Source: Desulfosarcina sp. BuS5
GTDB lineage: Bacteria > Desulfobacterota > Desulfobacteria > Desulfobacterales > BuS5
Reading direction: 5' to 3'
Length of the DNA stretch: 64,000 nucleotides
Assembly: GCF_028752835.1 (NCBI RefSeq)
Contig: NZ_CP087952.1
Span: 1,593,041 to 1,657,040 of the forward strand
Shown: in pieces, positions 1-64,000 of the stretch
How the letters are laid out: each line of letters begins with the position of its first letter
Position numbering within the stretch: the first letter of the stretch is position 1
Program-made: the position numbers and the translations under genes
Notes under the pieces: generated by a model
What the model was told of the DNA's origin: nothing
The model's input: only the letters and a program-made list of their open reading frames with translations
The model's database searches: none

Positions 1-1419
1 ACCAGTGATATGGCCGGAGACGGAACAACAACAGCAACATTACTTGCCAAATCTATATATAAAGAAGGACAGAAGCTTGTTGTGGCTGGTAATAATCCGA
101 TGGACATAAAGCGCGGCATAGATAAAGCTATTGAAGTTGCCGTCAAGGAACTTCAGAAGATCAGCAAGCTCACCAAAGATCAGCGTGAAATTGCCCAGGT
201 CGGTACCATATCAGCCAACAGCGATGAAACAATCGGCAATATAATTGCGGAAGCCATGGACAAGGTCGGCAAGGAAGGCGTGATTACCGTAGAAGAGGCC
301 AAGAGTATGGATACGACCCTTGAGGTTGTTGAAGGTATGCAGTTTGACCGCGGTTATCTTTCTCCATATTTTGTGACGGATGCTGAAAAAATGATCGCAT
401 CTCTCGAAGATCCCTATATCCTGATCAATGAGAAGAAAATCAGCAATATGAAGGATCTTCTTCCTATCCTGGAGCAGATCGCCAAGATGGGCAAGCCTCT
501 TGTTATTATGGCCGAAGATGTTGACGGTGAGGCTCTTGCAACCCTGGTTGTCAACAAACTGCGGGGAACACTCAATGTCGCGGCTGTCAAGGCTCCAGGA
601 TTCGGCGACAGAAGAAAGGCCATGCTTGAAGATATTGCCATTCTTACCGGCGGGCAGGTTGTATCCGAAGATTTGGGCATTAAGCTTGAAAATCTTACTA
701 TTAATGATCTTGGATCGGCCAAGCGTATTACCCTGGATAAGGACAATACAACAATAGTTGACGGTGCCGGATCACGCGCATCTCTCGAGGGACGCGTAAA
801 ACAGATTCGCGCCCAGGTAGAAGAGACCACATCCGATTACGACCGTGAAAAACTTCAGGAACGTCTGGCCAAGTTGATCGGCGGCGTAGCCGTTATTAAT
901 GTCGGCGCGGCAACCGAGACAGAGATGAAGGAGAAAAAGGCTCGTGTGGAAGACGCCCTTAACGCTACCCGAGCAGCAGTTGAAGAGGGTATTGTTCCAG
1001 GCGGCGGTGTAGCACTGGTGCGCTGCATTGATGCTTTGAACAAAATTGAAGTCAATGCCAGCCAGAAAATGGGTGTCAAGGTCGTTATGCGCGCCATCGA
1101 AGAGCCTTTAAGGCAGATTGTTAACAATGCCGGGCTGGAAGGTTCAGTTGTGATCGATAAGGTAAAATCGAATGAAGGTGCTTTTGGTTATAATGCCGCC
1201 ACAGATACATACGAGGACTTGATTGAGGCGGGAGTAATAGATCCCACTAAAGTTGTCCGTTTTGCTCTGCAGAATGCCGGAAGCGTAGCCTCCCTCATGC
1301 TGACCACAGAGGCCATGATTGCCGACACGCCTGAAGATAAAGGCGCAGGCGGCGGCGCCATGATGCCTCCGGGCGGTGGAATGGGCGGTGGAATGGGTGG
1401 AATGGGCGGAATGATGTAA
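1..1419 (+). CDS. groEL: 60 kDa chaperonin GroEL, 5'-truncated by window edge
   Basis: Cytosolic ATP-dependent chaperonin that folds proteins inside a double-ring cage with GroES. The frame is open from base 1 and begins inside the ATP-binding segment ([16 protein letters not shown]), so roughly the first 75-80 of about 548 residues lie outside the window. Further family marks are the apical-domain segment around [21 protein letters not shown], the equatorial [13 protein letters not shown], and the C-terminal Gly-Met tail ([15 protein letters not shown]). groES is probably just upstream, but that cannot be seen. A strong intrinsic terminator follows 37 bases after the stop, so the chaperonin transcript probably ends there. 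The product is unambiguous. Confidence 0.98.
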
Positions 1420-1455
1420 AACCGTTTATTCTGAAAAAGCCATTATCAAAGTAAT

Positions 1456-1497
1456 AAAAAAGCCCTTGTGTCCGGTTTAAGACATAGGGGCTTTTTT
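1456..1497 (+). terminator. Intrinsic terminator after groEL
   Basis: AAGCCCTTGTGTC pairs with GACATAGGGGCTT around a short loop and is followed by TTTTTT. An A run on the left arm makes it potentially bidirectional. It separates groEL from the RNase J cluster. Confidence 0.85.
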
Positions 1498-1601
1498 GTT
1501 TGTGTAACAGGTCCACATTGGAAGCGTGGGAAAGAGACAAACCATGAACCATTTCTATATGCTTCTTGTATATAAAAAGTAATTATGGTAGGAATTTTTT
1601 C

Positions 1602-1934
1602 ATGAAACAATACAGGATTGATGAACTCAGACTGGTCGAATACGATAAAATCAAAAGATATTTTGATGATCATTTTAGCTTTTCGGATCTTGGCGGTCTT
1701 TACTGGATACCTCTTGATGATGATTTGTTAACTGATGTTCAGGCTGCGCATACAGAATGCCGGCCTTTCTTTTTTGCTGTGGAACTTGAAGAGACTTGTA
1801 TATCATTTGAACTGCTGGTGCGCACTAAAGCCAGGATAAGATGCGACTGTATCGGATATGCAACCGAGGCACAGCGTAACTGGATTGTCAGGCTTGCAGA
1901 TTCGATATTCGAACAGCTTGATATAACTACTTGA
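1602..1934 (+). CDS. Small conserved-looking protein of unknown function, upstream of RNase J
   Basis: A 110-residue soluble protein beginning MKQYRIDELRLVEYDKIK. I do not recognise a family. It is acidic and aromatic-rich, without signal peptide or membrane segment, and has a central LEETCISFELLVRTKARIRCDC strand-like stretch (cited in part only). The ATG at 1602 is preferred over a TTG at 1566 because GGTAGGAA lies upstream at suitable spacing. It ends 17 bases before the preferred RNase J start, so the two are probably co-transcribed. Function is not assigned. Confidence 0.7.
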   Translation: MKQYRIDELRLVEYDKIKRYFDDHFSFSDLGGLYWIPLDDDLLTDVQAAHTECRPFFFAVELEETCISFELLVRTKARIRCDCIGYATEAQRNWIVRLADSIFEQLDITT

Positions 1935-1951
1935 AAGAAGATAAAAATATT

Positions 1952-3601
1952 ATGCTTAAAGTTATTCCCTTGGGCGGACTCGGTGAAATCGGACTTAATA
2001 TGATGGTCTTTGAGTATAAAGACTCGATGTTTATCATAGATGCAGGGCTGATGTTTCCTGAAGATTATATGCTGGGAGTCGATCTGGTCATACCGGATAT
2101 GAGCTATATTAGAGCGAACAGGTCAAAATTACTGGGAATTGTTTTAACCCATGCGCATGAAGATCATATAGGAGCTTTGCCGTATCTTATTAAGGAGATT
2201 AATGTACCCGTTTTCGGTACCAGTTTTACCATAGGTATTGTAAAGAATAAACTCGAAGACCATGGTTTGATTGCATCCGCCTTGCTGCATGTAATTACAA
2301 CGAATGAAACGCTTAAAATCGGTGACTTTGAACTTGAATTCATCAGCGTCAACCACAGCATTGTAGGCGGGGTCGGCATATCGATTATGACTCCTTATGG
2401 CCGCATTATTCATACAGGAGATTTTAAAATCAGCAGTTCCTCTCTGGCCGGAATCAAAACCGATGTAAACCGGTTTGCCAGATGCGGCGAACAAGGTGTG
2501 CTGGCATTATTCTCGGATTCCACCAATGTTGAAAGAGAAGGATATACAAAATCTTCCCAGGAGATTGCCAAGACGCTTTCAGCAATTACCGCAGGCCTTA
2601 AGGGGCGTGTGATTGTTGCCCTTTTTTCATCAAATATCTCCAGGATACAGCAGATAATCGATATAGCGGGATATAGAGGAAGAAAAGTAGCCTTCATAGG
2701 GCGAAGCATTGAGACCAATGTAAAAATAGCCCGTGAACTAGGTTACTTGAATGTGCCTGATAATATGGAAATCGATGTGGGACAGATCAACAGCCTTGCA
2801 AACAACAAGATTTTGATGATTATGACAGGAAGTCAAGGAGAGCCGATGTCCGCCCTTACGCGTATGGCCGAAGGGAGGCATTCCGGGGTAAAGATCAAGA
2901 GGGATGATACAATTATTCTTTCTTCAAAATTCATTCCAGGAAATGAAAGGGACATAACAAATATTATTAATAAGCTTTACAGACGCGGGGCAGATGTTAT
3001 TTATGAAAAGATTTCCATGATTCATATCTCCGGTCATGCTTTTAAGGAAGAGCTGAAGCTGATGATTAACCTTACCAAGCCGGAATATTTTATTCCTGTT
3101 CATGGAGAATACCGGCATTTGGTACTCCATTCGCGGCTGGCGGAAGAGGTGGGGATCAAAAAAGAGAATGTTTTGCTTGCAGAAAATGGTCAGATAATCG
3201 AATTTGATGAAAACGGCGTAATGCTTGGTGGGAAAGTTACAACAGGCAGGGTGCTGATTGACGGCAAGGGCGTGGGAGATGTGGGGAAAAGCGTGCTTAA
3301 AGAGAGAAGGAGTCTGTCCCGGGAAGGCTTTGTGGCTGTAACTATGGCTCTGGATGAGGAAACAGGCTTCATAGTTTATGGGCCGGAAGTATTCTCCCGT
3401 GGTTTTGTGTTTGAGACTGAAACAGGTCATCTTCTTCAGGATGCCGAATGTGTAATCCTGGAGATCGTGGAAGAGATCGGACCTGATGTGCCTGACAGGG
3501 TTGAGCAGATTCAACGGAATATACAAAAAACACTGAAAAAGTATTTTTACTATGCCATAAAGCGCCGCCCCGTTATATTGCCTTTTATAATTGAAGTATA
3601 G
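1952..3601 (+). CDS. rnj: Ribonuclease J
   Basis: Zinc-dependent endo/5'-3' exoribonuclease for mRNA decay and rRNA maturation in the cytosol. The protein of about 549 residues has the metallo-beta-lactamase motif HAHEDH at residues 67-72, the beta-CASP segment around VALFSSNISRIQQI and IMTGSQGEPMSALTRMA, the late metal ligands in HISGHAFKEEL and FIPVHGEYRHL, and a C-terminal domain ending VILPFIIEV. An ATG at 1952 with GAAAGAAG upstream is preferred to the TTG at 1931; it starts the core at MLKVIPLGGLGEIGLN. Length fits the family (about 550). The stop codon touches a GGAACGGG inverted repeat. Confidence 0.95.
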   Translation: MLKVIPLGGLGEIGLNMMVFEYKDSMFIIDAGLMFPEDYMLGVDLVIPDMSYIRANRSKLLGIVLTHAHEDHIGALPYLIKEINVPVFGTSFTIGIVKNKLEDHGLIASALLHVITTNETLKIGDFELEFISVNHSIVGGVGISIMTPYGRIIHTGDFKISSSSLAGIKTDVNRFARCGEQGVLALFSDSTNVEREGYTKSSQEIAKTLSAITAGLKGRVIVALFSSNISRIQQIIDIAGYRGRKVAFIGRSIETNVKIARELGYLNVPDNMEIDVGQINSLANNKILMIMTGSQGEPMSALTRMAEGRHSGVKIKRDDTIILSSKFIPGNERDITNIINKLYRRGADVIYEKISMIHISGHAFKEELKLMINLTKPEYFIPVHGEYRHLVLHSRLAEEVGIKKENVLLAENGQIIEFDENGVMLGGKVTTGRVLIDGKGVGDVGKSVLKERRSLSREGFVAVTMALDEETGFIVYGPEVFSRGFVFETETGHLLQDAECVILEIVEEIGPDVPDRVEQIQRNIQKTLKKYFYYAIKRRPVILPFIIEV

Positions 3602-3630
3602 GAACGGGAACGAAATAATTCCCCCGTTCC
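3601..3630. repeat. GGAACGGG inverted repeat at the rnj stop codon
   Basis: GGAACGGG and CCCGTTCC form an exact 8-bp inverted repeat with a 14-base AT-rich loop. It is the most complete of five related copies in the window (also near 13566, 37093, 37473 and 52742). It could act as a terminator or mRNA-stabilising hairpin between rnj and ftsK. The family resembles REP-type palindromes, and a REP-associated transposase relic lies at 16.3 kb. Confidence 0.7.
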
Positions 3631-3646
3631 ATAGCCGGTTTCCAAT

Positions 3647-5791
3647 ATGCGTAAAGAAATAATCGGAATTATATATTTTTTTCTAGTTGTGCTTACATTG
3701 ATAAGCCTGTTGTCATACAGCCCGCATGACCCTTCCATTCACCACGTAACATCTTCAAAACATATCAAAAATTTTTTTGGGCTTTTCGGCGCCCACTTTG
3801 CTGGAATCCTGGTGGGTCTCTTTGGATTGGGAGCTTTCTGGTTTCCCCTTATCCTGCTATTTGCGAGTATACATTTCTTTGGCGGTCATTCTGCAAAAAG
3901 CATGGCTCCCACCTTGTTCGGGGGGTTTTTGCTGGTTATAACTACCGGGAGTCTATTTGCGATTTACGGTAATTATTATTCGATCTTCGGAAGTGAGTTC
4001 TCATCCGGGGGAATTATAGGCATTCCCTTGAAATTATTTTTAGTAAAGTTTTGCAATAATTTTGGAGCCGCATTGGTCCTTATACTTTTGTGGCTTATTG
4101 GAATAATAATGTCTACCGGTTTTTCCATGATTAATTTTATAAAACAGTGCCGGCAGGCGGCCGTTGCCGTTGCTGATAGAATTAAGACCTTTTATGTAAA
4201 CAGGCCGGTAAAAAGAGAAAAGAAAAAAAAAAGAGAAACAGATAAAAATAACAAGGCCGCTAACAAAGAGCGGGAAATTACAATAAGGGTAAATGATGAT
4301 AGGCCGGTTAAGACAGCTCCGCCTAATAAAGAGGAAATGTTCGGTTTTATGGGCGATGATAATAGTTTTAAGCTGCCATCTATAAATTTTCTGGATGATT
4401 CTAAAGATAAGTTCGTGTCATGCGATGATGAAAACCTGCGGGTGCAGTCGAAACTGCTTGAAAAAAAACTGGAAGATTTTGGTGTGCATGGCAGTGTTGT
4501 TACAGTATCTCCGGGGCCCGTGGTTACAACTTTTGAATATAAACCGGCTCCAGGCGTCAAGATCAGCAAGGTAGTCAATCTGGGAGACGATCTGTCCCTT
4601 GCGCTGAAAGCAATCAGCATCAGGATTGTGGCCCCTATTCCCGGCAAAGCGGCAATAGGAATTGAGGTGCCTAATGCTTCAAGACAGATGGTTATATTTA
4701 AGGATGTGGTGATATCAAAGAATTTTGAAAAGATGAGCAACGGTCTTGCGCTGTGTTTGGGCAAGGATATTGTAGGCAATCCGGTTGTCACTGATCTTGC
4801 AAAAATGCCGCATCTCTTAATAGCCGGCGCAACGGGAACCGGTAAGAGCGTAGGTTTGAATGCCATGATTTGCAGCCTGCTGTACAAGGCTAATCCGGAT
4901 GAAGTCAAACTGATTATGGTGGATCCCAAAAGAATTGAGCTTTCCATGTATAATGGCATACCACACCTGATTACCCCGGTGGTAACGGACGTGAAAAAAG
5001 CCACCAATGCTCTTTTCTGGGCTGTTCAGGAAATGGAAAGAAGATATGAACTTCTGGCGGAAAAAAAGGTCAGGAATATTAGGCAGTATAACCATAAAAT
5101 TAACCAGGAAGATAAAAATGAGGACGGTGAGCCTCCTGAAAAACTACCCTTTATTGTCATAATTATTGATGAGCTGGCAGACCTGATGATGGTCACATCC
5201 AAAGATGTCGAGATTGCCTTGACACGTCTGGCGCAGATGGCAAGGGCCGCCGGTCTGCATTTAATCCTTGCCACACAAAGGCCTTCGGTGGACGTGCTGA
5301 CAGGTATTATCAAGGCAAATTTTCCGGCTCGGCTGACTTTTCAGGTCTCCTCCCGAACCGATTCAAGGACAATCCTTGATGCAAACGGGGCAGAGACTCT
5401 CCTGGGAGACGGTGATATGCTCCTTCTGCCTCCAGGTACCTCAAAAATGCAAAGGGTTCATGGCGCCTATATTTCGGAAGGTGAGATAACAAGGATTGTT
5501 GATTTTCTAAAAAGTCAGAAAAAACCGGACTACAATATGGAAGTTACCAAAGTTTCACCGGAAGGAGAGGATCTTGCGGATGACGAGGAGCATGACGAGC
5601 GGTATGATGATGCCGTCGCTTTTGTAACAAAAACAGGACGCGCCTCAATTTCGATGATTCAGCGCCAGATGCGTATAGGATATAACCGGGCAGCCCGAAT
5701 CATCGAGATGATGGAACGGGAAGGGATTGTCGGACCTTCAGATGGCGCCAAACCACGTGAAGTGCTGGTGCGTGGTTATGAGGATATGTAA
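3647..5791 (+). CDS. ftsK: DNA translocase FtsK/SpoIIIE family
   Basis: Septal hexameric DNA pump that clears chromosomal DNA from the division plane and activates XerCD at dif. The 714 residues comprise four N-terminal membrane segments (about 1-165), a charged linker, an alpha domain, the RecA-like motor with Walker A GATGTGKS near residue 394 and Walker B IIIDELADLMM near 503-512, and a C-terminal winged-helix gamma domain (about 645-714, TGRASISMIQRQMRIGYNRA). An in-frame stop lies 15 bases upstream, so the ATG at 3647 is the practical start despite a weak ribosome-binding site. Its stop directly abuts the stop of the convergent MFS gene with no spacer. Confidence 0.96.
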   Translation: MRKEIIGIIYFFLVVLTLISLLSYSPHDPSIHHVTSSKHIKNFFGLFGAHFAGILVGLFGLGAFWFPLILLFASIHFFGGHSAKSMAPTLFGGFLLVITTGSLFAIYGNYYSIFGSEFSSGGIIGIPLKLFLVKFCNNFGAALVLILLWLIGIIMSTGFSMINFIKQCRQAAVAVADRIKTFYVNRPVKREKKKKRETDKNNKAANKEREITIRVNDDRPVKTAPPNKEEMFGFMGDDNSFKLPSINFLDDSKDKFVSCDDENLRVQSKLLEKKLEDFGVHGSVVTVSPGPVVTTFEYKPAPGVKISKVVNLGDDLSLALKAISIRIVAPIPGKAAIGIEVPNASRQMVIFKDVVISKNFEKMSNGLALCLGKDIVGNPVVTDLAKMPHLLIAGATGTGKSVGLNAMICSLLYKANPDEVKLIMVDPKRIELSMYNGIPHLITPVVTDVKKATNALFWAVQEMERRYELLAEKKVRNIRQYNHKINQEDKNEDGEPPEKLPFIVIIIDELADLMMVTSKDVEIALTRLAQMARAAGLHLILATQRPSVDVLTGIIKANFPARLTFQVSSRTDSRTILDANGAETLLGDGDMLLLPPGTSKMQRVHGAYISEGEITRIVDFLKSQKKPDYNMEVTKVSPEGEDLADDEEHDERYDDAVAFVTKTGRASISMIQRQMRIGYNRAARIIEMMEREGIVGPSDGAKPREVLVRGYEDM

Positions 5792-7000
5792 TTAAACTTT
5801 GACGTTACCATGGATAGGCGCCATACGGTTTTGCTTCTTGACATTCTGCGTATTAATTGTAAAAAGGGTAATTCCCGCCAGCATGACAACAGCGCCCAGG
5901 GTGAAAGACTGACTCAATTTAAAATAGTCCATCATCAAACCTGCCAGAAAAGCCCCTGCCAGCATACCGGAGCTGTGCGCCATTGTTACCAGGCCCATAA
6001 CAGAGCCCATTGCATCTGATTCTTCCCCTTTGATTACTATCATTGCCATCAAGGCCGGCGTGGAGATTCCCCCGCCGAGCCCGAAAAGGGCATCGGCAAT
6101 AAAAAGATCTCTGAACCCGTTTGCCCAGGTAAAAGACAAGAGAGCGTAGATGGTTATAATCCCTCCGGAGGCAACCATTATTTTTTTGTTCATCCTGTCT
6201 GCAAGATAACCCATGGGGATCTGCAGCAATCCGCTGACCATTACTCCCAGCATTACCAGGACTCCGATTAATGAACTGGAGAGGGAAAATTCAAAATCGG
6301 CAAAAACCGGCAGGAATCCCCATATAATTCCAATGCAGGTTGTATAGGAAAATCTGAAAAAAGAGAGACCGATAATATCCTGGTCTTTAAGGAGAAGTTT
6401 CCATGCTATAGGTTTTTTTTTGCGGCAGGATATTTTTTCAGATTTGACAGGCGGGAGCAGAAAAAGACTTAGGAAAAATCCTGCCAGGGCAAGAAATCCC
6501 ATGCAGATAAAGGCGGCATTAATGCTGAAGGCATCATTAATTACACCACCTATTAAAGGCCCGAAACTGAGGCCGAAAAATACCGACATGTTAAACAATC
6601 CCATGACCCAGCCTTCTTTGCCCTGAGGCGTAATATCTCCAACATAGGCCTGGGTGACTGGCATTATCATGGCTGATCCCATACCCTGCAAAAGACGTAT
6701 AATAATAAGTGCGTTTATACTGTCGGCAAACAAGAATGCTACGGAGACCAGGGCATAGGCGAAGAGACCGGCTACAATAATATTTTTACGTCCTTTTTTG
6801 TCGGACAGCCTGCCGAAATAGGGTAGCAGAATTGTTCTTGAAAATGAGAAGGACCCGAATATTGCCGCTATATAAAAACCTCCGGCGCCATGGTCATGGG
6901 CGTATACCGGCAGCAGCGGAACCACAATGCCTACTCCGGTTACGGCAGCAAAGATTGACAGGAAGAGGGTGGAAAAAATTTTTTTATTAAGATTGATCAT
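5792..7000 (-). CDS. MFS transporter, 12-TM drug/metabolite exporter type
   Basis: Inner-membrane secondary transporter of 402 residues. About twelve hydrophobic segments are visible, and the loop after the second is the MFS signature-like FGRLSDKKGRK. The N-terminal half (GVGIVVPLLPVYAHDHGAGG) resembles DHA1-type multidrug or sugar-efflux permeases. The substrate cannot be read. Its start overlaps the end of the radical SAM gene by 4 bases (ATGA), so the two are translationally coupled. That coupling suggests that the transporter exports or imports a substrate or product of the radical SAM enzyme. Confidence 0.85.
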   Translation of the reverse strand: MINLNKKIFSTLFLSIFAAVTGVGIVVPLLPVYAHDHGAGGFYIAAIFGSFSFSRTILLPYFGRLSDKKGRKNIIVAGLFAYALVSVAFLFADSINALIIIRLLQGMGSAMIMPVTQAYVGDITPQGKEGWVMGLFNMSVFFGLSFGPLIGGVINDAFSINAAFICMGFLALAGFFLSLFLLPPVKSEKISCRKKKPIAWKLLLKDQDIIGLSFFRFSYTTCIGIIWGFLPVFADFEFSLSSSLIGVLVMLGVMVSGLLQIPMGYLADRMNKKIMVASGGIITIYALLSFTWANGFRDLFIADALFGLGGGISTPALMAMIVIKGEESDAMGSVMGLVTMAHSSGMLAGAFLAGLMMDYFKLSQSFTLGAVVMLAGITLFTINTQNVKKQNRMAPIHGNVKV

Positions 7001-8259
7001 TTAAAACGTTCTTTGGGAGGGTTAAAATAGCCATATTTTAAGTTGGGAAATTTTTTTTTAATTCGGCTTAATGCTCTTTCAACGCCAGCCGGCATACCCT
7101 GCCGTGAATTACTGCACATTTTTTTCCAGTATCGGGCAGGATCAAAGTTAAGGTTTCTCCACTGTATCATGCTGACCGGGTGTTCTTCCATGAATTGGGT
7201 CAGGGCCTCCATTTCTTCCGGCGTATCTGTAAAGCCCGGGCAGTTTAAATAGTTAACAGATATAAACTTTTTTTTCCCCAAGGCTGTATCTATACTCTTT
7301 TTTACGTCTGAGAAAGAATAATCTACAGGCCTGAAATAAGTAGTATAGCATTTTTTTTGAAAACTGTTTATGCTGATTCGGATACTGTCAAGCCCAGCGT
7401 TTATAAGCCGTTTAACCGCGTCCGGTTTGCTTCCGTTTGTATTCACATTGATTGTCCCTTTTGATGTGGCTGAGCGAATTATCCTTATTGCCCGTTCGAT
7501 TACATCTGCCGCCATCAGGGGGTCACCCTCACAGCCCTGCCCAAAGCTGACAACACTATGGTTGACACGCTTAATATGTGTAATTGCTATTTCCGCTATT
7601 TCTTCAGGGGCAGGGGTAAAGGCTATTCTGTTCTGGCTGCATGGAATTTGGCTGTTTTTTTGTAAAGAGAGACATCCCAGACACCTGGCATTGCAATATT
7701 GAGAAACAGGTAAGGGCGCTTCAAATCTTTCTAAAAAAAAATTTTTACCGGCCGGACATCCGTATTCCAGGGCGCATTTTTCAAGATGCTTCCGCAATCT
7801 GTTGCCTGGCATCGTTATTTGCATTTTTTTGACTCCGCTGACTACATCCTCATGTTTCATCAGTCTGATATCCTGGCGTCGCTCACTGTCCACAAGGATG
7901 GCCGCGGATCTGAAAACGCCATTATGCCATCCTGCCGCTCCATATGAAAAAAGAGGCAGGTATTCGGCGGATTCATTCTCCTGATAAGCGCTTATATAGG
8001 ATATTACATATCCGGGTGAGTTAAATGCTGCCACCGGAAATATCGGCCTGTTCGGCTCAAATGGGTTTTCATAAAGGGTTTCGAGCCTGCCTTTCTCAAT
8101 ATTATACAAGACCGGCCCTCTGTCTGGGAGCAGCATAAGTTCGCCCCCATAAGGCATCTCGATGGTATTATCAGTGCTTAGTGGAACAAATGATGATCCT
8201 GCCATCCCTACTGCCGCATAACCTTCAAGATCGAAGATTTCACCCTTGTGATTCGCCAC
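6997..8259 (-). CDS. Radical SAM protein, upstream partner of the MFS transporter
   Basis: Predicted [4Fe-4S]/SAM radical enzyme of 420 residues. The cluster motif is CNARCLGC (Cys189, 193, 196; CxxxCxxC). It is followed by FGQGCEGDPL (the GGE-like SAM-binding strand position) and INVNTNGSKPDAVKRLINAGLDSIRISINS, typical of the radical SAM TIM barrel (cited in pieces). About 185 residues precede the cluster motif, an unusually long N-terminal region that I do not recognise. The start used is GTG at 8259; no clear ribosome-binding site supports it, so a nearby alternative is possible. Reaction unknown; possibilities include peptide or cofactor modification. Confidence 0.85.
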   Translation of the reverse strand: MANHKGEIFDLEGYAAVGMAGSSFVPLSTDNTIEMPYGGELMLLPDRGPVLYNIEKGRLETLYENPFEPNRPIFPVAAFNSPGYVISYISAYQENESAEYLPLFSYGAAGWHNGVFRSAAILVDSERRQDIRLMKHEDVVSGVKKMQITMPGNRLRKHLEKCALEYGCPAGKNFFLERFEAPLPVSQYCNARCLGCLSLQKNSQIPCSQNRIAFTPAPEEIAEIAITHIKRVNHSVVSFGQGCEGDPLMAADVIERAIRIIRSATSKGTINVNTNGSKPDAVKRLINAGLDSIRISINSFQKKCYTTYFRPVDYSFSDVKKSIDTALGKKKFISVNYLNCPGFTDTPEEMEALTQFMEEHPVSMIQWRNLNFDPARYWKKMCSNSRQGMPAGVERALSRIKKKFPNLKYGYFNPPKERFK

Positions 8260-8619
8260 AATGGCAGTGATAAGTCTGTTTTTTTTATTTCCTTTTTTGA
8301 TAATGCTTTTTTTCCTGTTTATTATATGGTCAGATCATTGATTCCCAGGCTGAACCTCCGGCTATGCCGGGGAGAATGGAAAAAGTTATGCTGTATTATT
8401 TATAGATTGTCAGATAATTACCTGATTTTAAAATTTTGCACAAGGCCAAAAAATATCAACCCAATGCAAATCCTCAAATATTTCATGTAAAGGTGCATAC
8501 CTGTCAACACGTGCAGGAATTATACTAAAAAACAGTTGTGGCTCAACCTTGACTTTAACATTGCATTTATCGGCATTCAGCGTTAAATTTGATATACATT
8601 TAAAAGAGGGAAGGGTATC
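8260..8619. other. Divergent intergenic region
   Basis: This 360-base AT-rich spacer separates the leftward radical SAM/MFS operon from the rightward helicase gene and must hold both promoters. AGAGGGAAGGG at 8605-8615 is a good ribosome-binding site for the helicase. I see no gene, RNA or clear operator. Confidence 0.5.
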
Positions 8620-9885
8620 ATGAAGTTTGACAAATATTCGATTTCAGACGAAATAAAGAAAAATCTGACCCGGATGGGTTTTAAACGGCCTACGGATATC
8701 CAGTTTAAATCCATTCCCTCAATCCTGAAAGGAGAGGATGTGCTGGCCATTGCCCAGACGGGAACCGGGAAGACTGCGGCCTTTGCCATTCCGGTGATCG
8801 CAAAAATCCATACGGCCAAAACCAGCAAACGGTCCATGGGAATAAAATGCCTGGTTATGGTGCCCACCCGTGAACTGGCAATGCAGATCGGCGAGGTCTT
8901 CAACCAACTGGCCATACATACCCGGGTGAAAATTTTCGCCCTTTACGGAGGGGTCGAACAGGATGCCCAGATAAAAAAACTTCAGGACGGCATTGATGTT
9001 CTGGTTACCACGCCGGGTCGTATGTTCGATCTTATCAGCCAGGGTCACATCCGGCTTAACAGCATCAACACCCTGGTCCTGGATGAAGCGGACCGCATGC
9101 TGGACCTGGGCTTTATCGAAGATATCAAACAGATCAAAAACAAACTCACCCGCAAGCATCAGACTCTTTTCTTTTCAGCCACCATCAACAGAAAAATCAA
9201 AAAACTGGCTTTTTCCCAAGTGAAAAGTTCGGCCATCCGGATTCAAGTTTCGCCTGAGGATCGGGTGTCGAAAAATGTGTCTCATGCAGTGGTGTTTGTG
9301 GATATGGATGACAAACGCTTTTTCCTGGAACGTTATATCAACGATAACCCGGACGCCAAGATCATCGTGTTCGTCAGGACCAAAGTCCGTGCCGAAAGAG
9401 TATATAAGGCCATGGAACGGGTGAGCATTCCCACGGTAACCATCCATGGAGACAAAGACCAGGCGGAACGTTCCGAAGGCATGGCCGCATTCAGGCAGGG
9501 CACCTGCAGGATTCTGATCGCCACGGACGTCAGCGCAAGGGGTATCGACATCCCGGACGTAACCGTCGTGATCAACTACGACCTTCCCACAGAACCCGAG
9601 TATTATGTCCACCGGGTGGGGCGTACCGGCCGGGGCACTAATAAGGGCATAGCCATATCCTTTTGCAGCCCGGGGGAAAAAGAGGGCCTTGACGCCATTG
9701 AACATTTTTTGAACGCGCCCATTGAACAGATGACTGTGAGTAAACGGGACTACACCGCAACCCTGGAACTTCACAGTCGGCAACATGATGTAATGGCCTT
9801 GATAGAGGCCAATGAAAACTGGAAAAAAAAGAGAAAAGGCAAATCCGGAAAACAAAAGCCTGTCCTTTGCAAGAAATCGTCCTAA
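8620..9885 (+). CDS. DEAD-box ATP-dependent RNA helicase, RhlE-like
   Basis: Cytosolic RNA helicase of 421 residues for ribosome assembly or RNA turnover. Motifs in order: Q motif region FKRPTDIQFKSIP, motif I AQTGTGKT (45-52), Ia PTRELA, Ib TPGR, II DEAD, III SAT, IV IIVFVRTK, V ATDVSARGIDIPDV and VI HRVGRTGR. A short Lys-rich tail (KKKRKGKSGKQK) probably binds RNA. The start is supported by GAGGGAAGGG 5-14 bases upstream. Its codon use looks richer in G+C than neighbouring genes, which may indicate recent acquisition. RhlE is the best guess; the exact paralogue is uncertain. Confidence 0.93.
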   Translation: MKFDKYSISDEIKKNLTRMGFKRPTDIQFKSIPSILKGEDVLAIAQTGTGKTAAFAIPVIAKIHTAKTSKRSMGIKCLVMVPTRELAMQIGEVFNQLAIHTRVKIFALYGGVEQDAQIKKLQDGIDVLVTTPGRMFDLISQGHIRLNSINTLVLDEADRMLDLGFIEDIKQIKNKLTRKHQTLFFSATINRKIKKLAFSQVKSSAIRIQVSPEDRVSKNVSHAVVFVDMDDKRFFLERYINDNPDAKIIVFVRTKVRAERVYKAMERVSIPTVTIHGDKDQAERSEGMAAFRQGTCRILIATDVSARGIDIPDVTVVINYDLPTEPEYYVHRVGRTGRGTNKGIAISFCSPGEKEGLDAIEHFLNAPIEQMTVSKRDYTATLELHSRQHDVMALIEANENWKKKRKGKSGKQKPVLCKKSS

Positions 9886-9904
9886 CTGAAATCGTTTATA
9901 ATTC

Positions 9905-10161
9905 GTATCCTGTTTAAATTTCGTGGTAACGCGACGATAATTTCCCATAGCAGATATTTCGTTTTCGATTGTTGGATCAATTTTGGTGGATTCGCTACGC
10001 TTAATCCACCCTACAAACTACAAATTTTTCCATTTTGTAAATCGTAGGGTGGATTAAGGAGCGTAAGCTACGAATCCACCAAGCTATTCATTGTTTTTAT
10101 TTATACTTCAAATTTAACTTTTTGTATTGAGCAGCGTTTACCACGAAATTTAAATAGGAAA
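9905..10161. repeat. Non-coding element with 27-28-bp terminal inverted repeats (copy 1)
   Basis: The left end GTATCCTGTTTAAATTTCGT continues to GGTAACGC and is matched in reverse complement by GCGTTTACCACGAAATTTAA plus ATAGGA at 10134-10161, with one mismatch and one indel. The 257-bp element has no gene. A nested hairpin lies inside (see next). A related element with the same end consensus is at 13.8-14.2 kb. Confidence 0.75.
9983..10082. repeat. GTAGGGTGGATTAAG long hairpin
   Basis: TTGGTGGATTCG...TTAATCCACCCTAC on the left is matched by GTAGGGTGGATTAAGGAGCG...CGAATCCACCAA on the right, giving a near-perfect hairpin of 35-39-base arms with a short AT loop. Each arm also contains its own GGTGGATT/AATCCACC palindrome. 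This is a dispersed-repeat type rather than a terminator; it lacks a U tract. Confidence 0.75.
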
Positions 10162-10197
10162 CGATAATAATAGCAATTTTCAGCATCCAGTTCTGTA

Positions 10198-11085
10198 TTA
10201 TCCTCTTGTCAACTGTCTGTATTTGATCCGATGGGGCTGTTCAGATGCCTTGCCAAGCCTGTTTTTTCTGTCCTCTGCATAATCTGAATAATTTCCTTCA
10301 AACCAGATGACAGTACTGTTTTCCTCAAAAGCAAGAATATGGGTGACTATGCGATCGAGAAACCAGCGATCATGAGTGATAATAACTGCGCAGCCTCCAA
10401 AATGTTCCAACGCTTCTTCAAGGGCACGCATTGTATTCACATCAAGATCATTTGTAGGTTCGTCTAAAAGCAACACATTGGCGCCCTCTTTGAGCGTACA
10501 AGCAAGATGGACTCTATTGCGCTCGCCCCCTGAAAGCATTTTTACTTTTTTCTGCTGATCTGATCCCGAGAAATTAAAACGGGCAACATATGCCCTTGAA
10601 TTCACTTCTATTTTCCCAAGCTCAACCATATCCCTACCCCCGGAAATCAATCCCCATACTGTCTTGTCTGGTTTAAGAATATCACGTTCCTGATCAACCC
10701 AGGCGAGTTGAACAGTCTCCCCGATGTTAATGCTTCCGGAATCAGGTTTTTCAAAACCGGTTATAATTTTAAAGAGTGTTGTTTTGCCTGCGCCGTTAGG
10801 ACCGACAACGCCGACAATACCTACCGCAGGTAAAGCAAATGTCATTCCTTCAAAGAGAATACGATCGTCATATGCTTTGCTCAGATTTTCTGCTTGAATA
10901 ACTACCTTTCCAAGACGTGGTCCTGGTGGAATATATATTTCAAGATCCTTGGCCCCTTTTTCATAATTCTGGCTTAAGAGTGTTTCATAAGCATTAACGC
11001 GTGCCTTTCCCTTTGCCTGGCGGCCTTTTGGTGACATGTTGATCCATTCCAATTCCCGCTGCAAGGTCTTCTGCCGGTTTGATGT
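10198..11085 (-). pseudogene. ettA: EttA-type ABC-F ATPase, C-terminal half only
   Basis: EttA gates the ribosome according to ATP level. Only the inter-domain linker (RQKTLQRELEWINMSPKG, then RQAKGKARVNAYE) and the second ABC domain remain: Walker A GPNGAGKTT, signature LSGGERNRVHLA, Walker B VLLLDEPTNDLD and the EttA-type end VIWFEGNYSDYAEDR. About 240 N-terminal residues, including the whole first ATPase domain, are missing. Upstream of roughly 11085 the reading becomes the antisense of a spermidine-synthase-like gene. A single deletion that removed the 5' halves of two divergent genes explains the junction. A C-terminal fragment without its start is unlikely to be functional. Confidence 0.85.
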
Positions 11086-11557
11086 AGTCGAGTGGAATCG
11101 GAAGTTTTTCGGGGAACTCAACGGCCAGCCGTTGGGGGACCAACGAGTTGACCTGAAGACGGGGGATATCGTCGAGCTTATTTCACATTCCAAGGACAGA
11201 TTTGATGCGATCCTGCTGGATATCGATAATGATCCCAGCGCGATGACCGATTCATCTAACCGCCGTTTGTACTATCGTGAAGGAATTCTGGCTTGTCGCC
11301 GAGCGCTGCGCAAACAGGGTTGTCTGGCTGTGTGGTCGGCTGAGCCGAGTAAGGAATTCGAACAGATTTTGATGAGTTGCAGCTTCCATGTGCGCCGTTT
11401 CCGGGTTCCCGCCTATAAGGGGGGTAAATCGCAGTCACGTTTTGTATGGGTCGCCTCGGAGGACAAGCTTATCCTGCCACCCGGTGGTGGCGAGCCGCGC
11501 ATGCCGCTCAAGAACGGGGCGAAGGGAAAGCAGCGACGGTTCAGAGAGAGACGATAG
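11078..11557 (+). pseudogene. Spermidine-synthase-like methyltransferase-fold protein, C-terminal half only
   Basis: The fragment begins near DVVEWNRKFFG and continues RVDLKTGDIVELISHSKDRFDAILLDIDNDP, the acidic-loop and aminopropyl/SAM pocket segments of spermidine-synthase-like proteins (cited in part). It ends with a basic tail (KGKQRRFRERR). The N-terminal half, including the glycine-rich nucleotide motif, is absent at the same breakpoint as ettA. An ATG at 11036 opens the frame, but its first codons are antisense ettA sequence. An inert remnant is most likely. Confidence 0.7.
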
Positions 11558-11635
11558 CCGCAGGGGAATCCGGTTTAAATGTAAAAAGTGTGAAATACTT
11601 TTTATGCTTTATGATTGTTATATTTTTGGGATCCA

Positions 11636-13273
11636 CTATACTGGAAAGGCTCTCTGCTTAACAGCAGCCTGCATCTTGTTAATAAGTGATGTCAGGGTGG
11701 AATCGGATTTGGCGGTAATAGGGATTCCGTCAAGCCTGGATTTAATGTTCAGCAGGGTCTCATTGTCAACCAGGTCTTTTTTGTTAAGCACATTAATTAC
11801 TGGAATATGTTCCAGTTTTAAGCTGACAAGTATTTTTTCAACAGATTCGATATGATCATTATAATACGGGTTGCTGATATCTATAACATGCAAAAGCAGA
11901 TCGGCGCTCTCCAGTTCCTCCATGGTTGCTCGAAAAGCCACCATAAGCTCCTTGGGCAGATCTTTTATAAAACCGACCGTATCGGTTAAAATTACCTCCA
12001 CATCCCTTGGAAATTTAAGGCGCCGGCTGGCAGGATCGAGGGTTGCAAAAAGGCGGTTTTCCGTTATTACTTTGCTCTTTGTAAGGGTATTTAACAGGGT
12101 AGATTTGCCTGCATTGGTATAACCTACTATCGATATAATCGGCAGACCCTTTTTGTTGCGCCTGGCTTTTTGCTGGCGGCGCTGTTTTTTTACACGGGAA
12201 ACCTCCTTTTCAAGGCGTGCAATTCTGTCCCGTACCCTTCTCCTGTTGATCTCCAGTTTTGTCTCACCCGGTCCTCTCCCACCTATTCCCCCGGTCAAGC
12301 GTGACATTGCCCTGTTTTTTATAACAAGATGCGGAAGCAGATACTTGAGCTGCGCCAGTTCAACCTGCAGTTTGCCCTCTCTTGTTTGAGCGCGCTGGGC
12401 AAATATATCAAGAATCAACTGGGTTCTGTCTATTACTTTCAGATCAATTTTATCTGTTAATGAGCGTGTCTGGGAGGGGTTCAATTCCTGATCAAAAATG
12501 ATCATGGTAACAGCATTCTGAAGAGCAATAATAATAATTTCCTGAAGCTTGCCGAGTCCCATCAAAAAGCGGGGATCTATTCTTTTGCGCCTTTGTATTA
12601 CAGTCTCCACAACTTCAATGCCGCTTGTCCTGGCAAGCTCACGCAGCTCATCCAGACCTTCTTCGGCTTTATGTACCGAGGAGTCTGTTGTAATGCTGAC
12701 AAGAAGAGCGCGCTCCCTGTTTTTATCCGCTTCATATAAAGTTCTTGCATGGGCGAGTTCATCTTCGACCGCATTAATAAGATCAAGGCATCCTATATTA
12801 AGCTGTTCAGATCTTAATGTCTGGATTCGATAAAAATTACCGTCAGTACTGTTCGGAAGGATATGACCGATATGAACTATAGCCGGGCGGCCTTCTTCCG
12901 AAATATTTACGGTAGCCATTATATCCAGCTTCAGAAGCAGAAGGTCGGTGATATCATCCCGTGTAAGGGGCTCATTATCAAAATGAGTATGTATACATCT
13001 CAGTCCCTTTAAGCGCCCAGGATATGTTCGATAATCACTTAAATCGGGAATAAAAATCTGCTGGTGATCACCAACTATTATATAATCTATCCTTCCGAGC
13101 CGGTTAACAAGAATTCCAACCTGTCTTTTAATCTTAAATGAAAGATCGCATATTTCCCGGGCAAGTTCCGGCGTAACAAGAAACTCAACGGGTACACGGC
13201 GCCGATATAGCCTTTCAAGCTTTTTGATTTGATTTGCCTTAAGTCCGGCAATGTTCCCAAAAATTTTTTTCAT
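11636..13273 (-). CDS. hflX: Ribosome-associated GTPase HflX
   Basis: GTPase that splits or rescues stalled ribosomes. The protein has 545 residues: an N-terminal HflX domain (here about 180 residues longer than the usual 370-430-residue proteins), the family glycine block GGIGGRGPGETKLE (328-341), a basic coiled region, and the G domain with G1 GYTNAGKST (384-392), G3 DTVGF and G4 NKKD. The extended N-terminal region (IDYIIVGDHQQIFIPDLSDYR) is common in long HflX variants. The gene stands alone on its strand; a long non-coding stretch lies upstream. Confidence 0.94.
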   Translation of the reverse strand: MKKIFGNIAGLKANQIKKLERLYRRRVPVEFLVTPELAREICDLSFKIKRQVGILVNRLGRIDYIIVGDHQQIFIPDLSDYRTYPGRLKGLRCIHTHFDNEPLTRDDITDLLLLKLDIMATVNISEEGRPAIVHIGHILPNSTDGNFYRIQTLRSEQLNIGCLDLINAVEDELAHARTLYEADKNRERALLVSITTDSSVHKAEEGLDELRELARTSGIEVVETVIQRRKRIDPRFLMGLGKLQEIIIIALQNAVTMIIFDQELNPSQTRSLTDKIDLKVIDRTQLILDIFAQRAQTREGKLQVELAQLKYLLPHLVIKNRAMSRLTGGIGGRGPGETKLEINRRRVRDRIARLEKEVSRVKKQRRQQKARRNKKGLPIISIVGYTNAGKSTLLNTLTKSKVITENRLFATLDPASRRLKFPRDVEVILTDTVGFIKDLPKELMVAFRATMEELESADLLLHVIDISNPYYNDHIESVEKILVSLKLEHIPVINVLNKKDLVDNETLLNIKSRLDGIPITAKSDSTLTSLINKMQAAVKQRAFPV

Positions 13274-13787
13274 ATTGGCTGTAGAACAATCCCTGTGCGT
13301 GATGGGATATAAAGACTGAGAAAATCTCTTCCGCCGGATTCAGCATTATCGGAAATTGTAAAATGTAGCTGATCGGCTGTCAAATGCCCGTATCCCCCGA
13401 TTTTTTTTGTCATCTGAATTCAGGATCATTCGGAATAAATGTATTTATCGGCATACTTGTTATTAAAATACCCACATCAAGGGCTTCCCTTCAAAATTAA
13501 TAATTATCCAAAACAATAACCTATTACAAGGAAAATCTCTTGATGTTCTCAGCCGGTTACACCTTAGGAACGAGGACAAAAGTCGATTTTTCATTCCGGC
13601 CTCATGTACGAATCCGGATAGGCTCTTCGATCAGAAAAATTCCTTTGTCCGTTACAAATCTTTTATTGAAAATTAAATGAGTTACAGCCAGTTGTAAGAC
13701 TATTAACTTTGTCTTGGTAAATCCGGTCTATGCAGGCGTTTCCGTTTATGGTAAAATATATTACTGGATAAAACATGGTAGGTTAAA

Positions 13788-14243
13788 CTCGAATCGTATC
13801 CTATTCAAATTCCGGGGTAGAATTTTATGATATCAATGATATATTATTATAACTCAACTTTCGGACTTGATGCAGATATATAATTTTATATAACTTCAAG
13901 ATGTTATGTAGAAATATCTCTAAAATATAGTTTATAAAAACTCTTTTTAATGCTATAAAATTTGCGATTTTAGACATCTAACATATTGAAATTATTGAAG
14001 CACATTTTAACCCCGAAAGTTGAGTTTATAAAAGCTTTTTAGCCCTGAAAGGGCACAATATAATATTTCCCAGGGCGTTGCCCTGGGCTGGTATATTTAA
14101 CCCCCCTTCAGGGTTTTGACTACCGAATTAACCGCAAACCAGAAAGTTGAAATTATAACTTACTGTTTTTATTAATGCTCAAAATTTGATTTTTGAGATT
14201 AAACGGCGTTTACCCCGAAATTTTAATAGGATACCTCGAATCG
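13788..14243. repeat. Non-coding element with terminal inverted repeats (copy 2), containing a nested element
   Basis: GTATCCTATTCAAATTCCGG at 13796 is matched by CCGAAATTTTAATAGGATAC near 14214-14234; 22 of 24 end bases pair. The end consensus is that of the 9.9-kb element. Inside, AACTCAACTTTCGG (13851) and CCGAAAGTTGAGTT (14013) form a second exact 14-bp inverted repeat about 175 bp apart, suggesting one element inserted in another. No coding potential is visible. Confidence 0.7.
14069..14087. repeat. CCCAGGGC-GTT-GCCCTGGG palindrome
   Basis: A perfect 8-bp stem with a 3-base loop, preceded by a smaller AGCCCTGAAAGGGC palindrome at 14041. Paired short palindromes of this kind occur as dispersed repeats in many bacterial genomes; no function is evident here. 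Confidence 0.7.
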
Positions 14244-14291
14244 CCGAAAATATTCGGTACTCGCACTGCCATAAATAGGAGATAGTGTGTC

Positions 14292-15245
14292 ATGAATGAT
14301 CATACTACAGAAAAGAAAATGCGATGCAAGACAGATATATATGATGCTTCAATATATAGAAAACAGCTACCGTCAATTGCTGAAACCATTATAGCAACCT
14401 GTGAAGATAAAGCCTGCTATACCTACATTGACTATGATCCCATTCCTCCAAACAACTCTGTTGTTGAGATTATAAACAGATTTAAGGAAATTCTTTTCCC
14501 GGGATATTTTAACGTGGGAAAACTTGACCCCTCAAATCTTAAGTATAGAATCGGGCAATCTGTTTCAGTACTTTTTGATATTCTTGCTGAACAGATCACA
14601 AACAGTATCAGGCGCGACTGTTTAAGATATGATAAAGATTGTTCCGACTGTAATGAAAGGGGGCAGAGTATCAGCCTTGAGATTTTTAAAGCTACACCGG
14701 CTTTGCGAAGAATTCTTGCAACAGATGTCCGCGCAGCATATGAAGGTGATCCGGCTGCAAAAAGCCATGATGAAATCATATTCAGTTATCCGGGGATTTT
14801 TGCCATTACGGTTTACAGGATTGCCAATATGCTTTTTAAATATGATGTTCCTCTCTTCCCTAGAATTATGACCGAATATGCTCACAGCATCACAGGAATT
14901 GATATTCACCCCGGGGCTGATATAGGAGAAAGATTTGTCATAGACCACGGCACCGGCATTGTCATCGGTGAAACTGCGGCAATAGGAACAAATGTGCGCA
15001 TCTATCAGGGCGTAACCCTTGGAGCGCATTCGCTTCCAGCAGATGCAGGGAACAGGTATCGAGGAAGAAAGCGCCATCCGACCATAGAAGACGATGTCAT
15101 TATTTATTCAGGAGCCACAATTCTTGGAGGTTCAACCACTATAGGAGCCAGGTCTGTCATAGGAGGTAATGTCTGGATTACAAAATCGGTTCCCAAGGAT
15201 ACAAAAGTGATTCTCGAGGAACCGAAGCTGATATATAAATCCTGA
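14292..15245 (+). CDS. cysE: Serine O-acetyltransferase
   Basis: Transfers acetyl from acetyl-CoA to L-serine, giving O-acetylserine for cysteine synthesis in the cytosol. The 317-residue protein has a helical N-terminal half (with a CSDCNERG insertion) and a C-terminal left-handed beta-helix of hexapeptide repeats (about 190-300). The catalytic region reads GIDIHPGADIGERFVIDHGTG and IVIGETAAIG (given in two pieces). AGGAG lies 10 bases before the ATG. The next gene is cysteine synthase, 98 bases on, so the pair makes a complete serine-to-cysteine route. The length (about 317 rather than 270) matches the longer EpsC/SrpH-type enzymes. Confidence 0.94.
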   Translation: MNDHTTEKKMRCKTDIYDASIYRKQLPSIAETIIATCEDKACYTYIDYDPIPPNNSVVEIINRFKEILFPGYFNVGKLDPSNLKYRIGQSVSVLFDILAEQITNSIRRDCLRYDKDCSDCNERGQSISLEIFKATPALRRILATDVRAAYEGDPAAKSHDEIIFSYPGIFAITVYRIANMLFKYDVPLFPRIMTEYAHSITGIDIHPGADIGERFVIDHGTGIVIGETAAIGTNVRIYQGVTLGAHSLPADAGNRYRGRKRHPTIEDDVIIYSGATILGGSTTIGARSVIGGNVWITKSVPKDTKVILEEPKLIYKS

Positions 15246-15343
15246 ACATCGCTTTTTTATCGGTTATTACCAATTGAAAGTGTCGCAGGGATTCAGCACA
15301 TTATGCATATATCATTGCAGGATTTTAATAAAGAGGGATGCTT

Positions 15344-16267
15344 ATGAAAATCTTTTCAAATCTCGCAGGCACCATCGGTTCAACACCATTGGTACAGCTC
15401 AATAAGGAAGAAAAAGGCTTTAATAATAATATCCTTCTCAAGCTGGAATACTTTAATCCCCTGGGGAGTGTAAAAGACAGGATAGCTGCTTCCATGATCG
15501 ATGCGGCAGAAAAAGAAGGACTGCTGGATCAGGAAACGCTTATTGTTGAGCCCACAAGCGGAAATACCGGCATTGCCCTGGCATTTATATGTGCGGAACG
15601 GGGTTATCGCCTTTGCCTTACAATGCCTGACACCATGAGCATTGAGAGACGAAAGCTTTTGAAACATCTCGGTGCCGAACTCGTTCTTACACCGGGTAAA
15701 GACGGTATGAAAGGCGCTATTGAAAAAGCAAATAATATTATTGCTTCTGAAGATAAGGGGTTCATGCCGAATCAATTTACAAATCCCGCAAATCCCAAGA
15801 TTCACATGAAAACCACCGCGGAAGAAATATGGAATGATACAAACGGCAAGGTCGATATGATTATTTCAGGTGTGGGTACCGGCGGTACTATTACTGGAAT
15901 AGGGCAGGTGATAAAGTCACGTAAGCCTGATTTCAAAGTTATTGCTGTGGAGCCGGCGGATTCTCCTGTTTTATCCGGGGGAAAGCCGGGCTCACATAAA
16001 ATACAGGGTATCGGTGCAGGCTTTATTCCTGAAATACTTGATCTATCTGTTATCGACGAAGTAGTCACTGTGACCAATGATAACGCGTTTGATACCTCGA
16101 GAATGCTTGCAAAAACAAGAGGTATTTTATGCGGGATATCATCCGGAGCTGCAGTTTGGGCTGCACTTAGCGTTGTTGGACGCAGGGAAATCACCGGAAA
16201 ACAGATTGTCGTCATTCTTCCGAGTACAGGAGAAAGATATTTAAGCACCGATCTTTTTCTGAATTAG
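15344..16267 (+). CDS. cysK: Cysteine synthase A
   Basis: PLP enzyme that converts O-acetylserine and sulfide to cysteine. The 307-residue protein has the Schiff-base lysine Lys44 in NPLGSVKDR, the substrate loop TSGNTG (71-76), the phosphate-binding [10 protein letters not shown] and the late SSGAA. The ATG at 15344 is chosen over 15338 because GAGGG then sits six bases upstream instead of touching the codon. It follows cysE and is probably in the same transcript. Length and motifs are normal, and CysK is favoured over CysM or a beta-synthase. Confidence 0.95.
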
Positions 16268-16281
16268 GGGGACAGAATTAG

Positions 16282-17015
16282 GGGGACACCATACCTATTT
16301 ATTGTTGACTATAAATTGCAATTATCCTATGGAAGGCTATGCCAAGAATAGCAAGAATAGTGGCACCGGGGATGCCACATCATATCACTCAAAGAGGGAA
16401 CAGACGGTTAGAAACCTTTTTTTCTGATAAGGACTATATTGCCTATATCGATTTGATGAAGGAATGGTGCGATGCCCATGGAGTAGAAATATGGTCCTAC
16501 TGCCTGATGCCTAATCACGTCCATTTAATTGCTGTCCCTGAAACCAAAGAATCGTTAATGCTTGCAATTGGAGAGGCCCATAGGCGGTATTCGCGAATGA
16601 TCAATTTTCGTGAAGGCTGGAAGGGACATTTGTAGCAAGGCAGGTTTGCTTCTTATGTTTTGGATGAAATTCATTTGTTGGCATGTGCCCGTTATATTGA
16701 AATGAATCCAGTCAGGGCAAACCTTGTAAAAGATCCAACACATTGGACATAGAGCAGTGCTTTCGCTCATATTAATGGTGGCGAAAATAAGCTTCGCGAA
16801 AACACAATCTTTAATTCAATTGGTAAATAAGGATTGGGCTCAATTCTTGTCGGAAAGTATTACAGCAAAAATGCGGAGTCGATTGCAAAAACATGAGAGA
16901 ACCGGTCGGCCAGCCGGGAATATCCAATTTATTGAAAAATTGGAAAAATCGTTGGGTGTGACGCTAAAACTTAAAAAACCGGGGCGAAAACCGAAGAAAT
17001 AGGTATGGTGTCCCC
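16282..17015. mobile_element. REP-associated tyrosine transposase unit bounded by perfect 19-bp inverted repeats
   Basis: GGGGACACCATACCTATTT at 16282-16300 is the exact reverse complement of 16997-17015. The unit of 734 bp contains only the broken transposase. A partial second tandem of the GAATTAGGGGGACA end sits to the left (16261-16281), and a CCTGAATT doublet lies to the right. The right repeat overlaps the transposase stop codon. Such GGGGACA ends are typical of Y1/REP-type (RAYT) units. Confidence 0.85.
16339..17002 (+). pseudogene. REP-associated Y1 transposase (RAYT), two nonsense codons and a frameshift
   Basis: Single-strand DNA transposase family. MPRIARIVAPGMPHHITQRG opens the protein, the HUH motif is MPNHVHLIAVP, and ARYIEMNPVRANLV carries the expected later motif. 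The reading is broken by TAG at 16633 (GHL*QGRF, where relatives have Trp) and TAG at 16750 (T*SSAFAHI, again Trp expected). It then shifts frame near 16800 and ends TGRPAGNIQFIEKLEKSLG...KKPGRKPKK. Both stops are TGG-to-TAG changes. The gene is dead as it stands. Confidence 0.9.
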
Positions 17016-17061
17016 TGAATTTCCCTGAATTCCGGAAGCAAAGCATACGTGAAGGTGTCTC

Positions 17062-18318
17062 ATGCTTGAAAATACGGCAGATATCATAAAACAAATCTCC
17101 CTCGGTGAAGATTCCGTTCTCGAACTGAAAACCGTTAAATTCAGTGGAGATAAGATCACCGGTCCGCACCGAAACAGCATGGCAGATGAACTCGCGGCCA
17201 TGGCCAATACTCATACAGGTGTCGTCCTGCTGGGTGTGGATGATAAATCAAAGACCATACATGGCATACCACAGAACAAGCTGGATATCGTTGAAACATG
17301 GTTGCGGAGTATTTGTAATGATCTGGTTGAGCCGCCATTGGATTGTGTAATTCGCAAGATGCCAATCACGGCGAAAGATGGCAGTGAAAAGGTGATTATT
17401 CGCGTCGATATCCCCAGAAGCCTTTTTGTGCATCAAAGTCCGGGTGGCTATTTCAGACGGATCGGCAGTTCAAAACGTCAGATGAAGCCGGATGTGTTGG
17501 CGCGTTTGTTTCAACAACGCAGCCAGACCCGGTTGATTCGATTCGACGAGCAGACGGTACCAAATGCAAAACTTGATGACTTGGACCCTAAACTATGGAA
17601 ACGGTTTAGAACGGTTATTTCCCCAACAGATGATCAAGAGTTTTTGGAAAAAATGAAACTGATTTCCGGGGATGAGGAGAATATTCTTTGCCCTACGGTA
17701 AGCGGCGTATTGATGGCAAGTGATGCTCCAGAATCGTTTATGTCGAGCGCTTTTATACAGGCTGTCTGCTATCGCGGCACCGAGCGGAACGCGTCCTATC
17801 AACTGGATGCCAAAGATATTACCGGACCTTTAGATGTTCAGATTAAAGAAGCTTGCAAATTTATTGAACGTAACATGCGAATTTATGCCATCAAAGCGCC
17901 GAATCGAATCGAAACTCCTCAATTTTCCATGAACGCCGTATTTGAAGCGGTCGTGAACGCTGTGGTTCATCGGGACTACTCCATTTACGGGTCAAAAATC
18001 AGGCTGCATCTTTTTGCAGACAGGCTGGAAATTTTCTCGCCGGGAAGCATTTCCAATACAATGACCGTGGGCAGCCTTTCAGAACGGCAATCATCGCGCA
18101 ACGAATTGCTCAGCTCTCTCCTGGCCCGCTGCCCAATGAATGTTAATGCCATGGGCAGCCAGCGCAGTTTTATTATGGATAAACGCGGCGAAGGAGTACC
18201 GATTATCATCACTGAAAGTGCAAAGCTTTCCGGACGCAGGCCGGAATATCTTCTTTTGGATGATGCGGAACTTAAATTAACCATCTTTGCCGCAAAGCAA
18301 CCCCATGGAGAGAATTGA
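17062..18318 (+). CDS. AlbA_2/Schlafen-type putative nucleic-acid-binding protein with HATPase-like C domain
   Basis: A 418-residue protein of the divergent-AAA (AlbA_2, RecG-like C-terminal HATPase) type. The N-terminal domain shows ELKTVKFSGDK and ADELAAMANTHTGVVLLGVDD, the AlbA_2 core; the C-terminal domain shows FEAVVNAVVHRDYSIYGS and RLEIFSPG, as in the ATP-binding HATPase_c_4 family. GAAGGTG precedes the ATG. Members are proposed regulators or defence-associated proteins; no reaction is established. The Pif1-type helicase follows 92 bases downstream on the same strand, and both lie in an accessory block behind the RAYT relic. Confidence 0.85.
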   Translation: MLENTADIIKQISLGEDSVLELKTVKFSGDKITGPHRNSMADELAAMANTHTGVVLLGVDDKSKTIHGIPQNKLDIVETWLRSICNDLVEPPLDCVIRKMPITAKDGSEKVIIRVDIPRSLFVHQSPGGYFRRIGSSKRQMKPDVLARLFQQRSQTRLIRFDEQTVPNAKLDDLDPKLWKRFRTVISPTDDQEFLEKMKLISGDEENILCPTVSGVLMASDAPESFMSSAFIQAVCYRGTERNASYQLDAKDITGPLDVQIKEACKFIERNMRIYAIKAPNRIETPQFSMNAVFEAVVNAVVHRDYSIYGSKIRLHLFADRLEIFSPGSISNTMTVGSLSERQSSRNELLSSLLARCPMNVNAMGSQRSFIMDKRGEGVPIIITESAKLSGRRPEYLLLDDAELKLTIFAAKQPHGEN

Positions 18319-18410
18319 TAGTGTCAGTATCACCGGCCCATGCTTGAAGCACCGGTTTGGGTCTGTCAGATTACTAAAAAACGATAACAAAGCGCATGAC
18401 CAGGAAAACC

Positions 18411-20894
18411 ATGTCCCAAGTAAACCATGAACTGCAACTCGCCAACGACTTTGTCCAGTACACAGGCTCCAATATTTTTCTGACAGGTAAAGCCGGCACC
18501 GGCAAAACAACCTTTCTATATAATCTGCATAAGAACACGGCTAAGCGGATGGTTATCACCGCTCCAACCGGTGTTGCGGCGATCAACGCCGGCGGGGTAA
18601 CACTCCATTCTTTTTTTCAGTTGCCCTTTGGCCCGTTTGTGCCTGGCAGCGAGGCATATGAGAGTAATAAGCAGCGCCAGTTCAGATTCAGCAAAGAAAA
18701 AAAGAGGATTATACAAAGCCTTGATTTGCTTGTGATTGACGAAATAAGTATGGTACGGGCCGATTTACTCGACGCGGTGGATGCTGTGCTGCGTCGTCAT
18801 CGCCGTAATAACCAGCCATTCGGCGGGGTGCAGCTTCTTCTGATAGGTGATCTGCATCAGCTTTCTCCGGTGGCAAGGCAAAATGAATGGGATATTTTAA
18901 ATCAACATTATGACTCGGTTTATTTCTTCAGCAGCAAAGCGCTTGCTCTTACTGAATTTCTTACTATTGAACTGAAGCATATTTATCGCCAGTCAGACGC
19001 CAATTTTATCAAGCTCCTGAATCGGGTACGTGACAACCGGCTTGATGAATCATCCATAGCGGATTTTAATAAGCGTTACATTCAGGATTTTAAACCGGGC
19101 GAAGATCAGGGCTATATTACCCTGAGCACCCACAACCGTAGCGCAGAATCCATCAATCGTACCAAACTTAAGGCCCTGACCAAAAAAGAACACCGTTTCA
19201 AAGCGGAAATTTCCGGAGATTTTTCTGAACATATACACCCGACCTTATCCACTCTTCTGCTTAAAGAGGGGGCGCAGGTGATGTTTGTGCGGAATGATCC
19301 CTCTGCTGAAAAACTCTATTATAATGGTAAAATCGGTAAAATAAGCACAATTTCGAGCAAAAACATCAGCGTTATCTGCCCCGACGACAAGCAGGAAATC
19401 GTGGTTGAACCGGTCGAGTGGCAAAATATCAAATATACAGTGAACGAAAAAAACAAGGAGATTGAAGAGAATATAATCGGCACATTCAAGCAATACCCAC
19501 TGAAACTTGCATGGGCAATCACCATCCACAAGAGTCAGGGGCTGACTTTTGAAAAGGCCATTATTGATGCCAAAGCAGCCTTTACCCATGGTCAGATTTA
19601 CGTGGCCTTGAGCCGTTGTAAAACTATCGAGGGCATGGTGCTGAGCTCTCCCATCTCATCCAGGGGAATAAAAACAGACGAAGCAATAATGAGCTTTGAC
19701 GAAAAAAATCAGCAAAACCCTCCCTCGGAAAGCCGGCTTCAGGCAGCTAAAATCAGCTACCAGCAGCAGCTATTGCTTGATTGTTTTGATTTTTCACGAT
19801 TGCGTAACCTTCTCAATTATCTTGCCCGGCTTTTGCTGGGTAACGCCAGAGTAGTTCAGGTATCAGGAGTTGAAGATATTCGCCAACTGGAACAAAAGGC
19901 TGCCAAAGATATTTTTATTACCAGTGAAAATTTTAAGCGGCAATTACGCACAATTTTTGCGGATGGAGGCCTGCCCGAGTCAGATGCAGTTATTTTGGAA
20001 CGGATCCGCAAGGCGTCCGTATGGTTTCAGAAAAAGTTTGCCGAAATTTTTGAGGAGTCAGTGCAAAAATTGCATGTCGAAACAGACAATACCGAACTCC
20101 GCAAAAAAATTGGGGATGCTTTGGGCAAACTTAAAAAAGAAGTTGCCGTAAAGGTAGCTGGAGTAGAATGCTGTGAAAAAGGATTTTCACCGTCCAGTTT
20201 CCTGCGCGCTGTTTCAGGCGCTGAAATTGACTTTACCCCTGAAAAAGAAAAAAAACATACCACCCCGGCCTACACCGAATCGGACATTGCCCATCCAGAG
20301 CTGTTCCAGACCCTGAAGGACTGGCGTTTCCGCAAGGCCAGGGAGGAAGAAGTTGCCCTTTTTCAGGTTTTACATCAACGGGTATTGATCCTGATTGTGG
20401 TATGTCTGCCCGACAATACTGCTGATTTAAGAAAAATAAATGGGGTCGGCAAAAAAACTATTCAGAAATACGGCGAAGAACTTGTGAAACTGGTTTCAGC
20501 CTATCGCAAAAAACACGGGATAAAGGAAGTCGTACTGCCGGATATTAAAACACTTTCGGGAGAAAATACCACTACAAACAAAGAGGCTTCGCCTTCCGAC
20601 ACGAAACAGACAAGCCTTGATATGTTCAATAAAGGATTAACTGTTGACCGGATTGCACAAGAAAGAGGCCTGGTACAATCTACAATTGAAGGGCATCTGG
20701 CTTTTTTTGTAGAAAAAGGCAAATTGGATATCAACAAGCTCCTTTCACCTGAAAAACAACAGGCCATTGAAAAGGAACTTGCGGTAGATCACAATAATTC
20801 CCTCAAAGAAGTAAAAAATGCCCTGGGAGATGACTATTCTTATGGAGAAATCAGAATGATGCTGGCCTACCGGAAACACCTGGAATCTGAATAG
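18411..20894 (+). CDS. Pif1/RecD-like helicase fused to HRDC and helix-turn-helix domains
   Basis: DNA helicase of 827 residues. The motor (about 1-430) has Walker A LTGKAGTGKTTF, APTGVAA, Walker B LLVIDEISMV, the GDLHQLSPV sensor and the UvrD-C-like TIHKSQGLTFEKAIID with YVALSRCKT. A long middle region precedes an HRDC domain near residues 630-700 (INGVGKKTIQKYGEEL) and a C-terminal helix-turn-helix (about 745-827, FNKGLTVDRIAQERGLVQST). The ATG at 18411 is preferred over 18396 because AGGA sits six bases before it. HRDC fused to Pif1 is known from several bacterial groups; a role in recombination or fork repair is inferred. Confidence 0.9.
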   Translation: MSQVNHELQLANDFVQYTGSNIFLTGKAGTGKTTFLYNLHKNTAKRMVITAPTGVAAINAGGVTLHSFFQLPFGPFVPGSEAYESNKQRQFRFSKEKKRIIQSLDLLVIDEISMVRADLLDAVDAVLRRHRRNNQPFGGVQLLLIGDLHQLSPVARQNEWDILNQHYDSVYFFSSKALALTEFLTIELKHIYRQSDANFIKLLNRVRDNRLDESSIADFNKRYIQDFKPGEDQGYITLSTHNRSAESINRTKLKALTKKEHRFKAEISGDFSEHIHPTLSTLLLKEGAQVMFVRNDPSAEKLYYNGKIGKISTISSKNISVICPDDKQEIVVEPVEWQNIKYTVNEKNKEIEENIIGTFKQYPLKLAWAITIHKSQGLTFEKAIIDAKAAFTHGQIYVALSRCKTIEGMVLSSPISSRGIKTDEAIMSFDEKNQQNPPSESRLQAAKISYQQQLLLDCFDFSRLRNLLNYLARLLLGNARVVQVSGVEDIRQLEQKAAKDIFITSENFKRQLRTIFADGGLPESDAVILERIRKASVWFQKKFAEIFEESVQKLHVETDNTELRKKIGDALGKLKKEVAVKVAGVECCEKGFSPSSFLRAVSGAEIDFTPEKEKKHTTPAYTESDIAHPELFQTLKDWRFRKAREEEVALFQVLHQRVLILIVVCLPDNTADLRKINGVGKKTIQKYGEELVKLVSAYRKKHGIKEVVLPDIKTLSGENTTTNKEASPSDTKQTSLDMFNKGLTVDRIAQERGLVQSTIEGHLAFFVEKGKLDINKLLSPEKQQAIEKELAVDHNNSLKEVKNALGDDYSYGEIRMMLAYRKHLESE

Positions 20895-20964
20895 GATCAG
20901 GGAAAAGACCAATTTTTTTTATCGGTTACGAGCAGGCGGTAACGAAAATGGAAGAAGAATAACT

Positions 20965-21093
20965 ATGGCAAAAATAGAAGGATTCAGGATTAAAAATTAC
21001 CGTATGCTGAAAGACGTAACTCTTGGAAAACTTTGGAGCATGCAAAGAGCTAAGCCATTGGTAACCGTTCACGGGTATAAATGCCCCCTTTAA
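20965..21093 (+). pseudogene. AAA ATPase (RecF/AAA_21-like), N-terminal stub cut by the IS66-like element
   Basis: MAKIEGFRIKNYRMLKDVTL followed by GKLWSMQRAKPL is the beginning of an AAA_21-type ATPase, in which a Walker A would come about 15 residues later. The coding match stops exactly where the inverted repeat starting at 21058 begins, and the last ten codons derive from the element. No continuation of the gene is found beyond the other end at 26151. The host gene was therefore lost by insertion plus deletion. Confidence 0.75.
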
Positions 21094-21448
21094 ATATTGG
21101 AATGGCAGGAAATGGTTGGGCCTATGAATAAACGGTATATAGTATCGCTGTCTTCAAGGATGAAAAAATCTTAGGGATATACTACTACGCCTACCGATTC
21201 ATCTTTGATGAGGATGTTGGATTATAAAGAGACAAAAAAAGAAATTCTTGCATTTGATCACTACTTAGGAAATCTCGTTCTCATTTCATGATCAGTGTAA
21301 GAATAAGCGCATCACCTATGATTGTCCTCTGCGAAATATACACGGAATATTCGAAATCAGTGGCCAGTCGATCACGCAGTGGCGGAATGTCAAATCAACT
21401 CCAGGTTTTTTAATAGACTGATTCCGAGGGATTCCTATCGTAAATTCA

Positions 21449-22069
21449 CTATGAGGTATCAGGTATAAGGGATGGGGCGGGATCATTCTTGAAGTACGCC
21501 TTAACTGCTTCCAATATAAAATTGAATGCTGATCGGCCTTGTAATGCGCATGTTGCAATTACAGTCCATAACCGTTCGCAACTTTTTCGTCCTTTGATAC
21601 TGCGTGTACCGTGAGTTACGTAACGATCTATTACGATAAATCGGATTGCCTGTTCTGCCACATTGTTGGTAGGGCCTATTTCGGGAGTTGTGATAAATTC
21701 AAAATATTCTTTACCATGCTTGCGGAATCGGTTGGCCATATTTTTGGCTTCCCGTTTTTCTTCTTTACCGTCTTTATTCAGTCGACTCGGAACATCCTCC
21801 AAGGCTGCTGTAATAATTCTTGCCTTAGCCTTTTCAAGAGCATTGGTGAAGTCTTCCGGGATTATATTGTCACGATCATGAATAACCTTGAACATATTTC
21901 GGACTTCATCCAGAAGTTTTTCGCCATATGCTTTTGTTTCTTTATCTGGCAAAGTTGTTAAAAACCGGATGTCCCGAATCAAGTGGGCGATACAAAACTG
22001 TATAGTAACGTTAAAATCCTTCATATACTTGCTGATACGCCGAAAAATAATCACAACCCAGTACTCCTC
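21449..22069 (-). pseudogene. IS66 transposase TnpC, C-terminal part (exon 2)
   Basis: This is the catalytic C-terminal portion of an IS66 DDE transposase. GVLGCDYFSAY is readable just after the intron, then the frame slips. The adjacent frame gives KYMKDFNVTIQFCIAHLIRD, GPTNNVAEQAIRFIVIDR and the end SAFNFILEAVKAYFKND. The one-base frameshift between FSAY and KYMK would inactivate the protein even without the intron. The N-terminal portion is at 24332-25170 on the same strand. Confidence 0.85.
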
Positions 22070-22823
22070 GTGCCAAGATAAATCCGAATCGTTGGGATAA
22101 GACACAAGGTCTTTGAAACTCGATATTGTTACCAAGTGGGTGCTCGGGAAACGGTTTGTTTCCTTCATCTCTGCAGGGCTTGCTCTGGCATTGATGTTAA
22201 GATAGTCCCACCTGACTAAAGACTAACCAGCAGGTCAGTAGCGAAGTCCACAGGTAAACCCGGTAACGGGAGTCTGGAGCTGGACGGAGCAAGATTGCAG
22301 GCTCTGTATTGAGCCCCGAAAAATGTATGGTTGTGGTCATTGTGATAATCCTGCTTGCAGGAAAAAGCCGACGCTTTGGAGACAGCGGAAGGCAGCAGTC
22401 CTGAATATGCTAAGGCAAGTATTCAGGACACCACCGGGGTCTTAGACCAGGGCATGTACTCAAAGGGGTAGCTCGGGAACTTGGGAGACCCGGATGTTTC
22501 CTTGGGTAAAAAGAACGGTAACAGGAAATCCAGCGCAAGCGAAATCCCGGCGTTGCATAGGAATGTCCCGCCTTGCAACGAGTCTGCCATTGGCAGAAAC
22601 ACAAACATTAAAAGATGGGCGATACAAGGTATCAGGGGAGGATAGCGAAGAGCGAACGAACCTGAGATAAACATTCGGAAGTCTTAGCAGATCATAGTAC
22701 CGATGATTAAGAATTGAACTATCTTGATCGGAAAGGTGGGGAAGTGATGCCCAAGCGACCCACTGCAGGGAAGGTGAAGCAGGGTATAACGTTTTTTTGG
22801 CAGGAATTATGGGAGATACACAG

Positions 22824-24182
22824 ATGTCACAAACCATATCAACAAAAAGCCGAGAAATTGCAAGAACGGTCGCTTGCAATTCCAGACCGATAGAATGGGG
22901 ACAACCACCGGTGTTAACAGGTGGGTCATCCCTTATCAAAATCGAGCTGCTTGCTCAAAGTAATCCTGAACTGGTATTTACATCAGTAGTCCATCGGATA
23001 GACTTTGATTTACTGAAACAATCCTTTCGTAAAATTCGGAAAAGCAAATCTGCAGGAGTGGACAAGGTTACGGCAAAGGAGTATGCCGAAAATCTTGATC
23101 AAAACCTCTATAATCTGTATGAACGACTGCGGAGAGGACAGTACGTTGCGTCTCCTGTAAAGCGTATCTGGATAGACAAGGAAGGAGGGAAAAAGCGTCC
23201 AATTGGCATACCTGTACTTGAGGATAAAATTGTCCAGAAAGCAGCAGCAGCCATATTGAATGTCATATTTGACAGGAATTTTTACAATTTTTCCCATGCA
23301 TTCAGAAAAGGTCGGAGCCAACACATGGCAATCAAAGATTTACGTGAGCAATGCTTGAAGCAGAATATCAGCTGGATAGTAAGCGCAGATATTACAGGAC
23401 TATTTGACAATATTAATCACGAGTTACTTAAAGACATGATACGTCGGAGAGTAAGTGACGGCGGAATGATTCGCCTGATAGGGAAGTGGTTGAATGCAGG
23501 CGTAATGGAGGAAGGCAACCTGACGTACTCTGAAACGGGCACTCCACAGGGAGGAGTAATTTCCCCTGTGCTCAGTAATATCTTTCTTCATTATGTTTTA
23601 GATGACTGGTACGTGAAAGAAGTGATCCCCCGGATGAAAGGGAGATGCTCCATCATACGCTGGGCGGATGATTTCATCCTCGGGTTCGAGTATGAAAAAG
23701 ACGCATTGCGTGTCATGGATGTATTACCCAGGCGGTTCGAACAGTTCGAGCTGTCACTTCACCCGGAAAAGACAAAACTGATTCGATTTTCCAAACGCAT
23801 TAGCGGAAAGGGAAACGGGACGTTTGATTTTTTAGGGTTTACATTTTACTGGTCAAAATCATTAAAAGGGTACATGGTAATAAAGAAAAAGACGGCAAGA
23901 AAGCGTTCAAGCCGTTTTATGAAGAGAATATGGATATGGTGCAAGGATAACCGTCATAAGCCAATGGCCGAGCAGTATGAGATTCTTTGCAGTAAACTGC
24001 GAGGTTTTTACCAGTACTTTGGAGTAATAAGTAACTACAAAGTGCTGGAAGTTGTGTTTGAATATACTGAGAAAGCATGGCGTCGATGGTTAAGCCGAAG
24101 AAGTCACAAGGGCGAAGTAATGTTCGAGGACTTGCGCACAACATACCCACTGCCATTACCCAGAATAGTCCATAATATTTGA
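22824..24182 (+). CDS. ltrA: Group II intron reverse transcriptase/maturase
   Basis: Intron-encoded protein that helps splicing and copies the intron into DNA. RT motifs: KSAGVDKVT, KEGGKKRPIGIPVLEDKIVQ, SHAFRKGRSQH, WIVSADITGLFDNINHELL, GTPQGGVISPVLSNIFLHYV (exactly 20 residues) and the catalytic IIRWADDFILG, a WADD form of the usual YADD. An X/maturase domain follows (FLGFTFYWSKSLKGYMVIKK). No HNH endonuclease domain is seen after it. The ATG at 22824 has GGGAG eight bases before; an ATG at 22809 is an alternative. Confidence 0.93.
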   Translation: MSQTISTKSREIARTVACNSRPIEWGQPPVLTGGSSLIKIELLAQSNPELVFTSVVHRIDFDLLKQSFRKIRKSKSAGVDKVTAKEYAENLDQNLYNLYERLRRGQYVASPVKRIWIDKEGGKKRPIGIPVLEDKIVQKAAAAILNVIFDRNFYNFSHAFRKGRSQHMAIKDLREQCLKQNISWIVSADITGLFDNINHELLKDMIRRRVSDGGMIRLIGKWLNAGVMEEGNLTYSETGTPQGGVISPVLSNIFLHYVLDDWYVKEVIPRMKGRCSIIRWADDFILGFEYEKDALRVMDVLPRRFEQFELSLHPEKTKLIRFSKRISGKGNGTFDFLGFTFYWSKSLKGYMVIKKKTARKRSSRFMKRIWIWCKDNRHKPMAEQYEILCSKLRGFYQYFGVISNYKVLEVVFEYTEKAWRRWLSRRSHKGEVMFEDLRTTYPLPLPRIVHNI

Positions 24183-24263
24183 TGCCGTAAGGGCTGCAAA
24201 GTTATACGCCAAACGGGGTGTCGCCTGTTTGGTTGATAATCCGGTAAAAAGGATTTGAACCGA

Positions 24264-24331
24264 GGAACCGTATGAGGGAAATCTTCACGTACGGGTCTGT
24301 AGGGGGGGCGTCGGGTAACCGATGCTCCTAC
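24264..24331 (+). ncRNA. Group II intron domains V and VI
   Basis: GGAACCGTATGAGGGAAATC followed by TTCACGTACGGGTCT is the catalytic domain V hairpin. GGGCGTCGG-GTAA-CCGATGCTCC then forms domain VI with a probable bulged branch-point A. These place the 3' splice site near CTAC at 24328-24331. Confidence 0.8.
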
Positions 24332-25170
24332 CTGGAGTTGAACTCTTTACCCAAAACATCAATTAAAATTTTTGATCCACGGGACTTGTCGATTTTGAAC
24401 AGCACATACATTTCAGCCTTGAAAACCCATGTCCAAAACTTGTCTTTGTTTTCCTTATGGCCGGTTTCATCGACATTTACTGCTTCCTCGAAAGGTAAAC
24501 GATTGAGCAATTCACTGTATGGCGCTTCCAGGGACTGACTTACTTTTTCAATTACTTTTCGCAGATATCCACGGGAAACATTTTCTCCAAGGACGTCTCG
24601 GATAAATTTTCTGATTGTGGAAAACGATGCATGACAGACATTTTTCATATAGGCAACCAAGGCTGTCAAGCGCTCTTTGAAGAGCCCTTCCTTGACTATA
24701 TTAGCAGGAAAAGGCATGTAATGAATTTGCTGACATTTCTCGCACCATACCGGATACGAACGATGTTCTTCTTTGATTATCGGCAGCTCCGGCAGTTCCA
24801 TTTGTTGGATAATACGAGGAGGCGCATCAATTATATGAACTTCCCCATCGCATACAGGGCAAACAGTTAGTATGTATGGATGAGTTTTGTTTATCTCATC
24901 CTCGGTGAAGGGAGTACGAAGATGCCTCTCATGTCCGGGTTGGCCTCCGATCTTACGATTTCCTTCTTTTTGATTTTTTGGCTTTGTGATCTCATCAGAA
25001 GAAGGGCGTTTGCTGGAATTAGATGAGTTTTTTGAAAGCTTGGCAACCTTGACCTCCAAAGCCTTTATCTGCTCTTCCTGAAATTCAATAGTATTGCTTA
25101 AATCACACAGGATTTTGACCGTAACTTTCAGCCCGGCATTATACAAAGCCAATGCTTCATCATGCGTCAT
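24332..25170 (-). pseudogene. IS66 transposase TnpC, N-terminal part (exon 1)
   Basis: The N-terminal leucine-zipper and zinc-finger part of an IS66 transposase: a coiled segment FQEEQIKALEVKVAKLSKNSS, SNSSKRPSSDE, GGQPGHERHLR, Cys pairs CPVCDGE and CEKCQ, and the first catalytic aspartate in NVDETGHKENKDKFWTWVF (cited in pieces under 20 residues each where possible). It ends KILIDVLGKEFN at the intron. Its start overlaps the end of the DUF4338 gene by 11 bases. Confidence 0.88.
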
Positions 25171-26047
25171 GACATAACTCCCTGCGAAAGTTTTTAGTCA
25201 AGGGATAAACATAAACAGCCTTTTTGGAAAGTAGTGGTTGCTTTGATTTGCTGAGCTTGCCCTGACCGGTTGTCTGCCCCACACAGATCCAATTATCCGC
25301 TTTATAACAGGTACCGCGGTAGCGCTCTGTGTCAACAAAGGTTTCAAGCAGATAAACCGGATGATGATATAAAGTTTTCCAATCTTGTAACAAGCGATGA
25401 CGGTTCAATGCCAATAAATATGATGCCAAACAAGGGACTTGAACCCATGGCAGGATCAAAAAACGGAGATTGTTGGCGATTAGATGAAGATTGTTCTCTC
25501 TAATCTTTTTGCTCCAGCCAATGAAACGATCTCGTGCTCCAATATACCATGGCGCTGACCCCCATGCCAAACACGCAATAGGGCGATTATGAGAAAATGC
25601 AATATATTTGAGATGCTCCCCAACTGGTTGAGTATAACCAAGATAATGGTACTCACTTACAAGACCATTGAATATCTTCTCAAAAGAAGTTCTGCGAACC
25701 TGGTCAAGTTTTATAGGAAACAGGTCTTCGACAGAACAATGAACAGGAGTTTTATCGACTATTACCCAGGATGTTTTTTTTCGCTTTGCAAGAGGGTTGG
25801 GAGGGGTACATTTTCGGGCAGGCAGTTTAATAAAACCCTTTGATTCCAAAAGAAGCAGCAGGCTTCGGCAGATCATATCTTTAAGAACACCATTAGACTG
25901 TCTCCAGTTCCATTCCCTGCAGACTTCTTGAGAAATGAAGCGTCTGCTTTTGTCAGGATGTGATTCAATAATCCGCCTGACGGTCGCTATATTTTGCCTG
26001 GTGACTGATCGCCTCCGATATGTTATGACTGATTCCATTCCTGACAC
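25160..26047 (-). CDS. DUF4338 (DruA-like) protein encoded in the IS66-like element
   Basis: A 295-residue protein resembling DUF4338, the domain of DruA from the Druantia anti-phage system. Visible features are an N-terminal helical region with ESHPDKSRRFISQEVCREWNW, a central EYHYLGYTQPVGEHLKYIAF, ACLAWGSAPWYIGARDRFIGW, and a C-terminal LLETFVDTERYRGTCYKADNW. It occupies the place usually held by the small IS66 orfs (tnpA/tnpB), overlaps tnpC and lies inside the terminal repeats. A transposition accessory role is therefore more likely here than phage defence. The reading frame is intact. Confidence 0.75.
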   Translation of the reverse strand: MSGMESVITYRRRSVTRQNIATVRRIIESHPDKSRRFISQEVCREWNWRQSNGVLKDMICRSLLLLLESKGFIKLPARKCTPPNPLAKRKKTSWVIVDKTPVHCSVEDLFPIKLDQVRRTSFEKIFNGLVSEYHYLGYTQPVGEHLKYIAFSHNRPIACLAWGSAPWYIGARDRFIGWSKKIRENNLHLIANNLRFLILPWVQVPCLASYLLALNRHRLLQDWKTLYHHPVYLLETFVDTERYRGTCYKADNWICVGQTTGQGKLSKSKQPLLSKKAVYVYPLTKNFRRELCHDA

Positions 26048-26156
26048 TATAAACCATCAGGCACTGGAACGCAAAATTTTTCTTAAAAAAATTTGCGGTT
26101 AGATATTAAATTTTAAACTCAAAACGATTATTGCCCGTGAACGGTTACCAAATTTT

Positions 26157-27752
26157 TTACTTATAATGTCCCCCATTTCCTATCCCGATGTTAAAAATCA
26201 ATATCTCTTTTCCCTCTACCAGGCGTTTTTGCGGCGTGCATAACTCACCCACCATCGTCTTAAGATCAAAAATTACCGCATATCCCTCATTGGCTCGTTC
26301 GGTTAAAAGATATTTACTGCAAAGCTGATCAATCGCTTTTTCAACAGTCTTATCAAGGTTTGAACGATTTATCTTGGTTTCGATAATGTATTTATGACCA
26401 TGGTAGATCAAAAGAATATCCATTCTTCCCAGTCCGCTTGGCACCTCGTAACGAAGCTCTCCTTTTTTGCCCTCTACAAACTGATATAACCAGGCGGTGA
26501 GCAGAAACTGTCCTGTTTTCTCATATGGCTTTTGGCTTTTGTAAAAAGCGTTTACGCCGATCTGGATGATGTATTCCTCAAAATCAGAAAGAATGGCTTC
26601 CATATTTAAAAAACCATCAGAAGTAAAATAGGCATTAAGTGAAGTATCTGCGGTTGCCCCGGATTCCTGAAAAAAAGCCTTTAAGAATCGTTTCTTATAT
26701 ATTGCGTTGGCCACAACAGCCTTATCATTTTTTTCATTGATCAAACCGTATTGTTCAAGCCAGGATTGATCTTTATCATCGGGATTATAGTCCACCCCGT
26801 TGAATGTAATCCTGACAAAGGTTTCTTTGTACAATTTTGCTTTTTCAAGAAGATTGTCAAAGTGGCTGTTTCTTTCCTTAAGAAGAAGTCTTATTCCCTT
26901 TTCTACATCTTGTGCGGTGATCGGATTCGTGGTTTCGGGTTTTATATTAATCGTCAGAATAGTGGCTATGCGGTTCACCAGCCATGGCTGGCCGGCTGTC
27001 TCATCAAATACTTTTTTTACTGCTTCTTCAGTAAATGGCTGGTTTGTTTCTTCCGTGTATTGGTTATAAAGGTCACGGACATTTTTTAGGGTGAAGGGTG
27101 GAAGTTTTACCTGATCGGCAATGTTAAAAGGCGAAACACCCCCTACAATCAACTTGGTGATATTGCGTATGCCCACTAGTCCTACGGAGTAAAGAGCTTT
27201 GTCGATCTGCTTTTTGTATCTTTGATAAAGTTTCCTTAGGGTGGTCAGAAAATTTTCCAATTCGCCTATGGGGATGCCGTCAAACTCGTCTATAAAAATA
27301 ACTATTTTTTTCAATTTTACCATGCAGTTCAGCTCTTCAAATAATTCGCGAAAGCAGGTATGGTCGGAAATATTATGCGAATTCAGGTATGCCTTCACAG
27401 CATCAAGCTTAGAGCAATTCACATGATCCAGCCTGTTTAGCAGTTGCTCATATATATCTTTTTGAATCAATTGATAAAATCTTTTTGGATTGATGTTTTT
27501 GTAATCCTGGAAACTAAGAAGGATGGCCACATAGGTAGTATCTTTTTCAAGTTCATCGCAAAAATCCTCAAAAAATGTGGTCTTGCCGCTCTGTCTGGGA
27601 GCAAATATGGAAAAGTACCTTCCCAGGTCAACCATGGTTTTAATATCCTGATTATCCATATTGGTAACGTTCTCCAGTGGAACATAATAGGATGCACGTG
27701 GATCAACCACACCTGACTTTTCAAAGTACCGTTTCGGTTTTTTATAATTCAT
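26157..27752 (-). CDS. AAA ATPase with C-terminal PD-(D/E)XK nuclease domain (AAA-ATPase-like)
   Basis: A 531-residue protein. The P-loop is FAPRQSGKTT, with Walker B IVIFIDEFDG, a VGIRNITK sensor region and GQPWLVNRIATI, a hallmark of these ATPases. The C-terminal region has the nuclease-fold signature GLGRMDILLIYHGHKYIIETKI (D-x(n)-ExK). GGAG precedes the ATG at 27752; a longer start at 27779 exists. Its stop lies only six bases from the IS66-like terminal repeat. The same architecture occurs twice more in the window (37.5 and 60.5 kb), but this copy is clearly diverged from those two. Function unknown. Confidence 0.82.
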   Translation of the reverse strand: MNYKKPKRYFEKSGVVDPRASYYVPLENVTNMDNQDIKTMVDLGRYFSIFAPRQSGKTTFFEDFCDELEKDTTYVAILLSFQDYKNINPKRFYQLIQKDIYEQLLNRLDHVNCSKLDAVKAYLNSHNISDHTCFRELFEELNCMVKLKKIVIFIDEFDGIPIGELENFLTTLRKLYQRYKKQIDKALYSVGLVGIRNITKLIVGGVSPFNIADQVKLPPFTLKNVRDLYNQYTEETNQPFTEEAVKKVFDETAGQPWLVNRIATILTINIKPETTNPITAQDVEKGIRLLLKERNSHFDNLLEKAKLYKETFVRITFNGVDYNPDDKDQSWLEQYGLINEKNDKAVVANAIYKKRFLKAFFQESGATADTSLNAYFTSDGFLNMEAILSDFEEYIIQIGVNAFYKSQKPYEKTGQFLLTAWLYQFVEGKKGELRYEVPSGLGRMDILLIYHGHKYIIETKINRSNLDKTVEKAIDQLCSKYLLTERANEGYAVIFDLKTMVGELCTPQKRLVEGKEILIFNIGIGNGGHYK

Positions 27753-27980
27753 TTTTTCTCCGACCGCCTGCATGGCCAATAAAACGCCTGTCTTTTCGGC
27801 TATTTTCTGACAATCTATAGCAACCTGTTATTGTTGTTTAAAAAGTCTTGAGGCAAATGAAAATTTATCAATATTTGATAGATTTACAAATTTGATGTCA
27901 GGATGCAATGGGTTTATAAGAGTATTGACTTCCTTCTCAACTACTGATGTGAGTGCGCCCTTACCCTGAATGAATTAGTT

Positions 27981-27996
27981 ATTTGCATTGGCAAAT
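27981..27996. promoter_or_regulatory. ATTTGC-ATTG-GCAAAT palindrome, possible operator/promoter
   Basis: A perfect 6-4-6 palindrome about 45 bases before leader motif A. TTGCAT within it, 17 bases and TTATCT make a plausible promoter ending near 28010, so a regulator binding the palindrome would cover the -35 box. The remaining gap from 27753 shows nothing else. Confidence 0.35.
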
Positions 27997-28041
27997 AAAT
28001 GAATTTTATCTAATTATCATTTGAATTGTTTAAATTTAAAT

Positions 28042-28150
28042 GCGCAGTATGAAACTGCGCTTGTATAAAAAAATATAAAAACTCATTTTAATAAAAAAGT
28101 CAGGAAGGCTTGATCGGAATAAAATCCGACTTTGCATTCTTGGCTTTTTT
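28042..28150 (+). ncRNA. Candidate leader RNA motif, copy A (upstream of TonB receptor 1)
   Basis: Hairpin 1 is GCGCAGT-ATGAA-ACTGCGC (28042-28060). After an AT linker, hairpin 2 begins AAAAAAGTCAGGAAGGCTTG, has an inner stem TCGGA/TCCGA, closes with TTCTTGGCTTTTTT and ends in a U tract. The GGAAGG core, outer stem and terminator-like tail recur at 40.0, 51.3 and 53.1 kb. An attenuator or riboswitch-like function is inferred only. Confidence 0.45.
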
Positions 28151-28170
28151 TGTTGGAAAATCATAAAAAA

Positions 28171-28243
28171 AGAGGTGAACACTCAAATTTACCGGCAGTA
28201 AAGGAAGGCAGCCCCCCCGGCCAAGGGTTCCCGGCTGCCTTCC
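28171..28243 (+). ncRNA. Second leader motif (GAGGYGAACA + GGAAGGCAGCC hairpin), copy 1
   Basis: GAGGTGAACA is followed after 21 bases by GGAAGGCAGCC...GGCTGCCTTCC, a perfect 11-bp stem with the loop CCCCCGGCCAAGGGTTCCC. The stem ends 150 bases before the ATG of TonB receptor 1. A second copy with the same order and spacing lies before TonB receptor 2. Confidence 0.45.
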
Positions 28244-29467
28244 ATGAACACGACAGAGAATTCCACTTTCCGCCATGCTTTTTTATTTTACTAAAATGTA
28301 AAGATAAAATCAAGAAAGTGATGCAATGCCTAAAACTTCGATAGGTTTTCTCTGTTTTTAAAATATTTTTTTTTAAAAAAGGGGATTCAAATATGAAAAT
28401 TCTATGTTCTTTTTGTTTGTTTAGCGTTTTTAATCTTATTTTACTGCTTCCTTTAAGCTGGGCAGAGGAAAAAATTACAAAACTGGAAGATGTGGTTGTG
28501 ACTGCAACCAAATACAAGACTTCTGTAAAGGATGTTCCGGCTTCCATTACAGTAATCACATCAAAAGAAATCGAAAATCAAAACATGCCCAACGGGGATA
28601 TAGGAGATGTGGTACGTTCGGTTCCCGGCATTACTTTGCGCCGTGCATACGGGCCTTTTCCCGCTTATCCCAATATCCGTGGCGCCGGCAGTGGAGCAAC
28701 GGTTGTCCTGGTTAACGGGATCCCTACAAACTGGGAAATCACCCAGGCCATACCGCCTGAAAACATAGAAAGGATCGAAATAATTCGCGGCCCGGCTTCA
28801 GCCCTTTACGGCGCTAATGCCAGCGGCGGCGTTATCAATGTTATAATAAAAGAAGGAAAAGATGAGTTTGAAAACAGTGTCAGCGCCGGTTACGGCACCT
28901 TTGATACGTATCGGTTAAATGCTTATTTTGGCGGGCGTGCAGATAAATTCGGTTATTCGCTTGCGGCATCTTATGAAGATTCCGATGGTGACAAGGTTGT
29001 GCCTAATAATATCATTTCGAGTATCCATATGATAGATACCTGCGATTATGACAAGCATGCTTTTTCGATAAATACGGATTATAGATTTACCGACATATCC
29101 AAAATATCGATTCTGTATAATTTTTTTCATGATGAATATACACGAGGCCGCCCCAATCACGGAGGTGACTGGGACCGACATTTTGCCAGCATCATTTATG
29201 ATCAGGCCATAGGTGAACGGTTTGATTTTAAAGGTTCCATAGGATACCGTTATGATGATCTACTGCACCTTTATGACAAGGGTGGAACCAACTATGCCAA
29301 AAACCGGAAACGGTATACCGATTATTATGAAATGCCTGCAGAATTACAGTTAACCGGTGATGTAGGCTGGGGGCACACACTTACAGGCGGTTATTTTTAT
29401 AACAAGCAAAAAACGGATCAGGACTATTTTGACTGGAATACAGGGACTCCCTGGCGGGAAAATAAAT

Positions 29468-31019
29468 CTCGATGATCAAGTTTTTATGATTAGCTAAATT
29501 TTAAGCTTGAGAGTATAATCACGGCCATTGAAAAATATTAATAATTTTGAAAGAGTCCATTCATAATGCTATTAACTGAATCTGCACCATTTATCAAACA
29601 GTACATTGAAGATCTCAACAATAGCCTGGAGCAATACAAACCTGGTGCGGGATTAACATTTACCCAGAAAGCATGGCTAAGCTTTTGTCTTACCGGTATA
29701 TTAATGGTAAATGCTGTATGTTGGGCAAAATTTGAACGGGCGAGTCTGGGCAATTATAAATTAGCAGCTCTATCTTGGATGTTTCGTAAGGGTAAGATTT
29801 CATGGGACAATTTACTTGTTGGAAGCGTCAGGCGTATTTTGAAAAAATATGGTATCACAAATGGTGTAATTGTTTTTGATGAGTCTGATCGTGCCCGTTC
29901 TAAGAATACAAAGCGAATATACAAGGCTCATAAGCAAAAACACAAAGCAAGCGGAGGTTATGTTAATGGGCAAACAGTTGTTTTGCTTCTTTTGGTCACA
30001 GACTCTATAACCGTACCTATTGGTTTTAAGTTTTACATGCCTGATCCAGTTGTTAGTGCCTGGAAAAAAGAAGAAGAGAGATTGAAAAAAAAGGGACTCC
30101 CGAAGAGTAAGCGTCCTGTCAAACCAGCATTTAACCCTGAGTATCCGAAAAAAATTCAATTAGCCCTGCTCTTACTTGAGAATTTTAAAAAATATTATCC
30201 TAAAATTACTGTTAAATGTGTATTGGCTGACGCTTTATACGGTTCAAAAGAATTTATGAATGGAGCCTCTAATATTTTGGGAGGAGTGCAAATTATCAGC
30301 CAATTAAAGTCAAATCAAAATATACGATACAAAGGTAAAAAAAAGACAATTACGGATTATTTCAACATGATTAACAAAGGTGTAAATTGCACCATTCGTG
30401 TGCGAGGCGGTGAAAAAGTCAATGCAACAGTGAGCAGTGCCCGCCTTAAGGTTGATGCACACGATGGCAATGTGCTTTTTGTGATAGCTCTTAAATATGA
30501 AGGGGAAGATGAATACCGTTACTTAGCTGCCACTGATGTGAGTTGGCGCACAGTTGACATTATTCAAGCATATTCTTTGAGATGGCTTGTAGAGGTTTTT
30601 TTTGAAGACTGGAAGCTTTATGAAGGATGGGGACAAGAGGCCAAACAATATGACGAAGAAGGATCAAGCCGAGGCCTGATCTTGAGTCTGTTGCTAGACC
30701 ATTGCCTCCTCCTTCACCCTGAGCAGGAGGCCTGCATAGAGAACAAAACTCCCGTGTTTACCGTGGGAAGTCTGCAAAGAAAAACTCAAATGGATGTTTT
30801 GATGGAATGTGTCAAATCTTTGCTGCAACAACAAGATCCCGGTGAAAAACTTAAAGAAATGGGCCAAGTTATCAAAAAAGTTTTCCGACTTATGCCATCG
30901 GGAAAACATATGAGCGGAAGAACTATAGGTAGATTGGGGCCAACACCTTCTCTATCACGTAAATATTGTCCTTGCTAAGTGCTTTTGGCAAGTTCATCAT
31001 CAAAAACTTGAACATCGAG
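29468..31019 (+). mobile_element. IS4-superfamily insertion sequence in TonB receptor 1
   Basis: The element is 1552 bp. Ends CTCGATGATCAAGTTTTT and the reverse complement of AAAAACTTGAACATCGAG are inverted repeats with one mismatch. It is flanked by 5-bp direct repeats TAAAT (29463-29467 and 31020-31024). It carries one intact transposase gene, so it may still be active. Confidence 0.93.
29566..30978 (+). CDS. IS4-superfamily transposase
   Basis: DDE transposase of 470 residues. Acidic residues appear in IVFDESDRARSKN and CVLADALYGSKEF, and the third region carries a clear YREK motif: Y-SL-R-WLV-E-VFFEDW-K within YSLRWLVEVFFEDWK. The frame is intact between the element's terminal repeats. 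Its presence splits a TonB receptor and may have a polar effect on the ABC importer genes downstream, unless the element supplies outward transcription. Confidence 0.92.
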   Translation: MLLTESAPFIKQYIEDLNNSLEQYKPGAGLTFTQKAWLSFCLTGILMVNAVCWAKFERASLGNYKLAALSWMFRKGKISWDNLLVGSVRRILKKYGITNGVIVFDESDRARSKNTKRIYKAHKQKHKASGGYVNGQTVVLLLLVTDSITVPIGFKFYMPDPVVSAWKKEEERLKKKGLPKSKRPVKPAFNPEYPKKIQLALLLLENFKKYYPKITVKCVLADALYGSKEFMNGASNILGGVQIISQLKSNQNIRYKGKKKTITDYFNMINKGVNCTIRVRGGEKVNATVSSARLKVDAHDGNVLFVIALKYEGEDEYRYLAATDVSWRTVDIIQAYSLRWLVEVFFEDWKLYEGWGQEAKQYDEEGSSRGLILSLLLDHCLLLHPEQEACIENKTPVFTVGSLQRKTQMDVLMECVKSLLQQQDPGEKLKEMGQVIKKVFRLMPSGKHMSGRTIGRLGPTPSLSRKYCPC

Positions 31020-31956
31020 TAAATATAAAGTGGAGACCCAGGCAGGATACCTGCAGGATGTGTGGAAACCTGTTGAAAAATTAATAATTACCGCAGGTCT
31101 TCGTTATGATCACTGGAAAAATTATGACAATTATTTTAGCAACTTTAATACTCCGAATCCAAAGGACAGGACGGATGATAACTGGAGTCCGAAATTCGGC
31201 ATAAGGTATAATTTTACTGATAAAACCTCTATATGGGGGAATTACAGCGTCGGGTTTAAGCCTCCGTCATCCGCGCAACTCTATGATGATCGAACTTCAG
31301 GCGGAAATCCCAGGGAGGCAAACCCGAATCTTGATCCGGAAGAGACCGAATCGTATGAACTTGGTGTTGAACAATGGTTTGGAGAGAGCCTGCAAACCAG
31401 TATTACAGGTTATTACAGCATCACAGATGACAAGATTGTATCCTGGTTTAATGCTGATAATATTTGGATTAATAAAAATATCGGCCGCGCAAAATCTTAC
31501 GGTGTTGAACTTGATTTTGCTCTTCATATTCTTGAAAACTGGTTGATAAATGCAAATTACACCTGGAACACGGCCAGAATCGACAAGAATTCATCGAATC
31601 CTGACCAAAAAGATAACCGGCTCTCTTTCAGCCCGGAGCATAAAGCCAACCTGGGTATTACTTATGACCGGAAAGATAATTTTACCATAAGTATATTCGG
31701 AAGATATATAGATGACCAATATACCAATAACGACAATACAAAATATACATCCACAGGAGAAAAAAGGTATATGGAAGAGTCTTTTGTTATGGATCTTAAA
31801 GCTGTCAAACATTTCCCGATTTCAAAAGGGTATCTGAAAAACATAGATCTTTCGCTTAGTATAGATAATATTTTTGATGAAAACTACAGGACTTTATATA
31901 TATATGAAGATCCCGGAACAGTATTTTTCGGCGAGGTAAAAATTACTTTTTAAAAT

Positions 31957-33624
31957 ATGAAAAACTGTAAATATTTTAATTATTTTTGCAGATACATCGT
32001 TGCATTTATCCTGTTGCTTTATGCATGCTTTGTTTCAGGTTGTTCAGATTCAAAAAAAGAAGATGTTTCTTCGCCTGAAACAGACCGGCTCAGGATCGGA
32101 GCCTTCATGAAGATAAAAGAAATCAATCCGCTTGCCGATTATTATTATAATATATTGGCAATGCTGATGACTCATGACACGCTTGTCCGCTTTGGGCCGG
32201 ATCTTGATGTGGTTCCACAGCTTGCTGAAACCTGGTCTTGCAGTAAAGATGGGAAGATATGGAAATTCAGGCTGGTTTCCGATGCAAGATGGCATGACGG
32301 GTATCCGGTTACAGCCGAAGACGTTAAATTTACATTTAATTATCTTGCCGGACATAACATAACATCGGGCTGGGCCGCGGATCTGATAGAAGATATACGT
32401 ATTAACGGCAGTGAAATAATTTTCAGGCTTAAAAAACCGTATAGCCGCTTTTTGATTAATGCCGGTTTTATAGTCCGTATTCTGCCAAAACATATATGGG
32501 AAAAAATAAATGATCCTCAAAAAGCCGCGGCTGATGGAATGACCATCGGCTGCGGCCCTTATATTTTTAATTCTTTTAACAGGGAAGCCGGAAGGATTTT
32601 TTTTGATGTAAATAATGATTATCACGGCGTAATACCAAAAATCGGCCGGATAGAATTTCACCTGTACCAAAACATGGATATATTAACCATGGCGCTTATC
32701 AAAAATAAGGTTGATTTTTTTTATAAATATGCTTCCGGTTATCCCCTGCAATATATCAAGCAGCTTGAGAAAACCAACGGCCTCAAGATGCTTGAGGCTG
32801 ATGCTCTCGGCGTTCCCGCAGCCCTCGGCTTTAATCTGAAGCATACGCCATTTGACATGATAGATGTCCGCAAAGCCATCTCCCTTGCCATAAACTATGA
32901 AAGGATTACCCAATGCTTTTTAAGAGGAAATGGTTATCTTCCCGGACCCGGTTTTGTTCCCCCGGCATTTCCTTTTCACAAAAATTTTTCTGACTTAACC
33001 TATACCCCTGGAAAAAGCAGGAAACTTCTTGAATCTTGCGGGTTTAAAGATCGTGACGGCGATGGAATCCTGGAATTTACCGGTGGCAATAAAATCTCCC
33101 TGGATCTTTTGGTCAGGGGAAATTTGCCCGGAAACAACCAGCTTGTAAAGCTGCTGACCCACGATCTTGAAGCTGTAGGCCTGCATATTGCTGTCCAATA
33201 CGTGGATTTATCCACATGGATAAATTTTCTTGATCAAGACAAATATGATCTGGTTTTGTTCAGGACTACACCATGGGGGATGATGATGCATGCCGGATAT
33301 TCCAGTGGATATTTTGATTCCCGCAGAAAAGGAGGCGGTGTGATAGGGAATATAAGTGATCCGGATTTTCTGTTTTTATGTGATCAAATATTATCGACAA
33401 CCGATACTTTAATTTTAGAACAACTATACCATGACCTGCAAAGCTATTATGCGCGGCATCTGCCTGCCATTCCCCTCTGCTGGAGCAAAAACATCTATCC
33501 TTTCCATGAAAACCGGCAAGGCTTTAAAATAAATCAACTGGAAGGCGGTCTGGCAAACCGGTTTTCCTGGAACTCATTAGAACCGTCGCTTTCATCAAAA
33601 TCAAAGGATTCAAAAACTGAGTGA
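31957..33624 (+). CDS. ABC transporter substrate-binding lipoprotein, peptide/nickel (SBP_bac_5) family
   Basis: Periplasmic solute-binding protein of 555 residues, NikA/DppA/OppA type. The N terminus has a hydrophobic stretch and lipobox VSGC (Cys29), so it is probably lipid-anchored. Family marks include LRIGAFMKIKEINPL, LAETWSCSKDGKIWKFRL, WHDGYPVTAEDVKFTFNYL and ARHLPAIPLCW near the end. It follows the TonB receptor by 3 bases and overlaps the first permease by 4 bases. With the NikL and CooT neighbours, nickel or a nickel chelate is the likeliest cargo; a peptide or other metallophore is possible. Confidence 0.9.
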   Translation: MKNCKYFNYFCRYIVAFILLLYACFVSGCSDSKKEDVSSPETDRLRIGAFMKIKEINPLADYYYNILAMLMTHDTLVRFGPDLDVVPQLAETWSCSKDGKIWKFRLVSDARWHDGYPVTAEDVKFTFNYLAGHNITSGWAADLIEDIRINGSEIIFRLKKPYSRFLINAGFIVRILPKHIWEKINDPQKAAADGMTIGCGPYIFNSFNREAGRIFFDVNNDYHGVIPKIGRIEFHLYQNMDILTMALIKNKVDFFYKYASGYPLQYIKQLEKTNGLKMLEADALGVPAALGFNLKHTPFDMIDVRKAISLAINYERITQCFLRGNGYLPGPGFVPPAFPFHKNFSDLTYTPGKSRKLLESCGFKDRDGDGILEFTGGNKISLDLLVRGNLPGNNQLVKLLTHDLEAVGLHIAVQYVDLSTWINFLDQDKYDLVLFRTTPWGMMMHAGYSSGYFDSRRKGGGVIGNISDPDFLFLCDQILSTTDTLILEQLYHDLQSYYARHLPAIPLCWSKNIYPFHENRQGFKINQLEGGLANRFSWNSLEPSLSSKSKDSKTE

Positions 33625-34592
33625 AATCTTTTTCATACAAATTATCTCAATATTTTTTCGCCTTTATCTGCGTCATAACTTTGAATTTTTTCCTTATCCA
33701 CCTGATGCCCGGAGATCCCCTGGTTCATCTTCTCGGTGAAGAGGGTTATCTGCGTATCAATAATCAAACCCCGCAGGAAATGGAAAAATTAAAAACCAAA
33801 TACGGATTAGAAGGTTCCTTATTTAAACAATATACAACTTTTCTTGCAAATACCTTGCAAGCCGATTTAGGCTGGTCATACCATTACAGCAGGCCGGTAT
33901 TCCAGGTGATTCTCTTTAGACTGAAATGGACACTGATTTTGCTGATTCCTTCAATCTGTATCTCCACTCTCCTCGGCGCATGGCTGGGCGCTGTGTCCGG
34001 CTGGAGATCCGGTCAAAAAACAGACCGCATATTAACACCGCTTTTTCTTGTTATTTATGCAATGCCCAGTTATGGGGTTGGACTTTTATTTCTGCTTATA
34101 TTCAGTTTTTATGCCGGTTTTTTCCCCTTGGGGGGTATGGCCGGGCATAATCTTGCAGATACCCTGCGTTACCTGGCCCTGCCTCTGGCAGTCTTGGTAT
34201 GCCATAATACTGCTTATAATTATCCGATAATGCGCAGCGCCGTGATGCAGGTTAAAACAGAAAATTATATATTAACCGCAGTTTCAAAGGGATTAAAAGA
34301 AAGACATATATTGTTTTATCATGTTTTAAAAAATGCTTTACCGTCATACGCAGCGGTCATTGCTTTAAATTTCGGTTTTATGGCAGGAGGCGCGCTTCTT
34401 GTCGAGATTCTATTTTCATGGCAGGGGATGGGCACACTCATATATGATGCCCTTCTTTCCCGTGACTATCCGCTACTTTCCGGTTCCCTTCTTATCCTCA
34501 CTCTTTGTGTAATTCTGGCAAATGCCGCTGCCGATCTTTTTAATGCCGTTGTTGATCCAAGAATCAGGGATGGAGCGCTTAACAATGCTTAA
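33621..34592 (+). CDS. ABC transporter permease, NikB/DppB-like
   Basis: Inner-membrane permease of 323 residues with about six membrane segments. It opens LSQYFFAFICVITLNFFLIH and MPGDPLVHLLG as in DppB/NikB, and carries the EAA-loop-like region AVSKGLKERHILFYHVLKNALP. The GTG start overlaps the binding-protein stop (GTGA), evidence for tight translational coupling. It pairs with the NikC-like domain of the next gene to form the channel. Confidence 0.92.
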   Translation: MKSFSYKLSQYFFAFICVITLNFFLIHLMPGDPLVHLLGEEGYLRINNQTPQEMEKLKTKYGLEGSLFKQYTTFLANTLQADLGWSYHYSRPVFQVILFRLKWTLILLIPSICISTLLGAWLGAVSGWRSGQKTDRILTPLFLVIYAMPSYGVGLLFLLIFSFYAGFFPLGGMAGHNLADTLRYLALPLAVLVCHNTAYNYPIMRSAVMQVKTENYILTAVSKGLKERHILFYHVLKNALPSYAAVIALNFGFMAGGALLVEILFSWQGMGTLIYDALLSRDYPLLSGSLLILTLCVILANAAADLFNAVVDPRIRDGALNNA

Positions 34593-36420
34593 TAAAATCC
34601 GGCTTCACAAAAATTTAAAAGGAATGATAGGTCCGTTTATACTATTCTCTTTTTTTATAATGGCCATTTTCGCGCCATGGATTGCTCCTTTTGATTTAAA
34701 AACCTTGAATGATTCTTTTCTTTCTCCTGTTCTTTCTCCGGGAAACACCCATTTTTTAGGGACAAACGATATTGGGCAGGATATTTTCAGCGAACTGATA
34801 TTCGGCGCAAGGGTATCCCTGCTTATCGGTCTGGCAGCGGCAATTCTCGCTACGCTTATTGGCGGTTTTATCGGCATAGTTTCAGGATTTTTCCGAAAAA
34901 TCATAGACGATATTCTTATGCGTATTACAGATATATTCCTTCTTATCCCGGGTCTGCCCCTTATTATTATCCTGTCCGCTTATATTGGACCTGGAATTGG
35001 AAAAATTATTATTGTTATTTCTCTTTTGTCATGGCCTGCTACAGCCAGGGTAGTCAGGGCGCGCGTACTCCAAGTACGCGAAGCAGCCTTTGTCATGAGC
35101 GCAAAAAGCCTGGGCGCCGGAAATTTTTCCATAATGTTTAAGCATATCCTTCCAAACACCCTGGAAATCCTATTTGCCAAAGGTTCCCTCGCTGTTGCCG
35201 GCGCCATGTTAACCGAGGCCGGCATAAGTTTTCTGGGGCTGGGGGATCCTGTTCATAAAAGCTGGGGAATGATGTTAAATGATGCTTTTTCAAATGGCGG
35301 TGTGGTAGGCGGGCGCTTTTGGTGGTATCTTCCCCCGATTTTTTGTATCTGCCTTTCGGTTCTGGGTTTTACGCTTTCAGGTTATGTTGTTTTGCATAAA
35401 AATGATGAACATTATTTTTCTCAATCCGGTTGTTTGAACAAGTTCATCAGTAAAAGCAACAAACCCGAAATTGATTCGGAAAAAAACAATCCGGTTTTTG
35501 TAAAGGAGCTTAATGTTAAATTTCAAAACAGTGATGGCGCAACATTACAAGTACTTGATAATATTAATTTTGGTATAAAGAAAAATGAAAAAATCGCCCT
35601 GATAGGAGAAACGGGAAGCGGGAAAAGTATTTTGCTTCTGGCCCTGCTCAGGCTGCTGCCTTCCGATGCAAGGGTTTCAGGCAAAATTATGGTTAAAAAT
35701 AAAAATATTTTCAATTTTTCAGATGAAGAAATGCGCAAAGTCCGGGGACGCAAAATAGCGTATATTCCCCAGGGTACTGGGAATGCCTTAAACCCGGTGC
35801 AAAAAATCGCATTCCAGGTGGCCGAGCCTTTCAGGATTGGCCAGGGATTTAAAAAAAAAGCTGCCATTAAAAAAGCTGTTGCTCTTTTGGATAAAATGGG
35901 GATTGAAAATGCCGAAAAAAGGGCCTTTGATTATCCGCATCATTACAGCGGCGGGATGAAGCAGCGGGCATTGATCGCAATGGCCCTGGCAGGTCAGGCG
36001 GACCTGCTGCTGGCTGACGAACCGACAAAAGGGCTTGACAGGAATAAATGTAACGATATTTTAAAAATTTTTTTAAATTTAAACCAAAAAACCATTCTTG
36101 CGGTTACGCATGACCTCTTGTTTGCGGAAAAATTTGCTGATCGTATTGCCGTTATGTATGCATCAAGACTTGTTGAAACTGCTCCCAAAGAGTCATTTTT
36201 TTTAAACCCGCTCCATCCTTTTTCTCAGGCCATGATAGCAGCGATGCCCTCTCATGGTTTACAGGTTTTAACCGGATTTACTCCAATGCAAAACAGATGC
36301 AATGAACAAGGGTGCAACTTTCGTATAAAATGCGGCAAGGCTTTTGATAAATGCTTTAAAAAGCCTCCCTTTTTTAAAATTGGCGACCATCAGGTAAGGT
36401 GCTGGCTTTATGCTCCTTGA
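34585..36420 (+). CDS. Fused ABC permease (NikC/DppC-like) and ATPase (NikD/DppD-like)
   Basis: Single polypeptide of about 611 residues that joins two normally separate subunits. Residues 1 to about 280 form a DppC/NikC permease (FLGTNDIGQDIFSELIFGAR; AKSLGAGNFSIMFKHILPN). A charged linker then leads to an ATPase with Walker A GETGSGKS, signature HYSGGMKQR, Walker B LLLADEPT, and the Opp/Dpp C-terminal Cys-rich motif CNEQGCNFRIKCGKAFDKC. The ATG at 34585 has GGAG ten bases upstream and overlaps the previous gene by 8 bases. An ATG further up would overlap by 71. Confidence 0.9.
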   Translation: MLNKIRLHKNLKGMIGPFILFSFFIMAIFAPWIAPFDLKTLNDSFLSPVLSPGNTHFLGTNDIGQDIFSELIFGARVSLLIGLAAAILATLIGGFIGIVSGFFRKIIDDILMRITDIFLLIPGLPLIIILSAYIGPGIGKIIIVISLLSWPATARVVRARVLQVREAAFVMSAKSLGAGNFSIMFKHILPNTLEILFAKGSLAVAGAMLTEAGISFLGLGDPVHKSWGMMLNDAFSNGGVVGGRFWWYLPPIFCICLSVLGFTLSGYVVLHKNDEHYFSQSGCLNKFISKSNKPEIDSEKNNPVFVKELNVKFQNSDGATLQVLDNINFGIKKNEKIALIGETGSGKSILLLALLRLLPSDARVSGKIMVKNKNIFNFSDEEMRKVRGRKIAYIPQGTGNALNPVQKIAFQVAEPFRIGQGFKKKAAIKKAVALLDKMGIENAEKRAFDYPHHYSGGMKQRALIAMALAGQADLLLADEPTKGLDRNKCNDILKIFLNLNQKTILAVTHDLLFAEKFADRIAVMYASRLVETAPKESFFLNPLHPFSQAMIAAMPSHGLQVLTGFTPMQNRCNEQGCNFRIKCGKAFDKCFKKPPFFKIGDHQVRCWLYAP

Positions 36421-37111
36421 AATCAAAAATCTGGAAAAGAGATTTAAGACCGGCCGGCTGAAAAAAAAGCAGGCTGTAGTTCTATCAAAAATTAATCTTA
36501 TTCTCCGTAAAGGTGAAACAACTGGAATTGTGGGCGAAAGCGGCGCAGGAAAAACAACCCTGGGATTAATTCTGGCAGGGCTCATTAAACCTGATAAAGG
36601 GCAAATTTTATTTAAAGGAAAAAAAATCGATTCCCTGACAAAGGAGGAAAAAAAAGAGTACCGGCGTCAAATCCAGGTTGTCTTTCAACATCCGGAAAGC
36701 ACTTTTAATCCAAAATGGAAGATGAAACAAAGTTTTCTTGAGCCTTTTAAAATTCACAGGATTCCATTTTCAGAAAAAATTATTTTAAAACATCTTTCCC
36801 GCGTGGGACTTAACACCGAAATTTTAAACCGATACCCGTCACAACTCTCCGGCGGAGAACTCCAGAGAATCGCAATTTCCAGGGTTATGAGCCTTAATCC
36901 CGCAATTATTGTGCTGGATGAGCCTACAAGCATGCTGGATAATATAACCCAGGCCCAGATAATTAGGCTGCTGGAAAAAATCCAAAAGCAAAAAGGAGTA
37001 AGTTACCTCTTTATCAGCCATGATCCGGATCTGGTCAGACTGTTCTGTAAAAGGATATACGAACTGGATAGGGCACGTGGATTAAATAACTTAGGAACGG
37101 GGACGAAATAA
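36410..37111 (+). CDS. ABC transporter ATPase, NikE/DppF-like
   Basis: Second ATPase of the importer, 233 residues: Walker A GESGAGKT, Q loop VFQHPESTFNPKWKM, signature LSGGELQRIAISR, Walker B IIVLDEPTS and switch FISHD. It overlaps the fused gene by 11 bases. The C-terminal oligopeptide motif seen in longer relatives is missing: the last codons (LGTGTK) are provided by a GGAACGGGGACGAAATAA dispersed repeat, so the native end was probably trimmed or replaced by the repeat. Catalytic motifs are intact. Confidence 0.9.
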   Translation: MLLEIKNLEKRFKTGRLKKKQAVVLSKINLILRKGETTGIVGESGAGKTTLGLILAGLIKPDKGQILFKGKKIDSLTKEEKKEYRRQIQVVFQHPESTFNPKWKMKQSFLEPFKIHRIPFSEKIILKHLSRVGLNTEILNRYPSQLSGGELQRIAISRVMSLNPAIIVLDEPTSMLDNITQAQIIRLLEKIQKQKGVSYLFISHDPDLVRLFCKRIYELDRARGLNNLGTGTK

Positions 37112-37544
37112 CTTCCTCGAGCAGGCTCACAGATTTAGGTCAGGATTGTTTGATCTAAAAGTAAAAAAAGTTGCAGGAATAGCGAGCTATTTCAAGATGT
37201 TGGAATTTGGGATCGAATCAAAGCAGCCTGAAGACGGGATGATAATTGGGGTGATTATTTTTTTCCGCATCTCTAAGTAGAGTATAAGTAGAGTTTGCAA
37301 AGCAAACCCCTTCGTTTTATGCAAAGAGCGCAAACGGGTTGCAGCAAAAAGTTTACTATGCTATTGGGCGATAAGAGACCTTGGTATTGGTATGGCTAAA
37401 GTGGCAAAACCGCAGTTTTGAGTTTTAGGCTTTTCAATCAATAAACTTCTTGTTTTTTGCCGAACCCTAAAAAACGAGGACGAAATGTAAGTTTTTACGC
37501 TGGAGCAATGAGAGAAAACCAAACATTAAAATAAGGAAACCACT
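37112..37544. other. 433-base spacer with repeat fragments
   Basis: No gene. ACGAGGACGAAAT at 37473 is another copy of the GGAACGGGGACGAAAT family, and CGAACCCTAA at 37461 resembles the end of the 157-bp miniature element at 63.3 kb. A direct AAGTAGAGT doublet lies near 37275. AAGGA before 37545 serves the next gene. Confidence 0.5.
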
Positions 37545-39125
37545 ATGCGTTTTTTCAATACTGCCGGACCCGTTGTTTCTATAGACCATTATTGTTTATC
37601 TCCATTGGATAGATTTGATCTGGATGAAATACTTTCTCTGATCAATCAGAAGAAGTATTTTGTTTTGCATGCTCCGAGACAAACCGGTAAAACAACGTGC
37701 CTGCTCGCGTTGATGGAATATCTGAATGCCGGCAGTCAATATCGATGTCTCTACTTTAATGTAGAATCCGCCCAGGCTGCAAGAGAGGATGTGCGGCAAG
37801 GCATGAGGGCAATCCTGGATGAAATGGCATCCAGCGCCATTTATTTTCTAAATGATGATTTTCCTGAATCCCACTGGCTGCAGGTATTGGAAAAAAGTGG
37901 TGAATATGGAGCCCTGAACAAAATGCTATCCCTTTGGGCCAAGGAAAGTTCACTGCCGCTTGTGATTCTCATAGACGAAATAGATTCGCTTGTAGGAGAT
38001 ACCCTGATTTCGATTTTACGACAATTGCGAACAGGATATTCCAAACGTCCTGCATCCTTTCCTCAAAGCATAGTATTGTGCGGTGTTAGGGATGTGCGGG
38101 ATTACAGGATACACTCAACACAGGAAAAGGCGATTATTACCGGTGGAAGCGCCTTTAATATCAAAGCCAAATCCCTGATGTTGGGAGATTTTTCCAGGAA
38201 AGAGGTGTCTCTCCTTTATAGTCAGCATACAAAGGAGACCGGTCAGGTGTTTGAAGACAAAGCGCTGGATTTGGTGTGGGACTTGACACAGGGGCAGCCA
38301 TGGTTAGTAAACGCACTTGGCTATGAGGTCTGTTTTGATATGAAGGACGGGCGGGATCGAACCGGACCGATTACAAAAGATATGATCAGGAAAGCCAAAG
38401 AAAATATCATTCTGAGGAGAGATACGCATATCGATCAACTGGCAGACAAACTCGAGGAAGAGCGTGTAAGGCGTGTTATTGAGCCGATATTGGCAGGTGG
38501 TGAGCAGCCCGAGCAGATTCCAGTGGATGATATTTACTATGTTCGCGACCTGGGGCTGATTCGGACAAAAGGGCAGATACGGATTGCCAACAGGATATAT
38601 CAGGAGATTATACCAAGAGAACTGACTTACAGCACACAGTTGACTATCAGCCATGATCCAATATGGTATATTTATTCTCAAGACAGTCGTCTGAATATGG
38701 ATAAGCTTTTAACTGCTTTCCAGGAATTCTTTCGAAAGCACTCAGAACACTGGGTCGAGAGATTCGATTACAAAGAAGCCGGGCCTCAACTTTTGCTCCA
38801 GGCATTTCTTCAGAGAATTATTAATGGCGGAGGCCGTGTAGAACGAGAATACGGCATAGGACGCATGAGAACGGATCTGCTTGTGATCTGGCCGTATCCT
38901 GACGGTGTACAGGAGATTGTGCTGGAATTAAAGATACTGTATGACTCCATGGAACAAACTATTAAGGATGGCCTGAGCCAAACCTCAAAATATATGGATA
39001 AATGCGGAACAGATGAAGCACATCTGATTATCTTTGATCGAACCAAAAAAAAATCCTGGGATAAAAAGATATTTCAGCAAGAAGAAATATACCGGCAAAG
39101 AAAGATAAAAGTGTGGGGGATGTAA
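37545..39125 (+). CDS. AAA ATPase with PD-(D/E)XK nuclease-like C domain, copy 1 of a close pair
   Basis: A 526-residue protein starting MRFFNTAGPVVSIDHYCLSP. The P-loop is HAPRQTGKTT; Walker B is VILIDEIDSLVGD; then comes GGSAFNIKAKSL and GQPWLVNALGYE. The C-terminal half has GIGRMRTDLLVIWP followed by IVLELKI, a PD-(D/E)XK-like D...ExK pattern. It is closely similar along its full length to the protein at 60498-62099, and more distantly to that at 26157-27752. No function is established. Location at the ends of metal-uptake operons and repeated presence suggest a mobile or defence-like cargo gene. Confidence 0.85.
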   Translation: MRFFNTAGPVVSIDHYCLSPLDRFDLDEILSLINQKKYFVLHAPRQTGKTTCLLALMEYLNAGSQYRCLYFNVESAQAAREDVRQGMRAILDEMASSAIYFLNDDFPESHWLQVLEKSGEYGALNKMLSLWAKESSLPLVILIDEIDSLVGDTLISILRQLRTGYSKRPASFPQSIVLCGVRDVRDYRIHSTQEKAIITGGSAFNIKAKSLMLGDFSRKEVSLLYSQHTKETGQVFEDKALDLVWDLTQGQPWLVNALGYEVCFDMKDGRDRTGPITKDMIRKAKENIILRRDTHIDQLADKLEEERVRRVIEPILAGGEQPEQIPVDDIYYVRDLGLIRTKGQIRIANRIYQEIIPRELTYSTQLTISHDPIWYIYSQDSRLNMDKLLTAFQEFFRKHSEHWVERFDYKEAGPQLLLQAFLQRIINGGGRVEREYGIGRMRTDLLVIWPYPDGVQEIVLELKILYDSMEQTIKDGLSQTSKYMDKCGTDEAHLIIFDRTKKKSWDKKIFQQEEIYRQRKIKVWGM

Positions 39126-39301
39126 GGGCAAAATGGGGTCAAACATAGACCCTTTGTTTTCTCAGTTTCTTGAGAGCAATACTAGTACCTTACTCCTGAA
39201 ATTCTGTCACAAAAAACAAGAATTTCATTTATGAAATTTTGTAATATTTGTATATATTTATTACATATAAAAAAAATTTACAAGTAATTTTCTCCCTTAT
39301 T

Positions 39302-39471
39302 GATATCAGCAGGTCGAGTCTCGGCACACCGGATCGAAATATGATAAAAATTCGAGGATTGAGTGAAGACAGGTATATGGTAAATCTTGACGGAAGGCCT
39401 CTTTCCGGGGCAGGTGTTTACGGTGGCTATTATGTCGACTGAAACATGCTTTCCTTTCAGGATATAGAAAA
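39302..39471 (+). pseudogene. TonB-dependent receptor plug-domain remnant
   Basis: GTPDRNMIKIRGLSEDRYMV then NLDGRPLSGAGVYGGYYVD is unmistakable plug-domain sequence. The frame meets TGA at 39440 where relatives have Trp, continues NMLSFQDIEK, then is lost. There is no signal peptide before it. A C-terminal receptor remnant lies at 52.5 kb; whether the two come from one gene cannot be told. Confidence 0.75.
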
Positions 39472-39477
39472 GGGACG

Positions 39478-39644
39478 GGGAAAAGAAAGAAGATAAAATT
39501 TAAAAAAGTTGTTTCTGAGCAATTCCCCGTTAATCCCAAAAGAGGTGGCGGTCTCCTCAAAATTGAGGCCTGGGAGAATGGAAAAGGAAAAATTGTCAAA
39601 TACAACATTTACGCAAAAAAAGAAGGGTTGTTTTCTCTGAATTG
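39478..39644 (+). pseudogene. Fragment of an unidentified small protein
   Basis: An open frame without a usable start reads KFKKVVSEQFPVNPKRGGGL and LKIEAWENGKGKIVKYNI before stopping. It has the feel of a small toxin-antitoxin-type protein and is followed directly by the next fragment. I cannot name the family. Confidence 0.3.
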
Positions 39645-39812
39645 ATGTCCGATATGAATCGCACGCCTGTAAGTCTGAATAATGATCTAAAAATATTATC
39701 AAAATATCAATTGGTAAATATTTTTAAAGAGGCCAATCCTGGACATGGCGTACAGAAAGTGATTGAGCCAACATTTGGCAGCGAGAAAATAGAATTTAAA
39801 GCAGAAATATAA
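39645..39812 (+). CDS. Small helix-turn-helix-like remnant
   Basis: A 55-residue frame, MSDMNRTPVSLNNDLKILSK, then YQLVNIFKEANPGHGVQKVI, ending FGSEKIEFKAEI. The pattern suggests the C-terminal part of an HTH antitoxin-like protein. It starts one base after the preceding fragment ends. Probably a decayed gene pair; low confidence. Confidence 0.35.
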   Translation: MSDMNRTPVSLNNDLKILSKYQLVNIFKEANPGHGVQKVIEPTFGSEKIEFKAEI

Positions 39813-40026
39813 GTTTTTTTAGTTAATTACGTCGAAAAAGCGCATTGACGCCGGGGGCTTATATGTTTAACCGGGATTAATTTGTCAAAGATTCTTATTT
39901 ACAAACAAATATTAATATGCTATATTATAACACTTAGATATATAATACGAAATTATAGATAAAGCCATATGAAGTGGTGTATTTAATTTATTCAGCCGAA
40001 AGTAATTTTTTTTAGCAGTCTCATAT

Positions 40027-40114
40027 CAGTTTATAAGCTGTAAAATATAAATAAAAAAGCCAGGAAGGTTTTAGAGGGCACAAATGCCTTTAAAATTTTT
40101 CTGGCTTTTTTTTT
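40027..40114 (+). ncRNA. Candidate leader RNA motif, copy B (upstream of DxDxDG-repeat gene)
   Basis: Hairpin 1 is CAG-TTTATAAG-CTG (40027-40040). Hairpin 2 begins AAAAAAGCCAGGAAGGTTTT, has inner stem TTTTAGAGGGC/GCCTTTAAAA and closes with TTTCTGGCTTTTTTTTT. The U tract runs straight into GGAGGAAGGG, the ribosome-binding site of the next gene, as expected of a transcription attenuator. The 39813-40026 stretch before it is AT-rich with no other signal. Confidence 0.5.
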
Positions 40115-40129
40115 GGAGGAAGGGATAAT

Positions 40130-41893
40130 ATTTTAAAACAAGCTTTTAACATACGGTTTTATTTATCTTTTTTTGTCTTTATAGTGATTGGCGGTCTCTT
40201 TTTATCAACCGCCTTTGCAAAAGAAGCAAAGCAGGTTGAAAAGGATACTGACGGTGACGGGAAGATTGACCGGATCGCGTTTTTTGATGCCAAAGGCAAA
40301 ATTGCAAGGCTTGAAAACGACAGCAATAATGACGGCCTGATGGATCGTTTTCAGTATTATAAGGATGAAATACTGATCCGGCTCGAAAGGGATACTGATT
40401 TTGATCAGAAGATTGACTGTATTGACTATTTTAAAGATGAAAAAAGGATCCGGCAAAAAAAAATTAACGAGTTGGAAAAAGTCTGCCGGATCATCCTGTT
40501 TGATGAAAACGAACAGCCACTTTTGATCAAAAAGGATACCACAGACAGCGGCGGTTTTGACACTATTTATTATTTTGAAAAAGGGAAGCTTGCATCTTCC
40601 ACCAGGGATACGGATGAAAACGGAAAGGTAAATGTCTGGCTAAAATATAAAGACGGCAAGCCGGTAGAGCAAAAGACGGACGCTGATGAAGACGGAAGGC
40701 TTGAAAGAATAGTCATGTATGACCAGGAAGGGCTTCCGGAAAAAAGCAGCCACGACCTTGATATAGACGGGAAAATGGAAACCTTTCGTTTTTATCAAAA
40801 TGGCGAGATCAAAAAACAGCAAAAGGATATCAACCTTGACGGGCTGATCGATTCCGTCACAAATTTTAAAGATTCCCGGCCGATCAATCAGGAAAAGGAT
40901 TCAAACCTTGACGGAAAGTTTGACATCTTCACAACCTTTAAACAAGGCCAAGCTTTTACCCGGAACAAGGATACGAATTTTGACGGTAAAATTGATTATT
41001 TCAGCCGGTTTGATCAGGCCGGCCTGGTTAAAGAGATAAAAGAAGACACAAGGAATTCCGGAAAGATCGACCGGATCAGGTTTTTTAAAAAGGGAGCGCC
41101 TGCCCGGGTGGAATATGATGCCGACGGGGACGGCTTCCTGGAGACTGTTTCGCTTTTTAAAAACGGGAAGCTGTATCTTCAAACAGAAGATAAAAACAGG
41201 GACAAAAAGCCGGATGTCAAAATATTTTTCACCAAAAAAGAAGAAAAGCAAAGGGTTGAGAGCGACACAGACTTAAACGGTAAAACCGACACATGGCAGT
41301 TTTATAAGAATAATAAAATTATTAAACTTGAAAAAGATGAGAACGGAAACGGCATTGTCGATTTAAGGGTCTTTTTTAAAAAAGGTTTAAAGAAAAAACT
41401 GGTTAAAGACAGCGACCATAACGGGTATTTTGAGATAACCGAGTGGTTTGACCGCCCGGAATGGTCTATGGTGATGGAGCAGGATGCAAACCGGGATAAC
41501 AATATTGAAGCCCGCTTTTTTTATAAGGATGGAGTTTTAAGGCTGAAAGAGATCGACGAAGACGGAGACGGCCGTTTAAATTTAAAGGAGCATTACACCA
41601 AAGACGGCAAACTCTTTAAAAGCGAGGAAGACGATGGAGATACCGGCCGGTTGAATATTGTCTGGTATTATGATGATTCGAAAAATCCGGTGCGGGCGGA
41701 AAAGGATAATAAGGGCGATGGCCGGATAGATACGTGGTATTTTTATGATCAGGGAAGGCTTACATCGGTCGAAGAGGATACAAACGGAGACGGTAAGCCG
41801 GATATTTGGGAAGAGTATGATGACGCGGAAGCTCTGGTCAGCCGGAAAAAGGATCTTGATTTTGACGGCCGGCCGGATATGACTGATCAGTAA
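40130..41893 (+). CDS. Exported protein with about 22 tandem 24-residue DxDxDG repeats; probable ATT start
   Basis: Predicted periplasmic or surface calcium-binding-type protein of about 587 residues, built almost wholly of repeats of the form KDTDGDGKIDRIAFFDAKGK: an EF-hand-like DxDxDG loop alternating with an aromatic, MORN-like xFYxxGK strand. Some loops are degenerate. A GTG at 40184 has no ribosome-binding site and would cut the signal peptide. ATT at 40130 follows GGAGGAAGGG by six bases and yields LKQAFNIRFYLSFFVFIVIG with GLFLSTAFA, a textbook signal peptide. ATT is therefore the likelier initiator. The ExbB/ExbD/TonB genes come next. Function unknown. Confidence 0.8.
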   Translation: MLKQAFNIRFYLSFFVFIVIGGLFLSTAFAKEAKQVEKDTDGDGKIDRIAFFDAKGKIARLENDSNNDGLMDRFQYYKDEILIRLERDTDFDQKIDCIDYFKDEKRIRQKKINELEKVCRIILFDENEQPLLIKKDTTDSGGFDTIYYFEKGKLASSTRDTDENGKVNVWLKYKDGKPVEQKTDADEDGRLERIVMYDQEGLPEKSSHDLDIDGKMETFRFYQNGEIKKQQKDINLDGLIDSVTNFKDSRPINQEKDSNLDGKFDIFTTFKQGQAFTRNKDTNFDGKIDYFSRFDQAGLVKEIKEDTRNSGKIDRIRFFKKGAPARVEYDADGDGFLETVSLFKNGKLYLQTEDKNRDKKPDVKIFFTKKEEKQRVESDTDLNGKTDTWQFYKNNKIIKLEKDENGNGIVDLRVFFKKGLKKKLVKDSDHNGYFEITEWFDRPEWSMVMEQDANRDNNIEARFFYKDGVLRLKEIDEDGDGRLNLKEHYTKDGKLFKSEEDDGDTGRLNIVWYYDDSKNPVRAEKDNKGDGRIDTWYFYDQGRLTSVEEDTNGDGKPDIWEEYDDAEALVSRKKDLDFDGRPDMTDQ

Positions 41894-41901
41894 TTTTTTT
41901 A

Positions 41902-42002
41902 TAGACTTTAATATAAAGATTTTGGGTGCGTTATCGGTCGTCGGGGTATTACAATACGCCTTCCTCCCTCTGGCCTTCCCAAAACCATTATCCTAAAGTC
42001 TA
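41902..42002. repeat. 101-bp miniature element, copy 1 (TA target)
   Basis: Ends TAGACTTTA... and ...TAAAGTCTA are imperfect 25-bp inverted repeats flanked by TA on both sides. The 50-base centre (41928-41977), starting GCGTTATCGGTCGTCGGG and ending CTCCCTCTGGCCTT, is shared with the copy at 52853, in opposite orientation, with one substitution. Confidence 0.8.
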
Positions 42003-42006
42003 TATT

Positions 42007-42070
42007 AGACACGGATTGCGCGGATTACACGGATTATAATATTTTTCCTAAATCCGTGAAATCCGTGTCT
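42007..42070. repeat. ACACGGATT/AATCCGTGT hairpin repeat, copy 1
   Basis: AGACACGGATTGCGCGGATT and ACACGGATT face AAATCCGTGAAATCCGTGTCT (split here for length) to give a long hairpin of repeated CACGGATT units. It lies between the miniature element and exbB. Two more copies flank the GxxExxY gene. Confidence 0.8.
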
Positions 42071-42094
42071 GAAAACTAAAAAAGGAAAGTTCAT

Positions 42095-42700
42095 ATGTTT
42101 GAGTTTTTATCAAAAGGCGGAGCGCTTGTGGTTCCGATTCTGTTCTGTTCGGTTCTGGCCCTGGCCATATTTTCCGAGCGGATAATCCGTTTTGCAAGGA
42201 TGCGAAGCCGGGGCGCGGGCCTTGCGGAAAAAGTTGCCGGGCTGCTTCTAAACGGGAGTGAACAGGAGGCGCTGAAATCTGCCGGGGAAAGCGATTCTCC
42301 AATGGGGCGTATACTTGTTCAGGCTATTGACGCCGGGAATCTTGATCGTGAAATGCTGGAAACGGTGATTGTTAATACAACCGATGAGGAAGTGAGAAGT
42401 CTTTCATCAGGTATTCAGGCCCTTGCCACAATCGGCAATATCGCGCCGCTTTTAGGTCTGCTCGGGACCGTCATCGGAATGATCAAGGCCTTTATGGTGA
42501 TCCAGCAAATGGGCGGCAAGGTCAATGCGGCGGTTTTGGCAGGCGGCATCTGGGAGGCCATGCTTACCACCGCTCTCGGTCTTGCCGTGGCTTTGCCGGT
42601 CATGGTGGCTCACAGTTATCTTACGGCCAGAGTTGATAAATATGAGGCCAGGCTGCAAAACGGTTCTGTAGTCTTTATGAAAGCCATTACAAGGAAATAG
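42095..42700 (+). CDS. exbB: MotA/TolQ/ExbB proton channel family protein
   Basis: Inner-membrane proton-channel subunit that energises TonB. The 201-residue protein has three membrane segments; the conserved core is ATIGNIAPLLGLLGTVIGMI and GGIWEAMLTTALGLAVALPV. AAGGAAAG precedes the ATG. exbD follows after 9 bases, then a GxxExxY insertion and tonB. Clustering with receptors identifies it as ExbB rather than TolQ. Confidence 0.92.
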   Translation: MFEFLSKGGALVVPILFCSVLALAIFSERIIRFARMRSRGAGLAEKVAGLLLNGSEQEALKSAGESDSPMGRILVQAIDAGNLDREMLETVIVNTTDEEVRSLSSGIQALATIGNIAPLLGLLGTVIGMIKAFMVIQQMGGKVNAAVLAGGIWEAMLTTALGLAVALPVMVAHSYLTARVDKYEARLQNGSVVFMKAITRK

Positions 42701-42709
42701 GAGGCCGGA

Positions 42710-43117
42710 ATGCTGGTTCACAGAAAAAAAAGGGACCGCTATCAGATGCAGGCTCCGCTTACTTCTTTGATAGATATTGTTTTTATGCTGCTTATCTATT
42801 TTTTGCTGACAACCAGCTTTATGGTGGATGAGGGCATCAAGATCAAACTTCCCCAGGCAAAGGCCGCCGCGCCACAGACGCAGCAGGAGATTACGGTTTA
42901 TGTGGATCGGGAAGGACGCGCTTTTTTAGAGAACAAAGAGGTTCCGCAGGAGATGCTATTTAAAAGGCTGAAGGAAATGATCGGCGGGCAGCAAGACCGG
43001 CTGGTGGTGGTGAAGGCTGACCGGTCGGTGGTATTAAACAAGGCGGTCAAGGTTATGGATCTTGCCAAGGCTGCCGGCGCTGCAAGATTGTGTTTGGCTA
43101 CTGAAAAGGATTTTTAA
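42710..43117 (+). CDS. exbD: Biopolymer transport protein ExbD
   Basis: ExbD of 135 residues with one N-terminal membrane segment. LTSLIDIVFMLLIYFLLTTS carries the essential Asp within the helix (LIDIVF), followed by a periplasmic domain ending LAKAAGAARLCLATEKDF. It forms the proton-driven motor with ExbB. GGAGG precedes the start. Gene order exbB-exbD fits TonB systems. Confidence 0.93.
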   Translation: MLVHRKKRDRYQMQAPLTSLIDIVFMLLIYFLLTTSFMVDEGIKIKLPQAKAAAPQTQQEITVYVDREGRAFLENKEVPQEMLFKRLKEMIGGQQDRLVVVKADRSVVLNKAVKVMDLAKAAGAARLCLATEKDF

Positions 43118-43124
43118 TTTTTTT

Positions 43125-43183
43125 AGACACGGATTTCACGGATTTTTAAGAAAAAAATATTATAATCCGTGTAATCCGTGTCT
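43125..43183. repeat. ACACGGATT/AATCCGTGT hairpin repeat, copy 2
   Basis: AGACACGGATTTCACGGATT pairs with AATCCGTGTAATCCGTGTCT around a loop of about 19 A/T-rich bases. It starts 8 bases after exbD and ends 27 bases before the GxxExxY gene. Confidence 0.85.
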
Positions 43184-43210
43184 AAAAACTAAAAAATAGC
43201 AGGAGATCCA

Positions 43211-43585
43211 ATGAAATATTCCGAACTTACTGAAAAAATAATCAAAGCGGCATATACAGTCCACAATGCCCTTGGATTCGGCTTTCTTGAAAAGGTATAT
43301 CAAAATGCATTGGCGATCGAATTGAAAAAAACGGGACTGGATATTGGGACCGAGTTTCCCATAAGCGTATATTATGAGGATAAAATCGTTGGTCAATATG
43401 TATCGGATATTATTGTTGAAGGTAAGGTTATTCTCGAATTGAAAGCGGTTAAACAACTATCCGAAATTCATGAAGTCCAACTTGTAAACTATTTAAAGGC
43501 CACAGACATTGAAGTTGGCCTGTTAATCAATTTCGGCCATTCAGTCAAAGTAAAGCGAAAAGTATTTAGTAAAAGGAATCTGTGA
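43211..43585 (+). CDS. GxxExxY family protein (PD-(D/E)XK nuclease-like)
   Basis: A 124-residue protein with the naming motif GFGFLEKVYQNAL (G-x-x-E-x-x-Y is GFLEKVY) and ILELKAVKQLSEIHEVQLVN, the PD-(D/E)XK-like ELK core. GCAGGAG precedes the ATG. It sits between exbD and tonB, bounded on both sides by ACACGGATT repeats, the last of which overlaps its stop. This is a frequent gene-repeat association, consistent with a mobile cassette dropped into the TonB operon. Its biochemical role is unknown. Confidence 0.9.
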   Translation: MKYSELTEKIIKAAYTVHNALGFGFLEKVYQNALAIELKKTGLDIGTEFPISVYYEDKIVGQYVSDIIVEGKVILELKAVKQLSEIHEVQLVNYLKATDIEVGLLINFGHSVKVKRKVFSKRNL

Positions 43586-43627
43586 AATCCGTGTAATCCG
43601 CGTCTAAAAAAAATGAAATCCGTGTCT
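43582..43627. repeat. AATCCGTGT repeat, copy 3, overlapping the tonB start
   Basis: GTGAAATCCGTGTAATCCGC followed by GTCT, then a second GAAATCCGTGTCT unit. It begins in the GxxExxY stop region and supplies the first codons of the tonB reading frame as read from 43613. Confidence 0.8.
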
Positions 43628-44302
43628 AAAAACAAAAAAAAAACCAACAGGCTAATGCAGTCCATGATCGGCATCTCCCTGGTTATTCATATAGCGCTGT
43701 TCATGCATATTGCCGGGATATATCGATCCAACGCTCTAACCTGTATAGAACTGGCAATGCGCGATATTTCAAAACCGTTCAGCAGAGCAATCCCAAGACC
43801 CAGGATAAGGCATCATGCCCCGAAAGTCAGGAATGTTAAAAAGCTGAGCATTCAAAAGCGGCTTGTTCCACGCATAAAAATCGATCCGGTTAAAAACAGC
43901 CTTGTAAATACGCTCATGGAAAATATCAGCGCGCCCGACATCCCCGACAATGCCGGCCCCAGCATTTCAGACTGGAACCCCGGCTGGAATCCAGGCGGAT
44001 CCGAGGAGTTTGTAACATCAAACGACTATTTTGACATGGTGAGACTTAAAATAGAAAGCTGCAAAAAATATCCTGAATCCGCCAAATCAAAACATATTGA
44101 AGGAAGAGTTATGATTCGGTTTGTGATCGCAGCAAACGGACAGATATCGTCCTTAAAAATCGTAAAACAAGCAAGACACAGCAGCCTCGGCACTGCGGCC
44201 CTGGATGCGGTGAAAAAAGCGGCCCCCTTTCCAAGGCCGCCGCCGAACCTGTTTAAAGAGCCGCTTAATGTTGAAATAACCATTTTGTTTGAGTTGACGT
44301 AA
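43613..44302 (+). CDS. tonB: Energy transducer TonB
   Basis: Couples the ExbBD motor to outer-membrane receptors. The 229-residue protein has one N-terminal membrane anchor (MQSMIGISLVIHIALFMHIA), a basic Pro-containing linker (RAIPRPRIRHHAPKVR) and a C-terminal TonB domain (YPESAKSKHIEGRVMIRFVI; ALDAVKKAAPFPRPPP). The ATG at 43613 is inside the AATCCGTG repeat and lacks a ribosome-binding site. ATG at 43655, just before the anchor, is the probable ancestral start. Insertion of the GxxExxY cassette may thus have altered expression. Confidence 0.9.
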   Translation: MKSVSKNKKKTNRLMQSMIGISLVIHIALFMHIAGIYRSNALTCIELAMRDISKPFSRAIPRPRIRHHAPKVRNVKKLSIQKRLVPRIKIDPVKNSLVNTLMENISAPDIPDNAGPSISDWNPGWNPGGSEEFVTSNDYFDMVRLKIESCKKYPESAKSKHIEGRVMIRFVIAANGQISSLKIVKQARHSSLGTAALDAVKKAAPFPRPPPNLFKEPLNVEITILFELT

Positions 44303-44320
44303 TGAAAAAAAATTGTTGAA

Positions 44321-44408
44321 AGGAGGCGAACAGAAAAAAATAATTTTTACAAAATCTTGAAAAAGGAAGGCAGCCTTTCCCTCGGCCAGAGTTTGCGGGC
44401 TACCTTCC
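44321..44408 (+). ncRNA. Second leader motif (GAGGYGAACA + GGAAGGCAGCC hairpin), copy 2
   Basis: GGAGGCGAACA is followed by an A/T-rich stretch and then GGAAGGCAGCC...GGGCTACCTTCC with a CCCTCGGCCAGAG loop. It lies 160 bases upstream of the TonB receptor 2 start, the same order and distance as copy 1 at 28171. Confidence 0.45.
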
Positions 44409-44567
44409 AGAGTGAAGCTCTCCCTCGGGGTGAGGAATGCTTCGGTCATCTTTATACCACCGAAGTATTTCCTCGTCAATTCAGATCCATTCCGTTTACT
44501 ACCTTTAGGGCGATCTCCTTTAATATTTAACCTTTTAGTTCATTGTCAAAGGAGACAAAACTTAACC

Positions 44568-46658
44568 ATGAAGAAGAGACTTAAGATCGGATATCCATAT
44601 TTAGCTATTTTATTCATAACTGTTCTCATTCCATGCCTAACCCATGCCCAGGAAGAAAAAAAGGCGGTCAGGCTCGAACAGATAACCGTAACAGCGCCGG
44701 GAGAAAAGGAGGGTATTACAATAACACCCCAAAGCACAATTGTACATGTGGAAAAGTACAAAACACCCGGCACTCCGCAAAATATCGTCGATATCTTAAA
44801 AGACCGGGCCATAATAGATTTTCGCGGAAGCAGCGATCTGGTTGAAACAAACGACAATGTCTATATGCGGGGATTTGACACTCGCGGCTTTGTGACTGCT
44901 ACGGATGGTTTATCCGTTGAAAAAGTCGGCGGATATAAGGGCGGACATTTTGTAGATTTCTCCACTATCCCGTTCGGACAGATAGAGAGTGTCGAGATAA
45001 TTTCCGGGCCTCATTCAGCGCTCTATTCAAGCAGGGCTCTCGGAGGGGTGCTTAACATAAAAACCAGGACCCCGAAAAGATGTGAAACATTGAAACCGAA
45101 TTTTAAGGTGATGACAAGCTATCGCTCATATAACACCCAGACCCACCGATTTAATGTAGATGGCGGGGCAGACTCATTTATTTATGATTTTTCATATGAA
45201 AAGTATCGTACCAATGGTTATCTCAGGAACAACAGAGCTGATATAGATACAGTATCCGGACGGTTTGGTTATATTCTTCCTTCTGATGGATACATCAGTC
45301 TGAATGTAACTTATCAGGACGCAAAACGTGAACGACCAATAAATAACGATCCAAAAGGAAAATACAAAGACTATTATGACGGAAGTTATCCCAGAACCGA
45401 ATCCGGCTCCAATCCACTGGATGAACCCCGGCGCGATAAAGAACCGTATTCTTTTCGATTAAACATTAAGCAGCCCACCACTATCGGCGAATGGAAGATA
45501 GGAGCATATTATAGTCATGAGGATCAGATATATCATTACGAGCAAGGGGAGAAATGGCGCTATAAAACGGAATGGAATTCATACGGCACAAATATTCAAA
45601 ATGAGTTCCGGCTTTTCGAAGATCATCTAGTAACTGTGGGATTTGACTTTATGCAGCTTCGCTATGGATGGGAAAAAATGGATGAAAGTTATGCAGGATT
45701 CATCCAGGACAGATGGAATATCATACCGAGGCTTACCCTGACCGCCGGTCTCAGGTATGAGGATATCAACATCTGGTGGAACAATAAAAATTATAAAACA
45801 GGTAAGTACTGCAATCCGGCAATACAAAAAGACGAAATAAGAAAAGGTTATCATCAATTTGTCCCAAAATCTTTTCTTACATATGAACTTGATGATTTAT
45901 CTGATCTATTAAGAGATACTTCCATATCCGCAGGTGTCAGCAGGATATGGACTCCAAAGTCCTATTGCCAGATCTGAAGTTGGGGATCAGGGGTCGAGGT
46001 CGATTCCATACACGGCATTGGATATGATTTAGTGCTTACAAGAAGAATCTGGAAAGACATCAGCTTGAAGGTCGATTATTCCCATTATGAAATAAAAGAT
46101 TACGTGGTTTCTGCTGACGGAAGCAGCGACTATTACAAAAATTCTCCCTGGGGCCGCAGAAAGATCAATCTTGATAAAGTTATCAAGGAAGGCGTTGAGG
46201 TGGAACTGAATGGACATATTATCGATCCACTCTCGTTCTATGTCAGTTATGCTTATAATTATTGGAGATATAGAGGCCCAAGTACGGGACCTGCGGGGGT
46301 TGCGGGTGAAAAACTGGGAGATCGGGCCAAAAACAGGGTTAATGCAGGGCTTCGGTATAATCTTTTTGAAAAAACACTGCTCCTTTTGGATTATAAATTT
46401 CAGGATGAACAGATTGCTGAAGTATGCGAGGAAAATCCACCCGGCTCAGATTTCTGGGATTGTTACGACAATCAGATGGCGGCCTCTCACGTATTCGATT
46501 TTGCCATAGAACAGACACTTGTCAAAAAGTACGGTTTTATCAAAGATGCGGTTCTAAAAGTCTATGTGAATAACCTTTTTGATGAAGAGTATGAAAACAG
46601 TCGCGGATACCCGATGACCGACTGCATTTGCGGCGCTGCCTTAAGTTTCAGTTTTTAA
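44568..46658 (+). pseudogene. TonB-dependent outer-membrane receptor 2, interrupted by an in-frame TGA
   Basis: Receptor of about 696 codons. AAAGGAG precedes MKKRLKIGYPYLAILFITVL, a signal peptide ending THAQ. A TonB-box-like EQITVTAPG follows, then a plug with YMRGFDTRGFVTATDGL and barrel strands to ALSFSF with terminal Phe. A TGA at 45975 interrupts the barrel (SRIWTPKSYCQI*SWGSG), and the same frame continues to 46658. The sequence around the stop does not match the usual family spacing well, suggesting local damage. A premature end inside the barrel would abolish function unless read through. Confidence 0.85.
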
Positions 46659-46662
46659 GAAT

Positions 46663-46682
46663 TTTTTTGAGCGAACCCTAAA
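46663..46682. repeat. Solo end of the 157-bp miniature element family
   Basis: TTTTTTTGAGCGAACCCTAA repeats the right end and TAA flank of the element at 63330-63486. The rest of the element is not recognisable here, so this is a remnant or an independent end. Confidence 0.5.
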
Positions 46683-46711
46683 CCGATTTTAATTACATAA
46701 AGGAGATCTGC

Positions 46712-47629
46712 ATGAATAATTTTTTTAGGTGCAAAAGAATATGGATCAGTATTGTCGTAATTATGCTGTTTATCTCTATGGATGAATTTATCCAAGACGC
46801 CGGCGCTGCAAATCGAAACAGGACACAGTTCTACCTGGTCAGCACAGGCAACGGTGATCCGGATAATATTACCCTGAGGGCAGTCAATACAATAAAGGAT
46901 TCCGACATTATTTTTTGCAGCAAAAGGACACGCGACAAATTCCCCGTTCTTTTGCAGGGCAAGGAAATTCACGATCCGGGATTCGGACTTTTCGCCATAT
47001 ACGGAAAAAAGCCCGAAGAAGCAAAAAAGAGCAAACGGTTTAATTATGAAGAAAAAATAAAGCAGCTCAACCAGATCACAAGAATCATCCGAAATGGAAT
47101 AAAAGAAGGGAAGGTTGTATCTGTTCTCTGCAGCGGCGACCCCACAATTTACGGGCCGAATATGTGGTACCTGGAAGCGTTTGAAGATCTTGACCCTGAG
47201 GTTATTGCCGGTGTCAGTTGCTTTAATGCGGCCAATGCCGCTTTACGCAAAGGGGTTACTTCAGGAGTAAAGGCGCATTCGGTTATCCTTACTGCCGCGT
47301 TTGGACGTAAGGAATATATCGGCCTGGACAGCATTGAAAAACTTGCGCAGAACCAGGCGACCATGGTTTTTTTTACAATGTTCCTGGATCTGAAAAAAGT
47401 AGTAAAAAAATTAAAGACTCATTACCCAAAGGATACACCCGTAGCGATTGTGCTCTTTGCGGGTTACAAAGACAAGCAGAAAATTATCAGGGCTACCCTT
47501 GGTACGATCCTGGAAAAAACCAGGGGGGAAAAACTTCCATTCGAACATCTGATCTATGTTGGAGATTTTTTAACAAACCGATATGACAAAACTAATAAAG
47601 GAAATAATTCTGAAAAATCACTTAAATAA
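46712..47629 (+). CDS. Tetrapyrrole-methylase-fold protein with N-terminal signal peptide
   Basis: A 305-residue member of the corrin/porphyrin methylase superfamily (CobA/CbiF type). FYLVSTGNGDPDNITLRAV is the N-terminal SAM-loop motif (usually VGxGPGDPxLLTLKA); VLCSGDPTIYGPNMWYLEAF and VIAGVSCFNAANAALRKGVT are the second and third motifs. Unlike normal family members it begins with a basic n-region and a hydrophobic core (RCKRIWISIVVIMLFIS) ending near AGAA, a Sec signal peptide. Export would separate it from cytosolic SAM. It follows TonB receptor 2 and has a broken paralogue at 49101. AAGGAG precedes the ATG. Confidence 0.85.
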   Translation: MNNFFRCKRIWISIVVIMLFISMDEFIQDAGAANRNRTQFYLVSTGNGDPDNITLRAVNTIKDSDIIFCSKRTRDKFPVLLQGKEIHDPGFGLFAIYGKKPEEAKKSKRFNYEEKIKQLNQITRIIRNGIKEGKVVSVLCSGDPTIYGPNMWYLEAFEDLDPEVIAGVSCFNAANAALRKGVTSGVKAHSVILTAAFGRKEYIGLDSIEKLAQNQATMVFFTMFLDLKKVVKKLKTHYPKDTPVAIVLFAGYKDKQKIIRATLGTILEKTRGEKLPFEHLIYVGDFLTNRYDKTNKGNNSEKSLK

Positions 47630-49058
47630 CCATAACCTGACGAGAGAGATCGGTCTTTTTTCAGCAATAATCATAGTGGTTGCCAACATAATCGGCACCG
47701 GGATATTTACCACCTCCGGTTTTATAATGGAAGAACTCGGCAGCCCTCAGACCATGCTTCTTTGCTGGCTGGTCGGGGGGCTTTTTGCTCTCTCCGGCGC
47801 CCTTTGCTATGGAGAACTCGGCGCCATGTTTCCAAAGGCAGGCGGAGAATACATTTTTTTGCGGGAAAGTTATGGTAAAGGCATGGCCTTTCTCTCCGGT
47901 TGGATATCTCTGATCGTGGGATTCTCAGCCCCGATTGCCGCCGCGGCCATTGCCTTTGCCACCTATCTTTTGCGCGCCCTGCCGGTCTCGTTCAGTTTTA
48001 AAACCGCGGTTTCCCTGGGGGGGATAGATATCATTATAATATCGCCGGTTACCATATTGGCTGCGGCAATTATTATTATCCTTTCCCTGGTTCATTATCA
48101 CAGCCTCTTATTGGGAACCCGCATCCAGAATGGTTTAACCATTTTTAAAACAACCCTTATCTGCGTCTTTATAATAGCAGGATTCTGTTTTGGCAGCGGT
48201 TCAGCCGCCAACCTGTCAGGGGAACTGAACCTGGGCTCGATCTTTTCCGACAGCTTTGCCGTCTCCCTGATCTACATCTCCTTTGCTTACAGCGGCTGGA
48301 ACGTAGTCGCTTATCTCGGTGGAGAGATCAAAGACCCCGGCAGAAATATTCCCCTTTCTCTTTTTGCCGGCACGTTTCTGGTGCTGGGTCTTTATCTTCT
48401 CTTGAATATGGTCTATATCTACGCCCTTCCTGTAAAAGAGATGAGCGGGGTTCTGGAAGTGGGGAAAACAGCGGCGGTTTCATTATTCGGGAATAATATC
48501 AGCAGATATTTTGCAGCAGCGATTGCCATCGGCATTCTATCCGCTGTCAGCGCCATGATCATGACCGGCCCGCGGGTCTATTACGCCATGTCAAAAGACG
48601 GGGTATTCTTTAAGCTTTTCGGCAAAATAGACAGTATTCACAAAACACCGGCGTATTCCATTTTCCTGCAGGCGACGCTTGCCATTATCATGGTTGTCAC
48701 CTCCGCGTTTGATAAACTGCTTTTATACATCGGTTTTACCCTGGCGGTTTTTGCCATGCTGACAGTAGCCGGAATGATAGCGCTCAGGATAAAAAAACCT
48801 TCCCTGGAGCGCAGATACAAAACATTCGGGTATCCCTTTACACCGTTTTTCTTTATCCTGGGCAACCTGTGGATTATCTTTTTTTCGATCAAGGAAAAGC
48901 CTGTTGTCTCTCTCTTCGGCCTGGGAACAATAGGGCTCGGCGGATTAATTTACTTATATTTCAAAAAAAGCGGCGGCACTATCCATACCGGTATCCACGT
49001 CGGCAGAAATCGAATGAAGATAATTGCAATATGCAGGGAGGTGATAGAAAAAAACTGA
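47583..49058 (+). CDS. APC-superfamily amino acid permease
   Basis: Inner-membrane transporter of up to 491 residues with about twelve hydrophobic segments. The family start is IGLFSAIIIVVANIIGTGIF, with the GSPQTML and GGEYIFLRESYG loops and SFAYSGWNVVAYLGGEIKDP in segment 6. The ATG at 47583 overlaps the methylase-like gene by 47 bases; a later start nearer LTREIG is possible. It lies between the two exported methylase-like genes. The substrate is unknown; histidine or another metal-chelating amino acid would fit the nickel theme but is speculation. Confidence 0.87.
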   Translation: MTKLIKEIILKNHLNNHNLTREIGLFSAIIIVVANIIGTGIFTTSGFIMEELGSPQTMLLCWLVGGLFALSGALCYGELGAMFPKAGGEYIFLRESYGKGMAFLSGWISLIVGFSAPIAAAAIAFATYLLRALPVSFSFKTAVSLGGIDIIIISPVTILAAAIIIILSLVHYHSLLLGTRIQNGLTIFKTTLICVFIIAGFCFGSGSAANLSGELNLGSIFSDSFAVSLIYISFAYSGWNVVAYLGGEIKDPGRNIPLSLFAGTFLVLGLYLLLNMVYIYALPVKEMSGVLEVGKTAAVSLFGNNISRYFAAAIAIGILSAVSAMIMTGPRVYYAMSKDGVFFKLFGKIDSIHKTPAYSIFLQATLAIIMVVTSAFDKLLLYIGFTLAVFAMLTVAGMIALRIKKPSLERRYKTFGYPFTPFFFILGNLWIIFFSIKEKPVVSLFGLGTIGLGGLIYLYFKKSGGTIHTGIHVGRNRMKIIAICREVIEKN

Positions 49059-49100
49059 TAAAATAATAATATCCTTAAGTTAAGAAAGGAGAAAATACTT

Positions 49101-49970
49101 ATGTTGAACACCTATAAAAAAGAGATTCATGTTCGGACAGGATTACCGGCAATTATAATTTTTCTCTTAATGATGTTTTTTGTTTTTCAACTCGGCATTG
49201 TGAGTGATGCTTATGGAGCAAAAGGAAAATCGGTTTTCCATCTTGTAAGCGTTGGGGTCGGCGATATCGACCTGATCACCGTGCGGGCGATAGATACGAT
49301 AAAAAATTCGGATGTAATCGTATGCAGGGAAAAGACAAAGGAAAAATTTGCCCGGTATCTTAAAAGAAAGGAGTTTATAGATAGCTCCAGGGGCCGGCAC
49401 TATTCTAAAAAAAACCGTTTAAAACTGACGGATAAAGAGAAAAAAGCAAGGTTGGAAGAAAGGCGAAAAATGCGGGAGAAACTTGTCTCCCGGATTCGCT
49501 TGTAGATTGCCAGGGGGAAAACGATTGCGGTGCTCGATAGCGGCGATCCCCTTATCTACGGCCCAATGGCCTGGTATCTGGAGGAGTTTAAAGATTTAAA
49601 CCCGGTAGTCATTCCGGGTGTAAGCTGTTTTAATGCGGCAAATGCGGCCTTGCGCAAGTGTATAACTTCAGGGGAGAAAATTCATTCCGTTGTTTTAACC
49701 TCAAGACGCGACATAGAAAAGATGTCAGGTCACCAGCCCACCATGGTTATTTTTACAATGGGGAGTAAATTCAAGGATATTATAAAGAGACTTAAGGAGG
49801 TTTATCCGTTAATGACGCCGGTAGCCATCGTAGTCCATGCCGGATATAAGGAAAAAGAAGAGGTGATCAGGGGAACGTTAAAGAACATTGCGGAGAAAGT
49901 TGACGATGAAAAGCTTCCCTTTGAACATCTGATCTATGTGGGCGATTTTCTTACATATCGCCGTAAGTAA
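49101..49970 (+). pseudogene. Second exported tetrapyrrole-methylase-fold protein, interrupted by TAG
   Basis: Paralogue of the 46712 gene. AAAGGAG precedes MLNTYKKEIHVRTGLPAIII, a signal peptide ending DAYGA. Then come FHLVSVGVGDIDLITVRAI, and after a TAG at 49503 the same frame continues IARGKTIAVLDSGDPLIYGP and VIPGVSCFNAANAALRKC. The stop falls in a helix where the paralogue reads RIIRNGIKEG. The rest of the frame is clean, so the nonsense mutation is recent, or the gene is read through. The split coding pieces would be 49101-49505 and 49530-49970. Confidence 0.85.
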
Positions 49971-50041
49971 TACTATGCTCCAAGTATACTTTACTCACAG
50001 CTTAAGAGAAGCAATAAAAACGCCGGAAAGGGTTATTCAAA

Positions 50042-50563
50042 ATGAAAAAGATTTCCTGTTCATTAATGCTGTTTTTTCTGGTTTCCGCCGGTTGCGCACC
50101 GATAATCTCCAGGCAACTTAGAAGAGAGGCATCAAGAGATATAACCTTTAAAGAGGTTATTAAAAATTCGAAAACTTATAAAGGGAAGGTAGTCCTTTTA
50201 AGCGGGGTAATTCTCGACTCCAAAAACAGAAAGGAAGGAACCCTGATCGAGATGCTTCAAAAACCGGCGGATATGGAAGGAAGGCCGAAGGACGTTGATG
50301 AATCTAAGGGAAGGTTTCTGGCGTTATACGATGGATACCTGGATACAGCTATATACAGCCGGGGAAGGGAGGCGATTGTTGCAGGAGAGATCAAGGGAAA
50401 AAGGACGCTTCCTCTTGGTGAGATAGAATATGCATATCCTCTGATCTTGATCAGGGAAATCCATCTCTTTAAGGCCAAAAAAGAGGAAAGATTCCATCCT
50501 TATCCCTATCCTTACTGGTGGTATCCACCATGGGGCTGCTATCCGTACTGGTACCCCTGGTAG
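50042..50563 (+). CDS. Slp-family outer-membrane lipoprotein
   Basis: A 173-residue lipoprotein. MKKISCSLMLFFLVSAGC contains the lipobox SAGC (Cys18). The body has the Slp pattern: TFKEVIKNSKTYKGKVVLLS, GRFLALYDGYLDTAIYS and REAIVAGEIKGKRTLPLGE. The last 20 residues or so are almost all aromatic and proline (YPYPYWWYPPWGCYPYWYPW). Slp proteins are envelope stress or starvation lipoproteins of unclear role. It precedes the NikL-like gene and may share its transcript. Confidence 0.85.
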   Translation: MKKISCSLMLFFLVSAGCAPIISRQLRREASRDITFKEVIKNSKTYKGKVVLLSGVILDSKNRKEGTLIEMLQKPADMEGRPKDVDESKGRFLALYDGYLDTAIYSRGREAIVAGEIKGKRTLPLGEIEYAYPLILIREIHLFKAKKEERFHPYPYPYWWYPPWGCYPYWYPW

Positions 50564-50616
50564 CGGAAAAACAGTGTAAAATTACGAATTACGAATTACG
50601 AATTAAAGGTAATTTT

Positions 50617-51216
50617 CTGATCAGATTAAATACTGCAAATAAAAAGCATACAAGGATACTAAAACTTATTCTTTTTGTTATGCTGTATTTATTCGTAACG
50701 CCTTCCCTGACCATTGCCCACAGGGTATTTCTTACCGCCTACGTGGAGGGAGACGCTGTTTTTGTGGAAGCCGGCTTCAGCGACGGCACACTCTGCAAGC
50801 ACTTTGCGATTGAGGTCTTTGATCCATCAGGCAAGAAACTTTTGGAAGGTAAAACCGATGAAAAAGGCGGGTTTTCTTTCAAACCGCCTCAAAAGACAGA
50901 CTTAAAGATAGCGCTTGACGCGGGTATGGGGCATATGGACGAGTACCTGTTGTCTGCAGATGAACTGCCTGGAATTGCCGCTGAAAGCGCTGAACCCCGG
51001 GGAAAAACGGAAACTGTTGCACGAATAGATTCCAAAGAGATTGAATTAATTGTTGACAGGGTCATACAAAAAAGACTCCATCCTCTTATTCAACTTGTTG
51101 CAAAATCGCAGCGCAAAACAGGAATGTTAGCCACGGAGATATTCGGCGGAATCGGGTATATACTCGGTCTTGCCGGGATTGCTATCTATTTTAAATCCCG
51201 CAAAGGGGACAAGTAG
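50617..51216 (+). CDS. nikL: NikL/CbiL-like nickel transport-associated protein
   Basis: Membrane-anchored periplasmic protein of about 200 residues resembling NikL (CbiL), a component found with NikMNQO-type nickel importers. After a signal-like segment (ILFVMLYLFVTPSLTIA) the mature part would begin HRVFLTAYVEGDAVFVEAGF, followed by VFDPSGKKLLEGKTDEKGGF, a helical region and the C-terminal anchor GGIGYILGLAGIAIYF. The start is unresolved: CTG at 50617 follows AAAGG, while a GTG at 50518 would overlap slp. A degraded second copy of the 3' end lies at 52.8-53.0 kb. The family assignment is the main argument for nickel in this region. Confidence 0.75.
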   Translation: MIRLNTANKKHTRILKLILFVMLYLFVTPSLTIAHRVFLTAYVEGDAVFVEAGFSDGTLCKHFAIEVFDPSGKKLLEGKTDEKGGFSFKPPQKTDLKIALDAGMGHMDEYLLSADELPGIAAESAEPRGKTETVARIDSKEIELIVDRVIQKRLHPLIQLVAKSQRKTGMLATEIFGGIGYILGLAGIAIYFKSRKGDK

Positions 51217-51255
51217 TAGCGGACATGGAGAAAAGGGCAAAGGATTATATTTTTC

Positions 51256-51286
51256 TTGACAATTTGGATTTTAAGTTAAATATAAT
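51256..51286 (+). promoter_or_regulatory. Putative sigma-70-type promoter before leader motif C
   Basis: TTGACA (51256-51261), 19 bases, TATAAT (51281-51286). Transcription would start near 51293, at the foot of hairpin 1 of motif C. The spacer is longer than the ideal 17. The duplicated copy at 53023-53053 keeps TTGACA and has TATATA. Confidence 0.5.
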
Positions 51287-51299
51287 TATATAAAAAATA

Positions 51300-51416
51300 G
51301 TCAGCAAAAAGCTGCTTTTATCATAAATTCTAAAAAATAATTATACCATTCAATGAAGCCGGGAAGGCTTTGACAGGTTTGAAAATCTGTTAATTCTTTT
51401 CGGCTTTTTGTTTTTG
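51300..51416 (+). ncRNA. Candidate leader RNA motif, copy C (upstream of truncated fmdE)
   Basis: Hairpin 1 is CAGC-AAAAA-GCTG. Hairpin 2 begins GAAGCCGGGAAGGCTTTG, has inner stem GACAG/CTGTT and closes with TTTTCGGCTTTTTG. The fmdE ribosome-binding site AAGGTGG follows ten bases after the U tract. A promoter ends just before hairpin 1, so the motif is the whole 5' leader. Confidence 0.5.
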
Positions 51417-51437
51417 TAAATATATAAGGTGGCTATC

Positions 51438-51938
51438 ATGGATGCAGCCGAAGCATTGAGATCTATACGGTTTGATTTGCTTGAATATATTCAGGAAAAA
51501 GTAATTGTAGATTTCGACAATGACGGCAGACTGCCTGTTGAATTTGCCCGCAAAAGAAAAAAACATAATAATAATAAGGTGATCGGTTTTTTCAGAACAC
51601 GGTCAAACCTGCCCATCAATGCCTTTTTGGTAAAAACCGGGGATGAAGAGGTTTATTTCCTCTATTTTCATTTTATGGATAGTATCTCTAGAAGTCCTTT
51701 TAATATCGGCTGTTGGGTTTTGAGTTTCAGGATCTTGCATGATCACGAATTGATGGCCTTATATAGGAGGGAAAGAAAAATGCTGCTTAATATGACCCTT
51801 AAAAGAGTGGTTGATTTTCATGGACATTTGTGTCCCGAGCTTGTAGTCGGAGCAAAGGTATCTGACCCCTTCTTTTTCTCACTTTTTCTTATATTATTGA
51901 CTAATATAAAAAATCACGCTATGTTTGTTATAATTTAA
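51438..51938 (+). pseudogene. FmdE-family protein, copy 1, C-terminally truncated
   Basis: The first 140 residues are nearly identical to the complete fmdE at 53368. They include MDAAEALRSIRFDLLEYIQE and VDFHGHLCPELVVGAKV with the metal-binding-type HGHLCP motif. The match ends at 51859, and the frame runs on into unrelated hydrophobic codons. parDE and a receptor fragment follow. The FmdE C-terminal part and zinc ribbon are lost. Start: AAGGTGG five bases before ATG 51438. Confidence 0.88.
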
Positions 51939-51958
51939 AGAAGAAAGGAGTCCTTGTC

Positions 51959-52204
51959 ATGCAGATGAATGTTTCAGTAACATCCGAGCTTTACGAACTT
52001 GTTCAACGCAAGGTTCAATCCGGTCTCTACGGAAATGCCAGCGAAGTAGTCCGGGATGCCCTTCGACGTATGGATGAACGTGCGATCGTTGACGCAGCCT
52101 GGGGCGAGTTGAATGACACCCTGGAAGCATCTGTTGCAAGTGGTCGAAGCCCGCACTCTGTCAGAGATATAATCTCACGGATGCGCCGCGGGAGTGACGA
52201 ATGA
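51959..52204 (+). CDS. parD: ParD-family antitoxin
   Basis: An 81-residue ribbon-helix-helix protein: MNVSVTSELYELVQRKVQSG is the DNA-binding RHH part and YGNASEVVRDALRRMDER completes the domain; the C-terminal tail (ASGRSPHSVRDIISRMRRGS) would wrap the toxin. AAGGAG precedes the ATG, and the stop overlaps parE (ATGA). ParD-ParE complexes usually repress their own promoter. The pair sits at the breakpoint of the truncated fmdE copy. Confidence 0.9.
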   Translation: MQMNVSVTSELYELVQRKVQSGLYGNASEVVRDALRRMDERAIVDAAWGELNDTLEASVASGRSPHSVRDIISRMRRGSDE

Positions 52205-52509
52205 ATTCAGGTCGATATTGGTTAACTCGGTCGGCTGAGAATGATTTGACCGATATTACGAAGTACACGCTCGAAACCTGGGGCGAAAAGCAACTGGAGA
52301 TTTACCGGCATCGCCTCGAAAAGCGGCTGAATTTTTTGATTGAATTCCCCGAACTGGGGAGAAACCATCCAATGCTGCGCAGCGATTTCCGATATGTGGT
52401 GGAAGGTAAACATTATATTTTCTACCGCAGTATCGATGCCGACATAGAGGTTTTGCGATTTCTGCACTGTCGTTCCGACATAATCAGCAAGCTCTCCGCC
52501 TATCTCTGA
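52201..52509 (+). CDS. parE: ParE-family toxin
   Basis: A 102-residue RelE/ParE-fold protein: YWLTRSAENDLTDITKYTLE, LEIYRHRLEKRLNFLIEFPE, LGRNHPMLRSDFRYVVEGKH, YIFYRSIDADIEVLRFLHCR. ParE toxins generally poison DNA gyrase. It is intact and coupled to parD. Ten bases after its stop, the reading of a TonB receptor C terminus begins, showing that the cassette marks a rearrangement junction. Confidence 0.9.
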   Translation: MNSGRYWLTRSAENDLTDITKYTLETWGEKQLEIYRHRLEKRLNFLIEFPELGRNHPMLRSDFRYVVEGKHYIFYRSIDADIEVLRFLHCRSDIISKLSAYL

Positions 52510-52518
52510 CAGCCCCGA

Positions 52519-52710
52519 TACGATGTTGTTGATCTGAGTCTCTTTTATTCTCTCCACGATTCGAAAGGGACTGAGTATAAAATTAACTTCCGGGTAGATA
52601 ATTTATTTGATGAACATTACAGTCAGGCCGCCTGGAATGGTTACGGAACAAATAATTATGCTGTCTCCTGGTCAAGAACGTTCTGGGGAGGTATTACCAT
52701 TAACTGGTAG
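52519..52710 (+). pseudogene. TonB-dependent receptor C-terminal remnant
   Basis: YDVVDLSLFYSLHDSKGTEY, KINFRVDNLFDEHYSQAAWN and RTFWGGITINW with a stop are the last barrel strands of a receptor ending in Trp. There is no start codon or upstream barrel. It lies between parE and the duplicated NikL end, so the duplicated unit or its neighbour once included a receptor gene. Confidence 0.85.
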
Positions 52711-52811
52711 GTTTTTTTTATATGAAAACAAGTTCAAGTGTAAGGAACGAGGACAAAATAAAAGGATAGTTTAAATTATTAATTTTAAAAAGGTGAAAAG
52801 ATTAGAAACGG

Positions 52812-52992
52812 GGAGGCGGGTACATACTCGATCTTGCCGGGATTGCAATCTATAGAGCGTCAGATAATTAATTTCACAAGGCCAGAGGGAGGAAGGCGTA
52901 TTGTAATACTCCGACGACCGATAACGCAGTGAAATTATTTATGTGACGGTCTATATTTTAAATCTCGTAAAGGGGACAATTAGTAGCGGACA
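52812..52992 (+). pseudogene. NikL-like C-terminal remnant, interrupted by a 101-bp miniature element
   Basis: GGCGGGTACATACTCGATCT-type sequence repeats the NikL membrane anchor region (51147-51200) with substitutions, resumes after the miniature element as TTTTAAATCTCGTAAAGGGG, and continues without a break into the duplicated promoter and leader. It shows that the duplication began within nikL. Confidence 0.75.
52853..52953. repeat. 101-bp miniature element, copy 2 (TA duplication verified)
   Basis: Ends TAGAGCGTCA... and ...TGACGGTCTA are imperfect inverted repeats. The undisturbed copy of the site at 51190 reads ATCTATTTTAAAT, and the filled site is ATC-TA-element-TA-TTTTAAAT, so insertion duplicated TA. 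The core is that of 41928-41977 in reverse, but the arms differ. Confidence 0.85.
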
Positions 52993-53022
52993 TGGAGAAA
53001 AGGGCAAAGGATTATATTTTTC

Positions 53023-53053
53023 TTGACAATTTGGATTTTAAGTTAAATATATA
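53023..53053 (+). promoter_or_regulatory. Duplicated promoter before leader motif D
   Basis: TTGACA, 19 bases, TATATA. This is the second copy of the 51256 promoter; the -10 differs by an inserted or changed base and is weaker by consensus. Confidence 0.4.
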
Positions 53054-53067
53054 TTATATAAAAAATA

Positions 53068-53177
53068 GTCAGCAAGAAGCTGCTTTTATCATAAATTCTA
53101 AAAAATAATTATACCATTCAATGAAGCCGGGAAGGCTTTGACAGGTTTGAAAATCTGTTAATTCTTTCCGGCTTTTT
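53068..53177 (+). ncRNA. Candidate leader RNA motif, copy D (upstream of complete fmdE)
   Basis: Nearly identical to copy C: hairpin 1 CAGC-AAGAA-GCTG, hairpin 2 from GAAGCCGGGAAGGCTTTG to TTCCGGCTTTTTG. Here the outer stem has an additional G-C pair (GCCGG/CCGGC). A miniature element separates it from the fmdE ribosome-binding site. Confidence 0.5.
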
Positions 53178-53195
53178 GTTTTTGTAAATATATAA

Positions 53196-53354
53196 GGGAG
53201 ATGGAATAAAATAATTACCCATTTTGTTTGTCTTTTTGCCCGTCTTCTACGTTGTGATAACAGGCACATAGTTCAACTATGAACCTGTCATCACGCCTTG
53301 AAAACGAACAAAAATCCTGCACAAAATTTGGACAATTATTTTATTCCAACTCCC
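53196..53354. mobile_element. 159-bp miniature inverted-repeat element with TAA target duplication
   Basis: GGGAGATGGAATAAAATAAT at the left matches the reverse complement of the right end with one mismatch. TAA flanks both sides, and the paralogous sequence at 51423 (TATATAAGGTGG) is the empty site. The centre holds a hairpin, GTGATAACAGG...CCTGTCATCAC. No gene. It inserted between leader D and fmdE, restoring AAGGTGG before the ATG. Confidence 0.92.
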
Positions 53355-53367
53355 TAAGGTGGCTATC

Positions 53368-54318
53368 ATGGATGCAGCCGAAGCATTGAGATCTATACGG
53401 TTTGATTTGCTTGAATATATTCAGGAAAAAGTAATTGTAGATTTCGACAATGACGGCAGACTGCCTGTTGAATTTGCCCGCAAAAGAAAAAAACATAATA
53501 TTAATAAGGTGATCGGTTTTTTCAGAACACGGTCAAACCTGCCCATCAATGCCTTTTTGGTAAAAACCGGGGATGAAGAGGTTTATTTCCTCTATTTTCA
53601 TTTTATGGATAGTATCTCTAGAAGTCCTTTTAATATCGGCTGTTGGGTTTTGAGTTTCAGGATCTTGCATGATCACGAATTGATGGCCTTATACAGGAGG
53701 GAAAGAAAAATGCTGCTTAATATGACCCTTAAAAGAGTGGTTGATTTTCATGGACATTTGTGTCCCGAGCTTGTAGTCGGAGCAAAGGTAAGCGAGTATG
53801 CCCAAAAACTTCTTCCTGGCCGCGGTTTTTCATTAATTGCGGAAAACAGCACGTCCGCAATAGACGCTATCCAGATACTGCTTGGAATTACAATAGGAAA
53901 TCAGCGGCTTAAAGTCATGGACTTTGGCAAACATAACTATACTTTCACGCTAAAAGATAAACAAAAAGCTTTCATGCTCTCTTTGAAAAAGCTTCGATAT
54001 AATGATGGAGACGAATACCGGATACTCTCTAATAAAATCAGAAGTTCAGAGGCGACGATTGATGAAGTCGTGGATTTCCAAAGACTTCTTGACCATCGAA
54101 GCCGGACGTTGCTTGAATTGAACTTTGATGAACTGTTTGATCTAAATGAAGTTGAGTGGAAAAAGGCGTTTGCCGAGATGCCTTCGCTATATTGCACCTG
54201 CCTGAGCTGCGGTCAGGAAGTGCTGGCTGATTTTGCCGTTGAATATCATGATAATCTTTATTGCATGCGGTGCTTTCAGCAGATCAACACCGGATGTGCA
54301 AGATGCAGCCTTCATTGA
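53368..54318 (+). CDS. FmdE-family protein with C-terminal zinc ribbon, complete copy
   Basis: A 316-residue protein named after subunit E of formylmethanofuran dehydrogenase. An N-terminal domain of about 125 residues precedes the FmdE core VDFHGHLCPELVVGAKVSEY and IAENSTSAIDAIQILLGITI, whose His and Cys residues resemble a metal site. The C terminus has CTCLSCGQEVLADFAVEYH and CMRCFQQINTGCARC, a treble-clef/zinc-ribbon pattern. FmdE proteins in non-methanogens are of unknown function, often near metal transport genes. AAGGTGG precedes the ATG. Two CooT-like genes follow within 17 and 41 bases, indicating an operon for metal handling. Confidence 0.9.
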   Translation: MDAAEALRSIRFDLLEYIQEKVIVDFDNDGRLPVEFARKRKKHNINKVIGFFRTRSNLPINAFLVKTGDEEVYFLYFHFMDSISRSPFNIGCWVLSFRILHDHELMALYRRERKMLLNMTLKRVVDFHGHLCPELVVGAKVSEYAQKLLPGRGFSLIAENSTSAIDAIQILLGITIGNQRLKVMDFGKHNYTFTLKDKQKAFMLSLKKLRYNDGDEYRILSNKIRSSEATIDEVVDFQRLLDHRSRTLLELNFDELFDLNEVEWKKAFAEMPSLYCTCLSCGQEVLADFAVEYHDNLYCMRCFQQINTGCARCSLH

Positions 54319-54334
54319 AAGGGGGTGAATTTTC

Positions 54335-54523
54335 ATGTGCGAAGCAAGTGTATATCTTGTTAAAAATGGAAGCCAAAAGGTTATTATGGAGAATGTGGAT
54401 ATTATGAAACCGGAAGGCGAAAATATATATTTTGAGAATATATTTGGAGAAAAACTTGAGATAAAAGCTCGCATCAAGGAAATGAATCTGGTTGATCATC
54501 GCATTTTACTGGTTAAAAATTAA
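54335..54523 (+). CDS. CooT-family nickel-binding protein 1
   Basis: A 62-residue protein beginning MCEASVYLVKNGSQKVIMEN, the CooT family start with the conserved Cys2 proposed to bind nickel, followed by VDIMKPEGENIYFENIFGEK. CooT is known from CO dehydrogenase maturation. AAAGGGGG precedes the ATG. It is 17 bases after fmdE and followed by a second family member. Confidence 0.88.
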   Translation: MCEASVYLVKNGSQKVIMENVDIMKPEGENIYFENIFGEKLEIKARIKEMNLVDHRILLVKN

Positions 54524-54564
54524 ACGATTTAATCAGTGTATCAAGAAAATAAGGAGATTTTTTT

Positions 54565-54789
54565 ATGTGTGAAGCCGATGCTTTTATCCTAAAAAACGGG
54601 AAGGAAGAGAAATTCCTGGAAAGTGTTGATCTCATAAAATGGGAAGGGGAGGATGAGATCTATCTGGTCAGTATCTTTGGCGAGCAAAAGACCCTCAAAG
54701 GCAGACTTAAACTCTATGATAATACCATAAGAAAAATTTTCTTTGAGGGAATTGAGGAAGACACCTTGCTTGATAAAGCGATGATATGA
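54565..54789 (+). CDS. CooT-family nickel-binding protein 2
   Basis: A 74-residue paralogue: MCEADAFILKNGKEEKFLES, VDLIKWEGEDEIYLVSIFGE, with the same Cys2 and a longer C-terminal tail. AAGGAG precedes the start. Two diverged copies in a row might form a heteromer or serve different nickel enzymes. A possible third small gene overlaps its stop. Confidence 0.86.
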   Translation: MCEADAFILKNGKEEKFLESVDLIKWEGEDEIYLVSIFGEQKTLKGRLKLYDNTIRKIFFEGIEEDTLLDKAMI

Positions 54790-54880
54790 CGAGGCATAGC
54801 AGGCGCCACTACTTTTGCGATTCGTGCCATGATAGACTTATATATCCTGCAGTAACTTCACGCCAGGAAATAATATGTCA
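54786..54880 (+). pseudogene. Possible truncated small zinc-ribbon gene
   Basis: An ATG overlaps the cooT2 stop (ATGA) and reads MTRHSRRHYFCDSCHDRLIY, PAVTSRQEI before entering the antisense of the hic fragment. A CxxC pair and translational coupling suggest the 5' part of a real gene cut by the hic insertion. Evidence is thin. Confidence 0.3.
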
Positions 54881-55165
54881 TGCAAACAGTAATCGACCTT
54901 TTGCCTGTGGGATTTCGCGACCCATTTTTTTTGCAGTTTCAATCCATTCATTTATAATGATATCAACATTTGAAAGTGCTTCTGAACCTATTGGCTGTAA
55001 ATGCAAAATTTCTTCAACATCACTCATAGTAAAGATATGATGGTCACCTCGTATCCGTTCGTCAAATCCAAATACCTTCAGCAAATTGCATAATCCGGGA
55101 AATGGAATGTTGGCATCTGAAGCGCCTCGAAGGATTTTTATTAAAAGCTTGTCATGTGTACCCAT
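54878..55165 (-). pseudogene. hicA-hicB deletion fusion
   Basis: A 95-residue frame joins the N-terminal two thirds of a HicA mRNA-interferase toxin (THDKLLIKILRGASDANIPF; FGFDERIRGDHHIFTM, with the catalytic-type His in GDHHIF) to the C-terminal end of a HicB antitoxin (EALSNVDIIINEWIETAKKM; GREIPQAKGRLLFA). The end of hicA and most of hicB are gone, joined in frame at about QPIG-SEALSN. Start: AGGA seven bases before the ATG at 55165. Whether the fusion product does anything is unknown. Confidence 0.75.
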
Positions 55166-55335
55166 ATTAAATCCTAATTCATATTTACGATCACTTAATT
55201 TTATAGATGTATAAGAGTAGAAAGACAATACTTTTTGTTTCAAATCCTGGTTTACTGATTTTTGCCTGGAAACCTAAAAAATGTTACCATTTTAAGCAAC
55301 AAGAGGTCTATATATGTAAGAACCAATTTTGCCTG

Positions 55336-55361
55336 GTTCCCATGCTCCAGCGTGGGAACTC
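55336..55361. repeat. GTTCCCATGCT/AGCGTGGGAAC palindrome
   Basis: An 11-bp inverted repeat with one wobble and a 2-base loop, followed by TGGTATGCATTCCCATAGGA. This is a common dispersed palindrome type. The rest of the 55166-55565 gap also holds AATTAAAGGTAATT-TCTGATCAGATTAA, a repeat of the sequence at 50601 before nikL. Confidence 0.65.
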
Positions 55362-55565
55362 CTATATGGTATGCATTCCCATAGGAATATTCAATTAAAA
55401 ATTAGTAAGAATCAGGAATTAAAGGTAATTGTCTGATCAGATTAATTACTTAACTTCCTGGAATGCCAAAAATGCTTTGATTGGTACAAAATTTATCTTA
55501 AAATAACTGTAAACAGTCAACTGTTAACCATGAACAGTTACCAGTATCGAATGGTCAAATAAAAT

Positions 55566-56903
55566 ATGCATGCTGTAAAATTGATTATCAGCGTTTGCCT
55601 GATTTTTTTCTATTTCATGTTGAGTATCGCATGGGGTCAACAAGGTGAAAAGACGGCGGATATAACAGGAAAGACATTAACCCTGGAAGATTGTATAAGA
55701 ATTGCAGTTGAGCAGCATCCTGACATCAGGTCAAAGATGGCTGAGGCAAAAGCCGGCAAATTAAGAGTAAGACAGTCTTTTTCCAGCTTTCTCCCTGAGC
55801 TCGATTTCTCTTCCGGTTATTCAAAATCAGGATTCGACAGGACTCAGGGCCTTACCGGCGTCAATTCCAGAAATAATTATACTGTCGGTTTTTCTCTTTC
55901 CCAGAATATTTTTGACTTTGGCCGGTCTCTTTCCAGTTGGAGAATGAGCAAGAATGAGGCCGAGGCGGTAGCATACGTATTGAATACCACCGGCCAGGAA
56001 AAAGTATATCAGGTAATAGAGGCATTTTACGATCATCTCAAGGCATTGAAACTGAAAAAAGTCAACCAGGAATCATTTGCTCTGGCAGAATTTTATCTGA
56101 AGCAGATAAGGGGATTTTATAAGACCGGCACCAGGCCGAAAATTGATGTAGCCCGGGCAGAGGTGGATCTGTCAAAGGCAAAGGTAGAGCTTATCAAGGC
56201 AAAAAACGGGGTAAGACTTTCCGTGGTCGGCCTGAATAATGCAATGGGGATCGGGATTGACGGGCCGGAATTTTATCAAATAAAGGATGAGCCGGAGTTT
56301 GTAAAACAGGATTATAATATAGATGACCTGTTTTTCCTTGCCTGCCGGAACAGACCGGAGCTTTTTGAACTTAATGCCGGACTGAGGGCCGGTGAGCAAA
56401 AAATAAAGTTTTTCAAAAGTGAATACCTCCCCAAAATTTCCGGCAAAATGTCTTATGACTGGAAAGGCGATTCATCCCCCCCGGACAGGGAATGGCGGGC
56501 CGGGATAACCCTGAATGTACCGTTATTCAGCGGTCTTGATACTTCGTATAAATTAAAGGAGGCCCGCGAAAATCTGATAAGCTTGAAAAGCAGGATTGAC
56601 AGCTTGAAATTAAAAATAAAAAAAGAAGTGGAGCAGGGGGTTCTAAACCTGAAAGAGGCGGAAGAAAGAGTAATTGCCACAAAATCGGCCGTTAAACAGG
56701 CAAAAGAAAACCTGAAGCTGGCCGAAGGGAGATATAAGGTAGGACTTGCAACAATTATCGACCTGACTGATGCGCGGGTACTCTTTCTTGAATCTAATAC
56801 CGATTCGATAACGGCATTATATGATTACAAGATTGGAGAGGCAACAATTAAAAAGGCTGTCGGAACCATCCCCTTTAAGATTAAAATCAGGACTGAAAAT
56901 TGA
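55566..56903 (+). CDS. TolC-family outer-membrane efflux protein
   Basis: Outer-membrane channel of 445 residues. Signal peptide: AVKLIISVCLIFFYFMLSIA before WGQQ. The two homologous OEP halves are visible: LTLEDCIRIAVEQHPDIRSK, then LSLSQ-like FSLSQNIFDFGRS; and NVPLFSGLDTSYKLKEA with AEGRYKVGLATIIDLTDAR. It overlaps the adaptor gene by 4 bases and heads a four-gene tripartite efflux operon. The ribosome-binding site is weak. Confidence 0.92.
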   Translation: MHAVKLIISVCLIFFYFMLSIAWGQQGEKTADITGKTLTLEDCIRIAVEQHPDIRSKMAEAKAGKLRVRQSFSSFLPELDFSSGYSKSGFDRTQGLTGVNSRNNYTVGFSLSQNIFDFGRSLSSWRMSKNEAEAVAYVLNTTGQEKVYQVIEAFYDHLKALKLKKVNQESFALAEFYLKQIRGFYKTGTRPKIDVARAEVDLSKAKVELIKAKNGVRLSVVGLNNAMGIGIDGPEFYQIKDEPEFVKQDYNIDDLFFLACRNRPELFELNAGLRAGEQKIKFFKSEYLPKISGKMSYDWKGDSSPPDREWRAGITLNVPLFSGLDTSYKLKEARENLISLKSRIDSLKLKIKKEVEQGVLNLKEAEERVIATKSAVKQAKENLKLAEGRYKVGLATIIDLTDARVLFLESNTDSITALYDYKIGEATIKKAVGTIPFKIKIRTEN

Positions 56904-58291
56904 AAAAAAGCATTATTATCAGTATTTCGTTTTTTATTATTACAGCAATATTTTTGGGCGTTTATATACATTTAAAATCAGAGGATCGCTTTACCTTCAA
57001 GACCATGAAAGTGGTAAAAGGAGATATTGCGCAGACTATATCTGCCACCGGAACGGTGAATCCTGTAATAATTGTAAATGTAGGAGCCCAGGTAACAGGC
57101 AAGGTCTTGAAACTATTTGCCGATTATAATTCTATTGTCAAAAAGGGAGATATAGTCGCAAAGATAGACCCGGAACTGTATCAAAGTGATATAGAGGAAG
57201 GAAACGCGAGATTAAAGACTGCCCTGGCAAATCTGGAAAGTATTTCTAAAAATATAAGTTATGCTGAAGCAAAGGTCAAAAACGCGGGCGCTGAAATAAA
57301 AAAGGAGACGGCCGGTCTTGCCTATGCCCAAAAAGAGTATAAAAGATATGTTGAACTCTTTCAAAAAGACCTTGTATCAGCAAGCGAAAGAGATCAAAAA
57401 GAATTGGCATATAAAGAAGCGCTTGCCCGGCTTGAGAGCGCAAATGCCGAACTGAACGGCCAAAAAGCAAACCTCTCTTCCAAAAAGGCTGATTACGAGG
57501 CATCCTTTTCTCAGGTTAAAAGCGCGGAGGCGGCTCTGGACAGGGATAAAACCAATCTCGATTACACAATTATCAGATCCCCGGTGGATGGGACAGTCGT
57601 GTCAAGAGAGGTGGATGAAGGCCAGACCCTGACCGCCAGGATGCAGACTCCCCTCCTTTTCAAGATAGCGGAGGATTTAACCAAAATGCAGGTCAATGCC
57701 AGTATTGACGAGGCCGACATCGGCCGCATCAAGGCAGGGCAGCAGGCATTATTTACAGTCGATGCTTTTCCATATACCATATTTGAAGGAATTCTGAAGC
57801 AGGTGAGAATAGCCCCCATAATAGTGCAGAATGTGGTTACCTATGACGTTATAATAGAAGTTGAAAACAGGGAACTAAAGCTGAAGCCCGGAATGACGGC
57901 CAATGTAACCATAATGGTTGAGCATGAGAGCAATGTTATCAAAATACCGAATGAGGCCTTGAGATTTATCCCGCCTGGAAATTTAAAACCGGAAGATAGA
58001 AAACCAAAAGATAGAAAACCAGGCAAAAAGGCCGGGAAAAAGCCTGGAAGCAAGCATTCAAGATATGTATGGCGGATGAACAAAAATGGAAGCCTGGAGT
58101 CTGTTGCGATAAAAACCGGAATATCGGATGGAGAATATACCGGACTTGTCCGGGGGGCTGTGCAGGAAGGAGATGCACTGGCGACAGGGGCGCTGGACAA
58201 AAACGGCAAACCGGTTATATCCAAAAAAGCGGGGGCGTTACCTGGAGCCGGGCCTCCACTTAAAGTCAGATTCAGAGGATTTCGTCCATAA
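56900..58291 (+). CDS. MacA/HlyD-family periplasmic adaptor
   Basis: Membrane-fusion protein of 463 residues anchored by one N-terminal segment (IIISISFFIITAIFLGVYIH). Lipoyl halves NVGAQVTGKVLKLFADYNSI and TIIRSPVDGTVVSREVDEGQ flank a long alpha hairpin; a beta-barrel region follows. An unusual Lys/Pro-rich insert (EDRKPKDRKPGKKAGKKPGS) interrupts the C-terminal domain. It links the TolC-like channel to the MacB-like pump and abuts the ATPase gene with no gap. A 125-base duplicate of its lipoyl region lies at 62.2 kb. Confidence 0.9.
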   Translation: MKKSIIISISFFIITAIFLGVYIHLKSEDRFTFKTMKVVKGDIAQTISATGTVNPVIIVNVGAQVTGKVLKLFADYNSIVKKGDIVAKIDPELYQSDIEEGNARLKTALANLESISKNISYAEAKVKNAGAEIKKETAGLAYAQKEYKRYVELFQKDLVSASERDQKELAYKEALARLESANAELNGQKANLSSKKADYEASFSQVKSAEAALDRDKTNLDYTIIRSPVDGTVVSREVDEGQTLTARMQTPLLFKIAEDLTKMQVNASIDEADIGRIKAGQQALFTVDAFPYTIFEGILKQVRIAPIIVQNVVTYDVIIEVENRELKLKPGMTANVTIMVEHESNVIKIPNEALRFIPPGNLKPEDRKPKDRKPGKKAGKKPGSKHSRYVWRMNKNGSLESVAIKTGISDGEYTGLVRGAVQEGDALATGALDKNGKPVISKKAGALPGAGPPLKVRFRGFRP

Positions 58292-59005
58292 ATGCCGGAC
58301 AGGAATAAACAGATTGTTGTAAAAGACCTTTGCAAAACCTATTTTCTTGGCGGTGTTGAGGTCTCAGCAATTAAAGGGATATCTCTTGCTGTCTCAGGCG
58401 GTGAGTTTATCGCCCTGATGGGCGCTTCAGGTTCCGGAAAATCTTCGCTTATGAACATACTCGGATGCCTTGACAGGCCCACTGCGGGAATGTACATGCT
58501 GGAAGATGTTGATGTGGGGCATCTGACACGGGATGAAATGGCAGGAATCCGAAACAAAAAAATAGGCTTTGTATTTCAAAACTTCAATCTTCTCCCCCGG
58601 ACAACAGCCCTGGAGAATGTGGAGCTGCCTCTTTATTACATGGAAAACATATCCTCAAGGCAGAGGCAGGAGTCGGCAAAAGAGATGCTCAAAATGGTCG
58701 GCCTGCAAGGAAGGGAAAAACACCATCCCAGCCAGCTTTCAGGGGGAGAGCAGCAGCGGGTGGCCATAGCAAGAGCGCTGGTAAACAAACCCTCCATCAT
58801 CATGGCGGATGAACCTACAGGCAACCTGGACAGCAGGACCGGCGGAGAAATCATGGAGATTTTTCAAAACCTGAATCAAAATCTAAAAAAAACCATTATC
58901 TTTGTTACCCATGACCAGGATACCGCCTGTTTTGCTGAAAGGCGGATCAAATTAAAAGATGGTGTAATCATTGAGGATAATTCCTTAAACAAGGTGAATT
59001 CATGA
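58292..59005 (+). CDS. MacB/LolD-type ABC ATPase
   Basis: ATPase of 237 residues: Walker [12 protein letters not shown] loop [20 protein letters not shown], signature [20 protein letters not shown], Walker [17 protein letters not shown] and switch VTHD. It overlaps the permease gene by 4 bases. Separate ATPase and permease polypeptides correspond to the two parts of MacB. Confidence 0.94.
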
Positions 59006-60222
59006 ATCTCATTGCCGGCCTTAAGATCTCCTGCCGGGCCTTGTTGAGAAACAAGATCCGGTCATTATTGACCATGCTCGGCATCATCATCGGGGTGAGC
59101 GCTGTAATTGTCATGGTCGGAATAGGTCAGGGGGCAAGGATCAGTATCACGGACAAGATTGCCGGAATGGGCAGTAATATGCTTCATGTCGAGCCGGGCA
59201 GTCTGACCCGGGGAGGGATCAGGGGCGGAAGGGGAACTATAAATACCCTTGTGCCGGAAGATGCCCTGGCCATAGTTGAAAAATGCCCCTCGGTGGCATT
59301 GGCGTCTCCGGCAGCACGTATTACTGCCCAGGTGGTTTATGGGAACCTGAACTGGTCCACCCGCGTCCAGGGCACAACTCCTGATTATATGACTATCAGG
59401 AAATGGGAAAAGGCATCAGGAAATTTTTTTTACGATACGGATGTGAGGTACGCAACCAAAGTAGCGATAATTGGAAAAACAGTGGCCGAAAACCTGTTTC
59501 AACTAACATCTCCCATTGGAGAAATTATCAGGATAAAACGGGTTCCCTTTAAGGTGATCGGTCTTTTAAAGGAAAAGGGGCAATCAGCTCTTGGAACTGA
59601 CCAGGATGATGTAATTCTGGTCCCTTTTACAACCGCCAAAAAGCGGCTCTTCGGCAAGCACAGCCGACTGGGGAGGATCGTTATTTCAGCTAAAGACGAA
59701 ACGCTGATGAAGAGCGCCCAGGAGGAGATCACCCTGCTCTTGCGCGAAAGGCATCGCATCAGGGGAGGAAAAGATGATGATTTTATCATCAGGAATATGG
59801 CCGACATCCAGGATGCCGCTGCATCCAGCATGAAGATAATGACCATTGTCCTGGCAAGTATCGCTTCGGTCTCCCTTGTTGTCGGCGGAATAGGGATAAT
59901 GAACATAATGCTCGTCTCGGTAACTGAACGAACCAGGGAGATCGGGATCAGGATGGCGGTGGGGGCAAGGACCAGGGACATTCTTTTTCAGTTCCTGATC
60001 GAGTCCCTGGTACTCTGCTCGGCCGGCGGTATTCTGGGTATTCTTTCAGGGGTTACCGTATCGGAACTTATATCGATATTTGCAAAATGGCCCTCGGTGG
60101 TCTCTATTCAATCAATATTTTTATCCTTCTTTTTTTCCATGATGATTGGCGTGATATTCGGCCTGTATCCGGCGAGAAAGGCCTCTATGCTGAATCCGAT
60201 AGAGGCGCTGAGATATGAATAG
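59002..60222 (+). CDS. MacB-like ABC permease (FtsX/MacB_PCD)
   Basis: Permease of 406 residues with four membrane segments, one N-terminal and three C-terminal: LLTMLGIIIGVSAVIVMVGI and ASIASVSLVVGGIGIMNIML, ending GLYPARKASMLNPIEALRYE, the classic MacB tail. The large periplasmic domain lies between. The system would expel a periplasmic substrate, possibly a metallophore or lipopeptide; the sequence does not show which. Confidence 0.93.
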   Translation: MNLIAGLKISCRALLRNKIRSLLTMLGIIIGVSAVIVMVGIGQGARISITDKIAGMGSNMLHVEPGSLTRGGIRGGRGTINTLVPEDALAIVEKCPSVALASPAARITAQVVYGNLNWSTRVQGTTPDYMTIRKWEKASGNFFYDTDVRYATKVAIIGKTVAENLFQLTSPIGEIIRIKRVPFKVIGLLKEKGQSALGTDQDDVILVPFTTAKKRLFGKHSRLGRIVISAKDETLMKSAQEEITLLLRERHRIRGGKDDDFIIRNMADIQDAAASSMKIMTIVLASIASVSLVVGGIGIMNIMLVSVTERTREIGIRMAVGARTRDILFQFLIESLVLCSAGGILGILSGVTVSELISIFAKWPSVVSIQSIFLSFFFSMMIGVIFGLYPARKASMLNPIEALRYE

Positions 60223-60370
60223 AAAAAGGTGAGGGCACGCGGGTCAGTATTGAAACCGTGAGATCTAAGAGAAAATTCTGGTTGTTTCTTGCAGTACGGA
60301 AGTAGTATAATATTAATAATATAGGAATTTTCATTTTTTGATCAATATTATTAATAGGTTAGATGGCATT

Positions 60371-60422
60371 AGGGGCAATCCTTGTGTTCGCCCTAATCAG
60401 GGCGATTACAAGGATCGTCCCT
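60371..60422. repeat. GGGGCAATCCTTGTG...CAAGGATCGTCCC hairpin repeat
   Basis: The arms GGGGCAATCCTTGTGTTCGC and GGGCGATTACAAGGATCGTC pair over most of their length with a short loop. It resembles widespread dispersed REP-like palindromes. The 60223-60497 spacer shows nothing else besides GGGAGG before the next gene. Confidence 0.65.
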
Positions 60423-60497
60423 ACAAAAAACAATATATTTACAGCCTGAAAGCTCGCCCGAATGGCGCTAATTCAAAAAGAAGGGAGGAATATAAAG

Positions 60498-62099
60498 ATG
60501 CGATTTTTCAACACAGCAGGCCCTGTTAATTGCGATGACCATTACTCTCTTTCTCCGCTTGATCGGTTTGATCTGGAAGAAATTCTCTCCTTGATTGCGC
60601 AAAAGAAATATTTTGTTCTCCATGCCCCAAGACAAACCGGCAAAACAACCTGCCTGCTGGCATTAATGGATTATCTGAACAAAAAAGGAGAATATAAGTG
60701 CCTCTACATCAATGTGGAATCAGCCCAGGGTGCAAGGGAGAATGTGTACAGGGGGATCCAGGCGATCTTCAGCGAGCTTGCTGATGGGGCTCAACTCTTT
60801 TTGAAAGATGATTTTCTCGAGAAGATTTTTGCTCAAGTCCTGGAGGAGAGAGGGGAGGATCATGCCCTTAACAGCCTTTTGAGGCAATGGTGTGAAAGGA
60901 GTGAAAAACCGGTTATCCTTCTTATTGATGAAATTGATAGTCTGGTAGGAGATACTCTCATTTCAGTTCTTCGACAGATTCGTTCGGGATATATCAAACG
61001 TCCTCATGCCTTTCCTCAATCTATTATACTATGCGGTATCAGGGATGTCCGTGATTACAGGATTCATTCGTCACGAGAAAAAGTGATAATCACAGGCGGA
61101 AGCGCCTTTAACATAAAGGCCAAATCTCTTCGTTTGGATAATTTCACCAAAAATGAAATCAGAAACTTATATAACCAGCATACAGTGGAAACAGGCCAGA
61201 AGTTTGAATCCGGATGTATTGATTTTATCTGGGAGCTTACCTCCGGGCAACCCTGGCTCGTAAATGCACTCGGTTATGAAGTTTGCTTTGAAATGAAAAA
61301 TGGCCGGGATCGAAAAAATCATATCACATCTTCCATGATTGAGCAGGCAAAGGAAAACATTATCATAAGACGTGAAACACATATTGATCAGCTTACGGAC
61401 AAGCTGAAAGAAAATCGCGTCAAACGGGTTGTAGAGCCGATTTTAACAGGCAAAAGAGTAGAAACAGGATTCTGTTCCGATGATGTTCAATATGTGGTTG
61501 ACCTTGGTCTGATATCCCTTGAGCAAAATGGCGAGCTTAATATAGCCAACAGGATATATCATGAAGTAATTCCAAGGGAACTCACCTGGAACGCTCAAAT
61601 GGGGATTCAGGAGAAAACCGCCTGGTATATTACCCCTTATGGTTTGCTTGATATGAATAAGCTTTTATCCTCTTTTCAGGAATTTTTCCGTGAGCATTCA
61701 GAGCATTGGATAGAAAGGTTTCAGTACAAGGAGGCCGGGCCACAGCTTTTGCTTCAGGCATTTCTGCAAAGGATAGTAAACAGCGGAGGAAGAGTTGAAC
61801 GGGAATACGGATTGGGCCGGATGAGAACGGATCTCCTTGTGATATGGCCGGTAAAAGCTCAAAGCCTTGAGGCAAAAGAAACACAAAAAATAGTTATTGA
61901 ACTTAAAGTATTACACAAGAGCCTTGAGGCGACTATAAAAGATGGCGCTTTTCAAACCGCTGAATATATGGATCGATGCGGAACATCGGATGGTCATCTG
62001 GTTATATTTGATAAAAGAAAAGATATAAGTTGGGATAAAAAGATATTTCGGCGTTCAGAAATATATAAAGACAAAGAAATTGTTGTATGGGGTATGTAG
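60498..62099 (+). CDS. AAA ATPase with PD-(D/E)XK nuclease-like C domain, copy 2 of a close pair
   Basis: A 533-residue protein close to that at 37545 over its full length: MRFFNTAGPVNCDDHYSLSP, P-loop HAPRQTGKTT, Walker B VILLIDEIDSLVGD, GQPWLVNALGYE, and GLGRMRTDLLVIWP with IVIELKV. GGGAGG lies upstream of the ATG at 60498, which is preferred over 60462. It sits after the efflux operon, as copy 1 sits after the ABC importer operon. Function unknown; recent duplication within this region or repeated acquisition is implied. Confidence 0.85.
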   Translation: MRFFNTAGPVNCDDHYSLSPLDRFDLEEILSLIAQKKYFVLHAPRQTGKTTCLLALMDYLNKKGEYKCLYINVESAQGARENVYRGIQAIFSELADGAQLFLKDDFLEKIFAQVLEERGEDHALNSLLRQWCERSEKPVILLIDEIDSLVGDTLISVLRQIRSGYIKRPHAFPQSIILCGIRDVRDYRIHSSREKVIITGGSAFNIKAKSLRLDNFTKNEIRNLYNQHTVETGQKFESGCIDFIWELTSGQPWLVNALGYEVCFEMKNGRDRKNHITSSMIEQAKENIIIRRETHIDQLTDKLKENRVKRVVEPILTGKRVETGFCSDDVQYVVDLGLISLEQNGELNIANRIYHEVIPRELTWNAQMGIQEKTAWYITPYGLLDMNKLLSSFQEFFREHSEHWIERFQYKEAGPQLLLQAFLQRIVNSGGRVEREYGLGRMRTDLLVIWPVKAQSLEAKETQKIVIELKVLHKSLEATIKDGAFQTAEYMDRCGTSDGHLVIFDKRKDISWDKKIFRRSEIYKDKEIVVWGM

Positions 62100-62152
62100 T
62101 CCATTATCATGAAAAACAATTTTATCAACCAGGTGAATGTGTTATTAATTTT

Positions 62153-62277
62153 TTTATTTGCTGATTATAATTCTATTGTCAAAAAGGGAGATATAGTCGC
62201 AAAAATAGAACCGGAACTGTATAAAAGTGATTTGGAAGAAGGAAACGCGAGATTAAAGACTGCCCTGGCAAACTAGG
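62153..62277 (+). pseudogene. Duplicated fragment of the MacA-like gene
   Basis: About 125 bases match 57113-57237 with roughly six differences (TGATTATAATTCTATTGTCA; AAAAAGGGAGATATAGTCGC) and end at TGGCAAACTAGGA. No start or continuation exists. It marks a second rearrangement scar, joined directly to a TetR-type fragment. Confidence 0.85.
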
Positions 62278-62280
62278 AAA

Positions 62281-62624
62281 AAACAGGCTTGCGGGTCCTG
62301 AGCGACGGCGCCAAATACTGGTGCAAGCCCAGAAATTGTGTGCCAAAAAGGGCTTTGCCGGAACAACTCTGGATGAAATCGCCCGGGAGGCAGGGGTGAG
62401 CCGGGCCCTGATTGTTCAGCATTTTGGAGGAATACATCTCAAAAAGAATCGAGGAGGGTGTTTTTATAGAGATTAATCCATACCATGCAGCGGTTGGTTT
62501 TGGAGCCATGTTAACCCAACTGCTGCTTCAGGAGGTAACTGTCGAGGATATTCCTGACAGAAATACGTTCATGTCCACCATTGAAACCATGATTCAATTG
62601 TTGGTTAATGGTCTTAAAAAATAA
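62281..62624 (+). pseudogene. TetR-family regulator remnant with internal deletion
   Basis: The HTH part reads RRRQILVQAQKLCAKKGFAG, TTLDEIAREAGVSRALIVQH, FGG. It then jumps in another frame to YISKRIEEGVFIEINPYHAA and ends [19 protein letters not shown], a TetR C terminus. Roughly 90 middle residues are missing and the frames differ. It may once have regulated the adjacent efflux system. Confidence 0.8.
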
Positions 62625-62665
62625 ATTTTTTATCAGTTCTAATGAACCTTATGGAAGGAGGAAGG

Positions 62666-62995
62666 ATGATCATTTATTCAGAAGACTATAAAAAACTAAT
62701 AAGGTTTCATGGGCATTCTTGTCCCGGGCTTGCTATTGGTTATCGGGTAGTCGAGGTAGCAATTGAAAAAGGTGGTTTTAAAAAAGCCAGAAATGAGGAA
62801 TTGATTGCCATTGTAGAAAATAACTCCTGTAGTGTCGATGCTATCCAGTTCTTTCTGAGCTGTACATTTGGAAAAGGGAATCTCCTTTTTAAGGATTACG
62901 GAAAGCAGGTTTTCACCTTTGTAGAGAGAACCACAGGAAAGGGCCTGAGAGTGAGTTTGCGCCCGGGAATATGGAACAGTTTTTTGAACATTTAA
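62666..62995 (+). CDS. FmdE-like protein 3, short or truncated
   Basis: A 109-residue protein: [20 protein letters not shown] contains the HGHSCPG motif, then [40 protein letters not shown]. The usual FmdE tail and zinc ribbon are absent; the frame overlaps the next open frame near 62971, where the original C-terminal part seems to have been replaced. GGAAGGAGGAAGG precedes the ATG. No leader motif of the A-D type lies upstream. It may be a functional short FmdE or a truncation. Confidence 0.7.
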
Positions 62996-63652
62996 GGTTT
63001 TCGGTGTTGGGAGAATGGTACATTGTGGGAGAATTTAGAGGGAACGAGGTTCTTTCTACCCAGGGGACATTGGGAGATATCAAGGGAAGGCCTGACGAAA
63101 ATGATCTTTTGAATGTGGAGACAAAAGTAAAAAATCTTCTCCAAAAGATAAAATCGGTTGGGGAGAACAAATATCCATCTGAATTTACACCAAATGCCCT
63201 AAAATTTATGTCAGAAAATACTGATTTTCTCGGCGCGTTTAAAAAGCTAAAGGAAATTCAGGGGAAAACAAGTTCTCTCGAGGATGGAACAAAAGCGCTT
63301 ATAGGGATAGCTCTTTCATCCGCTTATAAGGGCTCGCTCAAAAATAACTTTACATTTTAAGCGCCGATGCATCCCACCTGGCTACGTTCCGAAAACGCAG
63401 AAATATCTTGATATTCCTGCGTTTTCGCGCCTTGCCAGCCAAGCGCCTCAACACTTAAAATTGCTAATTTATTTTTGAGCGAACCCTAAGTGCAGAGATT
63501 GCTTAAAGTTTCATATTTTGGAAGCATTGGAGAGAGGAATGACTGAAGTGGAGATAAAAGACGCTTTATTTGCCGGAGGGATTATTGGAGGCACCCCATT
63601 TTTTTCCTTTGCTTTTGATGTGTTGAAAGAACTTGATCTTATAGAGAATTGA
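62971..63652 (+). pseudogene. Carboxymuconolactone-decarboxylase/AhpD-like protein interrupted by a miniature element
   Basis: Before the insert: FKKLKEIQGKTSSLEDGTKA, LIGIALSSAYK. After it: CRDCLKFHILEALERGMTEV, EIKDALFAGGIIGGTPFFSF, AFDVLKELDLIEN and stop. Removing the element and one TAA restores 522 bases, 173 residues, with the AhpD-type CxxCxxxH motif (CRDCLKFH) directly at the joint. The first 80 or so residues (EWYIVGEFRGNEVLSTQG) are unfamiliar and may derive from a fusion with the preceding FmdE-like gene. Confidence 0.85.
63330..63486. mobile_element. 157-bp miniature inverted-repeat element with TAA target duplication
   Basis: GGGCTCGCTCAAAAATAA at the left is matched by TTATTTTTGAGCGAACCC at the right with one difference. 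TAA flanks both sides (63327-63329, 63487-63489). The centre has an 11-bp hairpin, CGAAAACGCAG...CTGCGTTTTCG. The size, TAA duplication and GGG ends are those of the 159-bp element at 53196, but the sequences differ. Confidence 0.9.
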
Positions 63653-63684
63653 AATGGAATATTTAGACAATCAAGGAGGAATTT

Positions 63685-64000
63685 ATGGAACTAAAACCGG
63701 AAATGTTTAAAAGATTTTTGCCGTTGCCCGTTACACTCATCACCACCGTTGACCAGAAAGGTATACCCAATGCTGCTCCTTACAGTTGCGTAATGCCAAT
63801 ACTGAGGCCACTTGATCTTATTGCTCTGGCTTCGGCCCTGCCTCGCGATACGTTGAGAAACATCCGGGAAACAAATGAGTTTGTGGTCAATGTGATAGGA
63901 AATCCTTCTTTTAGAAAAGCGATTAAGTGTGCTAAAAGCTACCCGCCGGAGATCAATGAACTTGAGGAGGTGGATCTCGAAACTATTTCTTCAAAGAAGG
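63685..64000 (+). CDS. Flavin reductase family protein (FMN-binding), 3'-truncated by window edge
   Basis: The first 105 residues are present: MELKPEMFKRFLPLPVTLIT, TVDQKGIPNAAPYSCVMPIL, DTLRNIRETNEFVVNVIGN. This is the split-barrel flavin reductase-like/FMN-binding fold. AAGGAGG lies eight bases upstream. Members include flavoredoxin-like electron carriers of sulfate reducers; the exact role cannot be decided from half the protein. Confidence 0.88.
   Translation, partial: MELKPEMFKRFLPLPVTLITTVDQKGIPNAAPYSCVMPILRPLDLIALASALPRDTLRNIRETNEFVVNVIGNPSFRKAIKCAKSYPPEINELEEVDLETISSKK

Follow-up and report, generated by a model that had tools for sequence, protein, structure and literature searches.

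SAM-dependent methylases normally need the cytosol and, to our knowledge, the known members of the tetrapyrrole methylase fold are cytosolic owing to this need for SAM. The locus analyzed here, part of a window of 64,000 nucleotides from Desulfosarcina sp. BuS5 (the whole stretch of DNA under study), raises the question of what two proteins of this fold, encoded at 46712 and 49101, do behind signal-like N-termini and next to a TonB-dependent receptor. An initial annotation had proposed that exported copies were repurposed to bind a tetrapyrrole or metal complex in the periplasm. The features of the region are collected in Table 1; L and G numbers designate loci and genomes of the comparison.

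Table 1. Features of the window around the two methylase-fold genes (positions in the window).
Feature	Position	Strand	Basis or remark
Second TonB receptor, interrupted by a transposase gene at 29566-30978; downstream Nik/Opp-type ABC genes extend to 37111	28393-31953	+	
Repeat protein, D-x-D-x-DG-like repeats	40184-41893	+	upstream of ExbB also in L038
ExbB-like	42095-42700	+	sequence; same order in L038
ExbD-like	42710-43117	+	sequence; L038, L039
TonB-like	43613-44302	+	sequence; L038, L039
TonB-dependent receptor, predicted selenoprotein (CQIU, TGA 45975-45977)	44568-46658	+	NF049945
SECIS-like hairpin, 7-bp stem, loop AGGU, 15 nt after first base of TGA	45990-46007	+	
Type A exported TP_methylase-fold protein, 305 aa	46712-47629	+	PF00590, 4.8e-40
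APC-family amino-acid permease	47583-49058	+	PF13520, 8.9e-55
Type B exported TP_methylase-fold paralogue, in-frame TAG at 49503-49505	49101-49970	+	PF00590, 8.1e-44
Slp-family outer membrane lipoprotein	50042-50563	+	PF03843
NikL nickel/cobalt ECF transporter subunit	50518-51216	+	NF058648, 160.6 bits, above the cut-off of 100
FmdE-domain protein, HGHLCPE metal-site motif	53359-54318	+	PF02663

The fold assigned initially to both proteins was confirmed by their matches to PF00590, for which scores of 138.2, 150.5 and 116.2 bits were obtained as compared with a Pfam gathering cut-off of 27.8. Scores with the CobM/CbiF equivalog model TIGR01465 (125.4, 102.9, and 91.7 bits; cut-off 259.65) and with the SUMT/CobA models NF004790 and TIGR01469 (64-86 bits; cut-offs 198 and 185, respectively) were lower than required, and by these profiles the proteins are PF00590 members lying below the CobM and SUMT cut-offs. 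The motifs GNGDPDNITLRA and SGDPTIYGP, which had been quoted for both proteins, came in fact from the 46712 protein; the paralogue displayed its own versions, VGVGDIDLITVRA and SGDPLIYGP. Shine-Dalgarno sequences preceded the ATG starts of both genes (AAGGAG at 46700-46705 for 46712 and AAAGGAG at 49085-49091 for 49101). In the second gene, segments 49101-49505 and 49530-49970 form a single frame that is cut by the TAG. Pyrrolysine at this codon was rejected, since no PylS above the cut-off occurred in the genome and the orthologues in L033, L034, and L056 presented sense codons at the same position; for these reasons this copy is probably either broken by a lone nonsense change or the product of an assembly error. 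The proposed pair of signal-bearing paralogues was thus upheld as regards fold and N-termini, but the 49101 gene is not intact.

The 33-45 residues ahead of the PF00590 domain had a Sec-like make-up in both proteins. Their N-termini, MNNFFRCKRIWISIVVIMLFISMDEFIQDAGA in the 46712 protein and MLNTYKKEIHVRTGLPAIIIFLLMMFFVFQLGIVSDAYGA in the 49101 protein, each consisted of a basic, a hydrophobic, and then a small-residue segment, and the predicted Sec signals corresponded to about 46712-46807 and 49101-49220, respectively. No Met was present in either protein between the hydrophobic segment and the first strand, so that an ATG start excluding that segment is not possible. Signals were called with a simple n/h/c rule of our own, which is poorly specific, given that shuffled hydrophobic segments passed it in 3-56% of cases; weight was therefore placed on how the signals vary and on the contrast that cytosolic paralogues provide. 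A search of genome contigs yielded 31 loci. Among the homologues, the rule found signals in 46 of 54 entries, and most of the eight misses were truncated or had a doubtful start. Sec or lipoprotein signals appeared in relatives from a few Planctomycetes and from Desulfobacterota, among them Desulfonema magnum and cable bacteria; several tandem forms carried a lipobox (GVGC, VIGC, or VAGC). In contrast, cytosolic paralogues from the same genomes mostly started 1-18 residues ahead of the domain, the remainder having hydrophilic extensions. The n/h/c region recognized in the protein and its homologues points to Sec export, as had been proposed; its conservation in nearly all complete homologues, together with its absence from the cytosolic paralogues, argues for a signal beyond chance and runs counter to the case of homologues starting at a downstream Met without the hydrophobic segment.

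An AlphaFold2 model of the 46712 protein obtained with 52 natural sequences (pLDDT 87, pTM 0.82) had as its best solved match the CobM of Clostridium difficile (4e16; Z 23.1, rmsd 2.3 Å over 224 residues, 30% identity), and the best profile match agreed with it (CobM/CbiF). The model of a tandem protein reached a pTM of 0.86, as would fit a definite placement of its two domains relative to each other. A single origin of the exported clade was weakly supported (73/46). As to whether the SAM pocket is kept, a question raised in the initial annotation, the alignment indicated that the SAM-side motifs were mostly kept and that substrate-side residues were replaced. Thus, the SGD motif retained Gly in 57 of 57 domains and Asp in 53, and the GxGPGD motif retained Pro in 40 and Asp in 44, this last residue being absent from the L001-type subfamily; the columns of CysG M382 and D248 were variable. 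The signature YGPxxW was specific to the exported proteins (98%). The catalytic Arg and Glu of SUMT/CobA (R111 and E114 in NirE) were not found, their positions being occupied by Pro and Trp, respectively, each in 56 of 57 domains. In NirE, the changes R111K and E114Q reduce activity by 94 and 84%, respectively, and E114Q keeps SAM binding (PMC4731766). The exported branch shares with CobM/CbiF (PF00590, TIGR01465) the fold over most of its length as well as GxGPGD and SGDP, and differs from it by export, by an insert, and by YGPxxW in place of YGxxxE; with SUMT/CobA/CysG/NirE it shares the fold and the SAM-side motifs, but not the Arg and Glu residues.

The family-specific insert comprised about 30 residues and contained paired Cys in many members. 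Both Cys columns were filled in 28 domains, neither in 29, and a single one in none, although the rows are related, mainly from tandem proteins, and these counts do not represent independent events; the 46712 type lacked the pair. Such all-or-none pairing is as expected of an extracytoplasmic disulfide. Separately, either Cys69 or Cys150, never both, was present in 51 of 57 domains; in tandem proteins Cys69 was usual in the first domain and Cys150 nearly constant in the second. In the alignment both adjoin positions of catalytic residues, and they may face the cavity.

The genomic neighborhood was a recurrent operon composed of genes for a TonB receptor, an exported methylase-fold protein (single or tandem), DUF4198/NikK, an APC permease, NikL, CbiM, CbiQ, and CbiO, preceded by ExbB/ExbD/TonB genes in L038 and in the window. 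Within 6 kb and on the same strand, 25 of 30 loci had a TonB-dependent receptor, 19 NikK, 18 the APC permease, and 11 NikL; other signal-bearing members thus do lie beside TonB receptors, of which only 14 matches were found in the whole 4.2-Mb genome. Among the five loci lacking a receptor, two were truncated by contig ends, one was a draft with broken frames, and two belonged to Planctomycetes. This operon points to nickel/cobalt uptake; in the window, the true start of NikL is probably downstream of 50518. The third exported copy of the genome was located shortly outside the window, as part of a second nickel cluster that contained DUF4198, a nucleoside hydrolase-FmdE fusion, and NikL along with a divergent NikK-CbiM-NikL-CbiQ-CbiO set. 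The fusion, at L001 8216-9736, is itself predicted to be exported. Exported FmdE proteins adjoined several family members, and solved FmdE structures hold Zn or Ni at a His/Cys site (PMC2954224). The family was detected in 34 of 241 genomes of the class, a few of these matches possibly being ordinary CobM, and in 3 of 294 Planctomycetota genomes. NikL, NikK-like/DUF4198, CbiM, CbiQ, and CbiO are shared with the NikKLMQO nickel ECF systems, but descriptions of the latter, such as the cable-bacteria nickel survey (PMC11247825), mention neither an exported methylase-fold protein nor this operon. Searches of an open-access collection of incomplete coverage likewise yielded no description of an exported tetrapyrrole methylase branch or of its TonB/nickel operon.

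The receptor directly upstream of 46712 is a predicted selenoprotein. Sec receptors are described by the models NF049945 (FCYXU), NF049944 (PUIUD), and NF049947 (PCPU), and the window receptor scored 1142.9 bits with the first (cut-off 825), the TGA being present and corresponding to U470. In the column of this codon, five loci had TGA and L036 had Cys; further TGA codons and many Cys codons in the motif CEV[U/C] came from a wider set of receptors. The idea that the TGA marks a pseudogene was rejected, because five loci share it at a column where others have Cys. The 7-bp hairpin with its AGGU loop occurred at the same offset in all five TGA genes, whereas two of its pairs failed in the Cys homologue. 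For the window sequence, its folding energy by itself did not reach significance (z -0.34), and covariation among six sequences was weak against shuffles, slid controls pairing far worse; the SECIS-like character is therefore put forward because the position and the loop are conserved and because of the codon pattern. The genome encoded two tRNA-Sec genes with anticodon TCA (G000:C1:1777000-1782000, L144; and 1988500-1990000, L145) and two SelB genes, one of the tRNA genes adjoining the second full-length SelB. The link extended to other receptor kinds, since seven of ten over-threshold PUIUD receptors of the class, with two TGA codons each, immediately preceded an exported methylase-fold gene (G213, G212, G103, G218, G018, G220, and G241), and a PCPU receptor was directly upstream of a family member in L051, another being about 1 kb away from one in D. 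magnum; no exported methylase-fold neighbor was found for CU-type Sec receptors. Most receptors without CEV[U/C] displayed DYHGDYNPQG at the same place of the alignment, which suggests that Sec/Cys or His could serve as alternative metal ligands. The selenoprotein receptor as such is known, the family already having a name in NCBIfam (NF049945) and a TonB receptor selenoprotein having been reported with deep-Sep in 2025 (PMC12013277). Neither that work nor PMC13188914 connects Sec TonB receptors with nickel or with an exported partner of the methylase fold; what is new is the link to this partner.

The reading that we favor, and hold to be somewhat likelier right than wrong, is that this exported CobM/CbiF-related subfamily acts as the periplasmic soluble partner of the TonB receptor in nickel/cobalt acquisition, some relatives acting as lipoproteins instead of soluble proteins. 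In the course of events that we infer, from location and ligand to the metal and the order of hand-over, the receptor, often of CxxSec or CxxCys type, would carry a metal complex across the outer membrane, and the exported protein would bind it in its old substrate cavity and perhaps strip or remodel it; the CbiMQO importer would then receive the metal by way of NikK/DUF4198, FmdE, and NikL. A narrower version, in which the Sec receptor imports a tetrapyrrole or other chelate of Ni (or Co) and the rewired protein captures it and releases the metal to NikK/FmdE/NikL-CbiMQO, is tentative, with the chances on the whole against it. Of the initial proposal, export and repurposing in a TonB-linked metal system found good support in the signals, the Ni/Co operon, the residue changes, and the Cys-Cys pairs, whereas the tetrapyrrole derives from the fold, and by this analogy is a plausible ligand. 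As the SAM-side motifs are largely kept, SAM or another nucleotide is possible as well. Some facts fit the favored reading poorly: conservation of GxGPGD and SGDP would be superfluous for a pure chelate binder; since free Ni or Co is what ECF and NikL families import, a chelate is not required; and the TonB/nickel context was absent from both Planctomycete loci examined (L041 and L055). Exported CbiK-type chelatases, namely Desulfovibrio CbiK-P and Porphyromonas IhtB, offer a parallel: encoded near uptake genes, they too place a tetrapyrrole-enzyme fold beyond the inner membrane, but their fold is that of a chelatase and not of a methylase. If the favored reading is right, selenocysteine TonB receptors of three kinds would gain a testable substrate class and a partner, and the strongly nickel-dependent sulfate reducers and cable bacteria a possible way to scavenge organically complexed metal; it suggests an enzyme fold repurposed for metal collection.

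A variant compatible with the favored reading, which we consider rather doubtful, is that the system imports cobalt or a corrinoid instead of nickel. Cobalamin enzymes are the proteins closest to the family in fold, either Co or Ni can be taken up by CbiMQO-type transporters, and in Desulfarculus loci a family member is paired with ABC-type import genes; against this stand the NikL and NikK-type subunits, the Nik/Opp genes nearby, and the riboswitch search, in which none was found near the operon and the sole cobalamin riboswitch detected was not upstream of it.

A genuine periplasmic SAM methyltransferase modifying an imported metallophore or tetrapyrrole would account for the conserved Gly and Asp of SGDP and the frequent Asp of GxGPGD, and SAM might be supplied through the APC permease of the 18 loci, some APC-superfamily permeases being SAM carriers. 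The replacement of the catalytic-region Glu by Trp and of the Arg by Pro, the loss of the GxGPGD Asp in the L001-type subfamily, and the lack of any known SAM pool in the periplasm make it improbable. Unlikely to a similar degree is a role as periplasmic receptors of a metallophore that derives from SAM or contains a nucleoside; the SAM pocket would then hold a nickel chelator by its amino-carboxypropyl or nucleoside moiety. The SAM-side conservation, the exported nucleoside hydrolase-FmdE fusion of the second cluster, and a spermidine-synthase-like gene adjoining L043 agree with it, but no biosynthetic cluster was consistently linked to the family and these extra genes occurred in few loci. 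That the proteins are cytosolic methylases with an untranslated or unused hydrophobic stretch has very little to recommend it beyond the simplicity of the signal rule and its pass rate with shuffled segments, as compared with the missing Met ahead of the domain, the good Shine-Dalgarno sites, the varied signals, lipoboxes included, kept across genera, the Cys pairing, and the lack of signals in cytosolic paralogues.

Some minor observations concern the window and the family. The FmdE-domain gene occurred twice, first truncated (51429-51938) and then as the copy of Table 1, in an apparent duplication about 1.9 kb apart. A group II intron was situated at 22202-24337 of the window, with its reverse transcriptase ORF at 22797-24182. 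Finally, proteins of about 600 aa were encoded at L030 499-2268, G256:C60, and G238:C43; that of L030 began with a signal-like segment, matched the molybdopterin oxidoreductase fold weakly, and ended in a methylase-fold domain.
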